From: Pseudorhodoferax sp. Leaf274
GTDB taxonomy: Bacteria > Pseudomonadota > Gammaproteobacteria > Burkholderiales > Burkholderiaceae_C
Direction: 5' to 3'
Assembly (NCBI RefSeq): GCF_001422445.1
Contig: NZ_LMNA01000025.1
Location: forward strand, 1,061-65,060
DNA length: 64,000 bases
Part shown: positions 1-64,000 of the stretch, piece by piece
Layout of the letters: every line of letters begins with the position of its first letter
Numbering within the stretch: the stretch's first letter is position 1
Translations under genes and position numbers: made by a program
Notes under the pieces: model-generated
What the model was told of the DNA's origin: nothing
The model's input: only the letters and a program-made list of their open reading frames with translations
The model's database searches: none

Positions 1-20
1 CAGGCAATATAGGGCTGCAA

Positions 21-43
21 AAACGTTTGCGCAAACGTTTGCG
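21..43. promoter_or_regulatory. Overlapping LacI/PurR-type palindromes
   Basis: Positions 21-40 form a perfect 20-bp palindrome (AAACGTTTGCGCAAACGTTT), and 30-43 form a second perfect palindrome (CGCAAACGTTTGCG). Together they are a 12-bp unit in tandem. The second resembles the operator class of LacI/PurR-family regulators. It lies beyond the 3' end of the gene at 82-2469, so it probably serves a gene left of the window. The regulator is unknown. Confidence 0.45.
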
Positions 44-81
44 ACTCGGGATTTTCCCGGGCAGCGCAGCGGCTCCTGGAA

Positions 82-2469
82 TCAGGCCGGCCGCTGCGCG
101 GCGGCGTCGGCCATGTCGGTTGCACTGCCGTCCACGCAGGCCGGCGCGCCGAACAGGTAGCCCTGCACGGTGGTGCAACCCAATGCGCGCAGCACCTGGA
201 GCTGCTGGGCCTGCTCCACGCCTTCGGCCGTGATGTCCAGATGCATGTTGTTGGCCAGCAGCACGAGGGAGGCGATGATGGATTGGGTCATGCCACCGGC
301 AGGCTCGTGCGGCAGGGCCGCGGCAAAGGACTGGTCGAGCTTGATGCGGTCGAACGGCAGCTCGCGCAGCTGCGCCATGGACGAGTAGCCGACGCCGAAG
401 TCGTCGATGGCCGTGCGCACGCCCAGCGTGCGCAGCCGCTGCAGTGCTACGCGCGCCCCTTGCGCGTCGCGCGCCAGCGCGGTTTCGGTGACTTCGAGTT
501 CCAGCCGAGACGGCGGCAGGCCCACGCGGCGCAGCACGTCCATGACGTCTTCGACGAAGCTCGCGCAGGCCAGCTGCACGGCCGACGCGTTGACGGCCAC
601 CAGCTGGTGCCGCGGCCACGACATGGCATCGCGGCAGGCCTGCTCCAGCACCCACAGGCCGATCTGCACCACGATGCCGGACTCTTCGGCGACCGGGATG
701 AAGGACGCGGGCAGCAGCCGGCCGTGCCGCGGGTGGCGCCAGCGCACCAGCGCCTCGTAGCCCTGCACGCGCAGGGAGCCGGCGTCGCGCAGAGACATGT
801 AGTCGATCTCGAACTCGCCGCGTGCGACGGCCTGCGCCAGGTCGCCCACCATGGCCAGGCGTTCGCGCAGGCGGTCGCTCATGCCGGGCGCATGCAGGCG
901 CGCGGCGTCGCGCCCGGCGTTCTTGGCCACGTAGAGGGCCGTGTCCGCCTGGCGCAGCAGTTCGCTGGCGCCGAGGACGCCGTCGGTCCACGAGGCGCCG
1001 ATGCTGGCGCGCACGTCGATGTGGTCGTCGCCGATGCGCTCGCGCGTGCGCAGCGCGGCGAGCAGGCCCTGCATGCGCCGCTCGATCTCGCGTGCGCAGC
1101 CCTGCACGGGCAGCGTGCGCAGCAGCATCGCGAATTCGTCGCCGCCCAGGCGCGCCAGCGCATCGCCCTCGCGCGTGGCATGGCGCAGGCGGCGCGCCAC
1201 CGAGCACAGCAACTGGTCGCCCGCGGCGTGGCCTAGGCTGTCGTTGACGGTCTTGAAGTGGTCCAGATCGAGCAGGGCCACGGCCCACCGGCCGCCGGTT
1301 GCCTGCTGGCGCTCGGCTTCCTCCACGAAGGCGCGCCGGTTCGGCAGGCCGGTGAGGGCGTCGTGGTGCGCCAGGTAGTGCAGGTGCTGCTCGCGCATGC
1401 TGCTCTCGGCCTCCCGCGCACGCGCGTCGGACACATCGACGCCCACGCCGCGCCAGCCCGTCCAGGCGCCGTCGGCGGCATGCAGCGGTTTGGCGCTCAG
1501 CGTCCAGCTGCGCAGCTCACCGCCGACGCGCGCCTCCAGCACCACGCCGCTGAACGGCTCGCCTGCGGCCAGCAGGCCGCGCAGTGCAGCGGCGCCCACC
1601 GCGCCATCGCTGCGGACCTCGAGCATGCGTTGCTGCGCGAACAGGCTGTCCAGCGGCCGGCCGAGCAGGCGGTCCTGCCCGAGCCCGAGCAGGTTGCACA
1701 GCCGCAGCCCCACGCGGGTCAGCTCGCCCGCGCGGTTGCTTTCCCACAGCCAGTCGCGCGCATCGGCCTCGAAGTCGCGCAACAGCAGGCCGACGATGTG
1801 GCGCTCCTGCTCCGCAGCCTGCTCGGCCGCGATGCACCGCACGAACAGGCGCGATGCGAACAGCAGTGCCACGGCCAGGATGAGCGCGTAGCAGCACAGC
1901 AGGGCGATGGTGACGCCCTGCGCCAGATAGCCGATCTGCGCCACCATCAGGCAGGCCACCACCGTCAGCACCGACAGCCAGATCAAGGACAGCAAGGGGG
2001 TGGTGATGCCCACCAGCACGCCCGCGGCGATCAGCCCGGGGGTGTAGGCGCTCAGCAGAAGGCGGCTGGCGTCGTCGCCCGCCTGGAGCGCGCCCACGTA
2101 GATGCCGATGCCCGAAAGCACCGCGCTCGCTGCGCACCAGAGCGCGGACACATGCATGTCGCGCAGCCCGAGCAGCCGTCCGCCCGGTCCTGCGCTGCGC
2201 AGCGCCATGATGGCGTGGCCGGCCCAGGCCACATGCGCGAGCAGGAAGGCGGCCACCCACGCTGGCCACGCCTCGCGTCGCACGAACGGCCACAGCGCGT
2301 ACAGCACCATGCCGGCGGTGCAGATGTTCGACGCGACATACCAGGGCACGACGTGCAGCAGGTTGCGCATCTGCCCGTTCACGAGGATGGTGCGCACGTG
2401 GGCCGTGGCGTCGGGCAAGGCCCAGCACCCGCGCAGGCGCTTCCAGTGCATACCGATTCGATCGATCAT
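82..2469 (-). CDS. Membrane GGDEF/EAL cyclic-di-GMP protein
   Basis: A 795-residue inner-membrane signalling protein. Residues about 20-215 hold six hydrophobic segments (a MASE-like sensor), followed by a PAS-like region (about 235-350), GGDEF (about 365-530) and EAL (about 545-785). The GGDEF site reads ARLGGDEF with an upstream REGD inhibitory (RxxD) site. The EAL site reads YEALVRWRH and the metal loop DDFGVGYSS is present, so both synthesis and hydrolysis of c-di-GMP look possible. I chose the ATG at 2467-2469 because GGAGGTGA lies five bases upstream; an in-frame ATG 36 bases earlier lacks this site. The signal sensed is unknown. Confidence 0.88.
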   Translation of the reverse strand: MIDRIGMHWKRLRGCWALPDATAHVRTILVNGQMRNLLHVVPWYVASNICTAGMVLYALWPFVRREAWPAWVAAFLLAHVAWAGHAIMALRSAGPGGRLLGLRDMHVSALWCAASAVLSGIGIYVGALQAGDDASRLLLSAYTPGLIAAGVLVGITTPLLSLIWLSVLTVVACLMVAQIGYLAQGVTIALLCCYALILAVALLFASRLFVRCIAAEQAAEQERHIVGLLLRDFEADARDWLWESNRAGELTRVGLRLCNLLGLGQDRLLGRPLDSLFAQQRMLEVRSDGAVGAAALRGLLAAGEPFSGVVLEARVGGELRSWTLSAKPLHAADGAWTGWRGVGVDVSDARAREAESSMREQHLHYLAHHDALTGLPNRRAFVEEAERQQATGGRWAVALLDLDHFKTVNDSLGHAAGDQLLCSVARRLRHATREGDALARLGGDEFAMLLRTLPVQGCAREIERRMQGLLAALRTRERIGDDHIDVRASIGASWTDGVLGASELLRQADTALYVAKNAGRDAARLHAPGMSDRLRERLAMVGDLAQAVARGEFEIDYMSLRDAGSLRVQGYEALVRWRHPRHGRLLPASFIPVAEESGIVVQIGLWVLEQACRDAMSWPRHQLVAVNASAVQLACASFVEDVMDVLRRVGLPPSRLELEVTETALARDAQGARVALQRLRTLGVRTAIDDFGVGYSSMAQLRELPFDRIKLDQSFAAALPHEPAGGMTQSIIASLVLLANNMHLDITAEGVEQAQQLQVLRALGCTTVQGYLFGAPACVDGSATDMADAAAQRPA

Positions 2470-2649
2470 GGCGGTCACCTCCGGATCGCGGCACCAGCGA
2501 TCCATTGCATACGGTGATGATGATCATAGATTCATGCATGCCGAAGGTGGCCTGCCGTTGCGTTCGCGCCGCCTGCGGAGCGCGTAGGGCACGCGGCGTG
2601 TGAGAAGGGCAGGGCTTGGCCGGCCAGCCCGCTGGCCGCCCGGCGCGGC

Positions 2650-3297
2650 TCAGGGCGCCAGGCGCTCGCGCACCCAGCCGCCGCCGTCCTGGCGGTAGTG
2701 CAGCCGGTCGTGCAGCCGGCTCTTGCGCCCTTGCCAGAACTGCCATGCGGTCGGCACCAGCCGGTAGCCGCCCCAGTGCGGCGGGCGCGGCGGCCGGAGC
2801 AGGAATTGCGCGCCGTACCGGGCGGCATTGGCCACCAGCACGCCGCGGCCGGAGATCACTTGGCTCTGCGGACTGGCCCACGCGCCGATGCGCGAGTCCA
2901 GCGGGCGGCTGTCGTAGTAGGCGTCGCTCTCGGCGGCGCTGGTCTTCTCCACCACGCCTTCGATGCGCACCACGCGCTCGAGCTCGACCCAGTGGAACTG
3001 CAGCGCCGCGTAGGGGTTGCCTGCCAGCTCCTGGCCCTTGCGGCTCTCGTAGTTGGTGTAGAAGACCAGGCCACGCGCGTCGTAGCCCTTGACGAGCACG
3101 ATGCGGGTGGACGGGCGCAGGTCGCTGCCCACGGTGGCCAGGGTCATGGCGTTGGGCTCGGGCACCTGCGCCGCGACGGCCTCGCCCAGCCACTGGTCGA
3201 ACTGTTGCAGCGGGTCGGCGTGCGAGGCCGATTCGTCGAGTTCGGCCCGCTCATAACTCTTGCGCAGCGCCGCGATGGAGGTCTGGAGTTCGCTCAT
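2650..3297 (-). CDS. pdxH: Pyridoxamine 5'-phosphate oxidase PdxH
   Basis: A 215-residue FMN enzyme that oxidises pyridoxamine or pyridoxine 5'-phosphate to pyridoxal 5'-phosphate in the cytosol. The length fits the family, and family signatures are present: RIVLVKGYD and [10 protein letters not shown] near the FMN/phosphate site, [20 protein letters not shown], and the conserved end RERLAP. The start at MSELQ is preferred over an in-frame ATG 69 bases upstream, which would add a low-quality N-terminus running into the TetR operator. It is divergent from the TetR gene at 3385. An imperfect hairpin at 2621-2638 downstream lacks a T tract. Confidence 0.95.
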
Positions 3298-3352
3298 GGG
3301 CGCGGATTGTGCAGCGTCCGCCCTGCGATGGCCGCTGCAGGCACCCATTGAC

Positions 3353-3368
3353 GACTGAATATTCATTC
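3353..3368. promoter_or_regulatory. Predicted TetR operator 1
   Basis: GACTGAATATTCATTC is a 16-bp inverted repeat with seven of eight base pairs matching. It sits between pdxH and the TetR gene, 16 bases before the GTG start of the latter. It matches the palindrome at 3995-4010 at 14 of 16 positions, which suggests that the encoded TetR protein binds both. Confidence 0.65.
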
Positions 3369-3384
3369 ACCTAAGATCGCGGCC

Positions 3385-3957
3385 GTGAAACCCAAGGACG
3401 ACGACAAGCAACAGGCCATCGCCGACGCGACCTTCGCGCTCGTGGCGCAGGTCGGTCTGTCGGGCCTGACCATGGCGGCGATTGCGCGGGAGGCCGGCAT
3501 CGCCACCGGCACGCTGTACGTCTACTACAAGTCCAAGGAAGACCTGCTCAATGCCTTGTACGAGGAGGTCAAGGGCGCGCTGGCGCGGCTGATCACCGAG
3601 GAGTCGGTCGCCTCCATGCCGTTCCGCGCGCGCTTCCAGCGCAACTGGTTGCTGCTGCTGCGGCACCGCCAGGCCCACTATGCGGAGACGGTGTTCATGG
3701 AGCAGTACTACAACTCCCCGTGGTTCAGCGAGGCCTCGCGCCAGTTCTCGGCCCGGTTCACGGGCGAGTGCCTGGGCTTCTTCGACGAGGCGCGCGCGCA
3801 GCAGATCGTCAAGGACGTGCCCACGATGCTGCTGGCCTCCAGCTTCTTCGGCTCGGTGCGCGAGACCGCCAACCTGCTGCGCAGCGGCGATCTGCCCGAC
3901 ACCGAGCCGGCGCTGGCCCAGGCGTTCTCGATCTTCTGGGACGGCATCAAGGCCTGA
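3385..3957 (+). CDS. TetR-family transcriptional regulator
   Basis: A 190-residue one-component repressor. The N-terminal helix-turn-helix spans about residues 8-55 (LTMAAIAREAGIATGTLYVY is a clear TetR recognition region); the C-terminal ligand domain is not assigned to a known effector. The start is a GTG. The gene stands directly before the molybdo-oxidoreductase genes, and near-identical palindromes lie before it and before those genes, so autoregulation and control of the oxidoreductase are the likely roles. The inducer may be an N-heterocycle or aldehyde, but that is a guess from context. Confidence 0.9.
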   Translation: MKPKDDDKQQAIADATFALVAQVGLSGLTMAAIAREAGIATGTLYVYYKSKEDLLNALYEEVKGALARLITEESVASMPFRARFQRNWLLLLRHRQAHYAETVFMEQYYNSPWFSEASRQFSARFTGECLGFFDEARAQQIVKDVPTMLLASSFFGSVRETANLLRSGDLPDTEPALAQAFSIFWDGIKA

Positions 3958-3994
3958 ACACCGCATGGCGGCCTGGCCACAAGAACACATAAAA

Positions 3995-4010
3995 GAATGA
4001 ACATTCATTC
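3995..4010. promoter_or_regulatory. Predicted TetR operator 2
   Basis: GAATGAACATTCATTC is an inverted repeat with seven of eight pairs matching, located between the TetR gene stop and the oxidoreductase small-subunit start at 4041. It is nearly the same sequence as 3353-3368. Confidence 0.65.
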
Positions 4011-4040
4011 GTCTAACCACCCCACCCAAGAAAGGTCCCC

Positions 4041-4499
4041 ATGGCCACGCTGAACATCAACGGCAAGGACGTCCAGGTCGACGTCGACGACTCCACCCCC
4101 ATCCTGTGGGCCCTGCGCGACACGCTGGGCATGACCGGCACCAAGTTCGGCTGCGGCGCCGCGCTGTGCGGCGCCTGCACCGTGCACATGAACGGCGCGG
4201 CGATCCGCTCGTGCGTGACGCCGATCGCCGCTGCGGCGGGCCAGAAGATCACCACCATCGAGGCCGTCACCGCCGAGCGCGTGGGCAAGGCCGTGCACGA
4301 GGCCTGGGTCAAGATCGACGTGGCGCAGTGCGGCTACTGCCAGAGCGGCCAGATCATGAGCGCCACCGCGCTGCTGCAGGCCAATCCACGGCCCAGCGAT
4401 GCCGACATCGACGCCGCCATGGCCGGCAACATCTGCCGCTGTGGCACCTATGCGCGCATCCGCGGCGCGATCAAGGACGCAGCCGCGTCGCTGGCCTGA
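4041..4499 (+). CDS. iorA: [2Fe-2S] subunit of isoquinoline-type oxidoreductase
   Basis: A 152-residue iron-sulfur subunit of the xanthine dehydrogenase/isoquinoline 1-oxidoreductase family. It passes electrons from the molybdenum centre in the partner encoded at 4514. The plant-ferredoxin-type cluster ligands are C38, C43, C46 and C58, and the second cluster ligands are C97, C100, C132 and C134. The length is normal. It is the first gene of the pair, ends 14 bases before the large subunit, and lies behind a predicted TetR operator. The real substrate could be an aldehyde or an N-heterocycle; sequence alone does not decide. Confidence 0.92.
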
Positions 4500-4513
4500 A
4501 ACGGGAGCCCACC

Positions 4514-6769
4514 ATGCATCTGCAAGACACCTCGGCTGACCAGATCCGCGCCATGCTGCCGCCCATGCTCGCGCGCCGGCTCGACGACGGGAACGACGTG
4601 GCCGGCCTGCCGCGCCGCAGCTTCCTCAAGATCGGCGCGGCCACCGGCTTCGCGCTGGGCATCTTCCCTCTGCTGGCCGATGCGCAGGGTCCGGCCACCG
4701 TGGCGCTCAAGCCCGGCCAGCAGCCGGCCGCGTTCGTGAAGATCGCGCGCGACGGCACCGTCACCGTGACCGTCAACCGCCTGGAGTTCGGCCAGGGCAC
4801 GCACACGGGCCTGGCCATGGTGCTGGCCGAGGAGCTGGACGCCGACTGGAGCCGCGTGCGCGCCACCCATGGCGACGCGGCCATCGCCTACGCCGACCCG
4901 GCCTATGGCATGCACCTGACGGGCGGCTCCACCGCCATCAAGAACTCCTACACCCAGTACCGCGAGCTGGGCGCCCGCACGCGCGCCATGCTCGTGCAGG
5001 CCGCCGCCACGCAATGGGGCGTGCCGGCCGCGTCGCTGGCGACCGAGCGCGGCGTGGTCATCGGCCCCGGCGGCAAACGGCTCGAGTACGGCGCGCTGGC
5101 TGAGGCGGCCATGCAGCTGCCCGTGCCGACCCAGGTCACGCTCAAGGACCCGAAGAACTTCAAGCTGATCGGCCAGCCCACGGGCCGGCTCGACGCGCAG
5201 GCCAAGTCCAGCGGCCGGCAGAACTTCGGCATCGACGTGCGCCTGCCCGGCATGCTGACGGCCGTGTGCCAGCACCCGCCCGTGTTCGGCGGCAAGGTGG
5301 CGTCGCTGGACGATGCTGCCGCACGCGCCGTGAAGGGCGTGAAGGCCGTGCTGCGCGTGCCGCTGCACGATGGTGGCGAGGGCGTGGCCGTGGTCGCCGA
5401 CGGCTACTGGGCCGCCAAGCAGGGCCGCGACGCGCTCCAGCTGCAATGGAGCGATGCGGGCCGGCAGAAGGTCGACAGCACCGCGCAGCTGGCCGCCTAC
5501 CGCGCGCTGGCCGCCAAGCCCGGCCATGTGAAGTACCAGGCCGACATGGCCCCGCTGGCCGGCGCGCCGCACAAGATCAGCGCCGAGTTCCACTTCCCCT
5601 ACCTGGCCCACGCGCCCATGGAGCCGCTGAACTGCACCGTGCAGCTCACCGGCCGTGGCGCCGATGGCAAGGCCAAGCTCTGGGTCGGCACGCAGATGCC
5701 GGGCCTGGAGGCTGCGGCCGCCGTGCGCGTGCTGGGCATCAAGCCCGAAAACCTGGCCATGGAGGTGCAGATGGCCGGCGGCGGCTTCGGCCGGCGCGGC
5801 CTGCCGACCAGCGACTTCGTGGTCGAGGCCTGCACCATCGCCAAGGCCGCGCAGGCCGCCGGCATCGAGGCGCCGATCCGCACGCTCTGGAGCCGCGAGG
5901 ACGACATCCGCGGCGGCTACTACCGGCCCATGCACGTGCACCGCGCCGAGATCGGCTTCGACGCCAAGGGCAAGGTGCTGGCCTGGGACCATGTGGTCGT
6001 CGGCCAGTCCATCATGGCAGGCACCTTCTTCGAGTCCGCCATGGTCAAGGACGGTGTGGACACCACCATGGTCGAAGGCATGCGCGCACCCTACGACGTG
6101 CCGATGCGCCTGTCGGCCCACCACCCCAAGGACAACGTGCCGGTGCTGTGGTGGCGCAGCGTGGGTTCCACCCACACCGCCTACGTGATGGAGACGCTGG
6201 TCGACGAGATCGCGCGCGCCACGCAGCAGGACCCGGTCGCCTACCGCATGGCGCTGATGGACGCCAAGGCCACGCGCCACCGCGCCGCGCTGCAGCTGGC
6301 GGTGGACCGCTCGGGCTACGGCAAGCGCCAGCTGCCGTCCGGCCGCGCGTGGGGCGTGGCGCTGCACGAGTCGTTCGACTCGGTGGTGGCCTACGTGGTC
6401 GAGGCCTCGGTGGAGAACGGAACGCCCAAGCTGCACCAGGTCACGGCCGGCGTGCACTGCAACCTGGCGGTGAACCCCAAGAGCGTGGAGGCGCAGATCC
6501 AGGGCGCCGCGCTGATGGGCCTGTCGATGTGCCTGCCCGGCGCGGCCGTCACGCTCAAGGACGGCGTGGTCGAGCAGAGCAACTTCGGCGACTTCGTGGT
6601 GCCGCGCATCACCGACATGCCGGTGATCGCGGTGCACATCGTGCCCAGCGCCGACGCACCCACCGGCATGGGCGAGCCGGGCCTGCCGCCGCTCGCCCCG
6701 GCCTTTGCCAACGCTGTCGCGCGGCTGACCGGCAAGCCGCTGCGCGAGCTGCCGTTCAAGCTGGCCTGA
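4514..6769 (+). CDS. iorB: Molybdopterin large subunit, isoquinoline 1-oxidoreductase-like
   Basis: A 751-residue catalytic subunit of a molybdenum hydroxylase (IorB/aldehyde dehydrogenase AldH type). A twin-arginine signal (RRSFLK, about residues 35-40, then a hydrophobic stretch ending near ADAQ) predicts Tat export of the folded complex to the periplasm. Molybdopterin-site features include MAGGGFGRRG, and GMGEPGLPPLAPA near the C-terminus holds the expected catalytic glutamate. I chose the ATG at 4514 because the upstream open frame overlaps the small subunit in another phase. The electron acceptor is probably a cytochrome, but none is encoded beside it. Confidence 0.92.
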   Translation: MHLQDTSADQIRAMLPPMLARRLDDGNDVAGLPRRSFLKIGAATGFALGIFPLLADAQGPATVALKPGQQPAAFVKIARDGTVTVTVNRLEFGQGTHTGLAMVLAEELDADWSRVRATHGDAAIAYADPAYGMHLTGGSTAIKNSYTQYRELGARTRAMLVQAAATQWGVPAASLATERGVVIGPGGKRLEYGALAEAAMQLPVPTQVTLKDPKNFKLIGQPTGRLDAQAKSSGRQNFGIDVRLPGMLTAVCQHPPVFGGKVASLDDAAARAVKGVKAVLRVPLHDGGEGVAVVADGYWAAKQGRDALQLQWSDAGRQKVDSTAQLAAYRALAAKPGHVKYQADMAPLAGAPHKISAEFHFPYLAHAPMEPLNCTVQLTGRGADGKAKLWVGTQMPGLEAAAAVRVLGIKPENLAMEVQMAGGGFGRRGLPTSDFVVEACTIAKAAQAAGIEAPIRTLWSREDDIRGGYYRPMHVHRAEIGFDAKGKVLAWDHVVVGQSIMAGTFFESAMVKDGVDTTMVEGMRAPYDVPMRLSAHHPKDNVPVLWWRSVGSTHTAYVMETLVDEIARATQQDPVAYRMALMDAKATRHRAALQLAVDRSGYGKRQLPSGRAWGVALHESFDSVVAYVVEASVENGTPKLHQVTAGVHCNLAVNPKSVEAQIQGAALMGLSMCLPGAAVTLKDGVVEQSNFGDFVVPRITDMPVIAVHIVPSADAPTGMGEPGLPPLAPAFANAVARLTGKPLRELPFKLA

Positions 6770-6774
6770 CGGCG

Positions 6775-7410
6775 ATGAGCGCCGCGCCGGGCCGCCCCAG
6801 GCAAGCGCGCCCCCCCTCGGGGGGCAGCGAACCTCGTGCAGCGGGGAGCGTTGGGGCCCCATCTGGCGCGCCCGTCGTGCTGGTGCTCGCCTCGGGCCGG
6901 GGCGAGCGCTTCCGCGCCTCGGGCGGCCAGGTGCACAAGCTGCAGGCGCTGCTGGCCGGCAAGCCGGTGCTGCAGCACACGCTGGACGCCGTGCGCGCCA
7001 GCGGGCTGGCCTGGCACCTGGAGGATGCGGGGCATCCGGGCATGGGCGACTCCATCGCGGCAGCCGTGCGCGCCACGCAAGCGGCGGGCGGCTGGCTGGT
7101 GCTGCCGGGCGACCTGCCGCTGATCGAGCCTGCCGCCTTGCAACGCGTGGCGGCGGCGCTGGGCGGGGCCGCCGTGGTGCTGCCGCAGCATGCGGGCACG
7201 CGGGGGCATCCGGTCGGCTTCTCCGCCGCCTGCCGAGACGAACTGCTGGCCCTGTCGGGCGAAGCCGGCGCGGCCGCGATCGTGCAGGCGCGCAAGCGGG
7301 CAGGGCAGGTGCTGGAGCTGGCGCTGGATGGCGCCGGCTGCGTGACCGACATCGACACGCTGGACGATCTGGCGCGGGCCGAGCAGTTGCTGCTCAGCCA
7401 GCCAGCCTGA
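6775..7410 (+). CDS. mocA: MobA/MocA-like nucleotidyltransferase
   Basis: A 211-residue NTP-transferase-fold protein: VLVLASGRGERF is the nucleotide-binding loop and LVLPGDLPLI the metal site. It resembles molybdenum cofactor cytidylyltransferases, which make the cytosine dinucleotide cofactor used by xanthine-oxidase-type enzymes, and its place directly after the large subunit supports this. The first 30 or so residues are proline- and glycine-rich and are encoded by a GC-rich hairpin repeat (6809-6825), so the true start may be a GTG near 6875. The 3' end overlaps the convergent ChaC-like gene by 17 bases. Confidence 0.8.
   Translation: MSAAPGRPRQARPPSGGSEPRAAGSVGAPSGAPVVLVLASGRGERFRASGGQVHKLQALLAGKPVLQHTLDAVRASGLAWHLEDAGHPGMGDSIAAAVRATQAAGGWLVLPGDLPLIEPAALQRVAAALGGAAVVLPQHAGTRGHPVGFSAACRDELLALSGEAGAAAIVQARKRAGQVLELALDGAGCVTDIDTLDDLARAEQLLLSQPA
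6809..6825. repeat. GC-rich hairpin repeat
   Basis: GCCCCCC, a three-base loop and GGGGGGC form a perfect seven-pair stem. The surrounding sequence (about 6780-6860) resembles the dispersed intergenic repeat common in Comamonadaceae; that resemblance is from memory. It falls inside the 5' part of the MocA-like reading frame. Confidence 0.5.
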
Positions 7411-7412
7411 GC
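7392..7412. terminator. Palindromic convergent junction
   Basis: GCTCAG and CTGAGC, nine bases apart, form a six-pair inverted repeat containing the stop codons of both convergent genes. It could act as a weak bidirectional terminator; there is no T tract. Confidence 0.3.
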
Positions 7413-7984
7413 AGCTTCTCCAGCGCCTTGTCGCGGATCTGGTGCTTCCGCAGGCTCTCGAAGGTCTCGCGCGCGTAATCCAGCGTGGTGCCGAAGCGCC
7501 CGCAGGACTGCGTGAACACGCGCCGGTAGTCTTCGTCGCTCAAGGTGCGCGTGAAGCTCGGGCTCTGGCGCGACAGCGTGAAGGCCAGGGCCTTGACCGG
7601 CCCCTCGGGCGTGGTGCAGTGCAGCCAGCGCGGGTCGTACACCCCCATCAGCATCTCGCGCGCCCAGAGCCGGTCGAGCACCGCATCGCCATCGCGCTGC
7701 GGGATGCGGAACACCACGCCCTGGCAGCTGCCACCGGTCAGCAGTGCGAACACCAGCCCCGGGCACTCGGGCGTGCCGCGGTTGATGCGGCTCCACATCT
7801 TGAGCGCGCGGTGCCAGCCGTGCACGCGCGCGAGCCGGTGTTCGACATGCTCGAACTCGGGCCGCCAGATCAGCGAGCCGTAGCCGAAGACCCAGTAGTC
7901 CTGCTGACCGCCCCATTCGCGCCGGGCGCGCTCCAGCATCGGCAAGGGGTCGCGCAAAGGCGCGGGGTGGGGATGGGGCTTCAC
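7394..7984 (-). CDS. chaC: ChaC-like gamma-glutamylcyclotransferase
   Basis: About 196 residues of the gamma-glutamylcyclotransferase fold, which breaks glutathione into 5-oxoproline and Cys-Gly. The substrate loop YWVFGYGSLIWRP and the following GWHRALKMWS are ChaC signatures, and PECPGLVFAL with CQGVVFRI also fit. The start is uncertain: a GTG at 7982-7984 gives the N-terminus used here, an ATG at 7937-7939 gives 15 fewer residues, and neither has a clear ribosome site. It is convergent with the MocA-like gene and divergent from edd. Confidence 0.85.
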   Translation of the reverse strand: MKPHPHPAPLRDPLPMLERARREWGGQQDYWVFGYGSLIWRPEFEHVEHRLARVHGWHRALKMWSRINRGTPECPGLVFALLTGGSCQGVVFRIPQRDGDAVLDRLWAREMLMGVYDPRWLHCTTPEGPVKALAFTLSRQSPSFTRTLSDEDYRRVFTQSCGRFGTTLDYARETFESLRKHQIRDKALEKLLRLAG

Positions 7985-8022
7985 GGCTGCCACTCTAGCA
8001 AGCCCCGGGCCGCCTGGCCATG

Positions 8023-8083
8023 TGCGCCTTGCCGTTCGCGCCCTGCGATTGCGCCTTGCCGTTTGGTAACCCACTGGTAACCC
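8023..8083. promoter_or_regulatory. Direct repeats upstream of edd
   Basis: TGCGCCTTGCCGTT occurs exactly twice (8023-8036 and 8050-8063), and TGGTAACCC occurs twice (8064-8072 and 8075-8083) with an 11-base period, one helical turn. They lie 86-146 bases before edd and look like tandem regulator sites. No HexR-like palindrome was seen. Confidence 0.4.
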
Positions 8084-8168
8084 CTTGCGGCCGGGGCGGC
8101 ATCCTTCGGGAGTAGGATCACCGCGCCCTCCCAAGCCCCCCCGCCGCGCCGTCCCCCGGCCCAGAACG

Positions 8169-10013
8169 ATGAACACCCACACCACCGTCGCCGCCGTCAC
8201 CGACCGCATCCGCACGCGCAGCGCCCCCGCGCGCACGGCCTACCTCGAACGCCTGGCGGCCATGGCTGCGCGCACGCGCGGCTCGGACCGCATGGGCTGC
8301 GCCAACGTGGCGCATGCCTTCGCCGCGATGCCGTCCAACGACAAGTTCAAGGTCGTGGCCGAGCGCGCGCCCAACATCGCCATCGTCAACGCCTACAACG
8401 ACATGCTGTCGGCGCACCAGCCGCTGCAGCACTACCCCGATCTCGTGAAGGACGAGGCGCGCCACTTCGGCGCCACGGCCCAGGTGGCCGGTGGCGTGCC
8501 GGCCATGTGCGACGGCGTCACGCAGGGCCTGCCGGGCATGGAGCTCTCCTTGTTCAGCCGCGACGTGATCGCCATGGCCACGGCCGTCGCGCTCACGCAC
8601 GACATGTTCGATTGCGCGCTGATGCTGGGCGTGTGCGACAAGATCGTGCCGGGCCTGTTGATCGGCGCGCTGCACTTCGGCCACCTGCCCACGGTGTTCG
8701 TGCCAGCCGGGCCGATGCCCTCGGGCCTGTCCAACAACGCCAAGGCCAAGGTGCGCGAGCAGGCCGCGCAAGGCCTGGTCGGCCGCAAGGAGCTGCTGGA
8801 GGCCGAGTCCGCCGCCTACCACGCGGCCGGCACCTGCACCTTCTACGGCACGGCCAACAGCAACCAGATGCTGCTCGAGGCCATGGGCCTGCACGTGCCG
8901 AGCACGGCGTTCGTGGCACCGGGCGGCGCGCTGCGCGATGCGCTCACGCGCGAGGCCGCGCGCACGGTGCTGGGCTGGGGCACGGCGCTGGATGGGCAGG
9001 CCGCCACGCAGCGCGCCGCCTGCCCGCCCATCGGCCAGCTGGTGGACGAGCGCGCCATCGTCAACGCCATGGTCGCGCTGCTGGCCACGGGCGGCTCCAC
9101 CAACCACCTGATCCACTGGGTGGCCGTGGCGCGCTCGGCCGGCATCACGATCGACTGGGACGACTTCGCCGCGCTGTCGCACGTGGTGCCGCTGCTGGCC
9201 CGCGTCTACCCGAACGGCAGCGCCGACGTGAACCAGTTCCAGGCCGCCGGCGGCACGGGCTACGTGATCCGCGAGCTGCTGGACGCCGGCCTCATGCACG
9301 ACGACGTGCTGACCGTGCGCAGCGAAGGCATCCGCGCGTACACGCACGAGCCCGCGCTGGCCGATGCCGCGCTCACCTGGCAGGCCACCGGCCCCAGCAA
9401 GGACGAGGCCATCGTGCGGCCGGCCACCGCGCCGTTCAGCCCCACGGGCGGCCTGCAACTGCTGCAGGGCCCGCTGGGCCGCAGCGTGATCAAGGTGTCC
9501 TCGGTGCCCGACGACCGCCACGTGGTCGAGGCGCCGGCCCGCATCTTCGATTCGCAGGAAGACCTGCAGAAGGCCTTCTCGGCCGGCGAACTCGAGCGCG
9601 ACCTGGTCTGCGTCGTGCGCTGGCAGGGCCCGCAGGCCAATGGCATGCCCGAGCTGCACAAGCTCACGCCGCCGCTGGCCGTGCTGCAGGGCAAGGGCTT
9701 CAAGGTGGCGCTCGTCACCGATGGCCGCATGAGCGGCGCCTCGGGCAAGGTGCCCGCCGCCATCCATGTCTCGCCCGAGGCCGCCGCCGGCGGGCCACTG
9801 GCCAGGCTGCGCGATGGCGACGTGGTGCGGCTCGATGCGCCGGCTGGCCGGCTGGAGGTGCTGGTGCCGCAGGCCGAATGGGAGGCCCGCCCGGTGGCCA
9901 CCATGCCCGAGGCCCTGCGCGTGGCCAACGGCCTGGGTCTGGGCCGGGATTTGTTCGCCGGCATGCGCCGCAATGCCGCCACCGCAGAAGAAGGAGCGCC
10001 GACATGGCTTTGA
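8169..10013 (+). CDS. edd: Phosphogluconate dehydratase Edd
   Basis: A 614-residue iron-sulfur dehydratase of the IlvD/Edd family that turns 6-phosphogluconate into 2-keto-3-deoxy-6-phosphogluconate, the first Entner-Doudoroff step. Family regions include [44 protein letters not shown] and [16 protein letters not shown], with cluster cysteines in the second and third. The ATG at 8169 gives the usual family length; an upstream in-frame start would add an unlikely proline-rich leader. Its stop overlaps the eda start by ten bases, so the two are translationally coupled. Confidence 0.96.
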
Positions 10014-10648
10014 ATTCCCAACTGACCGCCCGCGACGTGATGCGCGACGCGCCGGTCATTCCGGTCATCGTGCTGCACGACGTGGCCCATGCCGTGCCGA
10101 TGGCGCGCGCGCTGCTGGCCGGCGGCATCCGCATGCTCGAGGTCACGTTGCGCACGCCGCAGGCACTGGCCTGCATGGAGGCCATCGCCCGGGACGTGCC
10201 CGAGGCCGTGGTCGGCGCAGGCACCATCCGCACGCCGGCCGACGTGGCCGCCTCGGTGCGGGCCGGCGCGCGCTTCGGCGTGAGCCCGGGCTACACCTCC
10301 AAGGTCGGTCAGGCCTGCCGCGATGCCGGCCTGCCGCTGCTGCCCGGCGTGGCCACGGGCAGCGAGATCATGATGGCGCAGGAGGACGGCTTCACCGAGC
10401 TCAAGTTCTTCCCGGCCCTGCAGGCCGGCGGCATCCCCATGCTCAAGGCCTGGCAGGGTCCGTTCGGCGAAGTGAAGTTCTGCCCCACGGGCGGCGTCAG
10501 TGCGGCCAATGCGGGCGAGTTCCTGGCGCTGTCCAACGTGGCCTGCGTGGGTGGATCGTGGATCGTGCCGAACGACGCCATCGCTGCCGGCGACTGGGGC
10601 CGCATCGAGACGCTGGCGCGCGCCGCGGCCGCGCTGCCGCGCGGCTGA
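10004..10648 (+). CDS. eda: KDPG/KHG aldolase Eda
   Basis: A 214-residue class I aldolase that splits KDPG into pyruvate and glyceraldehyde 3-phosphate. The Schiff-base lysine is K134 (ELKFFPA) and the acid/base glutamate is E46 (MLEVTLRT). The start ATG lies inside the end of edd, preceded by a good ribosome site (AAGGAG, about 9990-9995). A second aldolase of the same fold, probably for the galactonate pathway, is encoded at 19649. Confidence 0.96.
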
Positions 10649-10685
10649 GCCTCCTGCCCCTTCGGCGGGGCGGAACACCGGCTTT

Positions 10686-10702
10686 CGCAATCGCTGATTG
10701 CG
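10686..10702 (+). terminator. Weak hairpin after eda
   Basis: CGCAATC, GCT, GATTGCG form a seven-pair stem 38 bases after the eda stop. It is followed by G-rich rather than T-rich sequence, so intrinsic termination would be weak. Confidence 0.3.
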
Positions 10703-10786
10703 GGGGCGGGTGGGGCGCGGGATGATCCGCGGCTTCCAAGCTAAGCAGCGGTGGCCTTTGGGCGGCACCGCCAGGAGACGCCGCCC

Positions 10787-11764
10787 ATGTTCCCCATCTC
10801 CCCGAGCCGCCGCGCGTTGCTGGCCCTGGCCGCCGCGTGCGCGCTGCCAGCCGCCGCGCAGTCCAGCTACCCGGCCCGCCCCATCGTGCTGGTGGTGCCG
10901 CAGGCCGCCGGCGGCACCAACGACATCGTGGGCCGCATCGTCGGCCAGAAGCTCGGCGAAGTGCTGGGCGGTAGCGCCGTGGTCGAGAACCGGCCCGGCG
11001 CAGGCGGCAACATCGGCACGCAGTACGTCGCGCGTGGCCCCAAGGACGGCCACACGCTGCTGATGACCATCAGCAGCAGCCAGGCCATCAACCCTTCGCT
11101 GTACAAGAACCCGGGCTTCGACCCGGTCAAGGACTTCGTGCCGCTGGGCCTGGTGGGCGCGGTGCCCAACGTGCTGCTCGTGAACCCATCCTTTCCGGCG
11201 CAGAACCTCGCCGAATTCCTGGCGCTGGCCCGCAGGAGCGGTGCCGACCTGCAGTACGCATCCGCCGGCAATGGCACGCTGAACCACCTGCTGGGCGAGA
11301 TGCTCAACAGCATGGCCGGCCTGAAGCTGCAGCACGTGCCCTACAAGGGCGTGGCACCGGCCTTGAACGACGTGCTGGGCGGCCAGTTGCCGATGCTGTT
11401 CGCGAGCCTGCCGTCGGCGCTCTCGCACATCCAGGCCGGCAAGCTGCGCGCCATCGCGGTCAGCGGCGCCAAGCGCTCGCCGACCCTGCCCAACGTGCCG
11501 GCCATCGCCGAAGCCGTGCCGGGCTACGACGGCCAGCTGTGGATCGGCCTGTTCGCGCCCACCGGCCTGCCGGCGCCGGTGCAGGCCCAGCTGGAAGACG
11601 GCATGCGCAAGGCCCTGGCCGCCAAGGACCTGCGCGACAAGCTGGAGCAGCAGGGCGTGGAGATCGCGCCGTCGACCACGCCCGCGCAGTTCGCCGCGCT
11701 GCTGAACGACGACCTCGCCAAGTGGGCCCGCATCGTCAAGTCCTCCGGCGCTTCCGTCGACTGA
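10787..11764 (+). CDS. Bug-family (TctC) periplasmic binding protein
   Basis: A 325-residue tripartite tricarboxylate transporter receptor. An N-terminal signal peptide ending in AAAQ is followed by [19 protein letters not shown], the ligand-pocket signature, and [13 protein letters not shown]. It should bind a carboxylate in the periplasm. The start has AGGAG seven bases upstream. No membrane partners (TctA/TctB) are nearby, which is common for this greatly expanded family in Burkholderiales. The neighbouring CoA-transferase suggests that its ligand is an organic acid activated to a CoA ester. Confidence 0.92.
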
Positions 11765-11795
11765 TTTCCGTCCTTCTCCTTTGCCAGCACACACC

Positions 11796-12977
11796 ATGAC
11801 CCTCCCGCTCCAAGGCATCACCGTCGTCTCGCTCGAACACGCCATCGCCGCCCCGTTCTGCACCCGCCAGCTCGCCGACCTCGGGGCGCGCGTGATCAAG
11901 GTCGAACGGCCCGAGGTGGGCGACTTTGCGCGCGCCTACGACCAGCGCGTCAAGGGCTTGTCTTCGCATTTCGTCTGGACCAACCGCTCCAAGGAAAGCC
12001 TCACGCTGGACTTGAAGAATCCCCAGGCCATGGCCGTGCTGACCAAGCTGCTGGCCGGCGCCGACGTGCTGGTGCAGAACCTGGCACCCGGCGCCGCCGC
12101 GCGCATGGGGCTGGACTACGCCACGTTGAGCCAGTCGAACCCGCGCCTGGTGGTCTGCGACATCTCGGGCTACGGCGAGGACGGCCCCTACCGCGACAAG
12201 AAGGCCTACGACCTGCTGATCCAGAGCGAGGCCGGCTTCCTGTCGGTGACCGGCACGCCCGAGCAGCCCAGCAAGGCCGGCAACTCGATCGCCGACATCG
12301 CCGCCGGCATGTACGCCTACACCAACATCCTGGCCGCATTGCTGCGCCGCGCCAGCACGGGCGAGGGCGCGCACATCGACGTCTCGATGCTGGAGTCGCT
12401 GGCCGAGTGGATGAGCTTCCCGATGTACTACGCGTTCGAGGGTGCCACGCCGCCGCCGCGCAACGCCGCATCGCACGCCACCATCTATCCCTACGGCCCG
12501 TTCCAGGCCGGCGACGGCGGCACGGTGATGCTGGGCCTGCAGAACGAGCGCGAGTGGAAGGTCTTCTGCGACGTGGTGCTGCAGGACCCGGCACTCGCGA
12601 CCGAGCCACGCTTTGCCAGCAACGCCCAGCGCAACGCCAACCGGGCCGCGCTGGCCGCGCGCATCGACGAGACGTTCTCGCTGCTGTCGACCGACCAGGT
12701 GCTGGCGCGGCTGGACGAGGCGCAGATCGCCAACGCGCGCATGAACGACATGGCGGGGCTGTGGGCGCACCCGCAACTGAAGGCGCGCGAACGCTGGCAC
12801 ACCATCGGCTCGCCCGCCGGCGACCTGCCGGCCCTGTTGCCCCCGGGCCGCAGCAACCGCTGGCAAGCCCGGATGGACGCGGTGCCGGCAGTCGGCCAGC
12901 ATACGGATGCGCTGCTGCGCGAAGTCGGCCTGGATGCGGCCGCCATCGCCGCGCTGCGTGCGGCCGGGGCTGCCTGA
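11796..12977 (+). CDS. Family III CoA-transferase (CaiB/BaiF)
   Basis: A 393-residue CoA-transferase that moves CoA between carboxylic acids. The catalytic aspartate is probably D167 in [33 protein letters not shown] and GYGEDGPY are family signatures. It lies between two Bug receptors with gaps of 31 and 40 bases, an arrangement expected of an uptake-and-activation cassette. The acyl donor and acceptor are not predictable; formyl-, succinyl- or itaconyl-type reactions are all possible. Confidence 0.93.
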
Positions 12978-13017
12978 CGCCCTGGCGGCCTCTGTCCACC
13001 ACCCCATAGGAGACTCC

Positions 13018-14013
13018 ATGCGCTTGTGTTCCCCCACCGGCATCCGCCGCTGTGCGCTAGTTGCCGCCGCCTTGCTGCTGCAGGGCGCGGCCTGGGCCCA
13101 GTCCGCCTGGCCTGAGCGGCCCGTGACCATGGTCGTGCCGTACTCGGCCGGCGGCCCCACCGACGTGGTCGCGCGCATGCTGGCCATTCCCATGGCCAAG
13201 TCGCTCGGCCAGCCGGTCGTGGTGGAGAACACCGTGGGGGCCGGCGGCACCATCGGCCCGGCCCGCGTGGCCAAGGCGCCGGCCAATGGCTACATGATCC
13301 TGATCCACCACATGGGCATGGCGACCGCGCCGGCGCTGTACAAGAAGCTGCCCTACGACCCGCTGAAGGACTTCGAGTACATCGGCCAGGTCATGGACGT
13401 GCCCATGACGCTGCTCTCGCGCAAGGATTTCCCGGCCAACACCTTCCCCGAACTGCTGGCCTACGTGAAGCAGCACAAGGACAAGGTCACGCTGGCCAAT
13501 GCGGGCATCGGCGCCGTCTCGCAGCTGTGCGGCATGCTGCTGGCGCACCAGATCGGCGTGGACCTGACCACCGTGCCCTACAAGGGCGCCGGCCCGGCGC
13601 TGGCCGACATCATGAGCGGCCAGGTCGACCTGATCTGCGACCAGACCACGCAGACCGTTCCGGTGATCAAGGACGGCCAGCGCGTGAAGGTGTTCGGCGT
13701 GACCACGCCCAGGCGCCTGGCCAGCCTGCCCGACATCAAGACGCTGGACGAGCAGGGCCTCAAGGGCTTCGACGTGAAGGTCTGGCACGGCGTGTACGCG
13801 CCCAAGGGCACGCCGCCCGAGGTGCTGGCCAAGATCAACCAGGCACTGCGCAGCGCGCTGCAGGACGACATGGTCAAGCAACGCCTGGCAGACCTGAGCT
13901 CGGAGATCGTGCCGATGGACAAGGTCACGCCCGAAGGCCTGCGCAGCCACCTCGTGGCCGAGACCGAGAAATGGGGCAAGGTGATCAAGGCTGCGGGCGT
14001 CAGCGCCGAGTAG
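13018..14013 (+). CDS. Bug-family (TctC) periplasmic binding protein
   Basis: A 331-residue receptor of the same family as the protein at 10787 but clearly diverged from it. It has a signal peptide ending in AWAQ, the pocket motif RPVTMVVPYSAGGPTDVVAR, and family residues such as TVPYKGAGPALADIMSGQ. TAGGAG lies just before the ATG. It is the last gene of the receptor/CoA-transferase/receptor group. Two receptors for one enzyme may bind different acids or act at different affinities. Confidence 0.92.
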   Translation: MRLCSPTGIRRCALVAAALLLQGAAWAQSAWPERPVTMVVPYSAGGPTDVVARMLAIPMAKSLGQPVVVENTVGAGGTIGPARVAKAPANGYMILIHHMGMATAPALYKKLPYDPLKDFEYIGQVMDVPMTLLSRKDFPANTFPELLAYVKQHKDKVTLANAGIGAVSQLCGMLLAHQIGVDLTTVPYKGAGPALADIMSGQVDLICDQTTQTVPVIKDGQRVKVFGVTTPRRLASLPDIKTLDEQGLKGFDVKVWHGVYAPKGTPPEVLAKINQALRSALQDDMVKQRLADLSSEIVPMDKVTPEGLRSHLVAETEKWGKVIKAAGVSAE

Positions 14014-14082
14014 CCGGCCGCGGAGCCGTCAGCGCAGCGGATGCAGGTCGCATGGGAGCGTGACGCGCTTGTTGACTTTTCT

Positions 14083-14106
14083 TATTTATTGGGTGCACAA
14101 TAAATA
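14083..14106. promoter_or_regulatory. BrnTA operator and promoter
   Basis: TATTTATTG, six bases, CAATAAATA form a perfect nine-pair inverted repeat ending two bases before the brnT ATG. A TTGACT at 14072-14077 may be the -35 element, and the right arm would cover the -10. BrnA antitoxins are known to repress their own promoter, so this is the likely binding site. The AT content contrasts with the surroundings. Confidence 0.6.
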
Positions 14107-14108
14107 CG

Positions 14109-14381
14109 ATGGAGATCGAGTTCGACCCTGTCAAACGGGCCGAGGCTTTCGCTGCGCGCGGTTTGGATTTCGGTCGCGCCGCCGAGGTGTTCATCGGGCA
14201 CCATTTCACGGCGCCCGATCTGCGTGAAGACTATGCCGAGGACCGCTTCATCACGGTCGGGCTCCTCGATCGCCGTATGGTGGTGATGGTCTGGACTCCG
14301 CGCGGCGCGGCTCGCCGCATCATCAGCATGAGGAAAGCCAATGAACGCGAGCAAGCGCGCTACGCCCAAAAGCTGGGTTGA
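14109..14381 (+). CDS. brnT: BrnT-family toxin
   Basis: A 90-residue RelE-fold ribonuclease toxin of a type II system. Family residues include the N-terminal FDPVKRAEAFAARGLDF, DYAEDRFITVG and the C-terminal RRIISMRKANEREQARY, which holds the conserved arginine/glutamate set. It precedes its antitoxin and overlaps it by 41 bases, the usual BrnTA order. A predicted operator lies directly upstream. Confidence 0.92.
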   Translation: MEIEFDPVKRAEAFAARGLDFGRAAEVFIGHHFTAPDLREDYAEDRFITVGLLDRRMVVMVWTPRGAARRIISMRKANEREQARYAQKLG

Positions 14382-14613
14382 CCCCGACGACGCTCCGGCG
14401 CTGGACGACGCTTTCTTCGAGCGTGCCGATGAGTACCACGACCAGGTGCTGGTCAAGCGCGGCCGACCCAAGGCGGCGGCGACCAAGGAACCGGTGAAGC
14501 TGCGGCTGGACCCGGACGTCTTGGAGGCGTTGCGGGCCACCGGCGATGGGTGGCAGACGCGCATCAACGACATGCTGCGCGCCTCGCTCGTGCTGGCCGG
14601 CCGGCTGGGTTGA
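14341..14613 (+). CDS. brnA: BrnA-family antitoxin
   Basis: A 90-residue antitoxin. The N-terminal half is acidic and proline-rich (PDDAPALDDAFFERADEY) and should wrap the toxin. The C-terminal half (KEPVKLRLDPDVLEALRATG) is a ribbon-helix-helix DNA-binding domain ending in WQTRINDMLRASL. It overlaps brnT and is presumably co-translated with it. Its stop lies in a palindrome shared with the stop of gloA. Confidence 0.92.
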   Translation: MNASKRATPKSWVDPDDAPALDDAFFERADEYHDQVLVKRGRPKAAATKEPVKLRLDPDVLEALRATGDGWQTRINDMLRASLVLAGRLG

Positions 14614-14643
14614 AACCGCGGCATTGCCGCCGCGCAGGTTTCA
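14611..14643. terminator. Bidirectional hairpin between brnA and gloA
   Basis: The outer arms TGAAACC and GGTTTCA contain the stop codons of brnA and gloA, and an inner GCGGC-ATT-GCCGC stem lies inside. The whole 33-bp element is a nested inverted repeat, consistent with shared termination of two convergent genes. Confidence 0.5.
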
Positions 14644-15051
14644 GCGCAGCCCGCCGCCGCCCTGGTCCTCCGCGCGCTGGATCAACTCCACCTTGTATTC
14701 GTCAGGATCCGTGACGAAGGCGATCACCGTGGTGCCGCCCTTCACGGGCCCGGCCTCGCGCGTGACCTTGCCGCCGGCGGCCTTGATGCGCTCGCAGGCC
14801 GCATGGGCGTCGGGCACGCCCAGCGCGATGTGGCCGTAGGCCGTGCCGAGCTCGTAGCTCTCCACGCCCCAGTTGTAGGTCAGCTCCAGCTCGGCATGGT
14901 CCGGGTTGTTGCCGTAGCCGACGAAGGCCAGCGAGTACTTGTACTCGGGGTTCTCCGAGGTGCGCAGCAGCTTCATGCCGAGCACCTGGGTGTAGAAGTC
15001 AATCGAGCGCTGGAGGTTGCCAACGCGCAGCATCGTGTGGAGTAGTCGCAT
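14641..15051 (-). CDS. gloA: Lactoylglutathione lyase (glyoxalase I)
   Basis: A 136-residue nickel-type glyoxalase I that isomerises the methylglyoxal-glutathione hemithioacetal to S-lactoylglutathione. All four metal ligands are at the E. coli positions: H5, E56, H74 and E122. The length and the N-terminus [13 protein letters not shown] match the family. It is followed upstream by a thioesterase gene on the same strand, 35 bases away. Confidence 0.96.
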
Positions 15052-15086
15052 GCGGCCATTTTGCCGCCATGCCCTTGCTCACGCGT

Positions 15087-15629
15087 TCAGCGGGCCTCGA
15101 ACACCAGGCAGGTGGTGGTGGCGTGCGCGTAGAGCCTGTCGTCCGGGCCCACGATGCGGGCCTCGGCCGTGGCCAGTTGGCGGCCGCTGTGGATCACCTT
15201 GCCGATGGCGCGCAGCGGCCCGGTCTTGAGCGTGGCCGCGCGCACGATGTTCACGCCCAGCTCGGCCGTGGTGTAGCCGCGCCCGGCCGGCAAGGTGGTG
15301 TGCACGGCGCAGCCCAGCGCCGAATCCAGCAGCGTGGCGAACCAGCCGCCGTGCACGCTGCCCAGCGGGTTGTAGTGCCTGAGCTGCGGCGTGCCCTGGA
15401 ACACCGCCAGGCCATGGGCGATCTCGACGAGGGCGAAGTCCAGCGTGTCGGCGATGTGGGGGTAGGGGAGCTCGCCGTCCAGCATGGCCTGCATGGTCTG
15501 CAGGCCGGTCTTGCCGGCAACCTGCTCGGGCCGGGCCAGGCCGGCCTGGCCGCCGCCCTCGCGCATGCGGCGCACGACGGCCTCCATTTCACGTTCCCAG
15601 CGGGCGCGGGTTTCTTCTTCCGTGCTCAT
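15087..15629 (-). CDS. PaaI-like hotdog thioesterase
   Basis: A 180-residue acyl-CoA thioesterase of the PaaI/hotdog family. The catalytic loop YNPLGSVHGGWFATLLDSA lies in the centre, followed by GRGYTTAELGVNIVRAA. The first 50 residues are an additional helical, charged segment. It lies upstream of gloA on the same strand and is divergent from the GGDEF/EAL gene at 15819. The substrate is unknown; aromatic or medium-chain acyl-CoAs are usual for the family. Confidence 0.88.
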   Translation of the reverse strand: MSTEEETRARWEREMEAVVRRMREGGGQAGLARPEQVAGKTGLQTMQAMLDGELPYPHIADTLDFALVEIAHGLAVFQGTPQLRHYNPLGSVHGGWFATLLDSALGCAVHTTLPAGRGYTTAELGVNIVRAATLKTGPLRAIGKVIHSGRQLATAEARIVGPDDRLYAHATTTCLVFEAR

Positions 15630-15818
15630 GTCTTCTCCATGGTTTGCGGCTGCCCCGGTCAGGCAGCCCCGGCGATCCTAGGGCAAAGCCGCACCGCCTG
15701 CCGGTGCATGCCGTCGGCGCGCCGCGGTGCAGCCGCCGCGGCGGACCGCGCCGGACGGCCAGCCGGGGCCGACGCGCGGCACCGTCGCCGCCCGGATGCG
15801 GTGCGGGCCTGTGCCAGC

Positions 15819-18800
15819 ATGCCGACCGTGAACATGTTGCCGCCCGACGTTCCGCCAGACAACGTGCGACGCCCGCCGGCTGGCCCACCGGACCCCGAGT
15901 TCGACTGGATGCTCGCACCGGTGCTGCACGCGCTCGGGCCGCAGGGCGAGCAGGAGCCGCTGCGCAGCGCCGTGGCGCTGAGCCAGCAGCGCTTTCTCGA
16001 GATGGCCGGCCGGGTGGACCTGTCGGTGCACACGCGGGCGCAGCAGGAGAGCCGGCGCGACGCGCAGGACCGCATCCGGATCGCCCAGCTGCAGCAGGAG
16101 TTCGCCGCGCTCGACGTGCCGCTGCAGTCGCTGATGGACCGCGCCGTGCAGCGCACCCGGGAGTTGCTGCACGCCGACGGGGTCACGCTGGAACTGGTGC
16201 AGGACGATGGCGTGCTGATGATCGTGGCCGGCTGCGGCCTGCTGGCAGAGCGCATCGGCCGGCGCGCCAACATGGCGATCAGCCTGACCGGCAAGGCGCT
16301 GGCGCAGCGCCGCGTGATGGTCTGCGACGACACCATCCTGGACGACCGGCTGGACCGCGAGCGGGCCCTGGGCGACGGCGTGCGTTCCATGGTCATCGCG
16401 CCGCTGCGCTCCGGCGAGGCCATGATCGGCGTGCTGCTGGCGGCTTATGCCGAGCCCCATGCCTTCTACGACCGCGACATCGGCAACCTGCAGATCCTCG
16501 GTGAATCGCTGGGCGTGACGATCGACCGGCACCGTCTGCACGCCCAGTTGCGCGCAGCGGCCGAGAAGTACCGCGCGCTGTTCGACCTCAATCCGCAGCC
16601 CATGTTCGTGACCGAGCTGTCGACGCTGCGCGTCATGGCCGTGAACCGCAGCGCGGCGCAGATGTACGGCTACCACCCGCAGGAGCTGATCGGCAGGCCG
16701 ATGACCGACCTGCGTGCGCCCGACGAGACCGCGCCGCGCATGGCGATGCCGGGCGATTCCTTCTCGGGCCTGCGGCTGCGGCACCGCCACCGTAATGGCC
16801 ACGCATTCGATGTGGAGGTCTCGGGCACGACCATCGACTTCGACGGCCGGCCTGCACGCCTGGTGCGCAGCCTGGACGTCAGCGCGCGCCTGCGCGCCGA
16901 GGCCGCGCTGGCGCGCGTGAGCCGGGCCCAGCACGTGCTGTCGGCCTGCAACGAGAGCCTGGTCCGCGCCACCTCCGAGCAATCCTTGCTGGAAGAGCTG
17001 TGCCGCATCGCCGTGGACATCGGTGGCTATGCGATGGCCTGGGTCGGCTTCGCGCGCGAGGATGCCCACCGCAGCGTCGAGGCCGCCGCGAAGGTCGGCG
17101 ACCCCGCCGGCTACATCGGCAGCTTCCCCTTGAGCTGGGCCGCCGACGAGCCCGCGGGACAGGGCCCGGTGGGGCTGACCATCCGCACCGGCCAGCTCAT
17201 GATCGTGCCCGACGTGGAGACCGATCCGCGCTGCCGACGCTGGGCGCACCATGCGCTCGCGCATGGGTTCCGTGGGCTGGTGTGCCTGCCGTTGCGCGAT
17301 GGCGAGCGCACCTTCGGCCTGTTCTACCTGTACCTGAACGAGGTGGCGACGCCGACCGAGGACGAGGTCGCGCTGCTCAAGGCGCTGGCCGACGACCTGG
17401 CCTTCGGCCTCGTGAACCTGCGCGCGCGCGAGCAGCAGCGCCTTGCGCAGGAGGCGCAGCAGCGCGTGCAGACGGCCATGCTCAAGGTGGCGGCCGCGGT
17501 GTCGGCCAGCACCGGCACCGAGTTCTTCGAACAGCTGGCGCTGAACATGGCCGACGCGCTGGGCGCGCAGGCCAGCTTCATCGCCATGCTGGAGCCGGGC
17601 GGCGCGCTGGTGGCCCGCACGCTGGGGGCGGTGGTGCACGGGCAGGTGCGGCGCAATTTCGATGCGCCGCTGGCCGGCAGCCGGCTGGCAGGCCTGCTGG
17701 ACCGTGGCGCCTACGTCGTCAGCGAAGGCGTGGCCGAGGCCTTCGCGCCGTATCCGCTGCTGGCCGCCATCGGCGCGCAGGCCTATGCCGGGCACAGCCT
17801 GTTCGATGCCGGGCAGCGCGTGATCGGGCTGGTGCTGGTGGCGTTCTCCGAGCCGCTGCGCCACCAGGAGTTCCTGGGGCCCACGCTGCGCATCTTCGCG
17901 GTGCGCGTGGCGGCCGAGCTGGACCGCCGCAAGGCCGACGAGCACAGCCGCCATCAGGCCTCGCTCCTGGACAAGGCGCGCGACGCCATCGTCGTGGCCG
18001 ACATGGCGTGCCGCGTGCAGTACTGGAACAAGAGTGCCGAGCGGCTCTACGGCTGGCGCGCCGACGAGGCGATGGACCAGTCCGTCGCCACGCTGCTGTT
18101 CGAGGACGAGGCCACGGCCGACCACGCCCAAGCTGAACTGATGGGCAGCGGCGAATGGAACGGTGAGGTCGCGCGGCGGCGCAAGGCGGGCCAGTCGGTG
18201 CAGGTGGAGGCGCGCTGGACCCTGGTGCGCGACGACCAGGGCGCGCCGCGCTCGATCCTGATGATCGACACCGACATCACGCAGCGCAAGCAGGCCGAGG
18301 CCAAGATCCAGAAGCTGGCCTTCTACGACGGCCTGACCAGCCTGCCCAACCGGCAGCTGCTGCAGGACCGGCTGCACAAGGCGCTGGCCGGCTGCGTGCG
18401 CCACCGCGCCGGCGGTGCCCTGCTGTGCATGGACCTGGACAACTTCAAGACGCTCAACGACACGCTGGGCCACGACAAGGGCGACATGCTGTTGCAGCAG
18501 GTGGCGATGCGGCTGGTGTCCTGCGTGCGCGAGGTCGACACCGTGGCGCGGCTGGGCGGCGACGAATTCGTCATCGTGCTGGAGGAACTCAGCGCCGTGC
18601 CCGAGGAGGTCGCGGTGCAGGCACGCAAGGTGGGCGAGAAGATCCTGGCCACGCTGGCCCAACCCTACAGGCTCGATGGCTACGAGCACCAGAGCACCGC
18701 CAGCATCGGCGTGGCGCGCTTCGGTGCCGACACCGAGAGCGCCGGCGAGCTGCTCAAGCAGGCGGACATCGCGATGTACCAGGCCAAGGCCGCCGGGCGC

Positions 18801-19628
18801 CACACGCTGCGCTTCTTCGATCCCGGCCTGGAGGCGGCGGTGACGGCGCGCGCGGCGCTGGAGGGCGATCTGCGCCAGGCCTTCGTGCAGCGCGAGTTCT
18901 TCCTGCAGTACCAGCCCCAGGTCGACAGCGAAAGCCGCATCACCGGCGTGGAGGCGCTGGTGCGCTGGCGCCATGCGGCGCGTGGCCTGGTCTCGCCGGC
19001 GGAGTTCATTCCGCTGGCCGAGGAGACCGGCCTCATCCTGCTGCTGGGCCACCGCGTGCTGGAGATCGCCTGCACGCAGCTGGCCGACTGGGGCCGGCAG
19101 CCGGCGCTGGCGGCGCTGACCATGGCGGTGAACGTGAGCGCGCGGCAGTTCCGCCACCCCGACTTCGTGCGCCAGGTGCGCTCGGTGCTGGAGCAGACCG
19201 GGGCCGACCCGCAGCGGCTCAAGCTGGAGCTGACCGAGAGCGTGCTGGTCGACGACATGCAGGCCATCGTGGCCAAGATGGGGGCGCTCAAGGACCTGGG
19301 CGTGCGCTTCGCACTGGACGATTTCGGCACCGGCTATTCGTCGCTGACCTACCTCAAGAAGCTGCCGCTGGACCAGCTCAAGATCGACCAGTCCTTCGTG
19401 CGCGACGTGCTCGTCGATGCCAACGACGCGGCCATCGCCCGCACCGTGATCCGGCTGGCCCAGAGCCTGGGCCTGAACGTGATTGCCGAGGGTGTGGAGA
19501 CGGCCGGGCAGCGCGACTTCCTGGCCAGCGAGGGCTGCGAGGCCTTCCAGGGCTACTTCTTCAGCCGGCCGCTGGCCGCCGATGCGCTGGACCGCCTGCT
19601 GCGCCAGCAGGGCGTGGCCGGCGCGTAG
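15819..19628 (+). CDS. Multidomain GAF/PAS GGDEF-EAL protein
   Basis: A 1269-residue soluble c-di-GMP protein. The apparent order is GAF (about 85-235), PAS (about 245-355), GAF (about 370-540), GAF (about 550-705), PAS (about 710-835), GGDEF (about 840-1000) and EAL (about 1015-1260). The cyclase site is ARLGGDEF with REVD as inhibitory site; the phosphodiesterase has VEALVRWRH and DDFGTGYSS, so both catalytic sites look intact. No membrane segment was seen. The ATG at 15819 is preferred because earlier in-frame starts overlap the divergent thioesterase; an ATG at 15834 is possible. Confidence 0.88.
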   Translation: MPTVNMLPPDVPPDNVRRPPAGPPDPEFDWMLAPVLHALGPQGEQEPLRSAVALSQQRFLEMAGRVDLSVHTRAQQESRRDAQDRIRIAQLQQEFAALDVPLQSLMDRAVQRTRELLHADGVTLELVQDDGVLMIVAGCGLLAERIGRRANMAISLTGKALAQRRVMVCDDTILDDRLDRERALGDGVRSMVIAPLRSGEAMIGVLLAAYAEPHAFYDRDIGNLQILGESLGVTIDRHRLHAQLRAAAEKYRALFDLNPQPMFVTELSTLRVMAVNRSAAQMYGYHPQELIGRPMTDLRAPDETAPRMAMPGDSFSGLRLRHRHRNGHAFDVEVSGTTIDFDGRPARLVRSLDVSARLRAEAALARVSRAQHVLSACNESLVRATSEQSLLEELCRIAVDIGGYAMAWVGFAREDAHRSVEAAAKVGDPAGYIGSFPLSWAADEPAGQGPVGLTIRTGQLMIVPDVETDPRCRRWAHHALAHGFRGLVCLPLRDGERTFGLFYLYLNEVATPTEDEVALLKALADDLAFGLVNLRAREQQRLAQEAQQRVQTAMLKVAAAVSASTGTEFFEQLALNMADALGAQASFIAMLEPGGALVARTLGAVVHGQVRRNFDAPLAGSRLAGLLDRGAYVVSEGVAEAFAPYPLLAAIGAQAYAGHSLFDAGQRVIGLVLVAFSEPLRHQEFLGPTLRIFAVRVAAELDRRKADEHSRHQASLLDKARDAIVVADMACRVQYWNKSAERLYGWRADEAMDQSVATLLFEDEATADHAQAELMGSGEWNGEVARRRKAGQSVQVEARWTLVRDDQGAPRSILMIDTDITQRKQAEAKIQKLAFYDGLTSLPNRQLLQDRLHKALAGCVRHRAGGALLCMDLDNFKTLNDTLGHDKGDMLLQQVAMRLVSCVREVDTVARLGGDEFVIVLEELSAVPEEVAVQARKVGEKILATLAQPYRLDGYEHQSTASIGVARFGADTESAGELLKQADIAMYQAKAAGRHTLRFFDPGLEAAVTARAALEGDLRQAFVQREFFLQYQPQVDSESRITGVEALVRWRHAARGLVSPAEFIPLAEETGLILLLGHRVLEIACTQLADWGRQPALAALTMAVNVSARQFRHPDFVRQVRSVLEQTGADPQRLKLELTESVLVDDMQAIVAKMGALKDLGVRFALDDFGTGYSSLTYLKKLPLDQLKIDQSFVRDVLVDANDAAIARTVIRLAQSLGLNVIAEGVETAGQRDFLASEGCEAFQGYFFSRPLAADALDRLLRQQGVAGA

Positions 19629-19648
19629 GCCTCTCGTTCAAGCCCTTT

Positions 19649-20287
19649 TCAGGCGGCCTGCGTGCCGTGCCAGGCGGCCGCGAAGGCGCGGGCGTCCTGC
19701 TGCACCGCGGCGGCGCTCTTGCCCGGCTTGTACAGCGCCGAGCCGATGCCGCAGCCGGCCGCGCCGGCCGCGCGCCAATCGGCGATGTTGGCCACCGAGA
19801 CGCCGCCCACGGGCAGCAGCGGCGTGCCCGCCGGCAGCACGGCCAGCAGCGCCTTGACCACGGCGGGCGAGCCCATCTCGGCCGGGAACAGCTTGAGCCC
19901 GTGCGCGCCGGCGGCGAGCGCACCGAAGGCCTCGGTCGGCGTCAGGATGCCCGGCAGGCAGACCATGTCCAGGCGCACGGCCTCGCGCACCACCGCGGCG
20001 TCGAAATTCGGCGCCACCACGAGCCGGCCGCCGGCTGCGTGCACCTCGCGCACCTGTGCGGCCGCCAGCACGGTGCCGGCACCGACCAGCTTGGCCGGGT
20101 GGCGCGCCGCCAGCAGCGCGATGCTGTCCAGCGGCTGGGGCGAGTTGAGCGGCACCTCCAGCATGGCGAAGCCGGCAGTGTCCAGCGCCTCGCCGATGGC
20201 GGGCGCCTCGGCAGGCGACAGGCCGCGCAGGATCGCGACCAGGGGCAGGGTGCGCATCGAGGCGCTCAGGAAGTCGTTGGCGGGCAT
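19649..20287 (-). CDS. dgoA: 2-dehydro-3-deoxy-6-phosphogalactonate aldolase
   Basis: A 212-residue KDPG-aldolase-fold enzyme. The lysine of GLKLFPAE and the glutamate of MLEVPLNSP fit the Schiff-base and acid/base positions. Pairing with the kinase at 20292, only four bases away on the same strand, makes the KDPGal aldolase of the galactonate (De Ley-Doudoroff) route more likely than a second Eda. The products would be pyruvate and glyceraldehyde 3-phosphate. The dehydratase and transporter of this pathway are not in the window. Confidence 0.9.
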   Translation of the reverse strand: MPANDFLSASMRTLPLVAILRGLSPAEAPAIGEALDTAGFAMLEVPLNSPQPLDSIALLAARHPAKLVGAGTVLAAAQVREVHAAGGRLVVAPNFDAAVVREAVRLDMVCLPGILTPTEAFGALAAGAHGLKLFPAEMGSPAVVKALLAVLPAGTPLLPVGGVSVANIADWRAAGAAGCGIGSALYKPGKSAAAVQQDARAFAAAWHGTQAA

Positions 20288-20291
20288 GGGA

Positions 20292-21188
20292 TCAATCCAG
20301 CGAAAGAGACAGGGCGTGCAGCCCGGCCCAGGTGGCCTCGGAGCCGAGCCGGCGGCTCGCGATGCCGTGGACTTCGAGCGCCAGTGCATAGCGGGCGGTC
20401 AGCAGGTCGGAGCCGATCAGCACGACCGGCGTTCCGGGCGCTGGCGCGGCACCGTGCAGTTCAGCGCCGATCACCAGGCCCGAGAGGTAGCTTGCCAGCC
20501 GGTCGGCATCGAGCTGGCCGAACAGCGTGAGCGCGCGTGCGCCGAAGGCATGGTGCAGCAGGCCGCCGGCATCGCGGGCGCGGGCCACGCCCTGCACGAA
20601 GGCGGCCTCGTCGAACGGCGCCTCGGCGTTCAGCGTGCGCGCCAGGATGGAATGCTGGCTCAGCAGTGCATAGACCTCGCCGGTCATGAAGCTGCGGAAC
20701 CCGGTGACGCAGCCGGTCTCGGCCTGGGCCCATTTGCTGTGCGTGCCGGGCAGCACGAAGACGCCGGCGGACTCGCCGCACAGCTGCATGGCGCCGAAGA
20801 TCTGCACCTCCTCGCCACGCATCACGTCGGGCAGGCCGCCCTGGTCCATGGACAGGCCCGGCACGATGGCCACCGGGCTGCGCGCGCCAGGCACCCAGGC
20901 CAGGTGCGCCGCCAGTTCGGCGAAGCCGGCCGGGCAGGGGCAGTAGGGCGCCTCGGTCCAGCCCTGGCGGCTGCCGGCCATGCCGGAGACCAGGCAGCGC
21001 ACGCCCTGCGCGCGCCAGTCGCCGAACGCTTCGTCGAGCACGGCCTCGAAGCCGCCGGCCGGAACGCTCAGGATGCCGCGCGGAAATGCGCGTTGCTCCA
21101 GCACCCGGCCGTCGGCCGCGATGCGCGCGCCACGCAGGGAACTCGTGCCCCAGTCGATGGCCAGCAGGGGGGAAGAAGGGGATGGCAT
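20292..21188 (-). CDS. dgoK: 2-dehydro-3-deoxygalactonokinase
   Basis: A 298-residue sugar-acid kinase of the DgoK family. The nucleotide-binding start LLAIDWGTSSLRGARI, SGMAGSRQGW, and VLPGTHSKWA are typical of the actin-like kinase fold. It should phosphorylate 2-keto-3-deoxygalactonate, and the aldolase encoded just downstream cleaves the product. The divergent gene at 21261 starts 72 bases away, so the promoter region is short. Confidence 0.9.
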   Translation of the reverse strand: MPSPSSPLLAIDWGTSSLRGARIAADGRVLEQRAFPRGILSVPAGGFEAVLDEAFGDWRAQGVRCLVSGMAGSRQGWTEAPYCPCPAGFAELAAHLAWVPGARSPVAIVPGLSMDQGGLPDVMRGEEVQIFGAMQLCGESAGVFVLPGTHSKWAQAETGCVTGFRSFMTGEVYALLSQHSILARTLNAEAPFDEAAFVQGVARARDAGGLLHHAFGARALTLFGQLDADRLASYLSGLVIGAELHGAAPAPGTPVVLIGSDLLTARYALALEVHGIASRRLGSEATWAGLHALSLSLD

Positions 21189-21260
21189 GGCCGGCGTTTA
21201 TACCGCGCCTGCACCGCAGGCCAGGGAGGGACAATGCGCGGCTTTGCAAGGACCCGCCGC

Positions 21261-21644
21261 ATGCCCACTTTCCGCAAGACGATTCTGTTCACCGACACCG
21301 ATGGCCGCGCCCGTTTCAAGGACGAGGACGTGGCCCTGGACCAGGGCACGCCGCAGTCGGCGCTGTCGGCGCTGCTGCCCAGCGGCGGCTACCAGCTGCG
21401 CGAAAGCCCGGTGGGCTTTCGCAGCCAGTTCCATGTCACGGTCACGCCGCAGTGGGTGGTGATCCTGTCGGGGCAGATGGAGATCGGCCTGCAGGATGGG
21501 AGCTCGCGCGTGTTCGGTCCGGGCGAGCATTTCTATTCCGCCGATGTGCTGCCGGCCGGCAGCAGCTTCGACGCCAGCGTGCACGGGCATTGGAGTCGCC
21601 AGGTCGGCGACCAGCCCTTGCGCACGCTGTTCGTGCGGGATTGA
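21261..21644 (+). CDS. Small cupin-like protein of unknown function
   Basis: A 127-residue protein with alternating beta-rich segments such as FHVTVTPQWVVILSGQMEIG and FGPGEHFYSADVLPAG, as in a single-domain cupin barrel. It has no signal peptide or membrane segment. AAGGA lies nine bases before the ATG. It is divergent from dgoK and convergent with rhlE, with five bases between stop codons. A sugar isomerase or metal-binding role is possible, but the metal-ligand pattern is not complete enough to say. Confidence 0.75.
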   Translation: MPTFRKTILFTDTDGRARFKDEDVALDQGTPQSALSALLPSGGYQLRESPVGFRSQFHVTVTPQWVVILSGQMEIGLQDGSSRVFGPGEHFYSADVLPAGSSFDASVHGHWSRQVGDQPLRTLFVRD

Positions 21645-21649
21645 GCGGC

Positions 21650-23389
21650 TCAGCGGCCGTAGCCGCCGCCACCACCACCGAAGCCGCCGCGGGAACCACC
21701 GCCACCGCCGCCGCCGTGGCCACCGCTGCGTCCGCCACGGCCACCACCGCCGCCGCCGAAGCCGCGGTTGCGGCCACCGCCGCCCATGCTGTCCACGCTG
21801 GTGCGCATCGGATCGGGCTGGCCGCCGGCATTGCTGCGCTGCGCCGGCTTGGCACGGCCGCCGAGCGTGGAGGTGCGCAGCGGATCGGGCTGGCCGTGGC
21901 CGCCACCGAAGCCGGCGCCACCACCACCACCACCGCCGCCTGCGCCATGGTGGCGCGGGCCGCTGTGGCCACCGGCCGGACGGCCACCGCCACCGCCGCC
22001 GCCTTGGGGCGCGCGCTGCTGCTGGCCCTGCGCGGAACGTCCGCCGCCATTGCCGCCACCACCCTGGCCGCGACCGCCGCCACCGCCACCGCCAGCGTTC
22101 TGGCCCTTGTTGTCGCGGATGCGCTGCATCATCTCGCTGCGCGCGGCCTTGGCCGCAGCGGCCATGACTTCACGGCTCGGCGGCTTGCCGGCACCGCCCC
22201 ACAGGGTCTGCCGGCCCATGGCGATGGGCTCGGCCTTCTCGCCGGACTCGGGGCCGAAGCCTTCGAGCAGTTGCACGGGAATGCGTTGCTTGGTGAAGTC
22301 TTCGATGTCCTGCATGAAGCCTTCCTCGTCCATGCAGACCAGGTTCACGGCCTCGCCGCTGGCACCGGCACGGCCAGTGCGGCCGATGCGGTGCACGTAG
22401 TCTTCGCTGATGTTCGGGATCTCGTAGTTCACCACGTGCGGCAGCTCGTCGATGTCGATGCCGCGGGCCGCGATGTCGGTGGCCACCAGCGCGCGGATGT
22501 CTCCGCTCTTGAAGCCCGCCAGCGCCTGCGTGCGCGCGCCCTGGCTCTTGTTGCCGTGCAGGGCCATGGCGGTCACGCCGTTCTTGCCCAGGAACTCGGC
22601 CACGTGGTTGGCGCCGAACTTGGTGCGCGTGAAGACCAGCACCTGGCTCCAGTTGTGCTGCTGGATGATGTGCAGCAAGGCCGCCTTCTTCTTGCTGCGG
22701 CCCACGGGGTGGATCACCTGCGTGATGCGCTGCACCGTGGTGTTGCGCGGCGTCACCTGGATCGATTGCGGGTCGCGCAGCAGCGTGGCCGCCAGCTCGC
22801 GGATCTCGTCGCTGAAGGTGGCCGAGAACAGCAGGCTCTGCTTGGCCTTGGGCACCACGGCCAGCACCTTCTTCACGTCGTGGATGAAGCCCATGTCCAG
22901 CATGCGGTCGGCCTCGTCCAGCACCAGCATCTGCACCTGGCCGAGGTCCAGCACGCCTTGCTGCAGCAGGTCGAGCAGGCGGCCGGGGGTGGCCACCAAC
23001 ACGTCCACGCCCGCCTTGACCTTGTTGATCTGCGGGTTCATGCCGACACCGCCGAAGACGACGGTGGAGGTGAGGTCCAGGTACTTGCCGTAGGTCTTGA
23101 CCGATTCCTCGACCTGGGCGGCGAGTTCGCGCGTGGGCGTCAGCACCAGCGCACGGATGCCTTTGCCGTTGAACTTGTTGCGGGGGGCTTCGGATTGGGA
23201 GAGGCGCTGCAGCAGCGGCAGCGTGAAGGCGGCGGTCTTGCCGGTGCCGGTCTGGGCGCCGCCCAGCAGGTCGCGGCCTTCGAGGATGACCGGAATGGCC
23301 TGGGCCTGGATCGCGGTGGGGGTGTCGTAGCCCTGCTCGCGCACGGCTTGCAGGATGGCGGGAGCCAGGTTCAGTTCGTCAAATGTCAT
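21650..23389 (-). CDS. rhlE: DEAD-box RNA helicase RhlE
   Basis: A 579-residue ATP-dependent RNA helicase for rRNA/mRNA remodelling. The motifs occur in order: the Q-motif region [54 protein letters not shown] and HRIGRTGR. After about residue 415 comes a long glycine-rich tail with two copies of GQPDP(L/M)RTS and many GGG runs, probably a low-complexity RNA-binding segment. The ATG at 23387-23389 is preferred over an in-frame TTG nine bases earlier. It is divergent from ettA with a 259-base shared upstream region. Confidence 0.95.
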
Positions 23390-23648
23390 GGACAGCAATG
23401 GGGCACCCTTCCAGGGCGCTAGGGAATCGGCCTGTCGCGATGGGGAGCCATCGGACCAGTCTTAGGCAGACGTATTGGATCGAGAGTAGGGCGTCGGCTG
23501 CAGCAGTGATGCGCGATACCCCCCAGCAGAGTGCTGGTGTGATGACCAACTGGAAGGCCATCGACCGGCGCATTGTCGCACGCAGACGATAATCCCCCAT
23601 TCGGCCGGTCTCCACGGCCCTTCTTTTTTGCCCTGTCAGGACCTTCGC

Positions 23649-25310
<1,662 letters not shown>

Positions 25311-25322
25311 CCTGCGGGGGGC

Positions 25323-26675
25323 TCAGTCCCCCATGTCCAGCCGGCGCGCGACGATGCGCTTGCGCGCCGCATGGATGTTGTGCCGCAGCGCGTACAGCTC
25401 GTCCGCATAGGACAGCGGCACCGCCACCTTGTCGACCACGCGGTCGAGGTGGTCGAGTTCCTGCAGCAGCCGTTCCGGTGCCTCGCTGGTGTGCGCGGTG
25501 CGGCCCTCGATGTCGCGCAGCTGCGCATACCAGCGGAACACGCGCCGGCGCACCCGGAAGGTGTAGAGCGGCGGCACCACGCGCGACAGCGGCAGCAGCA
25601 GCACCAGCAGGCCACCCAGCACCAGCCACATGCGTTCGACCAGGTTGCTGGCCCAGAACGGCAGGTAGCGCTGCCAGAAGGGTGGCGTGCCGTTGATGGC
25701 GCGGTCGCCTTCGCTGCTGACGGGCAACTCGCTGGTGCGGGTGTTCGGGAAATCGCGCACGCGGTTGAACCATCCTGCCCCGCCATGGATGCCTTGGGCC
25801 GCCTGGGCCAGCAGCTGGCGCAGCGCGGGGTGGGTCTGCTCGCGCACCAGCAGCGAGGTGGTGGCCGCCAGCATGGACACGTCGTCGCCCGGCAGGTCGG
25901 CGGCCAGGTCGACGATGCCGCGCGGCAGGCTCACGGACGACAGGAATGGAAAGATGCGCGTGTAGGCGTCGCTCTGGCGCAGGTCCACGAGCGCGATGCC
26001 CGTCGCGCGCAGCAGGCGCTGCACCAGCGGGGATTCGGGCGCCGAGGCCAGCACCACGGCGTCGAGCAGGCCGCCTTCCAGCGCTTCCGTGGCCGGGCTC
26101 TGCGCCAGGTGCGACAACTGCACGGTGGCCGGGTCGATCCGGTTCGCGCGCAGCATGCGCTCCATGATGTCGGGCACGCCGCTGCCGGCCTTGTCCACGT
26201 TCACACGCAGCTGCTTGAGCGCCGCCAGCGACTGCAGCGGGCCGGCGCGCCGCACTCCGGGGCGCAGTGCGTCGGGCCGGTAGAAGATCCACAGCGGTTC
26301 GTAGAACAGCGCGCCCAGCGACTGCAGGCCGGTTTCCTCGTCGGCGACTGGATCGGCACTGCCGCCGCGCACGAAGGCGGCATCGGCCTGGCCGCTGCGC
26401 AGCAGCGCCAGGTTGTCCAGCGAGCCGTCGGTGGGCTGCAGCTCCACCGTGATGCCATGGCTGCGCAGTGCGTCGGCATAGCGCTGGCCGAAGGCGGCAT
26501 AGGCGCTGCCGGCCGGGCCGGTGGCCAGCCGCAGGTGGGTGGGCGGCTGCGGCTGCAGGTACCAGTAGGCGGCCGCCAGGATGGCGATGGGCAGCAGCAC
26601 CAGCGGGCCGGCCGAGACCAGCAGGTCGCGCAGGCCCAGCAGCGCGAGCCTCAGCGTGCGGGGCAGCGTCCTCAT
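25323..26675 (-). CDS. Membrane-anchored TAXI-family solute-binding protein
   Basis: A 450-residue protein. Residues about 50-330 match TRAP-transporter TAXI-type receptors (LRLATGPAGSAYAAFGQRYA and SGVPDIMERMLRANRI are recognisable). Unlike secreted receptors it has an N-terminal membrane anchor (about 15-42) without a clear cleavage site, a second membrane helix (about 350-375) and a basic cytoplasmic tail of some 75 residues. No TRAP permease is nearby, so it may be a sensor rather than a carrier component. Its ATG overlaps the stop of the upstream peptidase gene (ATGA). Confidence 0.82.
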   Translation of the reverse strand: MRTLPRTLRLALLGLRDLLVSAGPLVLLPIAILAAAYWYLQPQPPTHLRLATGPAGSAYAAFGQRYADALRSHGITVELQPTDGSLDNLALLRSGQADAAFVRGGSADPVADEETGLQSLGALFYEPLWIFYRPDALRPGVRRAGPLQSLAALKQLRVNVDKAGSGVPDIMERMLRANRIDPATVQLSHLAQSPATEALEGGLLDAVVLASAPESPLVQRLLRATGIALVDLRQSDAYTRIFPFLSSVSLPRGIVDLAADLPGDDVSMLAATTSLLVREQTHPALRQLLAQAAQGIHGGAGWFNRVRDFPNTRTSELPVSSEGDRAINGTPPFWQRYLPFWASNLVERMWLVLGGLLVLLLPLSRVVPPLYTFRVRRRVFRWYAQLRDIEGRTAHTSEAPERLLQELDHLDRVVDKVAVPLSYADELYALRHNIHAARKRIVARRLDMGD

Positions 26676-27685
26676 GGACGGGAGAAATCGCGCGCCGCGG
26701 GCAGCTGCAGCGCGCCCACGCTGACGGCCTCGGCCGCCCACACGGCCTGCAGCACGGCGCGCGCCACGGCCTCGGCGGCCATGGTCGCCAGCACCATCAT
26801 GCCGGGCGAGGGCGATGGCGCCAGCCCGGTGGCCAGCGCGAAGACGGTGTCGCCGTCCGACATCGTGTGGACCGGGTTGATGGTCCGGGCCAGCCCGTCG
26901 TGGCCGGCCTGTGCCAGGCGGTGCGCCTGCGGTTTGGTGATGGCGGCGTCGGTGGCGATGACCGCCAGCGTGGTGTTGGTGCCGGCCAGGATGGGGCGGG
27001 GCGCCTCGCCGGCCAGCAGCGCGCGCCGCGTGTCCAGCAGGGCCAGGCCGTCGGCCGTGCGCGCGCCCGCGATGACGCGGCCGGTGCCAGGGTCGACCAC
27101 GTCGCCGAGCGGGTTGCAGGCCACCAGCGCGCCCACGGTCACGCCGCCCACGCAGACGCTGGCCGTGCCGATGCCGCCCTTCATGGCGCGTGCCGCGCCG
27201 AACACCTTGCCCACCATGGCGCCGGCACCGGCGCCCACATTGCCCTGGGCCGGCGCACTGCGGCTGGCGGCTGCACAGGCCGCGTAGCCGGCGGCGGCGT
27301 CGGGCCGGATGCGGGCATCGCCCAGCGGCAGGTCGAACAGCACGGCAGCCGGCACCAGCGGCACGGTGGCGAAGCGCACGTCCAGCCCCACGCCCTGTTC
27401 CTCGAGCCAGCGCATGGCGCCGTCGGCCGCCGCCAGGCCGAAGGCGCTGCCGCCGGCCAGCATCACCGCGTGCACGCGCTCGACCAGGTTGGACGGCGCC
27501 AGCAGGTCGGTCTCGCGCGTGCCGGGCGCGGCGCCGCGGACGTCCACACCGGCCACTGCACCGTCCCGCGCCAGCACCACGCTGCAGCCGGTCGGCCGGC
27601 GCGTGTCGGTGAAATGGCCGACCGCGATACCGGCGACGTCGGTGATGGCGCCGGCTGGCGCCGGCAAGGGTGGAGGCGAAGACAT
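26672..27685 (-). CDS. P1-family (DmpA/BapA-like) peptidase
   Basis: A 337-residue N-terminal-nucleophile aminopeptidase of the P1/S58 family. ITDVAGIAVGHFTD begins the fold, GGSAFGL is conserved, and GTNTTLAVIATDA holds the residue expected to become the nucleophile after self-cleavage (a threonine here). Related enzymes release N-terminal D- or beta-residues from peptides. No signal peptide is evident. It overlaps the TAXI-type gene by four bases and should be co-translated with it; the functional link is not known. Confidence 0.85.
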   Translation of the reverse strand: MSSPPPLPAPAGAITDVAGIAVGHFTDTRRPTGCSVVLARDGAVAGVDVRGAAPGTRETDLLAPSNLVERVHAVMLAGGSAFGLAAADGAMRWLEEQGVGLDVRFATVPLVPAAVLFDLPLGDARIRPDAAAGYAACAAASRSAPAQGNVGAGAGAMVGKVFGAARAMKGGIGTASVCVGGVTVGALVACNPLGDVVDPGTGRVIAGARTADGLALLDTRRALLAGEAPRPILAGTNTTLAVIATDAAITKPQAHRLAQAGHDGLARTINPVHTMSDGDTVFALATGLAPSPSPGMMVLATMAAEAVARAVLQAVWAAEAVSVGALQLPAARDFSRP

Positions 27686-27824
27686 GGGCGGCGATTATGG
27701 GCGGGCGGCCCGACGCGATTGGTCCGTGATCTGGTAGCAAAGGATGGGCAGAATCGGACGGTTTTGGCAATAATCAAGGTTTGGTCACAGTGCGCGCCGG
27801 CATCCACGGGGCCGCAAGGGTTCG

Positions 27825-29999
27825 ATGAACTTTCTTCCCTCCTCGTACGACTTCTGGGGCGTCCTGGCCTCCGTGCTGATCGCCAGCGCGGCGTCCTATG
27901 TGACGCTGGACCTGGCGCGGCGCGTGCGCCGGCCCGAGCGGCTGGCGGCCGTGCTGTGGTGGTTGTGCGGATCGCTGGTGATGGGCACGGGCATCTGGTC
28001 GATGCACTTCGTCGGCATGCTGGCGTTCTCGCTGCCGATCGCGCTGGGCTACACGCCGGGCCTGACGGCGGCCTCGTTCGTCGCGGCGGTGTTCACCTCG
28101 GGCGTCGCGCTGGGCATCGCCAGCCTGGGGCGGCTGGGCCTGTTGCGCGTGCTCGTCGGTGCGGTCGTGATGGGCCTGGGCATCTGCGCGATGCACTACA
28201 CGGGCATGGCGGCACTGGACATGGCGCCCGGCATCGTCTGGAACATGGGCTGGGTGGCGGCTTCGGCGGCCATCGCCGTCGGCGCCTCGGCCGTGGCGCT
28301 GTGGCTGTTCTTCTGGCTGCGCGGCTTCCACGGCCTGCGGGCCTGGGTCTACCAGCTCGCGGCCGCGGCGGTGATGGGCCTGGCGATCTCCGGCATGCAT
28401 TACGCGGGCATGGCCGCGGCCTCGTTTCCGCAGGACACCGTCTGCCTCAGCGTCGACGCCCTGAGCGGCCGCGGGCTGGCCATCGCGGTGGGCCTGACCT
28501 GCGTGCTGCTGTTGATGCTGACGCTGGCCGTCTCGTCCTGGGACTACCGCGTGCAGCGCAGCACGGCCCGGCTGTCTTCTTCGCTGCAGGCGGCCAATGC
28601 CGAGCTGCAATCGGCCAACGACGAGCTGCACCGGCGCGCCTTCAGCGACCCCCTGACCGGCTTGCCGAACCGGCTGCTGTTCGAGGACCGGCTGGCGCAC
28701 GCGCTGTCGCGCCACGACCGGGCCAACGAGAGCATCAGCCAGCGCAAGGCCGAGCGCATCGGCGTGCTCTTCATCGACCTGGACGGCTTCAAGCCGGTCA
28801 ACGACATCTTCGGCCACGCCGCGGGCGACGCGGTGCTCAAGGCCGCCGCCAGCCGGCTGCAGCAGCTGGCGCGCGGCAGCGACACCGTGGCGCGCGTGGG
28901 CGGCGACGAATTCCTGCTGCTGCTGGAGGATGCCGGCAGCGTGGCCGACTGCATGGCGCTGGGCGGCCGCGTGGCGCAGGCACTGGGCCAGCCGTTCGAC
29001 GTGGCGGGGCGCAGCGTGCAGATCGGCTGCTCCATCGGCGTGGTGGTCTATCCGGACCAGGGCGACCGCAACAAGCTGGTGGCCAATGCCGATGCGGCCA
29101 TGTATGTCGCCAAGCGCAACGGCGGCAACAGCTGTGCCTTGTTCGAGGCGCACATGGGCAGCAATGCCGGCGAGCAGCTGAGCCTGCTCAGCGACCTGCG
29201 CCAGGCCCTGGCGCGCGGCCAGATGGCCTTGCATTACCAGCCCAAGATCGACGGACGGCGTGGCCAGGTGCATGGGGTGGAGGCGCTGCTGCGCTGGCAG
29301 CATCCGGAGCGCGGCCAGGTGCAGCCGCAGGAGTTCATCCCGCTGGCCGAGCGCTTCGGCCTCATCAACCAGCTGGGTGGCTGGGTCATCGACGAGGCCT
29401 GCCGGCAGATGCACGCCTGGGCCGACCAGGGCCTGCGCATGCGCGTGTCCGTCAACCTGTCGGTGCACCAGCTGCGCGAGAGCGACCTGGTGCAGCGCAT
29501 CGAGCAGGCGCTGCTGCGTAACTTCGTGCCGGCCTCCCAGTTGCTCTGCGAGATCACCGAATCCGTGGCGATGGAAGACATCAAGGCCACGCAGCGCACC
29601 TTCGACGACCTGGCGCGCATCGGCGTGTACCTGTCGATCGACGATTTCGGCACCGGCTATTCCAGCCTGAGCTACCTGCGCCAGCTGCCGGCGCGCCAGC
29701 TCAAGATCGACCGCAGCTTCGTGCAGGACCTGGAGCACAGCAACGACGCCCGCGCCGTGGTGGACGCCGTGATCCGCCTGTCGCACGCGCTGGGCCTGCG
29801 CGTGGTGGCCGAGGGCGTGGAGACCTCGGGCCAGAACGACATCCTGCTGCAGATGGGGTGCGACGAGCTGCAGGGCTATCACTTCGCCCGGCCGATGTCG
29901 GCGCAGGCGCTGCAGGCGTGGGCCCAGGACGGCGAGGGCAGGGGCGATGGCGGCAACGGGCCGCTGAAGTTTTCCGATTCGGTGCTCGGCAACGCCTGA
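27825..29999 (+). CDS. MHYT-GGDEF-EAL membrane protein
   Basis: A 724-residue membrane c-di-GMP protein. Residues about 8-245 form a seven-helix MHYT sensor with three repeats (WSMHFVGM, CAMHYTGM, SGMHYAGM), thought to bind a metal and sense a diatomic gas or redox state. GGDEF (about 275-450) has ARVGGDEF and inhibitory site RGSD; EAL (about 460-710) has VEALLRWQH and DDFGTGYSS. It is the third intact GGDEF/EAL protein in 30 kb. It is convergent with smpB. Confidence 0.93.
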   Translation: MNFLPSSYDFWGVLASVLIASAASYVTLDLARRVRRPERLAAVLWWLCGSLVMGTGIWSMHFVGMLAFSLPIALGYTPGLTAASFVAAVFTSGVALGIASLGRLGLLRVLVGAVVMGLGICAMHYTGMAALDMAPGIVWNMGWVAASAAIAVGASAVALWLFFWLRGFHGLRAWVYQLAAAAVMGLAISGMHYAGMAAASFPQDTVCLSVDALSGRGLAIAVGLTCVLLLMLTLAVSSWDYRVQRSTARLSSSLQAANAELQSANDELHRRAFSDPLTGLPNRLLFEDRLAHALSRHDRANESISQRKAERIGVLFIDLDGFKPVNDIFGHAAGDAVLKAAASRLQQLARGSDTVARVGGDEFLLLLEDAGSVADCMALGGRVAQALGQPFDVAGRSVQIGCSIGVVVYPDQGDRNKLVANADAAMYVAKRNGGNSCALFEAHMGSNAGEQLSLLSDLRQALARGQMALHYQPKIDGRRGQVHGVEALLRWQHPERGQVQPQEFIPLAERFGLINQLGGWVIDEACRQMHAWADQGLRMRVSVNLSVHQLRESDLVQRIEQALLRNFVPASQLLCEITESVAMEDIKATQRTFDDLARIGVYLSIDDFGTGYSSLSYLRQLPARQLKIDRSFVQDLEHSNDARAVVDAVIRLSHALGLRVVAEGVETSGQNDILLQMGCDELQGYHFARPMSAQALQAWAQDGEGRGDGGNGPLKFSDSVLGNA

Positions 30000-30012
30000 G
30001 CGGCTGCCTCAG
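29996..30012. terminator. Palindromic convergent junction
   Basis: CTGAG and CTCAG, seven bases apart, enclose the stop codons of the MHYT gene and smpB. The stem is short and has no T tract, so termination would be weak. Confidence 0.25.
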
Positions 30013-30485
30013 CGGTTGCGCGACTTCATGGCGCGCTCGACCTCGCGCTTGCCCTCGCGGTCCTTGATCGTGTCGCGCTTGTCGTGCTCGGCCTTGCCCT
30101 TGGCCAGCGCGATCTCGCACTTCACCCGGCCGTCCTTCCAATGCAGGTTGAGGGGCACCAGCGTGTAGCCCTTCTGCTCGATCTTGCCGGTCAGGCGCTT
30201 GATCTGCTCCTTGTGCAGCAGCAGCTTCTTGGTGCGCACGGCGTCGGGGTTGACGTGCGTCGACGCCGAGCGCAGCGGATTGATCTGGCAGCCGACGATG
30301 AACATCTCGCCGTCGCGCACGATCACGTAGCCATCGGTCAACTGCACCTTGCCTTCGCGCAGCGCCTTCACCTCCCAGCCTTCCAGCACCATGCCGGCCT
30401 CGTACTTCTCCTCGAAAAAGTAGTTGAAGGCGGCCTTCTTGTTGTCGGCGATGCGGGAGGAGGTTGCTTGGGGTTTCTTGGCCAT
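30009..30485 (-). CDS. smpB: SsrA-binding protein SmpB
   Basis: A 158-residue tmRNA partner in trans-translation. Typical segments are [32 protein letters not shown], and a basic C-terminal tail ([20 protein letters not shown]) that enters the mRNA channel. MAKKPQ is the natural start. It is divergent from ratA with 69 bases between starts, the common Burkholderiales arrangement. No tmRNA gene was seen in the window. Confidence 0.97.
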
Positions 30486-30554
30486 GGCCTGTGCAGGTGG
30501 GGACAAAGGCCCGCGAAGCAAGCCTGTCTAGAATCCGGCGGAACCAGCGATTCT

Positions 30555-30998
30555 ATGAAAACCGTCCAGAAGTCCGTCCTGATCTGGTACAGCGCCGAGC
30601 AGATGTTCGATCTGGTGGCCCAGGTCGACCAGTATCCCCAGTTCCTGCCCTGGTGCGACCGCGCGGCCGTGGTCGAACGCCATGCCGACGGCATGACGGC
30701 CGAGGTCGGCATCGCGTTCGCCGGTATCCACCAGAGCTTCACCACGCGCAACACGCACGTGCCGGGCCGGCAGATCGGCATGCGGCTGGTCAAGGGGCCG
30801 TTCTCCCGGCTGGAGGGCGACTGGACGTTCCAGCCCGTGGGCGACGGCACGCAAAGCGCCTGCCGCGTTGGGCTGGAGTTGCGCTACGGCTTCTCCAGCC
30901 TGGCGCTGGGCGCCGTGGTGGGGCCCGTGTTCGACCGCATCGCGGGCAGCCTGGTCGACGCCTTCGTCAAGCGCGCAGAGCAGGTCTACGGCGGATGA
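30555..30998 (+). CDS. ratA: RatA / coenzyme Q-binding START-domain protein
   Basis: A 147-residue START-like protein (RatA/COQ10 family). It starts MKTVQKSVLIWYSAEQMFDL and contains FLPWCDRAAVVER, GIHQSFTTRN and FDRIAGSLVDAFVKRA, all typical. E. coli RatA was described as an anti-association ribosome toxin, whereas eukaryotic homologues bind ubiquinone, so the physiological role is debated. Its stop overlaps an ATG that opens a 26-codon frame leading to rnfH. Confidence 0.93.
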   Translation: MKTVQKSVLIWYSAEQMFDLVAQVDQYPQFLPWCDRAAVVERHADGMTAEVGIAFAGIHQSFTTRNTHVPGRQIGMRLVKGPFSRLEGDWTFQPVGDGTQSACRVGLELRYGFSSLALGAVVGPVFDRIAGSLVDAFVKRAEQVYGG

Positions 30999-31075
30999 CC
31001 GCTGCGCCGGCCAGCCCCTGGCAGGCGCGCTCGCGCCGGGCGAGGCAGGCCGCGGGCCGCAGGGGGCTCCGGTGA
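30995..31075 (+). CDS. Possible 26-residue linking ORF
   Basis: An ATG overlaps the ratA stop (ATGA), and the frame ends in a TGA that overlaps the rnfH GTG (GTGA). The peptide is rich in Ala and Arg and has no recognisable domain. The DNA is GC-rich and its first bases resemble the start of the repeat-containing region at 6775. It may be a coupling peptide, or only chance in a repeat. Confidence 0.3.
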   Translation: MTAAPASPWQARSRRARQAAGRRGLR

Positions 31076-31413
31076 CCGCATCCATCACCGTCGAAGTGGT
31101 TGCGGCGGCCGGCCCGCGCCAGGCGGTCGAAACCCGCCTGCAGCTGCCCGCCGGCGCCTGCCTGGCCGACGCGCTGCGCGCAGCGCAGGCGCTGGCGCCG
31201 TTCGAAGGCCTCGTGCTGGCCGACATGCCCACCGGCATCTGGGGCCGCAAGGCCACGGCGGCCCAGCGGCTGCGCGATGGCGACCGCGTCGAGTGCTACC
31301 GGCCGCTGCTCGTAGACCCCAAGGTGGCGCGGCGCGAGCGCTTCGCGCAGCAGGGCGCGCGCTCGACCGGCCTGTTCGCCAAGCGCCGGCCCGGCGCCAA
31401 GGCCGGTTACTGA
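31072..31413 (+). CDS. rnfH: RnfH-family ubiquitin-like protein
   Basis: A 113-residue RnfH/YfjF family protein with a beta-grasp fold. SITVEVVAAAGPRQAVETRL, the core FEGLVLADMPTGIWGRKA and DRVECYRPLLVDPKVARRER are diagnostic. Homologues sit beside ratA in most proteobacteria. The start is a GTG preceded by AGGGGG about five bases upstream; no ATG is available before residue 50. The biochemical role of the family is unclear. Confidence 0.92.
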   Translation: MTASITVEVVAAAGPRQAVETRLQLPAGACLADALRAAQALAPFEGLVLADMPTGIWGRKATAAQRLRDGDRVECYRPLLVDPKVARRERFAQQGARSTGLFAKRRPGAKAGY

Positions 31414-31416
31414 GCG

Positions 31417-31941
31417 CTAGCGGGGCTGTGCGCCCGGCGCGCAGTCGCGCGCGATGATCTCTTGCGTGCGGCTGGCCTCGGCGGCACGCTGCGCATCGTC
31501 GAGGAATTCGCGCTCGCCCTGGGCGTTGGTGCGCGTGATGCGGATGCCCGAATCCAGGCTGGCCTTGTTCTGCCGTGCCCGGGCGCAGTTGTCGGCGCGG
31601 GCCCTGGCCTGCACTTCCTGCGCGGCTTTCTGCCTGGCGGCTTCGGCGGCCTCGGCCTGCTGGCGGCGCTGCTCGAGTTCCTTGTCCTGGCCGCCGGCCG
31701 GGGTGGGGGTGGCAGTCGCCGCGGGCGCGGATGCGGTGGCTGCTGCAGGTGCAGGTGCAGGCGCCACGGCCCGCGCCGCGCCGCTGGGCCGCTGCAGCAC
31801 GTTCTTGTCCGGGATGTCGGCCGGCGGCGGCCGGTCGCTGAACACCGGCTTGCCGGCGGCATCGCGCCACATCCATTGGGCCGCAACCGGCATGGAAAGG
31901 GCCGTTCCAAGCATGAACAACAGGGCAACCACGGTGCGCAT
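31417..31941 (-). CDS. DUF4124 secreted protein
   Basis: A 174-residue protein with a signal peptide ending near PVAAQ, then the short DUF4124 motif ([21 protein letters not shown]). A proline/alanine linker and a charged helical stretch rich in Gln, Glu, Ala and Arg (about 85-165) follow, the latter probably a coiled coil. It is predicted to be periplasmic; the function is unknown. It is convergent with rnfH and divergent from guaB. This gene often precedes guaB in related bacteria. Confidence 0.85.
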
Positions 31942-31984
31942 CGGGGCAGTGTAGCGGCCGACTTCTGCGCGCATTACGCGCGGG

Positions 31985-31990
31985 TACAAT
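31985..31990 (+). promoter_or_regulatory. Probable guaB -10 box
   Basis: TACAAT, one base from the consensus, lies 21 bases before the guaB start and is followed by a run of eight T and then GGAG as ribosome site (31999-32003). No good -35 element is seen at the right distance. Confidence 0.45.
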
Positions 31991-32010
31991 CTTTTTTTTG
32001 GAGCTTTCTC

Positions 32011-33480
32011 ATGCGCCTCCTCGGAAAAGCGCTCACCTTCGACGATGTGTTGCTGGTGCCGGCGTACTCCCAAGTCCTGCCCAAGGACACGTCCCTCGCG
32101 ACCCGTTTCTCCCGCAACATTGCCCTGAACCTGCCCCTGGTGTCCGCCGCCATGGACACCGTGACGGAGGCACGCCTGGCGATTGCCATCGCACAGGAAG
32201 GCGGCATGGGCATCGTGCACAAGAACCTCACGGCGCAGCAGCAGGCCGCCGAAGTGGCGCGCGTCAAGCGCTACGAGTCCGGCGTGCTGCGCGACCCGGT
32301 CGTCATCACCGCGGACCACACCGTGCTGCAGGTGATGCAGCTGTCCGATGAGCTGGGCATCTCCGGTTTCCCCGTGCTCGAGGGCGGCAAGGTCATCGGC
32401 ATCGTGACCGGCCGCGACCTGCGCTTCGAGACCCGTTACGACGTCAAGGTGCGCGACATCATGACGCCGCGCGAACGCCTGATCACCGTGCCGGACGGCA
32501 CCACGCTGGTGGACGCCAAGGCCCTGCTGAACAAGCACAAGCTCGAGCGCCTGCTGGTCGTCAACGACGCCTTCGAGCTCAAGGGCCTGATCACCGTCAA
32601 GGACATCACCAAGCAGACCAGCTTCCCGAACGCCGCACGCGATGCCTCCGGCCGCCTGCGCGTGGGCGCCGCCGTCGGCGTGGGCGAGGGCACCGAGGAG
32701 CGTGTCGAAGCCCTGGTCAAGGCGGGTGTGGACGCCATCGTCGTCGACACGGCCCATGGCCACAGCAAGGGCGTGATCGAGCGCGTGCGCTGGGTCAAGC
32801 AGAACTATCCGCAGGTCGATGTGGTCGGCGGCAACATCGCCACCGGCGCCGCCGCGTTGGCGCTGGTCGAGGCCGGCGCCGATGCGGTCAAGGTCGGCAT
32901 CGGCCCCGGCTCGATCTGCACCACGCGCATCGTGGCCGGCGTGGGCGTGCCGCAGATCATGGCCGTCGACAGCGTGGCCACCGCCCTGCAGGGATCGGGC
33001 GTGCCGCTGATCGCCGATGGCGGCGTGCGCTACAGCGGCGACATCGCCAAGGCCATCGCTGCCGGCGCCCACACCGTGATGATGGGTGGCATGTTCGCCG
33101 GCACGGAAGAGGCACCCGGCGAGGTGATCCTGTTCCAGGGCCGCAGCTACAAGAGCTACCGCGGCATGGGCAGCATCGGTGCCATGCAGCAGGGCAGCGC
33201 CGACCGCTACTTCCAGGAATCGACCACCGGCAACCCCAACGCCGACAAGCTCGTGCCCGAAGGCATCGAAGGCCGCGTGCCCTACAAGGGCTCGATGATC
33301 TCCATCGTCTACCAGATGGCCGGTGGCGTGCGCGCCAGCATGGGCTACTGCGGCTGCGCCAGCATCGAGGAGATGCGCAACCAGGCCGAGTTCGTCGAGA
33401 TCACCACAGCCGGCATCCGCGAGAGCCATGTGCACGACGTGCAGATCACCAAGGAAGCGCCGAACTATCGGGCAGAATGA
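32011..33480 (+). CDS. guaB: IMP dehydrogenase GuaB
   Basis: A 489-residue NAD-dependent IMP dehydrogenase, the first step from IMP to GMP. The catalytic cysteine is C303 in the loop [11 protein letters not shown]. Two CBS domains (about 95-205) interrupt the barrel and give nucleotide control; the flap region [10 protein letters not shown] is present. It lies upstream of kbp and guaA on the same strand, so the GMP branch is grouped. Confidence 0.98.
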
Positions 33481-33514
33481 CCCGCGCCTCTCAACCGTAT
33501 ACAAGGAGCGATCC

Positions 33515-34012
33515 ATGGGTCTGATGTCCTTCATCAAGGAAGCCGGCGAGAAGCTGTTCGGCAAGAAGCCCGAGGTGGCCGCCGCAGCTGCCGAGCCCGG
33601 CAGCCAGGAAAAGCTGGCCGCGGCGAACGCGGTGGCAGCCAAGGCCATCGGCGACTACATCCGCACGCAGAACCTGCCGGCCGACGCGCTGACGATCGCT
33701 TTCGACGGCGCCACCCAGATCGTGACGGTGTCCGGCACCGTGGCCACGCAGGAGATCAAGGAAAAGATCCTGCTGTGCTGCGGCAACGTGGAAGGCGTGG
33801 TCGGCGTCAACGACGAGATCGTCTCGACCGAGCCGGCCGACCTGAGCCAATACCACACCGTGGTGCGCGGCGACACGCTCTCGGCCATCGCCAAGAAGTT
33901 CTACGGCAACGCCAACGCGTATCCCAAGATCTTCGAGGCCAACAAGCCCATGCTGACGCACCCGGACAAGATCTACCCTGGCCAGGTGCTGCGCATCCCG
34001 CCGCAGGCCTGA
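33515..34012 (+). CDS. kbp: BON-LysM protein Kbp (YgaU-like)
   Basis: A 165-residue protein with an N-terminal BON domain (about 35-105) and a C-terminal LysM domain (about 113-163, [19 protein letters not shown]). It matches E. coli Kbp/YgaU, a potassium-binding protein. No signal peptide is present, so it is cytosolic despite the LysM domain. AAGGAG lies nine bases before the ATG. It lies between guaB and guaA and is followed by a terminator-like hairpin. Confidence 0.93.
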
Positions 34013-34033
34013 TTCCGACCGCATCTCCACGGC

Positions 34034-34058
34034 ACGGGCAGCACACGCTGCCCGTTTC
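34034..34058 (+). terminator. Terminator-like hairpin between kbp and guaA
   Basis: ACGGGCAGC, ACAC, GCTGCCCGT form a nine-pair stem followed by the T-rich TTCACTTT. It starts 22 bases after the kbp stop and ends 14 bases before guaA, so it may stop kbp transcription or lower readthrough into guaA. Confidence 0.65.
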
Positions 34059-34071
34059 ACTTTCGCAAGCC

Positions 34072-35697
34072 ATGAACCACGACAAGATCCTCATCCTCGA
34101 CTTCGGCTCCCAGGTCACGCAACTGATCGCCCGGCGCGTGCGCGAAGCCCATGTCTACAGCGAAGTCCATCCCTGTGACGTGACGGACGAATGGGTGCGC
34201 GCCTACGCGGCCGATGGCCATTTGAAGGGCGTGATCCTGTCGGGCAGCCATGCCAGCGTCTACGAGGACACCACCGACAAGGCGCCGGCGGCCGTGTTCG
34301 CGCTGGGCGTGCCGGTGCTGGGCATCTGCTACGGCATGCAGACCATGGCGCACCAGCTGGGCGGCAAGGTCGAAGGCGGCCACAAGCGCGAGTTCGGCTT
34401 CGCCTCCGTGCGGGCGCGCGGCCACACCCGGCTGTTCGACGGCATCCAGGACTTCGCCACGGCCGAAGGCCACGGCATGCTGGACGTGTGGATGAGCCAT
34501 GGCGACAAGGTCACCGAGCTGCCGCCCGGCTTCAAGCTCATGGCCAGCACGGACAGCTGCCCCATCGCCGGCATGGCCGACGAGGAGCGCCGCTTCTACG
34601 CCGTGCAGTTCCACCCCGAGGTCACGCACACGAAGCAGGGCCACGCCATCCTGGAGCGCTTCGTGCGCGGCATCTGCGCTGCGCAGGCCGACTGGGTCAT
34701 GCGCGACCACATCGCCGAGGCCGTTGAGAAGATCCGCGAACAGGTGGGCGACGAGGAGGTGATCCTGGGCCTGTCCGGCGGCGTCGATTCCAGCGTGGCC
34801 GCGGCGCTGATCCACCGCGCCATCGGCGACCAGCTGACCTGCGTGTTCGTGGACCACGGCCTGCTGCGCCTGCACGAAGGCGACATGGTGATGGACATGT
34901 TCGTCGGCAAGCTGCACGCCAAGGTCATCCGCGTCGATGCCAGCGACCTGTTCCTGGGCAAGCTGGCCGGCGTGAGCGACCCCGAGGCCAAGCGCAAGAT
35001 CATCGGCGGCGAGTTCGTCACGGTGTTCAAGCAGGAAGCCGCGAAGCTCACCAGCGCCGGTGCCAAGGGCGCCAAGTGGCTGGCCCAGGGCACGATCTAC
35101 CCCGACGTGATCGAGTCCGGCGGTGCCAAGAGCAAGAAGGCCGTGACCATCAAGAGCCACCACAACGTGGGCGGCCTGCCCGAGCAGCTGGGCCTCAAGT
35201 TGCTGGAGCCGCTGCGCGACCTGTTCAAGGACGAGGTGCGCGAGCTGGGCGTGGCCCTGGGCCTGCCGTCCGAGATGGTCTATCGCCATCCGTTCCCCGG
35301 CCCCGGCCTGGGCGTGCGCATCCTGGGCGAGGTCAAGAAGGAATACGCCGACCTGCTGCGCCGCGCCGATGCGATCTTCATCGAGGAGCTGCGCAACTTC
35401 CGCGACGAGGCACCCGGTCCCAACTTCGGCAAGAGCTGGTACGACCTCACGAGCCAGGCCTTCACCGTGTTCCTGCCGGTCAAGAGCGTGGGCGTGATGG
35501 GCGATGGCCGCACCTACGACTACGTGGTCGCGCTGCGCGCCGTGCAGACCAGCGACTTCATGACCGCCGACTGGGCCGAGCTGCCCTACGCGCTACTCAA
35601 GAAGGTTTCCAGCCGCATCATCAACGAGGTGCGCGGCATCAACCGCGTCACCTACGACGTGAGCAGCAAGCCGCCGGCGACGATCGAGTGGGAGTGA
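34072..35697 (+). CDS. guaA: GMP synthase GuaA
   Basis: A 541-residue glutamine-hydrolysing GMP synthase (XMP to GMP). The class I amidotransferase domain has C86, H181 and E183 as triad; the ATP pyrophosphatase loop SGGVDS is at 235-240. The protein ends in the usual TIEWE. The last 18 bases (35680-35697) are repeated in degenerate form at 46732-46749, suggesting that the gene served as the integration site of the island that follows and was restored on insertion. Confidence 0.98.
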
Positions 35698-36268
35698 GGG
35701 TCGCGGGTTTGCCAGCGTGCCGTGGCGCGCTGGTCTTGCTTTTGATCCACCGGTAGTTTTTCGTCGACGGCGAAGGTTAATTGGACCTCTTGCCTCCAGA
35801 GCCGATAACCACGCCAGGGCTCGGGCAAGACGTCTGTGCCTGGGATGGGGATGTGTTGGAGACGCGCAGCCAGACAGCGCGCCTGCGCGCAGCGGCGATA
35901 GGCGTAAGACACCGAAATACGAAGATGATGAGTGGTGGCATCCATTCCGTTGTCGAAGTGGCGCAGCAGGCGGATGTAGGCGGCCGCCAGTGATCCATGG
36001 GACTGCAAAGGGGATGCCAGAGACATATCTGTTCGGTGTAGCGTACGAGGCGATGGTCCAGGTAAGCCAGCAGCCATTGTTGATGTGCCTCGTCCCAGAC
36101 GTCCAGCGGACCGCCATCGTCAGCACTCACGGTGCGCGCCATCAACCAAGCCTCCTGCACCACGTCTTCGTATTGCTGTTCTCCGGCAGTCTTCCAGGCG
36201 ATGCCGCGCAATTTTTTCTTCCGCTGGGTGACGAATTGATTGAAGGCATCGTCAACGGTGGTTGTCAC
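35652..36268 (-). pseudogene. Frameshifted sigma-factor-like gene
   Basis: From a GTG at 36266-36268 with AGGAG upstream, the first 80 residues include EDVVQEAWLMARTV, similar to sigma-70 region 2. Near 36024-36033 the sensible frame shifts by -1 and continues with DMSLASPLQSHGSLAAAYIR and ISVSYAYRRCAQARCLAARL, which resembles a region 4 helix-turn-helix. One inserted base would restore about 205 residues. The final part overlaps the guaA 3' end by 46 bases, so the original C-terminus may be lost. It begins 14 bases after jetD and was probably co-transcribed with it. Decay, sequencing error and programmed frameshifting all remain possible. Confidence 0.5.
35680..35697 (+). other. Candidate attachment site (left), guaA 3' end
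   Basis: ACGATCGAGTGGGAGTGA encodes TIEWE and the stop of guaA. It matches 46732-46749 at 15 of 18 bases, all differences being in third codon positions. The guaA 3' end is a known integration target of genomic islands. Confidence 0.6.
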
Positions 36269-36282
36269 GCAGGACTCCTGTG

Positions 36283-37566
36283 TCAGGTGAGGCACAAGTC
36301 ATCGAGCAGGGACTCGGCCAGCGCTTCCTCGGCAATCGCCAGGCCGTATCGACGCATGGTGGGGGCCAGATGTGCGTCCCAGAGCGCCTCTGTTTCGGAG
36401 CCGGTCAGGGCGTGGCGTGCGGACGTTGCGGCCCGTGCGGCCGTTTCGTAGTCGGCCATTTCCATGCGCCAGGGTGCAGCACCGGCATAGCGTAGCAAAT
36501 GGTTGGCAATGCGCAGGCCGGCCCAATCGAAGTCACCGTGATAGCGCAATAGCGCGCCGGACCTCGCCAACTGTTGCAATAGCGTTCGCTGTGCGGCGGC
36601 CGGCATGCCATCGGTGCAAACCAGAGGCGCGCAACGGGTGTGGAGTTGGTCGGCGGCGATGGCCAGCAGATTGGGGTTTTCGCAGACGAACACCGTGCGG
36701 CCGGCCATGGCCCATTGAGGTGCAGCGCGCAGCAGCCAGCGCAGCGACAGGTAGGCGGGTTCGCCGGGCAGCCAGGGCGCGGTGTCCAAGCCTAAGGGTA
36801 ACGGCAAGTTCAGCACCAGCACCGGTCGGGCGAGTTCATTGACGAGCACACCAGCGCGCGCCCAGATGTCACGCGCGCGTTCGTCGACAGCGGGGCCGGG
36901 CGGCTCCTCCCGGGAGTCATCGAGAGCCTCGTCACCGATTTCGGCAGCGGGCACGCCGCGCGCTGCTTCGGCATGGCGCCAGGCTGCCAGCACCAATGCC
37001 GCGACGGGTCGGCCGGGGTCGAGGGCGTGCGCATCACCGAGGATCTGTGCGGCCAGCTGCGAGCGCGGCAAGCCGGTAGCCGGCAAGCGGCCGAGGACTC
37101 TGCCGGCCTGCATCAGCAAGATGTCGGCGGCATTGGCATCCTGTCGCGACAGGCGCTTTAGCAATCCGGCAGCGGTGGCGGATTGCAGCCAGGCATGCAG
37201 GAACGGATGGCGGTCGGGCCTGGACAGTATGACCAGCCAGGCGGCCTGGGTCACGGCGCGTTCGGCAAGGAAGTCTGTGATCGGCCCGTCCAGCCGCTCC
37301 AGAGCTTCGCGCAGCGAACCTGCGATGCCGGCAGACTGTAGTCGGGCCTGCAATTCGGCAAGATCCAGGCGCAGCGAGCTCGTCACTTTGGCGGGCCGGC
37401 CGCTCAGCAGCGCCAGCGCCTCGCGCTCAACTGGCTGCAATTGGCTGAGTTGCAACATGCCCTCGGCCGCGCCGCCGCGCTCGAAATGGCGCCGCAGGCG
37501 TTGCCGAAGCGCGGCCAGCTCGGGGCCGCCAAGCAGGCGCTGCAGGCGAGGGTCAGGTGTTGCCAT
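36283..37566 (-). CDS. jetD: Wadjet nuclease subunit JetD (DUF2399/TIGR02679)
   Basis: A 427-residue protein of the TIGR02679 family. The C-terminal half has a Toprim-like core, with HGDFDWAGLRIANHLL (about 345-360) as the conserved acidic motif, as in topoisomerase VI-type enzymes. In Wadjet systems JetD cuts circular plasmid DNA after extrusion by the JetABC motor. Its ATG lies 14 bases inside the end of jetC. It is the last intact gene of the operon. Confidence 0.85.
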   Translation of the reverse strand: MATPDPRLQRLLGGPELAALRQRLRRHFERGGAAEGMLQLSQLQPVEREALALLSGRPAKVTSSLRLDLAELQARLQSAGIAGSLREALERLDGPITDFLAERAVTQAAWLVILSRPDRHPFLHAWLQSATAAGLLKRLSRQDANAADILLMQAGRVLGRLPATGLPRSQLAAQILGDAHALDPGRPVAALVLAAWRHAEAARGVPAAEIGDEALDDSREEPPGPAVDERARDIWARAGVLVNELARPVLVLNLPLPLGLDTAPWLPGEPAYLSLRWLLRAAPQWAMAGRTVFVCENPNLLAIAADQLHTRCAPLVCTDGMPAAAQRTLLQQLARSGALLRYHGDFDWAGLRIANHLLRYAGAAPWRMEMADYETAARAATSARHALTGSETEALWDAHLAPTMRRYGLAIAEEALAESLLDDLCLT

Positions 37567-40500
37567 CGGCTGGCGGCGGTGGGGGTGCCGGCGGGAAGCG
37601 GCGGTCCGGGTCGTCCTCGCGCCGCCGCATGCGCCCGTCCCAGACCCAGCGCGAGACATGCACCGCGTCCACGCCCTCGCGGCGCTGCAGCTGCGCAATG
37701 GCCACGCCCGGCAGCTCGGCCGAGCAGGCCCATTCGCGTTCGCTGGTGATGACGAAGTCGAGGTCGAACTCGCGCACCAGCGCCCAGCAGTGGGCGCGTG
37801 CGGCGTCGTCGATGCCGGCGAAGGCTTCGTCCAGCAGCACTAGCCGTGGCGCCTGCGCGCTGCCGGCCTGGCTGTAGAAGCTGGAAACGGCGGCGAACAG
37901 GGGCACGGTGAGGCCGAGTGCGCGTTCGCCGCTGGAGGCGGGGCCGGACAGGGCGCGCCATTGCCCATCCTGCCAGCGCTGCACGCGGAAGCGGTGCCAG
38001 CGCCGGTAGTCCAGCGCACGTGCCAGTTGCTCCTGCAGGCTGCCGCCTTGTTCGGCATCGGCGCGGCTGCGCTCGGCCGCGATGCGCTGCTGCAGCATCT
38101 CGCCGACGACGCGACGGTCCTCCGCGGTCCACAGGTCCGAACTGGTGTTGAGCAGGCGGCGGCGCGCGGCTTCCAGGCCGACGGGGGCACCCTCGGCGCC
38201 TTCGGGCAGCGTTTGCCATTGCAGGCGGAAGCGCACGCCGGTGGAGGTGGGGCGCTTGTGCAATTCTGTGTTGATCGCCTCGACCTGATGCTCGGCCTCG
38301 CGCAGCAGCTTCTGCACCGCGGCGGCGATCTCGGCCTGCAGGTGGTTCTCCAGCACCTCACGTTCGCCGGCCGTCAGCAGCTCGCGGCGCTGCGCGATCT
38401 CGGCCGCCAGTTGCAGGCTGAGCTGGTCGGGCCGCTCGGGCCGGTTGCGGTAGACGATGCGGACCACGAAGCCATGGTCGCTGGTCTCGGCCTGCGCCTG
38501 GTGGCTGAGCGCGGACAGCGCGCGGCCGAGCTCGGTGAAGTCTTGCGACACCTGGGTCTGCACCCGGCTCCAGGCTTCGTCGTCGTCCTTCACGTCCGAC
38601 AGCGCCTGTTCCGCGCGGCGCGCCAGGGTCAGCGCGGACTCGATGGTCCAGGGCGTTGTCTGCGGTGGCTGTTCGGCGTCGGGCAGCGCAGTGGCCAGCA
38701 GGCCGGTGGCGGCGAAGCCTTGCAGCTGGGCCACGGCGTGCTGGCGCGCGGCCGTGCGCTCGTCCAGCATGGCGGTGGCGGCGAGGGCTTTTTGTTCGGC
38801 TTTGGCGCGGCCTTCGCCGGCCTGTCGGCGGGCTTCGTGCTGCTGGTTCAGCCGCTGTTGGCCGGTGCTCACGGCGCTGCGCGCTTCGCTCAGGCGCCGG
38901 CGCACGTCCTCGACCGCTGCGCCGATGGACTCCACCAGGGTCTGCCAATGGATCTGGGCTTCCTCGGCCAGCGCCGCGCGCTCGGCGGCTTGCTCCGCGG
39001 CGCTCTCGGCTGCGGTGATGGCCTCGTGTTCACGCGCGCGCTGCTGCGCCAGCTCGACCGAGGCATCCCGCAGCTCGCGTGCGGCCGTTGCCAGCGCGTG
39101 GATGGCCTCGCCGAAGGTCTGCAAGGCCAGCGCAATGGCGGCCAAGGCCTCGCGGTTCGCCGGCAGCGCGAGGTCTTCGGCGTCGCGCGCCAGTGCGTGC
39201 TGGGCCAGCTCCCAGGCTTGCGCGGCCTCGCGCCAGCGGCGCTCGGCCTGGTCCAGCCGCAGGCGGGCGGCTTCGTATTCGCGGGCGCTGGCGGCGGCCT
39301 GGGCATGGGCACCGCGCAATGCGTCGTCGCCGGGCGCGCGCTCCCATTCCTGCGTGGCTTGTTGGCGAGCGGCTACGAGCTGGTCGAAGGATCGCGCCAA
39401 TGCGACGGCATCCGTGGCCAGCTCGGACAGGCGCTCGACGATCTCCTGCAATCGCCGCGCGCGTGCGGCGGCACGTGCCGCGTAGCCGATGAATTCGGCG
39501 CGCGGCTTGGACCAGGCGCCAGCCAGCGCGCCGAGGCGAAAGCGCCCGTCGGGCGAGAGCCAGGCTTCGGCGGCCGGTGCATCTTCGGTTCCGCAGGCCA
39601 CGCCTTCGAGCAGGCGCCGCAGCACCACAGGCGCCACCGTGCTGTTGTCTGCGGGTTGCAGCCAGTCCGCCAGCGAGGCGGCTTGCGTGGGCCGGGCCAG
39701 CCACTGCGTGTCATGCAGCAGTGGTGAGCCGTCGGCGCCGAGTAGCCCGCCGTCCGGTGTGACCCAGGCGTCCAGCAGATCGGCGGCCTGCAACGCGGCT
39801 TCCAGACCAGCGCGCTGGCCATCGGCAAGCCCGGATGCGAAGTCGACGAGCTGCCACAGCGGCGCCCCCGCCCGACCGGCACGGGCGGATTCGCTGCGCC
39901 AGTGCGGGGCCGGCGGCAGCGCGTCTTCACCCTGTTCCAGTCGTGTGCGTTCGGCCTGCAGCGTCTGCTGTTCTTCGGCCAGCGTGCGGCGCTGTGCCTC
40001 CAGCTCGGCCTGGCGCCGGGCCAGGCGGTCGGCGCCGGCCTGCTGGGCCGACAGCAGTGCCGCACTGGCCGGGTTCTGCCCTTGCGGATCGAGGGCCCAG
40101 GTCGTCAGCCGGTCCAGCACCTGGGGCGCGTCCAGCAGGTGCAGCTCGCGCAGGCTGTCGAAGTGGTTCTGCCAGGCGTCTTGCAATACCTGGGCCTGTT
40201 CGTTGACGGCAGCGTCGGCTTCGGCGCGGCGGGCGGCGGCATCCTCGGCTTCGTCGCGGCACAGGTCGCGGTGCTCCTGTTCGCGGCGATGCATTTCGGC
40301 CTTGCGCTCGACGGCGTCGCAGCGCTGCAGCAGCAAGGCGGCCTGCTCGCGGCGCAAGGTGAGCGCGCGGCGCAACTCGTCCTGTGCCGCCAGAACGGCC
40401 GAGGGTTCCAGCGTGGCGAGCTCGGCAACGGCTAGGGGATTCGCGTCGAGCGCGCGCGTCAGGCCGGCGTTGGCGGCATCCTGCGCCGCATCCCGGCGCC

Positions 40501-41758
40501 GGGTGGCCAGTACGCGCGCGGCCTGTTCGCTGCGCTCGCCGCGCTGGCGGCTGGCCTGCTGTTCCCGCGCCAGGCGGGCTTCGGCCTCGCGGCGATCGAC
40601 TGCTGCCTTGCCCGCTTCGTCCTGCCGGCGCCGGGCTTCGCGCTCGGCGTTGTCGAGTTGCCTGGCGCCGGCCATGGCCGGGTCGTTCTGCAGCGCTTCG
40701 TGGCGCAGGCGTGCGGTGGCCAATGCGGCGTCGTCTGCCGCCAATTGCGCAATTGCCTCGGTTTCTGCTGCCTCGGCCTGCGTCAGTGCGCTGCGGCTGT
40801 CGTTCAGCGCGCGGCTGGCGTTGTCGAAGCCGGTCTGCGCGCCGCGCAGATTGCGCGCCTTGCGGCGGGCCTGCGTGGCGGCATAGCGCCGGTAGCGCTG
40901 GTTGAACTGATCGACGGCGCGTTCCAGCGCCTCGTACTCGGCCAGCTCTCGGCGGTCTTCCTCCAGCCGGCTCAGTGCGTCGGCCACGTCGGCCAGCAGG
41001 TCGGTGGGCAGCGGCGGCAGTGCTTCGGTCAGCGCCTGCGACAGGTTGACCTCGTCGGGCTTTTTCGACAGCTGGGGTTGGCGCAACTGGATCAGCGTGT
41101 CCATCAGCGCGGCGTAGCGCACCGGGCCGAGGTGGAACAGGCGCTCGTCCACGGCGCGCCGGTACTCGGCGGCGGTGGGAAAGAGCTGGCCGCCCAGCGG
41201 CTCTAGCGCGTCGCGCAGCCGCTCGCGTGTGAGCACCACGCGCGTGGGGCCGATCAGCCAGAGGTCCTGCCCGACGCGTCCGCCTTCGAGCAGGAAGAAC
41301 CAGCTGTCCACCTGCGCCCGCGCGGCCGTTGCCGCGAGGCCGCAGCCGAGCGTCAGGAAGTGCGGCGTGCCGTCGGCATCGACACGGCCGAACTCGATCC
41401 AGGCATAGCCCATGCGCCGCTCATGGCGGCCGAGCAGCAGGTTCCAGGCCATCTTCTTGCCGGGATCGCCGTCGGGCTCGATGCGCGAGGACTTGAGTTG
41501 CGCGTCGAACAGGAAGGGCAAGGTCAGCGACAGCACCTTGGACTTGCCGGTGCCGTTGTTGCCGCGCAGCAGCAGGTGGCCGTCGCGGAACCAGAACTCC
41601 TCGCTGTCGTAGTGGAACAGCTCGACCAGGCCCAGGCGCAGCGGCTGCCAGCGTGGCAGATCGGGTTGGGGCAGGGCGGGGCGGGCGTTGTCGGTCATTG
41701 GGATACCTTCGCCTGCGGCTGCGGTGCGAGCCTCTTCGGGCGGCCGGGCGAGGCTCAT
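37553..41758 (-). CDS. jetC: Wadjet SMC-like ATPase JetC (TIGR02680)
   Basis: A 1401-residue SMC/SbcC-like ATPase. The Walker A GNNGTGKS is at 66-73. Two long coiled-coil arms, rich in Ala, Glu, Arg and Gln, flank a central hinge region. Near the C-terminus are the signature SSGERAL, the Walker B VLLDEAFAGID and the switch TSEREW. This is the DNA-extruding motor of Wadjet. The ATG at 41756-41758 overlaps the jetB stop (ATGA) and is chosen over an in-frame ATG 20 codons later. The length and domain order are complete for the family. Confidence 0.9.
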   Translation of the reverse strand: MSLARPPEEARTAAAGEGIPMTDNARPALPQPDLPRWQPLRLGLVELFHYDSEEFWFRDGHLLLRGNNGTGKSKVLSLTLPFLFDAQLKSSRIEPDGDPGKKMAWNLLLGRHERRMGYAWIEFGRVDADGTPHFLTLGCGLAATAARAQVDSWFFLLEGGRVGQDLWLIGPTRVVLTRERLRDALEPLGGQLFPTAAEYRRAVDERLFHLGPVRYAALMDTLIQLRQPQLSKKPDEVNLSQALTEALPPLPTDLLADVADALSRLEEDRRELAEYEALERAVDQFNQRYRRYAATQARRKARNLRGAQTGFDNASRALNDSRSALTQAEAAETEAIAQLAADDAALATARLRHEALQNDPAMAGARQLDNAEREARRRQDEAGKAAVDRREAEARLAREQQASRQRGERSEQAARVLATRRRDAAQDAANAGLTRALDANPLAVAELATLEPSAVLAAQDELRRALTLRREQAALLLQRCDAVERKAEMHRREQEHRDLCRDEAEDAAARRAEADAAVNEQAQVLQDAWQNHFDSLRELHLLDAPQVLDRLTTWALDPQGQNPASAALLSAQQAGADRLARRQAELEAQRRTLAEEQQTLQAERTRLEQGEDALPPAPHWRSESARAGRAGAPLWQLVDFASGLADGQRAGLEAALQAADLLDAWVTPDGGLLGADGSPLLHDTQWLARPTQAASLADWLQPADNSTVAPVVLRRLLEGVACGTEDAPAAEAWLSPDGRFRLGALAGAWSKPRAEFIGYAARAAARARRLQEIVERLSELATDAVALARSFDQLVAARQQATQEWERAPGDDALRGAHAQAAASAREYEAARLRLDQAERRWREAAQAWELAQHALARDAEDLALPANREALAAIALALQTFGEAIHALATAARELRDASVELAQQRAREHEAITAAESAAEQAAERAALAEEAQIHWQTLVESIGAAVEDVRRRLSEARSAVSTGQQRLNQQHEARRQAGEGRAKAEQKALAATAMLDERTAARQHAVAQLQGFAATGLLATALPDAEQPPQTTPWTIESALTLARRAEQALSDVKDDDEAWSRVQTQVSQDFTELGRALSALSHQAQAETSDHGFVVRIVYRNRPERPDQLSLQLAAEIAQRRELLTAGEREVLENHLQAEIAAAVQKLLREAEHQVEAINTELHKRPTSTGVRFRLQWQTLPEGAEGAPVGLEAARRRLLNTSSDLWTAEDRRVVGEMLQQRIAAERSRADAEQGGSLQEQLARALDYRRWHRFRVQRWQDGQWRALSGPASSGERALGLTVPLFAAVSSFYSQAGSAQAPRLVLLDEAFAGIDDAARAHCWALVREFDLDFVITSEREWACSAELPGVAIAQLQRREGVDAVHVSRWVWDGRMRRREDDPDRRFPPAPPPPPADGNT

Positions 41759-43005
41759 GCGGCGTCGAACAGGGAGTTCTGTGAAGGGGCGGTGGCGGCT
41801 CGCAGTTCGGTCTCGCCGAGTGCGAAGCGGGCCAGTGCAGGCAGCGGGCGCACCTGCTCGCCCTGCGTGGAGATCAGGCGCAACTGCGCCAGGCGCTGCA
41901 CGGCAGTGCGGGCGAGTTCGTGCTCGGCACCGGGCTCGCGCGCGGACTTGCGCCAGTAGTTTCCGTAGCGCTTGCGCGCCTCGGTGATGAAGGCGGCGAT
42001 CTCGTCCAGGCCGCAGCCTTCGGCCGCACCGGCGCGTTGCCGGCCGGCCAGGAACTCGGCCACCAGCAAGGTGGCGTGGGCCTCGGTGCCTTCGGCCGGC
42101 ATGGCCACGTCGGTCAACGCGCCGTCCTCGTCGACCAGCGCGAGCCCTTCGGCCCGTTGCTCGGGCACCAGGCCGGTGGCCTCGCACAGGCGTGTGGCCA
42201 TGGCGCCACGCTGGTTGGCGAAGTACGCACGCGGGGCTTCTTCCAGCGTGTCGAAGTAGACCACCGGGTCGTCCAGCAGACGGCGGGCCAGGTGATGGCG
42301 CAGGGCCGTGCGCTGGCTGTCCTCGCTGTCGGGCACGTGTTCGTCCACCAGCGACGCCAGGCGCTCGTCCAGCGTCACCGGTGCCTGCGTGTCCGGCCAG
42401 GTGGAGGGGCCGCGCACGGCGGTCAGCATGCCGGCCAGCACGCGGCGCTGCACGTCGTAGAGCGCATCGGCGCCTTCGCCGCCGGCCGTGGCATCGCGCA
42501 CGAAGCCTTCCTCGTCGCCGGCCACGCGCTGCAGCACGCCGAGCGCCAGCAGCGTGCGGCACACGGCCACCAGCTCGCGCCGCTCGTGCGGGGCGGTCAA
42601 GTTGAAAGTGAAGCCGCGCGAGTCCAGCATCGGATCGGCCGCCAGCGTCAGCAGCCGGTCACCGAGCAGGCGCAGGGTGATCTGGGCCTCGGCGCGCTCC
42701 AGCACGGCGCAGGCCAGGCACAGCAGCACGTAGCGCCGGCGCTCGTAGCCTGGCAGGCCGCGGCTGGCGTCGGACAGGTCGGCCGGGCGCTTATACAGGC
42801 GCGCGCAGTCGCGCTCGATGTGCAGCGGCCAGCCGGCCTCGCGTGCGAACCAGGCGCGCAGGTCGTCCGCATGGCGGCGCACGGCCGCGAAGTCTTCGTG
42901 CGCCGGCGTCATCAGCGGAGTCATCAAGAGCGCGCGCAGCGCGTGGACGCGCTCGTCGTCACGGTGGCTCTGCTGCTGGCGGGCGATCTGGCGGGTGTCT
43001 GTCAT
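41755..43005 (-). CDS. jetB: Wadjet subunit JetB (DUF2398/TIGR02678)
   Basis: A 416-residue DUF2398 protein, thought to be the KITE-like subunit that joins the JetA kleisin to the JetC heads. It is mainly helical with winged-helix-like segments, including RYVLLCLACAVLERAEAQIT, and the C-terminal conserved block ITEARKRYGNYWRKSAREPG. Four-base overlaps with jetA upstream and jetC downstream (both ATGA) indicate coupled translation and fixed stoichiometry. Confidence 0.85.
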   Translation of the reverse strand: MTDTRQIARQQQSHRDDERVHALRALLMTPLMTPAHEDFAAVRRHADDLRAWFAREAGWPLHIERDCARLYKRPADLSDASRGLPGYERRRYVLLCLACAVLERAEAQITLRLLGDRLLTLAADPMLDSRGFTFNLTAPHERRELVAVCRTLLALGVLQRVAGDEEGFVRDATAGGEGADALYDVQRRVLAGMLTAVRGPSTWPDTQAPVTLDERLASLVDEHVPDSEDSQRTALRHHLARRLLDDPVVYFDTLEEAPRAYFANQRGAMATRLCEATGLVPEQRAEGLALVDEDGALTDVAMPAEGTEAHATLLVAEFLAGRQRAGAAEGCGLDEIAAFITEARKRYGNYWRKSAREPGAEHELARTAVQRLAQLRLISTQGEQVRPLPALARFALGETELRAATAPSQNSLFDAA

Positions 43006-44540
43006 GCGCGTGTGTCCACCTCGGAGATGGTCAGCAGGTGGTCGCGGCCGGAGAACACGCCGGCCGGTGTGTGGATCTCGGCCCGGCTGCCGGGCGCCAA
43101 GGGCTGCAGCCGGATGCGCAGCAGGCCGTCGCCACTGGCTTGCTCGACCGAGGCCTCGGGGTCGGGTTGCGCGGCCAGCGCTTCGCCCAGCAAGGCGAGG
43201 AACAGGCCGAAGGCATGCGGGTCGAGCGCGCCCAGCTCCGAGAGCTTCACGGGTCGGTCCGTGGCGAGGCGCTGGCGCGCGGCTTCGATCTGCGCATGTT
43301 CCTCGTGCAACTGGGCTGCGAGCAGGCGCCGGGCGTCGTCGCGCGCCTGTACGCGGGGCATTGGGCCGCGCGGCGCGGCCTCGCCATACTCGCGCAGCCG
43401 CGGGTGGATGCGCAGCGGCGGCGCTTCGGCCCAGGGCGTGCTGGCGGGCAGTTCGGCGGCGCCGGGTTGCAGCGCGGGGTTCAGCGCGAAGTGCCGTGCC
43501 GGCTGCAGCGCGAAGGCCGCGCGCGCCAGACGATGCGTCTGCGGATCGTCCTCGCAGGAAGCGAACCAGCCGGCCAGCACGCGGAAGTCGGCCGAGCGAT
43601 CGCTGCGCCCGCTGCGGCGCTCGTTGAGCGCGGCGACGGCGGCCAGCAGCAGCGGGATCGCGGCGCGTGCCTTGGCCCGCAGCAGCTCGGCCTGGGGTGG
43701 GTCGTGCCGCTCGGCAATGAACCAGCGCCGCAGGCCGCGCCAGCGCTCGCGCCAGGCCCGCAGGCTGCGGACTTGCGCCTCGCGTTGCTCCTCTTCGTTG
43801 CCGGGCGCTGCGTCGCGCGATTCACGCTCCACGGCCAGCCACAACAGCATCTCGATACGCGGCGCCACCGCCAGGATGCGCTGTGCGATGCCGCCGGAGC
43901 GGCTGACCAGATCGCCAATGAAGCGCTCCAGGTAGTCGATCAGGCGGCGCTTGTAGGCCACCACGGCCTGTGCGTCGGCCTGCTGCAGCTCGATGCTGCG
44001 CGCGATGCCGGCCATGAAGGCTTGCGCGTTGTCTGCCAGGCCCTCGAACACGCGCACCAGGTCGCGCAGCGTGGCGTGCACCTTGGCGGCGTCGGGCGCT
44101 TCCTCCTCAGCCAGGGCTTGCAGGGCTTCGAGCCGGTGCGCGATGTCTTCCAGCGCCACGGTCTGCAGCTCGGCACGGCGCGAGAGCGCTCGCGCGAAGG
44201 TTTCCAGGGCCGACTCCACCGCCTCGCCGCCCTGCGACAGGCGGTACAGGAACTTGGCACGGTAGAAATCGGCGATGCTGGCCACGCGCGTGGTGTCGGG
44301 CTGCGATTCGAGGTTGCCCCATTCGGTGAGCTGGGCCAGTGCGGCCTGCAACTCCTCCAGCCGTGGCGCAGCGGGCATGCCCTGCCAGTGGCCTTCGATC
44401 AGCACCTCGTCGGGCCGCAGGTGCAGGCGGAACTGGCGCTTGGCGGCTGCAAAGGTCTGCATCACGGCGCGGTAGAGCGCAGTCTTTTCGGCGCTGACGT
44501 GACGAAAAAGTTCGGCTTGGACGCCGGCGCGGACTGTCAT
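43002..44540 (-). CDS. jetA: Wadjet subunit JetA (DUF2397/TIGR02677)
   Basis: A 512-residue DUF2397 protein, the probable kleisin-like subunit. The family N-terminus (LFRHVSAEKTALYRAVMQTF) and the segment WGNLESQPDTTRVASIADFY are present; the middle is long-helical. The ATG at 44538-44540 overlaps the stop of a 70-codon ORF upstream. It is the first recognised gene of the four-gene set, and transcription may begin further upstream, even at the AbiE pair. Confidence 0.85.
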   Translation of the reverse strand: MTVRAGVQAELFRHVSAEKTALYRAVMQTFAAAKRQFRLHLRPDEVLIEGHWQGMPAAPRLEELQAALAQLTEWGNLESQPDTTRVASIADFYRAKFLYRLSQGGEAVESALETFARALSRRAELQTVALEDIAHRLEALQALAEEEAPDAAKVHATLRDLVRVFEGLADNAQAFMAGIARSIELQQADAQAVVAYKRRLIDYLERFIGDLVSRSGGIAQRILAVAPRIEMLLWLAVERESRDAAPGNEEEQREAQVRSLRAWRERWRGLRRWFIAERHDPPQAELLRAKARAAIPLLLAAVAALNERRSGRSDRSADFRVLAGWFASCEDDPQTHRLARAAFALQPARHFALNPALQPGAAELPASTPWAEAPPLRIHPRLREYGEAAPRGPMPRVQARDDARRLLAAQLHEEHAQIEAARQRLATDRPVKLSELGALDPHAFGLFLALLGEALAAQPDPEASVEQASGDGLLRIRLQPLAPGSRAEIHTPAGVFSGRDHLLTISEVDTRA

Positions 44541-44749
44541 GAGGTGAAGTCCGGCATCCACGTCCGGCCCGCATCGTCGACATCGCGCCCAACCAGCTCT
44601 GCCGCGCTGGTGGAGACCCAAGGAAGATTGGCCGGCTCCGCCCGTGCACGCATCAACAATTGATCAGTCAGCGACACCAACTGCGCCGAGTGGAAGTTGA
44701 CGCCGATGTCTACCAATTGCGCGCGTTCGAATCTTGACCCTGTGCTCAT
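44537..44749 (-). CDS. 70-residue ORF coupled to jetA
   Basis: The stop codon overlaps the jetA start (ATGA), as at the other junctions of the operon, so it is probably translated. Residues 11-35 (QLVDIGVNFHSAQLVSLTDQ and after) resemble the first strand and helix of TatD-type metal nucleases, but the rest does not, and a TatD protein would be some 260 residues. It may be a truncated remnant that keeps the coupling, or a small Wadjet accessory. No ribosome site is obvious. Confidence 0.5.
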   Translation of the reverse strand: MSTGSRFERAQLVDIGVNFHSAQLVSLTDQLLMRARAEPANLPWVSTSAAELVGRDVDDAGRTWMPDFTS

Positions 44750-44779
44750 GCGCCGATGGTATGAGGTGCTGCTGATCGT

Positions 44780-44908
44780 CTATCTGCGCTCAGGTGCGGG
44801 ACTGTGCTTGAGTGCCGCCGCAGCAGGCACACCCTCGACGTCTTCATCGGCAATCCCGTACAGGATCGTTCCACCACCAGCGTTCGCGAAGGCAGCGCAA
44901 TTCAGAAG
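44780..44908 (-). pseudogene. Remnant of an AlbA_2/Schlafen-type protein
   Basis: The frame reads NCAAFANAGGGTILYGIADE, the core of the AlbA_2 DNA-binding domain, then ends after about 15 more residues. The expected upstream and downstream parts are missing, and the 5' end runs into the AbiEii 3' end. It is a fragment of a former gene, perhaps deleted when the present neighbours came together. Confidence 0.5.
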
Positions 44909-45747
44909 GTCCCGAGTTTCTGGAACTCGCCGCGCAACAGCGCGACGACCTGGGCGAGGTCCAGGGCCTCGAGTCGATTCTTTTTCAGGAAGGCCGCCCA
45001 CTGTCGTTGCTTCGCGGCATCCTGCATGAATGCATCGCTTAAGCCCGAAGGGAGGGTGCTGGGCATTGCGAGTTTCCGGCGATCAAACGTGGCCTCGACT
45101 GCGCGGCGCAGTTCGGCGGTTTCCAAGGCATTCTCGGCAAGCAGTACCCAGAGATCGAAGTAGTCCTTCATGCGGGTATTGGCCATGCCGAGCAGGCACA
45201 GCGCATGAAACTTCTCGGCCACCACCGTGTATTTCGGATAGGAGCGCAGTTGCGGGGCGGGCAGGTCTTCGAGCAGCACCGGGTAGCTGACCGTCTCCGG
45301 CGCCAGCGTGACCGCGTCGCCAAAACCGATGTCCACCTGCAGCGCGATGCGCGCACCATCCAGCTTCGCCCGCAGGTCGATCCGCACACCGCCGTAGCCC
45401 GCCTCTCTGCGGATCACCGAGCCGTTGACCGAGGCAGGATCGAATGCGATGCCATCCTCCACCACGATCTGGCACATCTCGCGGAAGGCCGCCACGGCGG
45501 TGTCGAGATCGTCTGGACCGAAGCCCAGCAGGTCCGCATCCCGCGTCGGCCGATGTGGTTGGTCGTACCACAGCGAAAACAGCAGTGCGCCCTTGAGCAG
45601 GTAATTGGCGGCATGCGGCGATACCGACAGCCGGTACAGAAGCCGCTCCAACCCATAGTGAGTCAGCGTCAGGTTGAAGTCCTGTTTCGTGGCATCGGCG
45701 CGCTGCTTCAGGCGGGCGCGGATGGAAGCGGCCAGGTTGCGGCTCAT
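44902..45747 (-). CDS. abiEii: AbiEii-family nucleotidyltransferase toxin
   Basis: A 281-residue toxin of the AbiE system. YLLKGALLFSLWYDQPHRPT and RDADLLGFG form the nucleotidyltransferase motifs with the DxD metal site, and MKDYFDLWVLL is the conserved second block. Enzymes of this family add nucleotides to tRNA acceptor ends or GTP-related targets and stop growth during phage attack. The start overlaps the antitoxin stop (ATGA). The 3' end adjoins the AlbA remnant. Confidence 0.9.
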   Translation of the reverse strand: MSRNLAASIRARLKQRADATKQDFNLTLTHYGLERLLYRLSVSPHAANYLLKGALLFSLWYDQPHRPTRDADLLGFGPDDLDTAVAAFREMCQIVVEDGIAFDPASVNGSVIRREAGYGGVRIDLRAKLDGARIALQVDIGFGDAVTLAPETVSYPVLLEDLPAPQLRSYPKYTVVAEKFHALCLLGMANTRMKDYFDLWVLLAENALETAELRRAVEATFDRRKLAMPSTLPSGLSDAFMQDAAKQRQWAAFLKKNRLEALDLAQVVALLRGEFQKLGTF

Positions 45748-46385
45748 GCGGTGGCGCTTTCCAGGTAGGGCCGCATGACATTGGCAACGCGATCCACCGT
45801 GGCGTAGTGCCAGAGCGCATCCATGGTCAGCTTGCGCTGCGACCAGCCATCGCGCAGCGCTTCCAGCGCCACGTCCAGGCCAATCTTGTTGCGGTACTTG
45901 AAACAGTCGGCCACCGTCTTGGCCGCGTTGAACACCGGGACTTTCACGCCGTCGATCTCGAACGGCTCGATGCCCTCGGTCAGAGCGGCGCCCGACATGC
46001 GCACCACGCGCAGGGCAGGCTGGTCCAGCCGGGGTGTGGGCGAGTGATGGGGGATCGCCATCCAGACCTCGAAGGGCGCTTGCGTTCCGATGCCATGGAC
46101 GCGCAGCGCCGACAGCATGCACACCACGCCACGCGGCACGCGCAGGGCTACCTCGGCCAAAGACCGGTGCTCGCTGAGCGGGCGCCCTGGCAGGCTGTAG
46201 ACGCCGCGGGCGATGCGCTCAAGCTTGCCGGCTGCAACCAGCCGGCTGAGCACCACGGTTGGAAAGCCCTGCTCAGCCAGATCTCGCGCGCGCAGCAGTG
46301 GGCGACGTCCGGCGAACGCGAGGACGGCTTGTTCGAGCGTGGAGTCCGAGCCCATCCCCTGAAGTTTGTTGCAATAATTAGTCAT
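45744..46385 (-). CDS. abiEi: AbiEi-family antitoxin
   Basis: A 213-residue antitoxin and autoregulator. The N-terminal winged helix (about 15-75, LRARDLAEQGFPTVVLSRLV) is followed by RIARGVYSLPG and the C-terminal antitoxin domain. An ATG at 46353-46355 would give 203 residues and would place the inverted repeat at 46365-46396 directly upstream, so the shorter form is quite possible. It is the first gene of the pair. Confidence 0.85.
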   Translation of the reverse strand: MTNYCNKLQGMGSDSTLEQAVLAFAGRRPLLRARDLAEQGFPTVVLSRLVAAGKLERIARGVYSLPGRPLSEHRSLAEVALRVPRGVVCMLSALRVHGIGTQAPFEVWMAIPHHSPTPRLDQPALRVVRMSGAALTEGIEPFEIDGVKVPVFNAAKTVADCFKYRNKIGLDVALEALRDGWSQRKLTMDALWHYATVDRVANVMRPYLESATA

Positions 46386-46396
46386 TTGTCAACAAA
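46365..46396. promoter_or_regulatory. AbiE operator/promoter candidate
   Basis: TTTGTTG and CAACAAA form a perfect seven-pair inverted repeat with an 18-base spacer. On the minus strand the right arm is followed by TTGACA (46387-46392), a consensus -35 element; no clear -10 lies 17 bases on. AbiEi proteins bind inverted repeats at their own promoter, so autoregulation is likely. Confidence 0.5.
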
Positions 46397-46731
46397 CGAC
46401 TAGCTAACGCAATGCTAATGAAAGCTACCTGGAAATTCCGAACGCGTGAGTTTCGGAACAGCGCTCCCAACGTATAAGGCGAACTCATCCCGGAAGCCGG
46501 GTAGGACACCCTGCCTGCGCCGTTTTGCAGAGAGCGCGTTCAACGCGGGCAAAATAGAGCCACGGTCGCTGGCGATTTTTGACGATTGATGCGCTGGAGT
46601 AGCCGCCCCGCGAACCAAGTCCATCTCCCGCGCCAGCAAGAGCGCCCATTTTTGAACGGTAGAAGTGACGGTAAAGCACAATGCCCCACCCCCCCAAAGC
46701 AAGGATCCATGCGGGTCTCCGGCTCTCGGAA
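46397..46731. other. Intergenic end of the island, no gene recognised
   Basis: About 335 bases between the AbiEi gene and the right guaA-end copy. The base composition is somewhat less GC-rich than the flanks. Short open frames exist on both strands, but none shows a domain or ribosome site. A CCCGG-AAG-CCGGG hairpin lies near 46490. No integrase remnant or tRNA was recognised. Confidence 0.4.
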
Positions 46732-46749
46732 ACCATTGAGTGGGAATGA
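46732..46749 (+). other. Candidate attachment site (right), displaced guaA end
   Basis: ACCATTGAGTGGGAATGA encodes TIEWE and a stop, as at the guaA 3' end. Three of 18 bases differ from 35680-35697, all in third codon positions. This is the pattern expected when an island supplies a new 3' end and leaves the original one at its far side. Confidence 0.6.
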
Positions 46750-46814
46750 GCACCCGTCGCACTCCGATCGAACCCGCATCCGAATCACCATCCGTTTTCC
46801 TGTCCCTGAGCATC

Positions 46815-48062
46815 GTGCAAGCCAACCGTTCCCTGGTCCTTACCGCCGTCCTCGCCATCGCCGTCGGCGGCTTCCTCCCGTCATCGGCATCCTTCGCCGC
46901 CCAGCACCATGCCGGCAAGCCCGCCGCGCAAAAGGCCGGCGCGCAGAAGAAGGCCGCGGCCACGCCGCCCTCCGTCACGCAGTCCGCCGAGCCCGGCGGC
47001 CCGCCGGTGCTGGCCGCGAAGGCCTGGCTGCTGATGGACTACGACTCCGGCCAGGTGCTGGCGTCCGAGAACCCCGACGAGCCGCTGCCCCCGGCCTCGC
47101 TGACCAAGATGATGACCAGCTTCCTGGTCGAGCAGTCCATCCGCAACGGCAAGCTCAAGCAGGACGACCTCGTCTCGGTGAGCGAGAACGCCTGGTGCCG
47201 CGGCTCCAGCACCGAGTCGTGCATGTACCTGCCGCTCAACGCCCAGGCCAAGGTGATCGACATCCTGCGCGGCATCATCGTGCAGTCGGGCAACGACGCC
47301 TCCAAGGCCATCGCCGAGCACCTCGCCGGCACCGAGGAGAACTTCGCCAAGCTCATGAACGCCGAGGCCAAGCGCCTGGGCATGACGCACACCAACTTCG
47401 TCAATGCCACGGGCCTGCCCGACCCGGAGCACAAGGCCTCCGCGCGCGACCTGGCGATCCTGGCGCGCGCCATCATCCACGACAGCGCCGACTTCTATCC
47501 GATCTACGCCGAGCGCGAGTTCACCTACAACAAGATCAAGCAGGGCAACCGCAATGCCTTGCTCTACACCGACCCGTCGGTCGACGGCCTGAAGACCGGC
47601 CACACGCAGGAGGCGGGCTATTGCCTCGTCACCTCGTCCAAGCGCAACAACATGCGCCTGATCACCGTGATCCTGAACACCAGCAGCATGCAGGCGCGGG
47701 CCGACCAGACGCGTGCGCTGCTGAACTGGGGCTTCGCCCGCTTCGAGAAGGCCACGCCGATCCAGCCGGACGCGCAGGTGGCCGTGGCCAAGGTCAGCTT
47801 CGGCAAGGCCGACACCGTGCCGGCCGTGCTGGGCGCGCCCTGGACCATCACCGTGCCCAAGGGCCAGAAGCTGGAGACGGCCGCCCAGATCAACGCCGAC
47901 CTCGAGGCCCCCGTGGCCAAGGGCGCCGTGATCGGCAAGGTGGTGGCCACGTCGGGCGGCAAGCCCGTGGCAGAGGCGCCGCTGGTCGCGCAGGCCGACG
48001 TCGAGCGCGCGGGCTTCATGCTGCGCGCCTGGCAGCACCTGCTGCGGCTGTTCGGCAAGTAG
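46815..48062 (+). CDS. dacC: D-alanyl-D-alanine carboxypeptidase (DacA/DacC type)
   Basis: A 415-residue penicillin-binding protein of the S11 family that trims peptidoglycan pentapeptides. The signal peptide ends near SFAAQ; SLTK (95-98) holds the nucleophile, then SGN and KTG motifs (LKTGHTQEAG), and a C-terminal domain ends in an amphipathic helix (RAWQHLLRLFGK) for membrane attachment. An ATG at 46746 is in frame, but it lies within the displaced guaA end, so I prefer the GTG at 46815, which also places the signal peptide at the terminus. No strong ribosome site decides. Confidence 0.9.
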   Translation: MQANRSLVLTAVLAIAVGGFLPSSASFAAQHHAGKPAAQKAGAQKKAAATPPSVTQSAEPGGPPVLAAKAWLLMDYDSGQVLASENPDEPLPPASLTKMMTSFLVEQSIRNGKLKQDDLVSVSENAWCRGSSTESCMYLPLNAQAKVIDILRGIIVQSGNDASKAIAEHLAGTEENFAKLMNAEAKRLGMTHTNFVNATGLPDPEHKASARDLAILARAIIHDSADFYPIYAEREFTYNKIKQGNRNALLYTDPSVDGLKTGHTQEAGYCLVTSSKRNNMRLITVILNTSSMQARADQTRALLNWGFARFEKATPIQPDAQVAVAKVSFGKADTVPAVLGAPWTITVPKGQKLETAAQINADLEAPVAKGAVIGKVVATSGGKPVAEAPLVAQADVERAGFMLRAWQHLLRLFGK

Positions 48063-48153
48063 GCCGGCGGCTTCGGTTCTCCCGGAAGTCCGCACGCATG
48101 CAGGGCTCCGGCGTTGGAGGCCGTCCCGGCCCGTCGCGGGACAGCCCGGCCGG

Positions 48154-48918
48154 TCAACCGACGATGGCCTTGACGGCGAAGAACAGCAGCGACGGCCCGA
48201 GCAGGCAGCCCAGCCCGGTGTGGAAGGTCGCGACGAGGGCGCCGTACGGCACCAGCTTGCGGTCTGTGGCCGCAAGGCCTGCGGAAACACCGCTGACCGT
48301 GCCGGCCAGGCCACCGAAGACCATCGCCGAGCGGGGCGTCTTCAGCCCCAGGAACTTGGCGGCGATGGGCGTGCCCACCATCACCATGATGGCCTTGACC
48401 AGGCCCGTGGCGATGCTCAGCGCCATCACGTCCGAGCTCGCGCCGATCGCCGCGCCGGTGACCGGGCCGACGATGTAGGTGATGGCGCCGGCGCCGATCG
48501 TGGTCATGCTCACGGCGTCGGAATAACCCATGCTCCGCGCCACCGACGCGCCGACGATGAACGGCAGCACGGTGCCCAGCAGCAACGCGACCGCGCCGAC
48601 CATTCCGGCCTTGCGCGCTTCGGTGGCCTGCACCTCGAAGGCGGTCGCGACGATCGCGAAGTCGCGCAGCATCGCCCCGCCCATCAGCCCCATGCCGCTG
48701 AACAGCGACATGTCGGCCAGCCCCTTGTGGCCGCCGGTCTTGATGCCGCCCCAGTAGGCCAGCGCCAGGCCGATGACGATCGCGATCGCCGAGCCGTGCA
48801 CCCGCCCCATGGTCAACCGCTTGGAGATCTGCATGGACAGCAGCATCACCACGCCCACTACAGCGAAGGCGGTCACGAGGCCGTTCTGTTCGGCCGCTTT
48901 CTGAAGGATTTCCATCAT
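48154..48918 (-). CDS. madM: Malonate transporter subunit MadM
   Basis: A 254-residue integral membrane protein with about eight helices, matching MadM, the larger subunit of the sodium-dependent malonate carrier. Family segments include GRVHGSAIAIVIGLALAYWG, AYWGGIKTGGHKGLADMSLF and GAGAITYIVGPVTGAAIG. It starts five bases after madL. Malonate decarboxylase genes, usually adjacent, are absent here, so malonate would be processed by enzymes encoded elsewhere. Confidence 0.93.
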   Translation of the reverse strand: MMEILQKAAEQNGLVTAFAVVGVVMLLSMQISKRLTMGRVHGSAIAIVIGLALAYWGGIKTGGHKGLADMSLFSGMGLMGGAMLRDFAIVATAFEVQATEARKAGMVGAVALLLGTVLPFIVGASVARSMGYSDAVSMTTIGAGAITYIVGPVTGAAIGASSDVMALSIATGLVKAIMVMVGTPIAAKFLGLKTPRSAMVFGGLAGTVSGVSAGLAATDRKLVPYGALVATFHTGLGCLLGPSLLFFAVKAIVG

Positions 48919-48923
48919 GGCGA

Positions 48924-49337
48924 TCACTCCGCCTTGGCCAGCAGTTCGTTGTGCGGTCCGGACGGGGAGTCCGTCTCGGCGCCCGGGCGTTCGGTCCGGT
49001 TGATCAGCGCGATGACGCAGGCGCAGACTGCGACCGAGCCGAGCGCCGACAGCAGTGCGACCGGCCCGCCGCGCAGCGCGGCGACCACGTCCTGTTGCGC
49101 CGCCATGGCCACGACGACGGGGATGTACATCGCGCCCCAATACTCCACGCCCAATTCGGTGAGCTTGGGCAGGATGCCTTTGCGCGCCATGTAGATGCGC
49201 GCAAAGATCAACAGCATCATCGCGATGCCGACGCCGCCCACGTTGGTCTTGACGCCGAGCGCATGGCCCAGCAGGTCGCCGAGGAAGATCCCCAGCAGGT
49301 GGCAGGCCGCGAGCAGCGCGGTTCCGTAGATGATCAT
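48924..49337 (-). CDS. madL: Malonate transporter subunit MadL
   Basis: A 137-residue membrane protein with four helices, the small subunit of the malonate carrier. GVKTNVGGVGIAMMLLIF and GVEYWGAMYIPVVVAMAAQQ are diagnostic. AGGAG lies before the ATG at 49335-49337. It is the first gene of the madLM pair; the region upstream holds a possible operator at 49470-49498. Confidence 0.93.
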   Translation of the reverse strand: MIIYGTALLAACHLLGIFLGDLLGHALGVKTNVGGVGIAMMLLIFARIYMARKGILPKLTELGVEYWGAMYIPVVVAMAAQQDVVAALRGGPVALLSALGSVAVCACVIALINRTERPGAETDSPSGPHNELLAKAE

Positions 49338-49684
49338 GTCCGAGTCTCCTGTGGGTGGGCCGCGGTGCGGCGTGTCGAGGCGGGTTGGCCCGATGCGCCC
49401 CTGCATGCATCGTTGCCAGTGTCTCGGCAGCGAAGGTAACGGGCCGCTCGTGGCCGATCAATGAAGCCCCGTTGCGAATGCTTACGAAGCCCGCAACGAT
49501 CGAGGGTTAACCCGATGCCTCGCGTGCTGCGCGGCATCCATCGGCATGCCAGCGGCAGTCCCACGCTGGCCGGGGATGCTGGCGCGCACCGCTGGCGTGG
49601 GCTCCGAAGGGCGGGACGGTGGCTTCGTCGACCCCTGCGGGACTACCATCGGCACTCGCCAACCTCGTCACTTCCGCCGCCGCC
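49338..49684. promoter_or_regulatory. madLM-recQ intergenic region with inverted repeat
   Basis: A 347-base divergent promoter region. CGTTGCG (49470-49476) and CGCAACG (49492-49498) form a perfect seven-pair inverted repeat with a 15-base spacer, a suitable size for a GntR- or LysR-type regulator. No regulator gene is adjacent. An open frame running into recQ from 49619 is probably untranslated leader. Confidence 0.45.
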
Positions 49685-51745
49685 ATGGGCCTCGCCGACA
49701 CCCACCTGCGCCAGGTCCTCGCCGCCATGGCCGGGCCCGCCGCGCACCCGCGCGACGACCAGACGGCGGCCGTCGCCGCGCTGGTCGAGCACCACGCCCG
49801 CGTGCTCGTGGTGCAGGCCACCGGCTGGGGCAAGTCGGCCGTCTACTGGGCCGCGACCTCCGCCCTGCGCGCCAGCGGCAAAGGCCCCACGCTGATCGTC
49901 TCGCCGCTGCTGGCGCTGATGCGCGACCAGGTCGACGCGGCCGCGCGTGCCGGGCTGCGCGCGGCCACCATCAACTCCACCAACCTGGACGACTGGGACA
50001 CGGTCTTCGCCGACATTGCCGACGACCGGCTCGACGTGCTGCTCGTGTCGCCCGAGCGCCTGGGCAACCCCGGCTTCGCGCGGCGCCTGCCGCAGTTGCT
50101 GGCCAGCGCGGGGCTGGTGGTGATCGACGAGGCGCACTGCATTTCCGACTGGGGCTTCGACTTCCGGCCCGACTACCAGCGCCTGTCCAGGACGCTGCTG
50201 GGCATCGCGGCCGGCACGCCGGTGCTGGCCACCACCGCCACGGCCAACCAGCGCGTGACCGAGGACATCGCGCGCCAGCTGGGGCCGGACACGCAGACCT
50301 TCCGCGGCTCGCTCGCGCGCTCCTCCCTGCGCCTGGCCGTGGTGCCGGGTCTGGGGCCGCTGGAGCGGCTGGCCTGGGTGGCCGATGCGCTGGCCACCTT
50401 CGCCGGCTCGGGCATCGTCTACGCGCTGACGGTGGCCGACACCGAGCGCATCGCCGGCTTCCTGCAGTCCTGCGGCTTCGACGTGGCGGCCTACCACGGC
50501 GGGCTGGAGACCGCCGCGCGCCAGCAGATCGAGGACGCCCTGCGCCGCAACGCGCTCAAGGCCGTGGTCGCCACGTCCGCGCTGGGCATGGGCTACGACA
50601 AACCCGACCTGGCCTTCTGCATCCACGTCGGCTCGCCCTCGTCGCCCGTGGCCTACTACCAGCAGGTCGGCCGCGCCGGCCGCGCGCTGGACGATGCGGT
50701 GGCCGTGCTGCTTCCGGCCGAGACGGACGAGCGCATCTGGGCCTACTTCGCCACCGCCGGCGTGCCGGACGAGAAGCGCGTGGGCCAGATCCTGGGCGCG
50801 CTGGCGGGCGGGCCGCAGGGCTTGGTGGCGCTGGAGAACAGCACCGGCATCCGGCGCGGCCGGCTCGAAGGCCTGCTCAAGATCCTGGCGGTGGAAGAGG
50901 TGGTGCAGCGCGAGGGCTCGGCCTGGGCGCCGACCGGCCGGCCCTGGACCTTCGACGCCCAGCGCTGGCAGGCGCTGGGCGCGGTGCGTGCGCGCGAGGC
51001 CGGCCTGATGCGCGCGTTCGCGGCGGGGCAGGGCTGCCTCATGCGCTTCTTGCAGGAAGCGCTGGACGACCCCGCGCCCAGCGACTGCGGCCGCTGCAGC
51101 GTGTGCACCGGCCGCCTGCCGGAGCCCGGCGCGCATCCCGGCGCCGCACGTGTGGAGGCGGCGCGCGCCCACGCGCGCGGGCAGGACGTGGTGATCGCGC
51201 CGCGCAAGCTCTGGCCCGCCGGCGGCGCGCGCAAGGGCCGCATCGCGGGCTGCAGCGAAGGCCGCGCGCTGGCCTTCGCCGACGATCCCGGCTGGGCCGA
51301 CGCGCTGCTGCCGCTGTTCGCAGCCGCCGATGCCGAGGCGCCGCCGGAGGTGCTCGGCGGCGTGGTGGACGTGCTTGCCCGCTGGGGGCGCAGCTGGGGG
51401 GCGCGGCCGGTGGCCGTGGTGCCCATGCCCTCGGCCACGCACCCGCGGCTGGTGGCCTCCGTGGCCGCGCATGTGGCGCAGCGGGGGCGCCTGCCGGTAC
51501 TGGAAGCCTTGCGCCTGGCCGGGCCCTTGCCGCAAGGGCCGGATGCCGACCTCGCATCGGGCGCCAAGGTGGCGGCGCTGAACCGGGCGCTGGCGCTGCG
51601 GCCCGGCGTGGAAGTGCCGCCGGGCCCGGTGCTGCTGGTCGACATGCGCTACCGCAGCGGCTGGACCATGACGGTGGCCGCGGTGCTGCTGCGCGAGGCG
51701 GGGGCCGCGGCGGTGCTGCCGCTGGTGCTGCACCAGGCGCCCTGA
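49685..51745 (+). CDS. RecQ-like DNA helicase with PRTase-like C-terminus
   Basis: A 686-residue ATP-dependent helicase. Motifs: QATGWGKSAVYW (Walker A, with a modified loop), SPLLALMRDQ, IDEAHCISDWGFDFRPDY (DEAH box and aromatic-rich loop), TTATAN and QQVGRAGR. A zinc-binding part (CLMRFLQ to CGRCSVC, about 450-475) fits RecQ. The last 120 residues, including VLLVDMRYRSGWTMTVAAVL, resemble a phosphoribosyltransferase site, an architecture known in some RecQ-like proteins. An upstream in-frame start at 49619 is less likely. Confidence 0.88.
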   Translation: MGLADTHLRQVLAAMAGPAAHPRDDQTAAVAALVEHHARVLVVQATGWGKSAVYWAATSALRASGKGPTLIVSPLLALMRDQVDAAARAGLRAATINSTNLDDWDTVFADIADDRLDVLLVSPERLGNPGFARRLPQLLASAGLVVIDEAHCISDWGFDFRPDYQRLSRTLLGIAAGTPVLATTATANQRVTEDIARQLGPDTQTFRGSLARSSLRLAVVPGLGPLERLAWVADALATFAGSGIVYALTVADTERIAGFLQSCGFDVAAYHGGLETAARQQIEDALRRNALKAVVATSALGMGYDKPDLAFCIHVGSPSSPVAYYQQVGRAGRALDDAVAVLLPAETDERIWAYFATAGVPDEKRVGQILGALAGGPQGLVALENSTGIRRGRLEGLLKILAVEEVVQREGSAWAPTGRPWTFDAQRWQALGAVRAREAGLMRAFAAGQGCLMRFLQEALDDPAPSDCGRCSVCTGRLPEPGAHPGAARVEAARAHARGQDVVIAPRKLWPAGGARKGRIAGCSEGRALAFADDPGWADALLPLFAAADAEAPPEVLGGVVDVLARWGRSWGARPVAVVPMPSATHPRLVASVAAHVAQRGRLPVLEALRLAGPLPQGPDADLASGAKVAALNRALALRPGVEVPPGPVLLVDMRYRSGWTMTVAAVLLREAGAAAVLPLVLHQAP

Positions 51746-51864
51746 GCTGCCGACCGCCGGTTCCAGCGGGGCCGGTGCGCGCTTGCGCCCGCGGCCAACC
51801 GCGCCGTACTTCCAGCATCAGGTATGGGCCATTGCGTTCCCTGCTGTGGCGGCAGGGGCAGCCG

Positions 51865-52284
51865 TCACCGGCGCGCGCGCCGCTCCAGCCACTCGAAGAT
51901 GCCCATGCCGGCCAGCATGGCGCCCACGAACACGGCCGCCTTCACCTCGCCCATGCCGAGCGCCACCAGGGCCGGGCCGGGGCAGAAGCCGGCCACGCCC
52001 CAGCCGATGCCGAACAGCAGGCCGCCCAGCACCAGGCGCCGGTCGATGCCGCGGCCCTGGGGCAGCTGCATCGGCAGCCCGAGCAGGCTGCGGGCACGGC
52101 GCCGGGCGAGCGTGAAGCCCACCAGGCCGACGGCGATGGCACCGGCCATCACCAGCGCCAGCGAGGGGTCCCAGGCGCCGGCGAGGTCGAGGAAGCCCAG
52201 CACCTTGGCCGGGTCGGCCATGCCGGAGACGATCAGGCCCAGGCCGAAGACCAGGCCAGCGAGCAGGGCGGTGACGAGCGGCAT
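51865..52284 (-). CDS. YeeE/YedE-family membrane protein (DUF6691)
   Basis: A 139-residue membrane protein with four helices. LIVSGMADPAKVLGFLDL and GGLLFGIGWGVAGFCPGPAL are the family signatures; the cysteine in FCPGP is conserved. It pairs with the similar gene at 52295, and the two halves together equal one full-length YeeE/YedE (thiosulfate or sulfur-compound) transporter. Ten bases separate the genes. Confidence 0.88.
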   Translation of the reverse strand: MPLVTALLAGLVFGLGLIVSGMADPAKVLGFLDLAGAWDPSLALVMAGAIAVGLVGFTLARRRARSLLGLPMQLPQGRGIDRRLVLGGLLFGIGWGVAGFCPGPALVALGMGEVKAAVFVGAMLAGMGIFEWLERRARR

Positions 52285-52294
52285 CGCGTGCGTC

Positions 52295-52729
52295 TCAGGT
52301 GCCCAGCAGGTGGCGGACGACGTACACGGTGGCAAAGCCCGCGCCCATGAAGGCCAGCGTGGCCACCAGCGCGCGTGGCGACAGGCGCGACAGCCCGCAG
52401 ACCCCATGGCCGCTGGTGCAGCCGGCGCCGTAGCGCGTGCCGATGCCGACCAGCAATCCGGCCGCCACCAGCGCACCCCAGCCGGCATCGATCTGCGGCC
52501 GGGGTACTGCCGCGGCCAGCGCATAGGCCAGCGGCGCTGCGACCAGTCCGGCCAGGAAGGCCAGCCGCCAGCCGACGCCGCCCGCGGACGGGCGCAGCAG
52601 GCCGCCCAGGATGCCGCTGATGCCCGCGATGCGGCCGTTGAACAGCACGAAGATGGTGGCCGCCAGGCCGATCAGCACGCCGCCGGCCAGCGCGGCATGC
52701 GGGGTGAAGGCGTTCCAGTCGATGGTCAT
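52295..52729 (-). CDS. YeeE/YedE-family membrane protein
   Basis: A 144-residue membrane protein with four helices, the N-terminal half-equivalent of YeeE/YedE. GIGTRYGAGCTSGHGVCGLS carries the two conserved cysteines thought to handle thiosulfate or polysulfide. It is the first gene of the pair. An ArsR/BigR-type regulator, often adjacent in other bacteria, is not present here. Confidence 0.88.
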   Translation of the reverse strand: MTIDWNAFTPHAALAGGVLIGLAATIFVLFNGRIAGISGILGGLLRPSAGGVGWRLAFLAGLVAAPLAYALAAAVPRPQIDAGWGALVAAGLLVGIGTRYGAGCTSGHGVCGLSRLSPRALVATLAFMGAGFATVYVVRHLLGT

Positions 52730-52812
52730 GGTGCGTTTCTCCTGGGGGCAGGGCGGTGCCGCGGCTGCGGCAGTGTGGGGTCGGACGACTGTAGAAGATC
52801 TGTCGCTGCCAG

Positions 52813-52839
52813 TAAAAACGGCCACCGCAGGGTGGCCGT
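52813..52839 (-). terminator. Intrinsic terminator of actP
   Basis: On the minus strand ACGGCCACC, four bases, GGTGGCCGT form a perfect nine-pair stem followed by TTTTA. It lies 26 bases after the actP stop and before the YeeE/YedE pair. Confidence 0.85.
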
Positions 52840-52864
52840 CAAGGCGAAAGGGCACAGGGGTGCG

Positions 52865-54592
52865 TCAGTGCGCCGATGCGGCCGAGGCGCCCAGCCCGGT
52901 CTCCGAGCGCACCTGCTGCGCAGCGAACAGCGCGCGCTCCTTGGCGGCCTGGCGGCTCTTGTCGGTGACGGAGAACAACCAGATGCCCACGAAGCCGATG
53001 GCCATCGAGAACAGCGCGGGCGATGCGTAGGGGAAAGGCGCCGAACCCACCGGATGGCCCAGGGTGGCCTCCCACACCGAAGGCGACAGCACCGTCAGGC
53101 CGACCGACGAGGCCAAACCCAGGAAGCCGCCGACCACCGCGCCGCGCGTGGTGCAGTCCTTCCACATGATCGAGAGGAACAGCACCGGGAAGTTGGCCGA
53201 GGCCGCCACGGCGAAGGCCAGCGAGACCATGAACGCGATGTTCTGCTTCTCGAACGCGATGCCCAGCACCACGGCCACGATGCCCAGGGCGATGGTGGTG
53301 ATGCGCGAGACGCGCAGTTCGGCCTTGCTGTCGGCATGGCCCTTCTTGAGCAGCGTGGCATACAGGTCGTGCGAGACGGCCGAGGCGCCCGACAGCGTGA
53401 GCCCGGCCACCACCGCGAGGATGGTGGCGAACGCCACCGCCGAGATAAAGCCGTAGAACACGTTGCCACCGACCGACTTGGCCACCAGCACCGCCGCCAT
53501 GTTGGAGGCGCCCGCGCCGCCATGGATCACGCCCGTCGCCACGTTGGCGAACTCGGGGTTGGTCAGCACCAGCGTGATGGCGCCGAAGCCGATGATGAAG
53601 ATCAGCAGGTAGAAGTAGCCGATCCACACCGTGGCCCAGCCCACCGACTTGCGCGCCTCCTTGGCGTCGGGCACGGTGAAGAAGCGCATCAGGATGTGCG
53701 GCAGGCCGGCCGTGCCGAACATCAGCGCCATGCCGAAGGAGATGGCCGAGACCGGGTCCTTCACGAAGCCGCCCGGCCCCATGATGGACAGCCCGATGGC
53801 CGCGGCCTCCTGCGGCGTCTTGCCGGTGTTCGACGCGATCTGCGTGCGCACCTCGACCGACCTGGCGAACAGCGCCTCGGGCGAGAAGCCGAACTGCGCC
53901 AGCACCATGATGGCCATGAAGGTCACGCCCGACAGGAGCAGCACGGCCTTGATGATCTGCACCCAGGTGGTGGCCGTCATGCCGCCGAACAGCACGTAGA
54001 CCATCATCAGCACGCCCACGATGACCACGGCCACCCAGTAGTCCAGCCCGAACAGCAGCTTGATGAGCTGGCCCGCGCCGACCATCTGTGCGATCAGGTA
54101 GAAGGCCACGACCACCAGCGTGCCGGAGGCCGCGAACGCACGGATGGGCCCCTGCCTGAAGCGGTAGCCCGCTACGTCGGCGAAGGTGAACTTGCCCAGG
54201 TTGCGCAGCCGCTCGGCCATCAGGAAGGTCAGGATGGGCCAGCCCACGAGGAAGCCGATGGCATAGATCAGCCCGTCGTAGCCCGTGGCCATCACGGCCG
54301 CGGAGATGCCCAGGAATGACGCGGCCGACATGTAGTCGCCCGCGATGGCCAGCCCGTTCTGAAAGCCCGTGATGCCGCCCCCGGCGGTGTAGAAGTCGGA
54401 GGCCGACTTGGTGCGGCCCGCGGCCCACTTGGTGATGCAGAGCGTGGCCAGCACGAAGACCGAGAACATGCCGATGGCGATCCAGTTGGTCGGCTGCTTG
54501 GCGACCTGGCCGACATCGCCGCCGGCGGCCTGCGCGAGGCCTGCGCAGGCGGCGAGCGCCAGCGCGAAGAGGGTGTTGCGGCGCGTGTTCAT
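52865..54592 (-). CDS. actP: Cation/acetate symporter ActP
   Basis: A 575-residue sodium:solute symporter (SSS family) with a cleavable signal and about 13 helices. [39 protein letters not shown] and [12 protein letters not shown] are ActP signatures. It imports acetate and related short acids. Its start overlaps the yjcH stop (ATGA). With the two-component genes upstream and acs beyond, it forms an acetate block; a strong terminator follows. Confidence 0.95.
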
Positions 54593-54906
54593 CGCGTGGC
54601 GTCCTGCAGGATCCGGGCGGTCTCGCGGTCGTACTCGCCGTTGGCCCGGCGGATGTAGAGCAGCGTGATGACGATGGTGAACACGATGACCCCGAGGCCG
54701 ATCGGGATGCCGATGCTGGTGACGCCGGTGCCGATGGCTCGGGCCAGGAATGGCTTGTCGAACGCGATGAGCCCGATGTAGCCGTAGTACACGGCCAGCA
54801 TCAGCAGCGTGAGTGTCCAGCCGAAGCGGTTGCGCTTGCGCCGCAGCGCCTGGTAGCCGGGGTGGGACTGGACCCTGTCCACCACCGTGGCCGTGTCGTC
54901 TTGCAT
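54589..54906 (-). CDS. yjcH: DUF485 membrane protein YjcH
   Basis: A 105-residue protein with two membrane helices (about 30-52 and 62-88), the usual partner of Act[21 protein letters not shown] and [16 protein letters not shown] are family signatures. Translation is coupled to actP through a four-base overlap. Its precise role in acetate uptake is not established. Confidence 0.93.
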
Positions 54907-55005
54907 GCTTGTCTCCAGAAAATGAAACCAGCAGGCATCTTGGACCTGGTGCACGGCACTGCGGCGGTGCCGCAACCATTCGTCACACGGCACTGCGGAT
55001 TGCGC

Positions 55006-55752
55006 TTACTCCCAGCTGACATCCGCCGCGAACAGGTAGCCCGCGCCGTAGACGGTCTTGATGATGGCGGGCTCGTGCGAATCGGGTTCGATCTTCTTGC
55101 GCAGGCGCGAGATGCGCACGTCGATGGTGCGGTCGGTGGGCGAGAGGTCGCGCTCGCCCATGAGCTGCTCGCGCGTGAGGATCTGGTGCGGCCGCTCGAC
55201 GAAGCAGCGCAGCACCTGGGTTTCGGCCGTGCCCAGCAGGTGCTCGGTGCCGTCGGGCGCGCGCAGCACGTTGGCCGCGCAGTCGATGCGCCAGCCCAGG
55301 AAGTTCGCATAGCGGCGCTGGCCGGGCGCGGTGCCCGCCGCCGCACCGCGCCGGCGCAGGATGCTGCGCACGCGCGCCACGAGTTCGCGCGATTCGAAGG
55401 GCTTGGTCACGTAGTCGTCGCCGCCCAGCTCCAGGCCCATCACGCGGTCGGCCGTGTGGCCGCGGCCGGTCAGGATCAGCATGCCCGCGCTGGAGGCCGC
55501 GGCGATGCGGCGCATGAGGTCCAGGCCGTCCATGTCGGGCAGGCCCAGGTCGACGATGCACAGGTCGGGCTTTTCGAATTGCAGCCGGCGCAGCACGGCG
55601 CCGCCCGTGGCGAACACCTCGCAGGCGAAGCCGAAATCGCGCAGCGCGGCCAGCACGAGCCTGGCCACGTCGGCATCGTCCTCGATCACGTAGACCAACG
55701 CGGGCGGGGCGCTGGCGTCGTTGCCGGCGCGGTAGGGTGTCTCTGCACTCAT
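55006..55752 (-). CDS. OmpR-family response regulator
   Basis: A 248-residue regulator with a receiver domain (about 18-135; phospho-acceptor D68, switch lysine K118) and a winged-helix output domain (about 150-245, ending TVYGAGYLFAADV). The start overlaps the stop of the kinase gene (ATGA). Its position between acs/kinase and yjcH-actP suggests that it controls acetate uptake and activation. The better-known acetate regulators of gamma-proteobacteria (CrbR/ErdR) have a LuxR-type output, so this pair would be different. Confidence 0.92.
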   Translation of the reverse strand: MSAETPYRAGNDASAPPALVYVIEDDADVARLVLAALRDFGFACEVFATGGAVLRRLQFEKPDLCIVDLGLPDMDGLDLMRRIAAASSAGMLILTGRGHTADRVMGLELGGDDYVTKPFESRELVARVRSILRRRGAAAGTAPGQRRYANFLGWRIDCAANVLRAPDGTEHLLGTAETQVLRCFVERPHQILTREQLMGERDLSPTDRTIDVRISRLRKKIEPDSHEPAIIKTVYGAGYLFAADVSWE

Positions 55753-57725
55753 GTCGCTCCTCGTTCGATGGCGGCGGCCAATTGTTCCGTCGTGAAGGGC
55801 TTGCGCAGCAGCGGGCTGCCGGCGTCCGTCGGCCAGTCGTTCGGCACGTTGCCGGTCATGATGACGACGGCCTTGGCGTACTGGCCGTCGCGCGCGGCCC
55901 GGGCCAGCTGCACGCCGTCCAGCGGGCCGGCCATGACGAGGTCGGTCAGCACGAGTGCGATGTCGGGCGTGGCGGCCAGCAGCTTGCGTGCTTCGGCCAG
56001 CTGTTCGGCCTCCAGCACCACGTAGCCCAGCTCCAGCAGGTTGCGCCGGACCACGCGCCGCACCTGGGCGTCGTCGTCCACAAGCAGGGCCAGGCCACGC
56101 TGGGGCGGCGCGGCGCGTGCGGCGGGGCGGGCCGCGCGCGGCGCTTCGGCCGGCGCCTGCGCAGCCGGCAGCCAGACCGAGACCGTCGTGCCTTCGCCTG
56201 GCACGCTGCGCACGTCCACCGCGCCGCCGGACTGCTTGATGAAGCCGTAGACCACGGCCATGCCCAGGCCGGTGCCGCGCCCGCCGCGCTTGGTGGTGAA
56301 GAAGGGCTCGAACAGGTGGGCCAGCGTGTGGGCGTCCATGCCGGTGCCGTTGTCCTGCACGTCGATGCGGATGGCATCGCCGGGCGAGAGCTGCAGCGGC
56401 GCGGCCGCGGCGGCGTCGATGCGCGTGGCGCAGGCGCGCAGCCGGATCTGCGCCTGCGCGCCCTTGGCCTCGCAGGCATCGCGCGCATTGAGCACCATGT
56501 TGATGAGCGCCTGCTCGAGCAGCGTGGGGTCGATCCAGGTCCACAGCGGCTCGCTGCCCGCGTCGATCGCCAGCTGCAGCGACTCGGGCAGCACGCGGCG
56601 CACCAGGCCGGCCACGGTGGCGAGCAGGGCGCCCACGCTGACCGAATGCGCCTCCAGTGGCTGGCGCCGCGCGAAGCTCAGCAGGCCCTTGACGAGCTCG
56701 GCGCCGCGGCGCGCGGCGCCCAGCGCGGGCAACACGTATTCCTGCGTGGCGCCGTCCTCGGGCTGGCTGCGCGCCAGCGCATCCAGGTTGCCGATGACCA
56801 CGGTCAGGATGTTGTTGAAGTCGTGCGCGAGGCCGCCCGTCAGGTGGGTCAGCGATTCGAGCTTGTGCGCGCGCGCCAGCAGCACCTGGGCGCGGCGCTC
56901 CTCGGTGATGTCGAAGGTCAGCTCGAAGCATCCGCTGATGCTGCCGTCGCCCGCGCGCTCCGGAACCAGCGAGGTGCGCACGACGCGGCGGTCGCCCTGG
57001 GCCGTCTGCAGTTCGTATTCGAAGCTCTGCGCCTGGCCGCGCAAAGCGCGCAGCACGCGCGGGCGCACCCCGGCGTAGACCGCGTCGCCCAGGAAGGCGC
57101 GCGCGCTGACCTGGGCCGGCACGCGGGTGTCGACGCGGAACCATTCCTGGTAGGCGCGGTTCAGGTAGCGGTAGGTGCGGCCGGCATCGAAGAAGCCCAC
57201 CAGCGCCGGGATCGAGTCCATCACCAGGCGCACGCGCTGCTCGCTGCGCTGCAGCTCGGCCGTGCGCTCGGCCACGCGGGCCTCCAGCTGCCCGGTGTGG
57301 GCGCGGATGGTGGCTTCGGCCTGGCGCTCGGCCGTCACGTCGGAGTACAGCGTCACGAAGCCGTGGCCGGGCACGGGCTCGCCGCGGATGCGCAGCACCT
57401 GGCCGCCCGGCCGCGTGCGCTCGATCTCGTGCGCACGGAACGCGCGCGCCGCTGCCACCCGCTCGGCCACGAGCGCGGCCGCATTGCCCGGGCCGTAGTC
57501 GCCGCGCTGGGCGTTGTAGTCGATGAAGCTCTCGAACGGCGCGCCCACATAGCCCATGGCCTCGGGAAAGTCGAGCAGCTTGAGATAGGCGCGGTTCCAG
57601 GCCACGAGCTTGAGGTCGCGGTCGAAGATGGACAGGCCGCGGTCCAGCAGGTCGAGGCCGGCCTGCAGCGTCAGGTAGCGCGCGAGCGGCGCGCTTGCTT
57701 CGGAGGACGGGTCGTGGGTGGGCAT
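55749..57725 (-). CDS. Hybrid histidine kinase with PAS and receiver domains
   Basis: A 658-residue soluble sensor kinase. Two PAS domains (about 20-135 and 165-280) are followed by the phospho-acceptor helix with H301 (GGLAHDFNNIL), a GHKL ATPase domain (about 380-530, GRGTGLGMAVVYG) and a C-terminal receiver (about 550-655, LVDDDAQVRR and TDLVMAG). No membrane segment is seen, so an intracellular signal is sensed. MPTHD is chosen as start; an upstream in-frame ATG adds 18 residues. It is divergent from acs. Confidence 0.92.
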   Translation of the reverse strand: MPTHDPSSEASAPLARYLTLQAGLDLLDRGLSIFDRDLKLVAWNRAYLKLLDFPEAMGYVGAPFESFIDYNAQRGDYGPGNAAALVAERVAAARAFRAHEIERTRPGGQVLRIRGEPVPGHGFVTLYSDVTAERQAEATIRAHTGQLEARVAERTAELQRSEQRVRLVMDSIPALVGFFDAGRTYRYLNRAYQEWFRVDTRVPAQVSARAFLGDAVYAGVRPRVLRALRGQAQSFEYELQTAQGDRRVVRTSLVPERAGDGSISGCFELTFDITEERRAQVLLARAHKLESLTHLTGGLAHDFNNILTVVIGNLDALARSQPEDGATQEYVLPALGAARRGAELVKGLLSFARRQPLEAHSVSVGALLATVAGLVRRVLPESLQLAIDAGSEPLWTWIDPTLLEQALINMVLNARDACEAKGAQAQIRLRACATRIDAAAAAPLQLSPGDAIRIDVQDNGTGMDAHTLAHLFEPFFTTKRGGRGTGLGMAVVYGFIKQSGGAVDVRSVPGEGTTVSVWLPAAQAPAEAPRAARPAARAAPPQRGLALLVDDDAQVRRVVRRNLLELGYVVLEAEQLAEARKLLAATPDIALVLTDLVMAGPLDGVQLARAARDGQYAKAVVIMTGNVPNDWPTDAGSPLLRKPFTTEQLAAAIERGAT

Positions 57726-57763
57726 GGCGCAGGGGCCGAGCGTAACCCTTGCCGCGGCGCCGT

Positions 57764-57800
57764 GGCACCGTGCAAACATTTGTTAAGTTTGGGGCACCGT
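57764..57800. promoter_or_regulatory. Direct repeats in kinase-acs promoter region
   Basis: GGCACCGT occurs at 57764-57771 and 57793-57800, each soon followed by TGCAA, with an AT-richer stretch CAAACATTTGTTAAGTTTG between (57773-57791, ends complementary). It lies between the divergent kinase and acs genes and may be the site of the OmpR-type regulator, which often binds direct repeats. Confidence 0.35.
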
Positions 57801-57898
57801 CCTGCAACGTTCCTGGGGGATGCTTGTGGCCGGAGCGGCGGGCGATGTGATGCAATCGCCCCGACCCATCCCAACCGCATCGTGCCTGAGGAGACCAG

Positions 57899-59866
<1,968 letters not shown>

Positions 59867-59950
59867 TCCGGTCGCGCCGCAGGCGCGGGCGCGCAGCGCT
59901 TGCGGAGTTGGACGGCACTCATATCGCCGCAGGCGATGTGATGTGCCGGC

Positions 59951-59991
59951 AAAACCCCGCAATACTGGATCAGTTGGCGCAGTCCAACTGA
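59951..59991 (+). repeat. 41-bp direct repeat, copy 2
   Basis: An exact copy of 59826-59866 lying in non-coding sequence. The hairpin is reduced to eight pairs here. The 84 bases between the copies include ATCGCC-GCA-GGCGAT, another small hairpin. The duplication is probably a recombination scar. Confidence 0.9.
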
Positions 59992-60092
59992 AGCAAGCGG
60001 ACGCTTGACGGGCGGCATTGCACAAGCCGCCCGGAATCCGGTAAAACCCCAGGCTTTGCGGGCATGCGCGAGCCACGCGAGGGGGAATTCCG

Positions 60093-60581
60093 ATGTCTGA
60101 ACTGGTCATGGTCCTGGTCGGCGCTGCCGTGCTGTTGCTGTGGTGGCGCCGGGTCCGGCCACGCGTCGACCCGATGGGCGACCTCTATGCGCTGGCCGTG
60201 TCGGATTTCGGCGCCAGCGCCGGCAGCGGCACGCAGGCCACCGAGCTGCACCACTGGCAGCCGCTGGGCCGCTTCGATTTCGAGATCGTCGACACGGAGC
60301 GCCACCAGGCCGTGCTGCGCGCGGCGCTGGCGGACATCGGCGCCCTGTGCAGGGCGACCCTGCATGCGCCCAGGGAGGTTGGGGGCCGCGTCGAAGTGCG
60401 CTTGGGCGACCACCGTGTGGGCTTCCTGTCCGATGGCGACGCGTCGCGTTTCCAGCGCCGCCTGGCCTATGAGGGCCGCCCGGGACAGACCAGCCAATGC
60501 GGGGCCCGCATCGTGGCCGGCAGCGCGGCCAACCGCCAGCCGGTCACCATCCTGCTGGACCTCAAGCCATTTCGGCACTGA
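60093..60581 (+). CDS. Membrane-anchored protein of unknown function
   Basis: A 162-residue protein with one N-terminal membrane helix (about 3-19) and a soluble domain of about 120 residues facing the cytoplasm or periplasm. The segment VGFLSDGDASRFQRRL followed by a strand-rich end is distinctive, but I do not recognise the family. The ribosome site GAGGGGG precedes the ATG. It is convergent with the gene at 60599, with 17 bases between. Confidence 0.7.
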   Translation: MSELVMVLVGAAVLLLWWRRVRPRVDPMGDLYALAVSDFGASAGSGTQATELHHWQPLGRFDFEIVDTERHQAVLRAALADIGALCRATLHAPREVGGRVEVRLGDHRVGFLSDGDASRFQRRLAYEGRPGQTSQCGARIVAGSAANRQPVTILLDLKPFRH

Positions 60582-60598
60582 GGCTCAGGAAGCGACGT

Positions 60599-61123
60599 TC
60601 AAGTACGCCCCAGCAGCAGCCGCTTGCGCGGGGCAGGTTCCGGCAAGGCCAGCTGTGCCTCGCGCGCGACGCGCACGCAGTCCTTGAGATGTTCTTCGCC
60701 GAGGAAACGGATGGCGCTGTATCCGACCATGGCAGAGATGGCCTGGCCGGCGAACGGCACGTATTTGGCGGCCTGCTTGGCCGTGAGCCGCATGCCCACC
60801 GCGGCGGCGGCCTTGAGCACGAGGTCGCGCGTGATGAACTTGCCGATGAGCACGGAGCCGACCATGTTGACGGCTTTTTGCACCTGGTCGCGCTGGCGTG
60901 GCTCCAGCCGCTCGATCTGTTCGGGCGTGAGGCCGAACTCGGCGCTCACGGCCGGGATCAGGCGCGAAAGAACGGCCGCGTCGACAGCCCAGTCCAGGCC
61001 TGGCACCGGCATGGCGCTGGCGGCAGCCGCCACCATGGCCTTGCCGTGCAACAGGCGCCGGCCACGCCGGACGGCCGCGACGAGGCGGTCGTCGCCCTGG
61101 GCCAGTTCCAGCGCGGTTGCCAT
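60599..61123 (-). CDS. Hypothetical protein with hydrophobic helices
   Basis: A 174-residue protein. Two moderately hydrophobic, glycine/alanine-rich segments (AAAASAMPVPGLDWAVDAAV at about 32-51 and AKYVPFAGQAISAMVGYSAI near 120-140) resemble the paired segments of DUF697/EcsC-type proteins. A charged amphipathic middle follows QIERLEPRQRDQVQKAVN. The function is unknown; membrane association is likely. It lies upstream of a YeaQ-type gene on the complementary order. Confidence 0.7.
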   Translation of the reverse strand: MATALELAQGDDRLVAAVRRGRRLLHGKAMVAAAASAMPVPGLDWAVDAAVLSRLIPAVSAEFGLTPEQIERLEPRQRDQVQKAVNMVGSVLIGKFITRDLVLKAAAAVGMRLTAKQAAKYVPFAGQAISAMVGYSAIRFLGEEHLKDCVRVAREAQLALPEPAPRKRLLLGRT

Positions 61124-61140
61124 GGCGGCTCTTCTGCGGC

Positions 61141-61389
61141 TTACCTGCCCTTGACCATTCCGTAGATCACCAGCAGCACGATGGCGCCGACGATGGAGGC
61201 GATCCACCCGGCCGGATCGCCCACGGCATACCAGCCCATCTTCTGGCCGGCCCAGCTCGCCAGCAGGGAGCCGGCGATGCCGAGGATGGACGTCATGACG
61301 ATGCCCAGCTTGTCGTTGCCGGGCTTCAATGCACGGGCCAGGAGACCGACGATGAAGCCGACGATGATGGTGCCGATCAAGGAAAACAT
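61141..61389 (-). CDS. GlsB/YeaQ/YmgE-family membrane protein
   Basis: An 82-residue protein with three membrane helices (transglycosylase-associated family). IIVGFIVGLLARALKPGNDK and TSILGIAGSLLASWAGQKMG are typical. These small proteins are often general-stress induced; no enzymatic role is proven. It ends 17 bases before the start of the gene at 60599-61123 on the same strand. Confidence 0.92.
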   Translation of the reverse strand: MFSLIGTIIVGFIVGLLARALKPGNDKLGIVMTSILGIAGSLLASWAGQKMGWYAVGDPAGWIASIVGAIVLLVIYGMVKGR

Positions 61390-61451
61390 GGTGCTTGCAG
61401 TTGGAGTGGAAAAACTGCGGGCAATTTACCTGAGCCGGTGCGGCCGTCTTG

Positions 61452-63428
<1,977 letters not shown>

Positions 63429-63465
63429 GGTGATGAGGATCACCACGCTGCGGTGACCGAAAGGA

Positions 63466-64000
63466 TTAAAGGAGGCTGAGTGCTTCGCGCGTCACCAGCA
63501 GCACCTGGTCAGCGCCAGCGCTGGTGTCCAGCCACACGACCTCGAGCGCCGGGAAGGCGGCTTCGAAGTAGGGGCGCTCATTGCCGATTTCCAGCACCAA
63601 CACCGCCAAAGGGGACATTTTCGCAGAAACCCCCTGCAGCAGTCGGCGGACAAAGTCCATCCCGTCTTTCCCGCCCGCCAGCGCCAGCGCCGGTTCGGCC
63701 TGGTACTCGGCCGGCAGGGCGGCCATGCTGTCGCTGTTCACGTAGGGCGGGTTGCACAGCACCAGATCGAACGGGCCGGACACCTGGGCCAGGCCATCGG
63801 ACTCGACCAGCGCGATGCGCCCGGCCAGATCGTGCTTGTCGACGTTGATGCGGGCCACGGCCAGCGCCTCGGGCGACAGGTCTGCCGCTTCGACCTGCAC
63901 CTCGGGCCAGGCCATGGCGGCCAGCACCGCCAGGCTGCCGTTGCCGGTGCACAGGTCGAGCACGCGGCGCGTGTGCTCGCCCAGCCAGGGGTCGATGCTG
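63466..64000 (-). CDS. prmB: Ribosomal protein L3 glutamine methyltransferase PrmB (partial)
   Basis: The C-terminal 177 or so residues of a SAM-dependent methyltransferase; the N-terminal third lies beyond the right edge. The SAM loop VLDLCTGNGSLAVLAA and the glutamine-binding LCNPPYVNSDSM are diagnostic of the PrmB/PrmC group, and the downstream MAALPAEYQAEPALAL favours PrmB, which methylates L3. The reading frame is open to base 64000 (PWLGEHTRRVLDL before the motif). It ends 37 bases before the start of the ABC-F gene. Confidence 0.9.
   Translation of the reverse strand, partial: SIDPWLGEHTRRVLDLCTGNGSLAVLAAMAWPEVQVEAADLSPEALAVARINVDKHDLAGRIALVESDGLAQVSGPFDLVLCNPPYVNSDSMAALPAEYQAEPALALAGGKDGMDFVRRLLQGVSAKMSPLAVLVLEIGNERPYFEAAFPALEVVWLDTSAGADQVLLVTREALSLL

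Follow-up and report, generated by a model that had tools for sequence, protein, structure and literature searches.

A probable guaA-3′-end genomic island remnant with AbiE and Wadjet type II genes in Pseudorhodoferax sp. Leaf274

The 3′ end of guaA is already known as a site of genomic islands (PMC7775301, PMC9376610; Song et al. 2012 as cited in PMC7775301). In the accessible parts of the papers on GIsul2 and ICERspD18B, the sequence GAGTGGGA is named the core or consensus (PMC9376610, PMC7775301), and integrase activity has been published (PMC9376610, PMC7775301). The initial annotation of the locus described here had called the guaA 3′ end a recognised integration site, in agreement with the published islands carrying this core, as far as their accessible text goes. 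In the accessible parts of the literature on guaA islands and integrases, GMP synthase hotspots, Wadjet, defence hotspots and Comamonadaceae, we found no description of this locus.

The locus lies in a 64,000-nucleotide stretch of DNA from strain Leaf274, all of which was analysed (hereafter, the window). The attachment gene is guaA (34072..35697, + strand), an intact GMP synthase gene with the Pfam domains GMP_synt_C and GATase. Its last 18 bases (35680-35697, ACGATCGAGTGGGAGTGA) recur at 46732-46749 (ACCATTGAGTGGGAATGA), also on the + strand; 15 of the 18 bases agree. The mismatches fall on positions 3, 6 and 15, which are all third codon positions, so two guaA-end copies with wobble-only differences are present just as first described. 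The core GAGTGGGA is found at both ends of the island (35686-35693 and 46738-46745). The right copy lies at the start of a dacC-like D-Ala-D-Ala carboxypeptidase gene (46746..48062, + strand; Peptidase_S11); the name dacC was given by the initial annotation and by us, from no search. The sequence GAGTGGGARTGA has two sites in the 6.7 Mb genome, namely the left and the right copy. For the degenerate pattern ACNATHGARTGGGARTRR, the expectation in the window was 0.00 and none of 100 shuffles reached two matches; the 18-mer with up to three mismatches is expected 0.04 times by chance. GC-rich matches dominated the output of a general repeat search of the window, and a tRNA search found no tRNA genes in it. 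Based on the unique repeat, four empty sites in relatives, an island with an integrase in a congener and the published core, we suggest, with a probability of about 85%, that 35698-46731 is the remnant of a genomic island inserted at the guaA 3′ end, between guaA and dacC.

The dacC search confirmed 326 stretches, and the best 80 were kept as loci, most of them more distant and some on short contigs. guaA lies directly upstream of dacC in four of these best 80 loci, which is the adjacency predicted at the outset for island-free relatives. They are a MAG titled Proteobacteria bacterium (L018), Pseudorhodoferax sp. Leaf265 (L019), a genome labelled Variovorax boronicumulans DE0202 (L020) and Hydrogenophaga sp. 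2FB (L054). In L018, L019 and L020, the guaA stop leads straight into the homologue of the sequence behind the right copy, with alignments that begin at 46732; L054 shows no alignment for about 110 bases past the guaA stop. Within the genus (six genomes including this one), guaA adjoins a close dacC in G002 and G004, and the dacC matches of G003 and G005 reach only 39–41% identity. The congener G001 carries a 79 kb island between guaA and dacC; it is bounded by a core copy on either side and has an integrase 305 bp after guaA. Relatives with both copies and no Wadjet genes, which the initial annotation had regarded as evidence against its reading, do exist in the form of G001, but another island fills that site.

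Close same-strand core copies starting at guaA were found in 8 of 60 genomes, the window's included; a pair of core matches spaced by 26 bases within a simple repeat (G034) and a same-strand pair 286 kb apart (G055) were excluded. Regex searches returned no integrase, only unrelated frames; five of the seven other genomes have an integrase just behind guaA, recognised by eye in G009 and G027 and by phmmer too in G001, G015 and G023; integrase fragments were also matched by phmmer in G015 and G027. In G010 and G014, phmmer found no integrase despite the guaA core pairs. At E ≤ 1e-100, 43 of the 299 family genomes contain relatives of the G001 integrase, so that guaA is much used as an island site across the family. 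Thirty integrase loci were fetched, and the guaA end lies 298–343 bp upstream of the integrase in 29 of them, the right arm standing in its place in L182. The domains Arm-DNA-bind_3 and Phage_integrase (Pfam) were confirmed for the integrase of G169 only. Three guaA-end copies in a row, i.e., tandem islands at guaA, were observed in L110-L113 (G015) and L119-L120 (G010), and right-arm matches were seen mid-island, as if stacked, at 5139-5226 of L100 (G001) and 15980-16076 of L108 (G027).

An element without its integrase had been proposed for the window, and none was indeed detected in the island. No tyrosine integrase was detected next to guaA in the window, and the locus is therefore filed as a remnant and not as a working member of the group. 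Inside the island, the search for integrase remnants gave nothing better than E 2.7; the best match in the window (E 0.05, 58699-58830) lies outside it. The window's genome contains no integrase of the G001 type at E ≤ 1e-100, and every one of its 13 Phage_integrase matches is on another contig. Where a complete attL had been expected, only guaA's own end was recovered. A model of 28 attL arms matched the window only at the last 24 bases of guaA and at the right end. The part of the model beyond the core had no match in the approximately 300 bases behind guaA where the attL arm should lie, and its best match in the window was the right arm (46632-46675, E 0.015). A right-arm model from which both the window and the core had been left out, in versions with five and eight arms, had its best window match at 46649-46716 (+ strand, nhmmer), a segment containing TGACGGTA and within one base of the register expected from other guaA islands. 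The E values in the window were 0.008 (five arms) and 0.0023 (eight arms), against 3.8 and 11 for the next best matches. Over the 2.5 Mb searched, they were 0.32 and 0.089, so this match, weak but in register, is modest evidence for a right arm.

The right part of the island contains an AbiE type IV toxin–antitoxin pair, in which the genes for the AbiEii toxin (44905..45747, − strand) and the AbiEi antitoxin/regulator (45747..46385, − strand) are adjacent and both recognised by Pfam and PADLOC. An ORF at 44783..45001 (− strand) includes a Schlafen/AlbA_2 scrap (about 44810-44890; SLFN_AlbA_2, E 2e-4, just under the cut-off), the full-length counterpart of which has 316 aa in G169 and G309. The AlbA-AbiEii-AbiEi homology covers 44810-46426 against G309 and 44819-46407 against G169, with identities of 88.6% and 80.0%, respectively, in the AbiE part, and the AlbA part in the window is down to some 70–80 bases. 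The AlbA-AbiEii-AbiEi unit is probably cargo of the guaA island, because G169, a genome of another genus, has the order guaA-integrase-AlbA-AbiEii-AbiEi, with the unit in the same order and orientation as in the window. The contig of G169 stops ahead of any right end, and the closure of an island around the AbiE unit is thus unseen there. In G309, where the identity is higher, the unit is away from guaA, with no guaA in the surrounding 19 kb. AbiEi-AbiEii was also observed directly behind guaA on the same strand in G242 (L198 8441-11647), with one core in the 19 kb read.

Most of the island is occupied by four genes on the − strand: JetD2 (36286..37566; PADLOC E 7e-139), JetC2 (37556..41701; E 0), JetB2 (41758..43005; E 4e-147) and JetA2 (43005..44543; E 4e-203). 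They lie side by side, with near end-to-end PADLOC matches, and the operon is, by sequence classification, Wadjet type II. Between JetA and the AlbA scrap, an ORF of 70 aa (44540..44749, − strand) had no Pfam match at E 0.1 and no PADLOC match at E 0.01, and is probably debris. On the guaA side of the operon there is a sigma-factor-like remnant (35748..36295, − strand; Sigma70_r2, E 0.036, under the cut-off), frameshifted and with about 45 residues missing. Two of its frames match consecutive parts of a single G311 ORF, and its left end is approximate. Relatives of this piece at 36–44% identity were observed in G311, G184, G308 and G147, and a plasmid search with it gave no match. The interior is accessory, as originally annotated (Wadjet type II, AbiE and scraps), but the outside is not all core, as malonate transporter genes (madM/madL, 48157-49406) lie between dacC and recQ. 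In G001, G002 and G004, recQ directly follows dacC.

The initial annotation had counted the Wadjet genes as cargo of the guaA element, a claim which is unproven, with remnants of related operons located behind recQ in congeners. Behind recQ, G001 and G005 have an internally deleted Wadjet operon, of which the start of JetA and the end of JetD are left, and leftovers of 107 and 38 bases are found near a yeeE-like gene in G003 (L103) and G004, respectively. Thus, four of the five congeners keep Wadjet remnants, and G002 has none. In G001, G003 and G004, the yeeE-like gene comes next; none was found in G005. The end points of the decayed operons behind recQ differ between L104 (G005) and L102/L130 (G001).

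One explanation, whose chances we put somewhat below even, is that Wadjet has long been present in the genus behind recQ and, in this lineage, was moved by about 15 kb into the decaying guaA island. Remnants behind recQ in G001, G003 and G005, together with the 38-base match in G004, speak for such a relocation, and so do the fourfold-site identities. For Wadjet, these are 0.681 (window–G001) and 0.691 (window–G005), which is near the values for recQ (0.729 and 0.669, respectively), far above those for other genera (0.413 for G162 and 0.393 for G176) and fits genus-level divergence. However, the relationships of JetA are unlike those of recQ. Over 158 common codons of JetA, 97% of nucleotide-identity bootstraps make G001 and G005 the closest pair of the three, whereas for recQ the window and G001 are the closest of the three in 99%; the window operon may therefore be a separate arrival. 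In a JetA tree with G162 and G176, the placement of the window relative to G001/G005 has a support of 48. In addition, the window has no Wadjet match in the approximately 120 bases that separate recQ from yeeE.

Slightly less probable is a common origin, as in the initial annotation, in which a single guaA element brought in Wadjet with the whole stretch and afterwards lost nothing but its integrase and attL arm. The position of Wadjet between both repeat copies accords with it, as does the different grouping of JetA and recQ given above. On the other hand, JetA relatives at E ≤ 1e-60 are found in only 5 of the 299 family genomes, the other four having theirs outside guaA islands in the stretches read, and remnants of a closely related operon lie behind recQ in the congeners. 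Among plasmids, JetA matched six records, the best of them 46.5% identical.

Concerning the right copy of the repeat, the initial annotation had expected its wobble bases in the empty site. Left of the core, the right copy reads ACCATT, a hexamer absent from all four empty sites: L018 and L020 have ACGATC there, and L019 and L054 have ACCATC. L018 matches the left copy at each of the 18 positions. Given the published core, the bases before it in the right copy should come from the element. In six of the nine comparison right ends, the six bases at this place misfit the Thr-Ile codons; those ends therefore carry element bases there, and by analogy so would the right copy. From this analogy, together with the pattern and mismatch searches, we read the right copy as a probable hybrid attR, element-derived to the left of the core and chromosomal to the right. 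Alternatively, it may be a chromosomal form, given that ACCATTGAGTGGGAATGA also occurs at guaA itself in two other members of the family that bear islands (L176 and L184). A reading of the copy as a coincidental or regulatory match ahead of dacC, and not as an att site, is highly improbable: the repeat has only 18 bases, 15 of them identical, but at most 0.04 are expected per window and the empty junction of L018, L019 and L020 falls exactly there. The apparent ATG start of dacC at 46746 had been assigned to the old guaA end, and its overlap with the old guaA stop was confirmed. GTG 46815 is a likelier start because a signal-peptide-like stretch, recognised by eye, begins there; the frame upstream of it is open in all four empty sites (40 codons shown).

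Returning to the guaA-3′-end island, we propose the following history. A P4-like tyrosine integrase would have inserted the island at the core GAGTGGGA, ahead of dacC. The left part, comprising the attL arm, the integrase and most of AlbA, would subsequently have been lost, and the Wadjet operon and the sigma-like gene scrap would now fill its place. Most likely, the locus is a truncated island, with Wadjet arriving later at the integrase end, and it should be unable to excise by itself. The originally annotated attL/attR element stands as a probable island without a detectable integrase, but no full attL was recovered and Wadjet as its cargo is unproven. Since both cores and one arm are kept, a visiting guaA integrase might excise and move Wadjet and AbiE in trans, making the island a cis-mobilisable defence cassette, and the integrase end of guaA islands may be where resident defence operons are captured; we regard this as improbable. 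The scar is of an ordinary kind with an unusual history, in which the right end and the AbiE pair survive and Wadjet is at the integrase's place. It is also a worked case of how a defence system could have been credited to a mobile element it did not come with, on the strength of bordering repeats alone.

In comparison with known systems, and as far as the accessible parts of the cited papers describe them, the locus resembles defence island 13 of Stenotrophomonas maltophilia (PMC11680222), a varied defence island with guaA as one flank; the other flank there is pgrR, and those parts describe no att anatomy. Like ICERspD18B (PMC7775301), which has the 20-bp repeat ACAATNGAGTGGGAATNNTT at both ends, the island is inserted at guaA; ICERspD18B differs in being conjugative and in having been observed as a circle. 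With GIsul2 and other GMP-synthase islands (PMC9376610), the window island shares the guaA 3′ end and the core GAGTGGGA. Intact relatives have an integrase near guaA, whereas the window copy is without a detectable integrase or attL arm and holds AbiE and Wadjet. Compared with Wadjet type II systems (JetABCD), the window has all four proteins and differs in their place within the scar of a guaA island.
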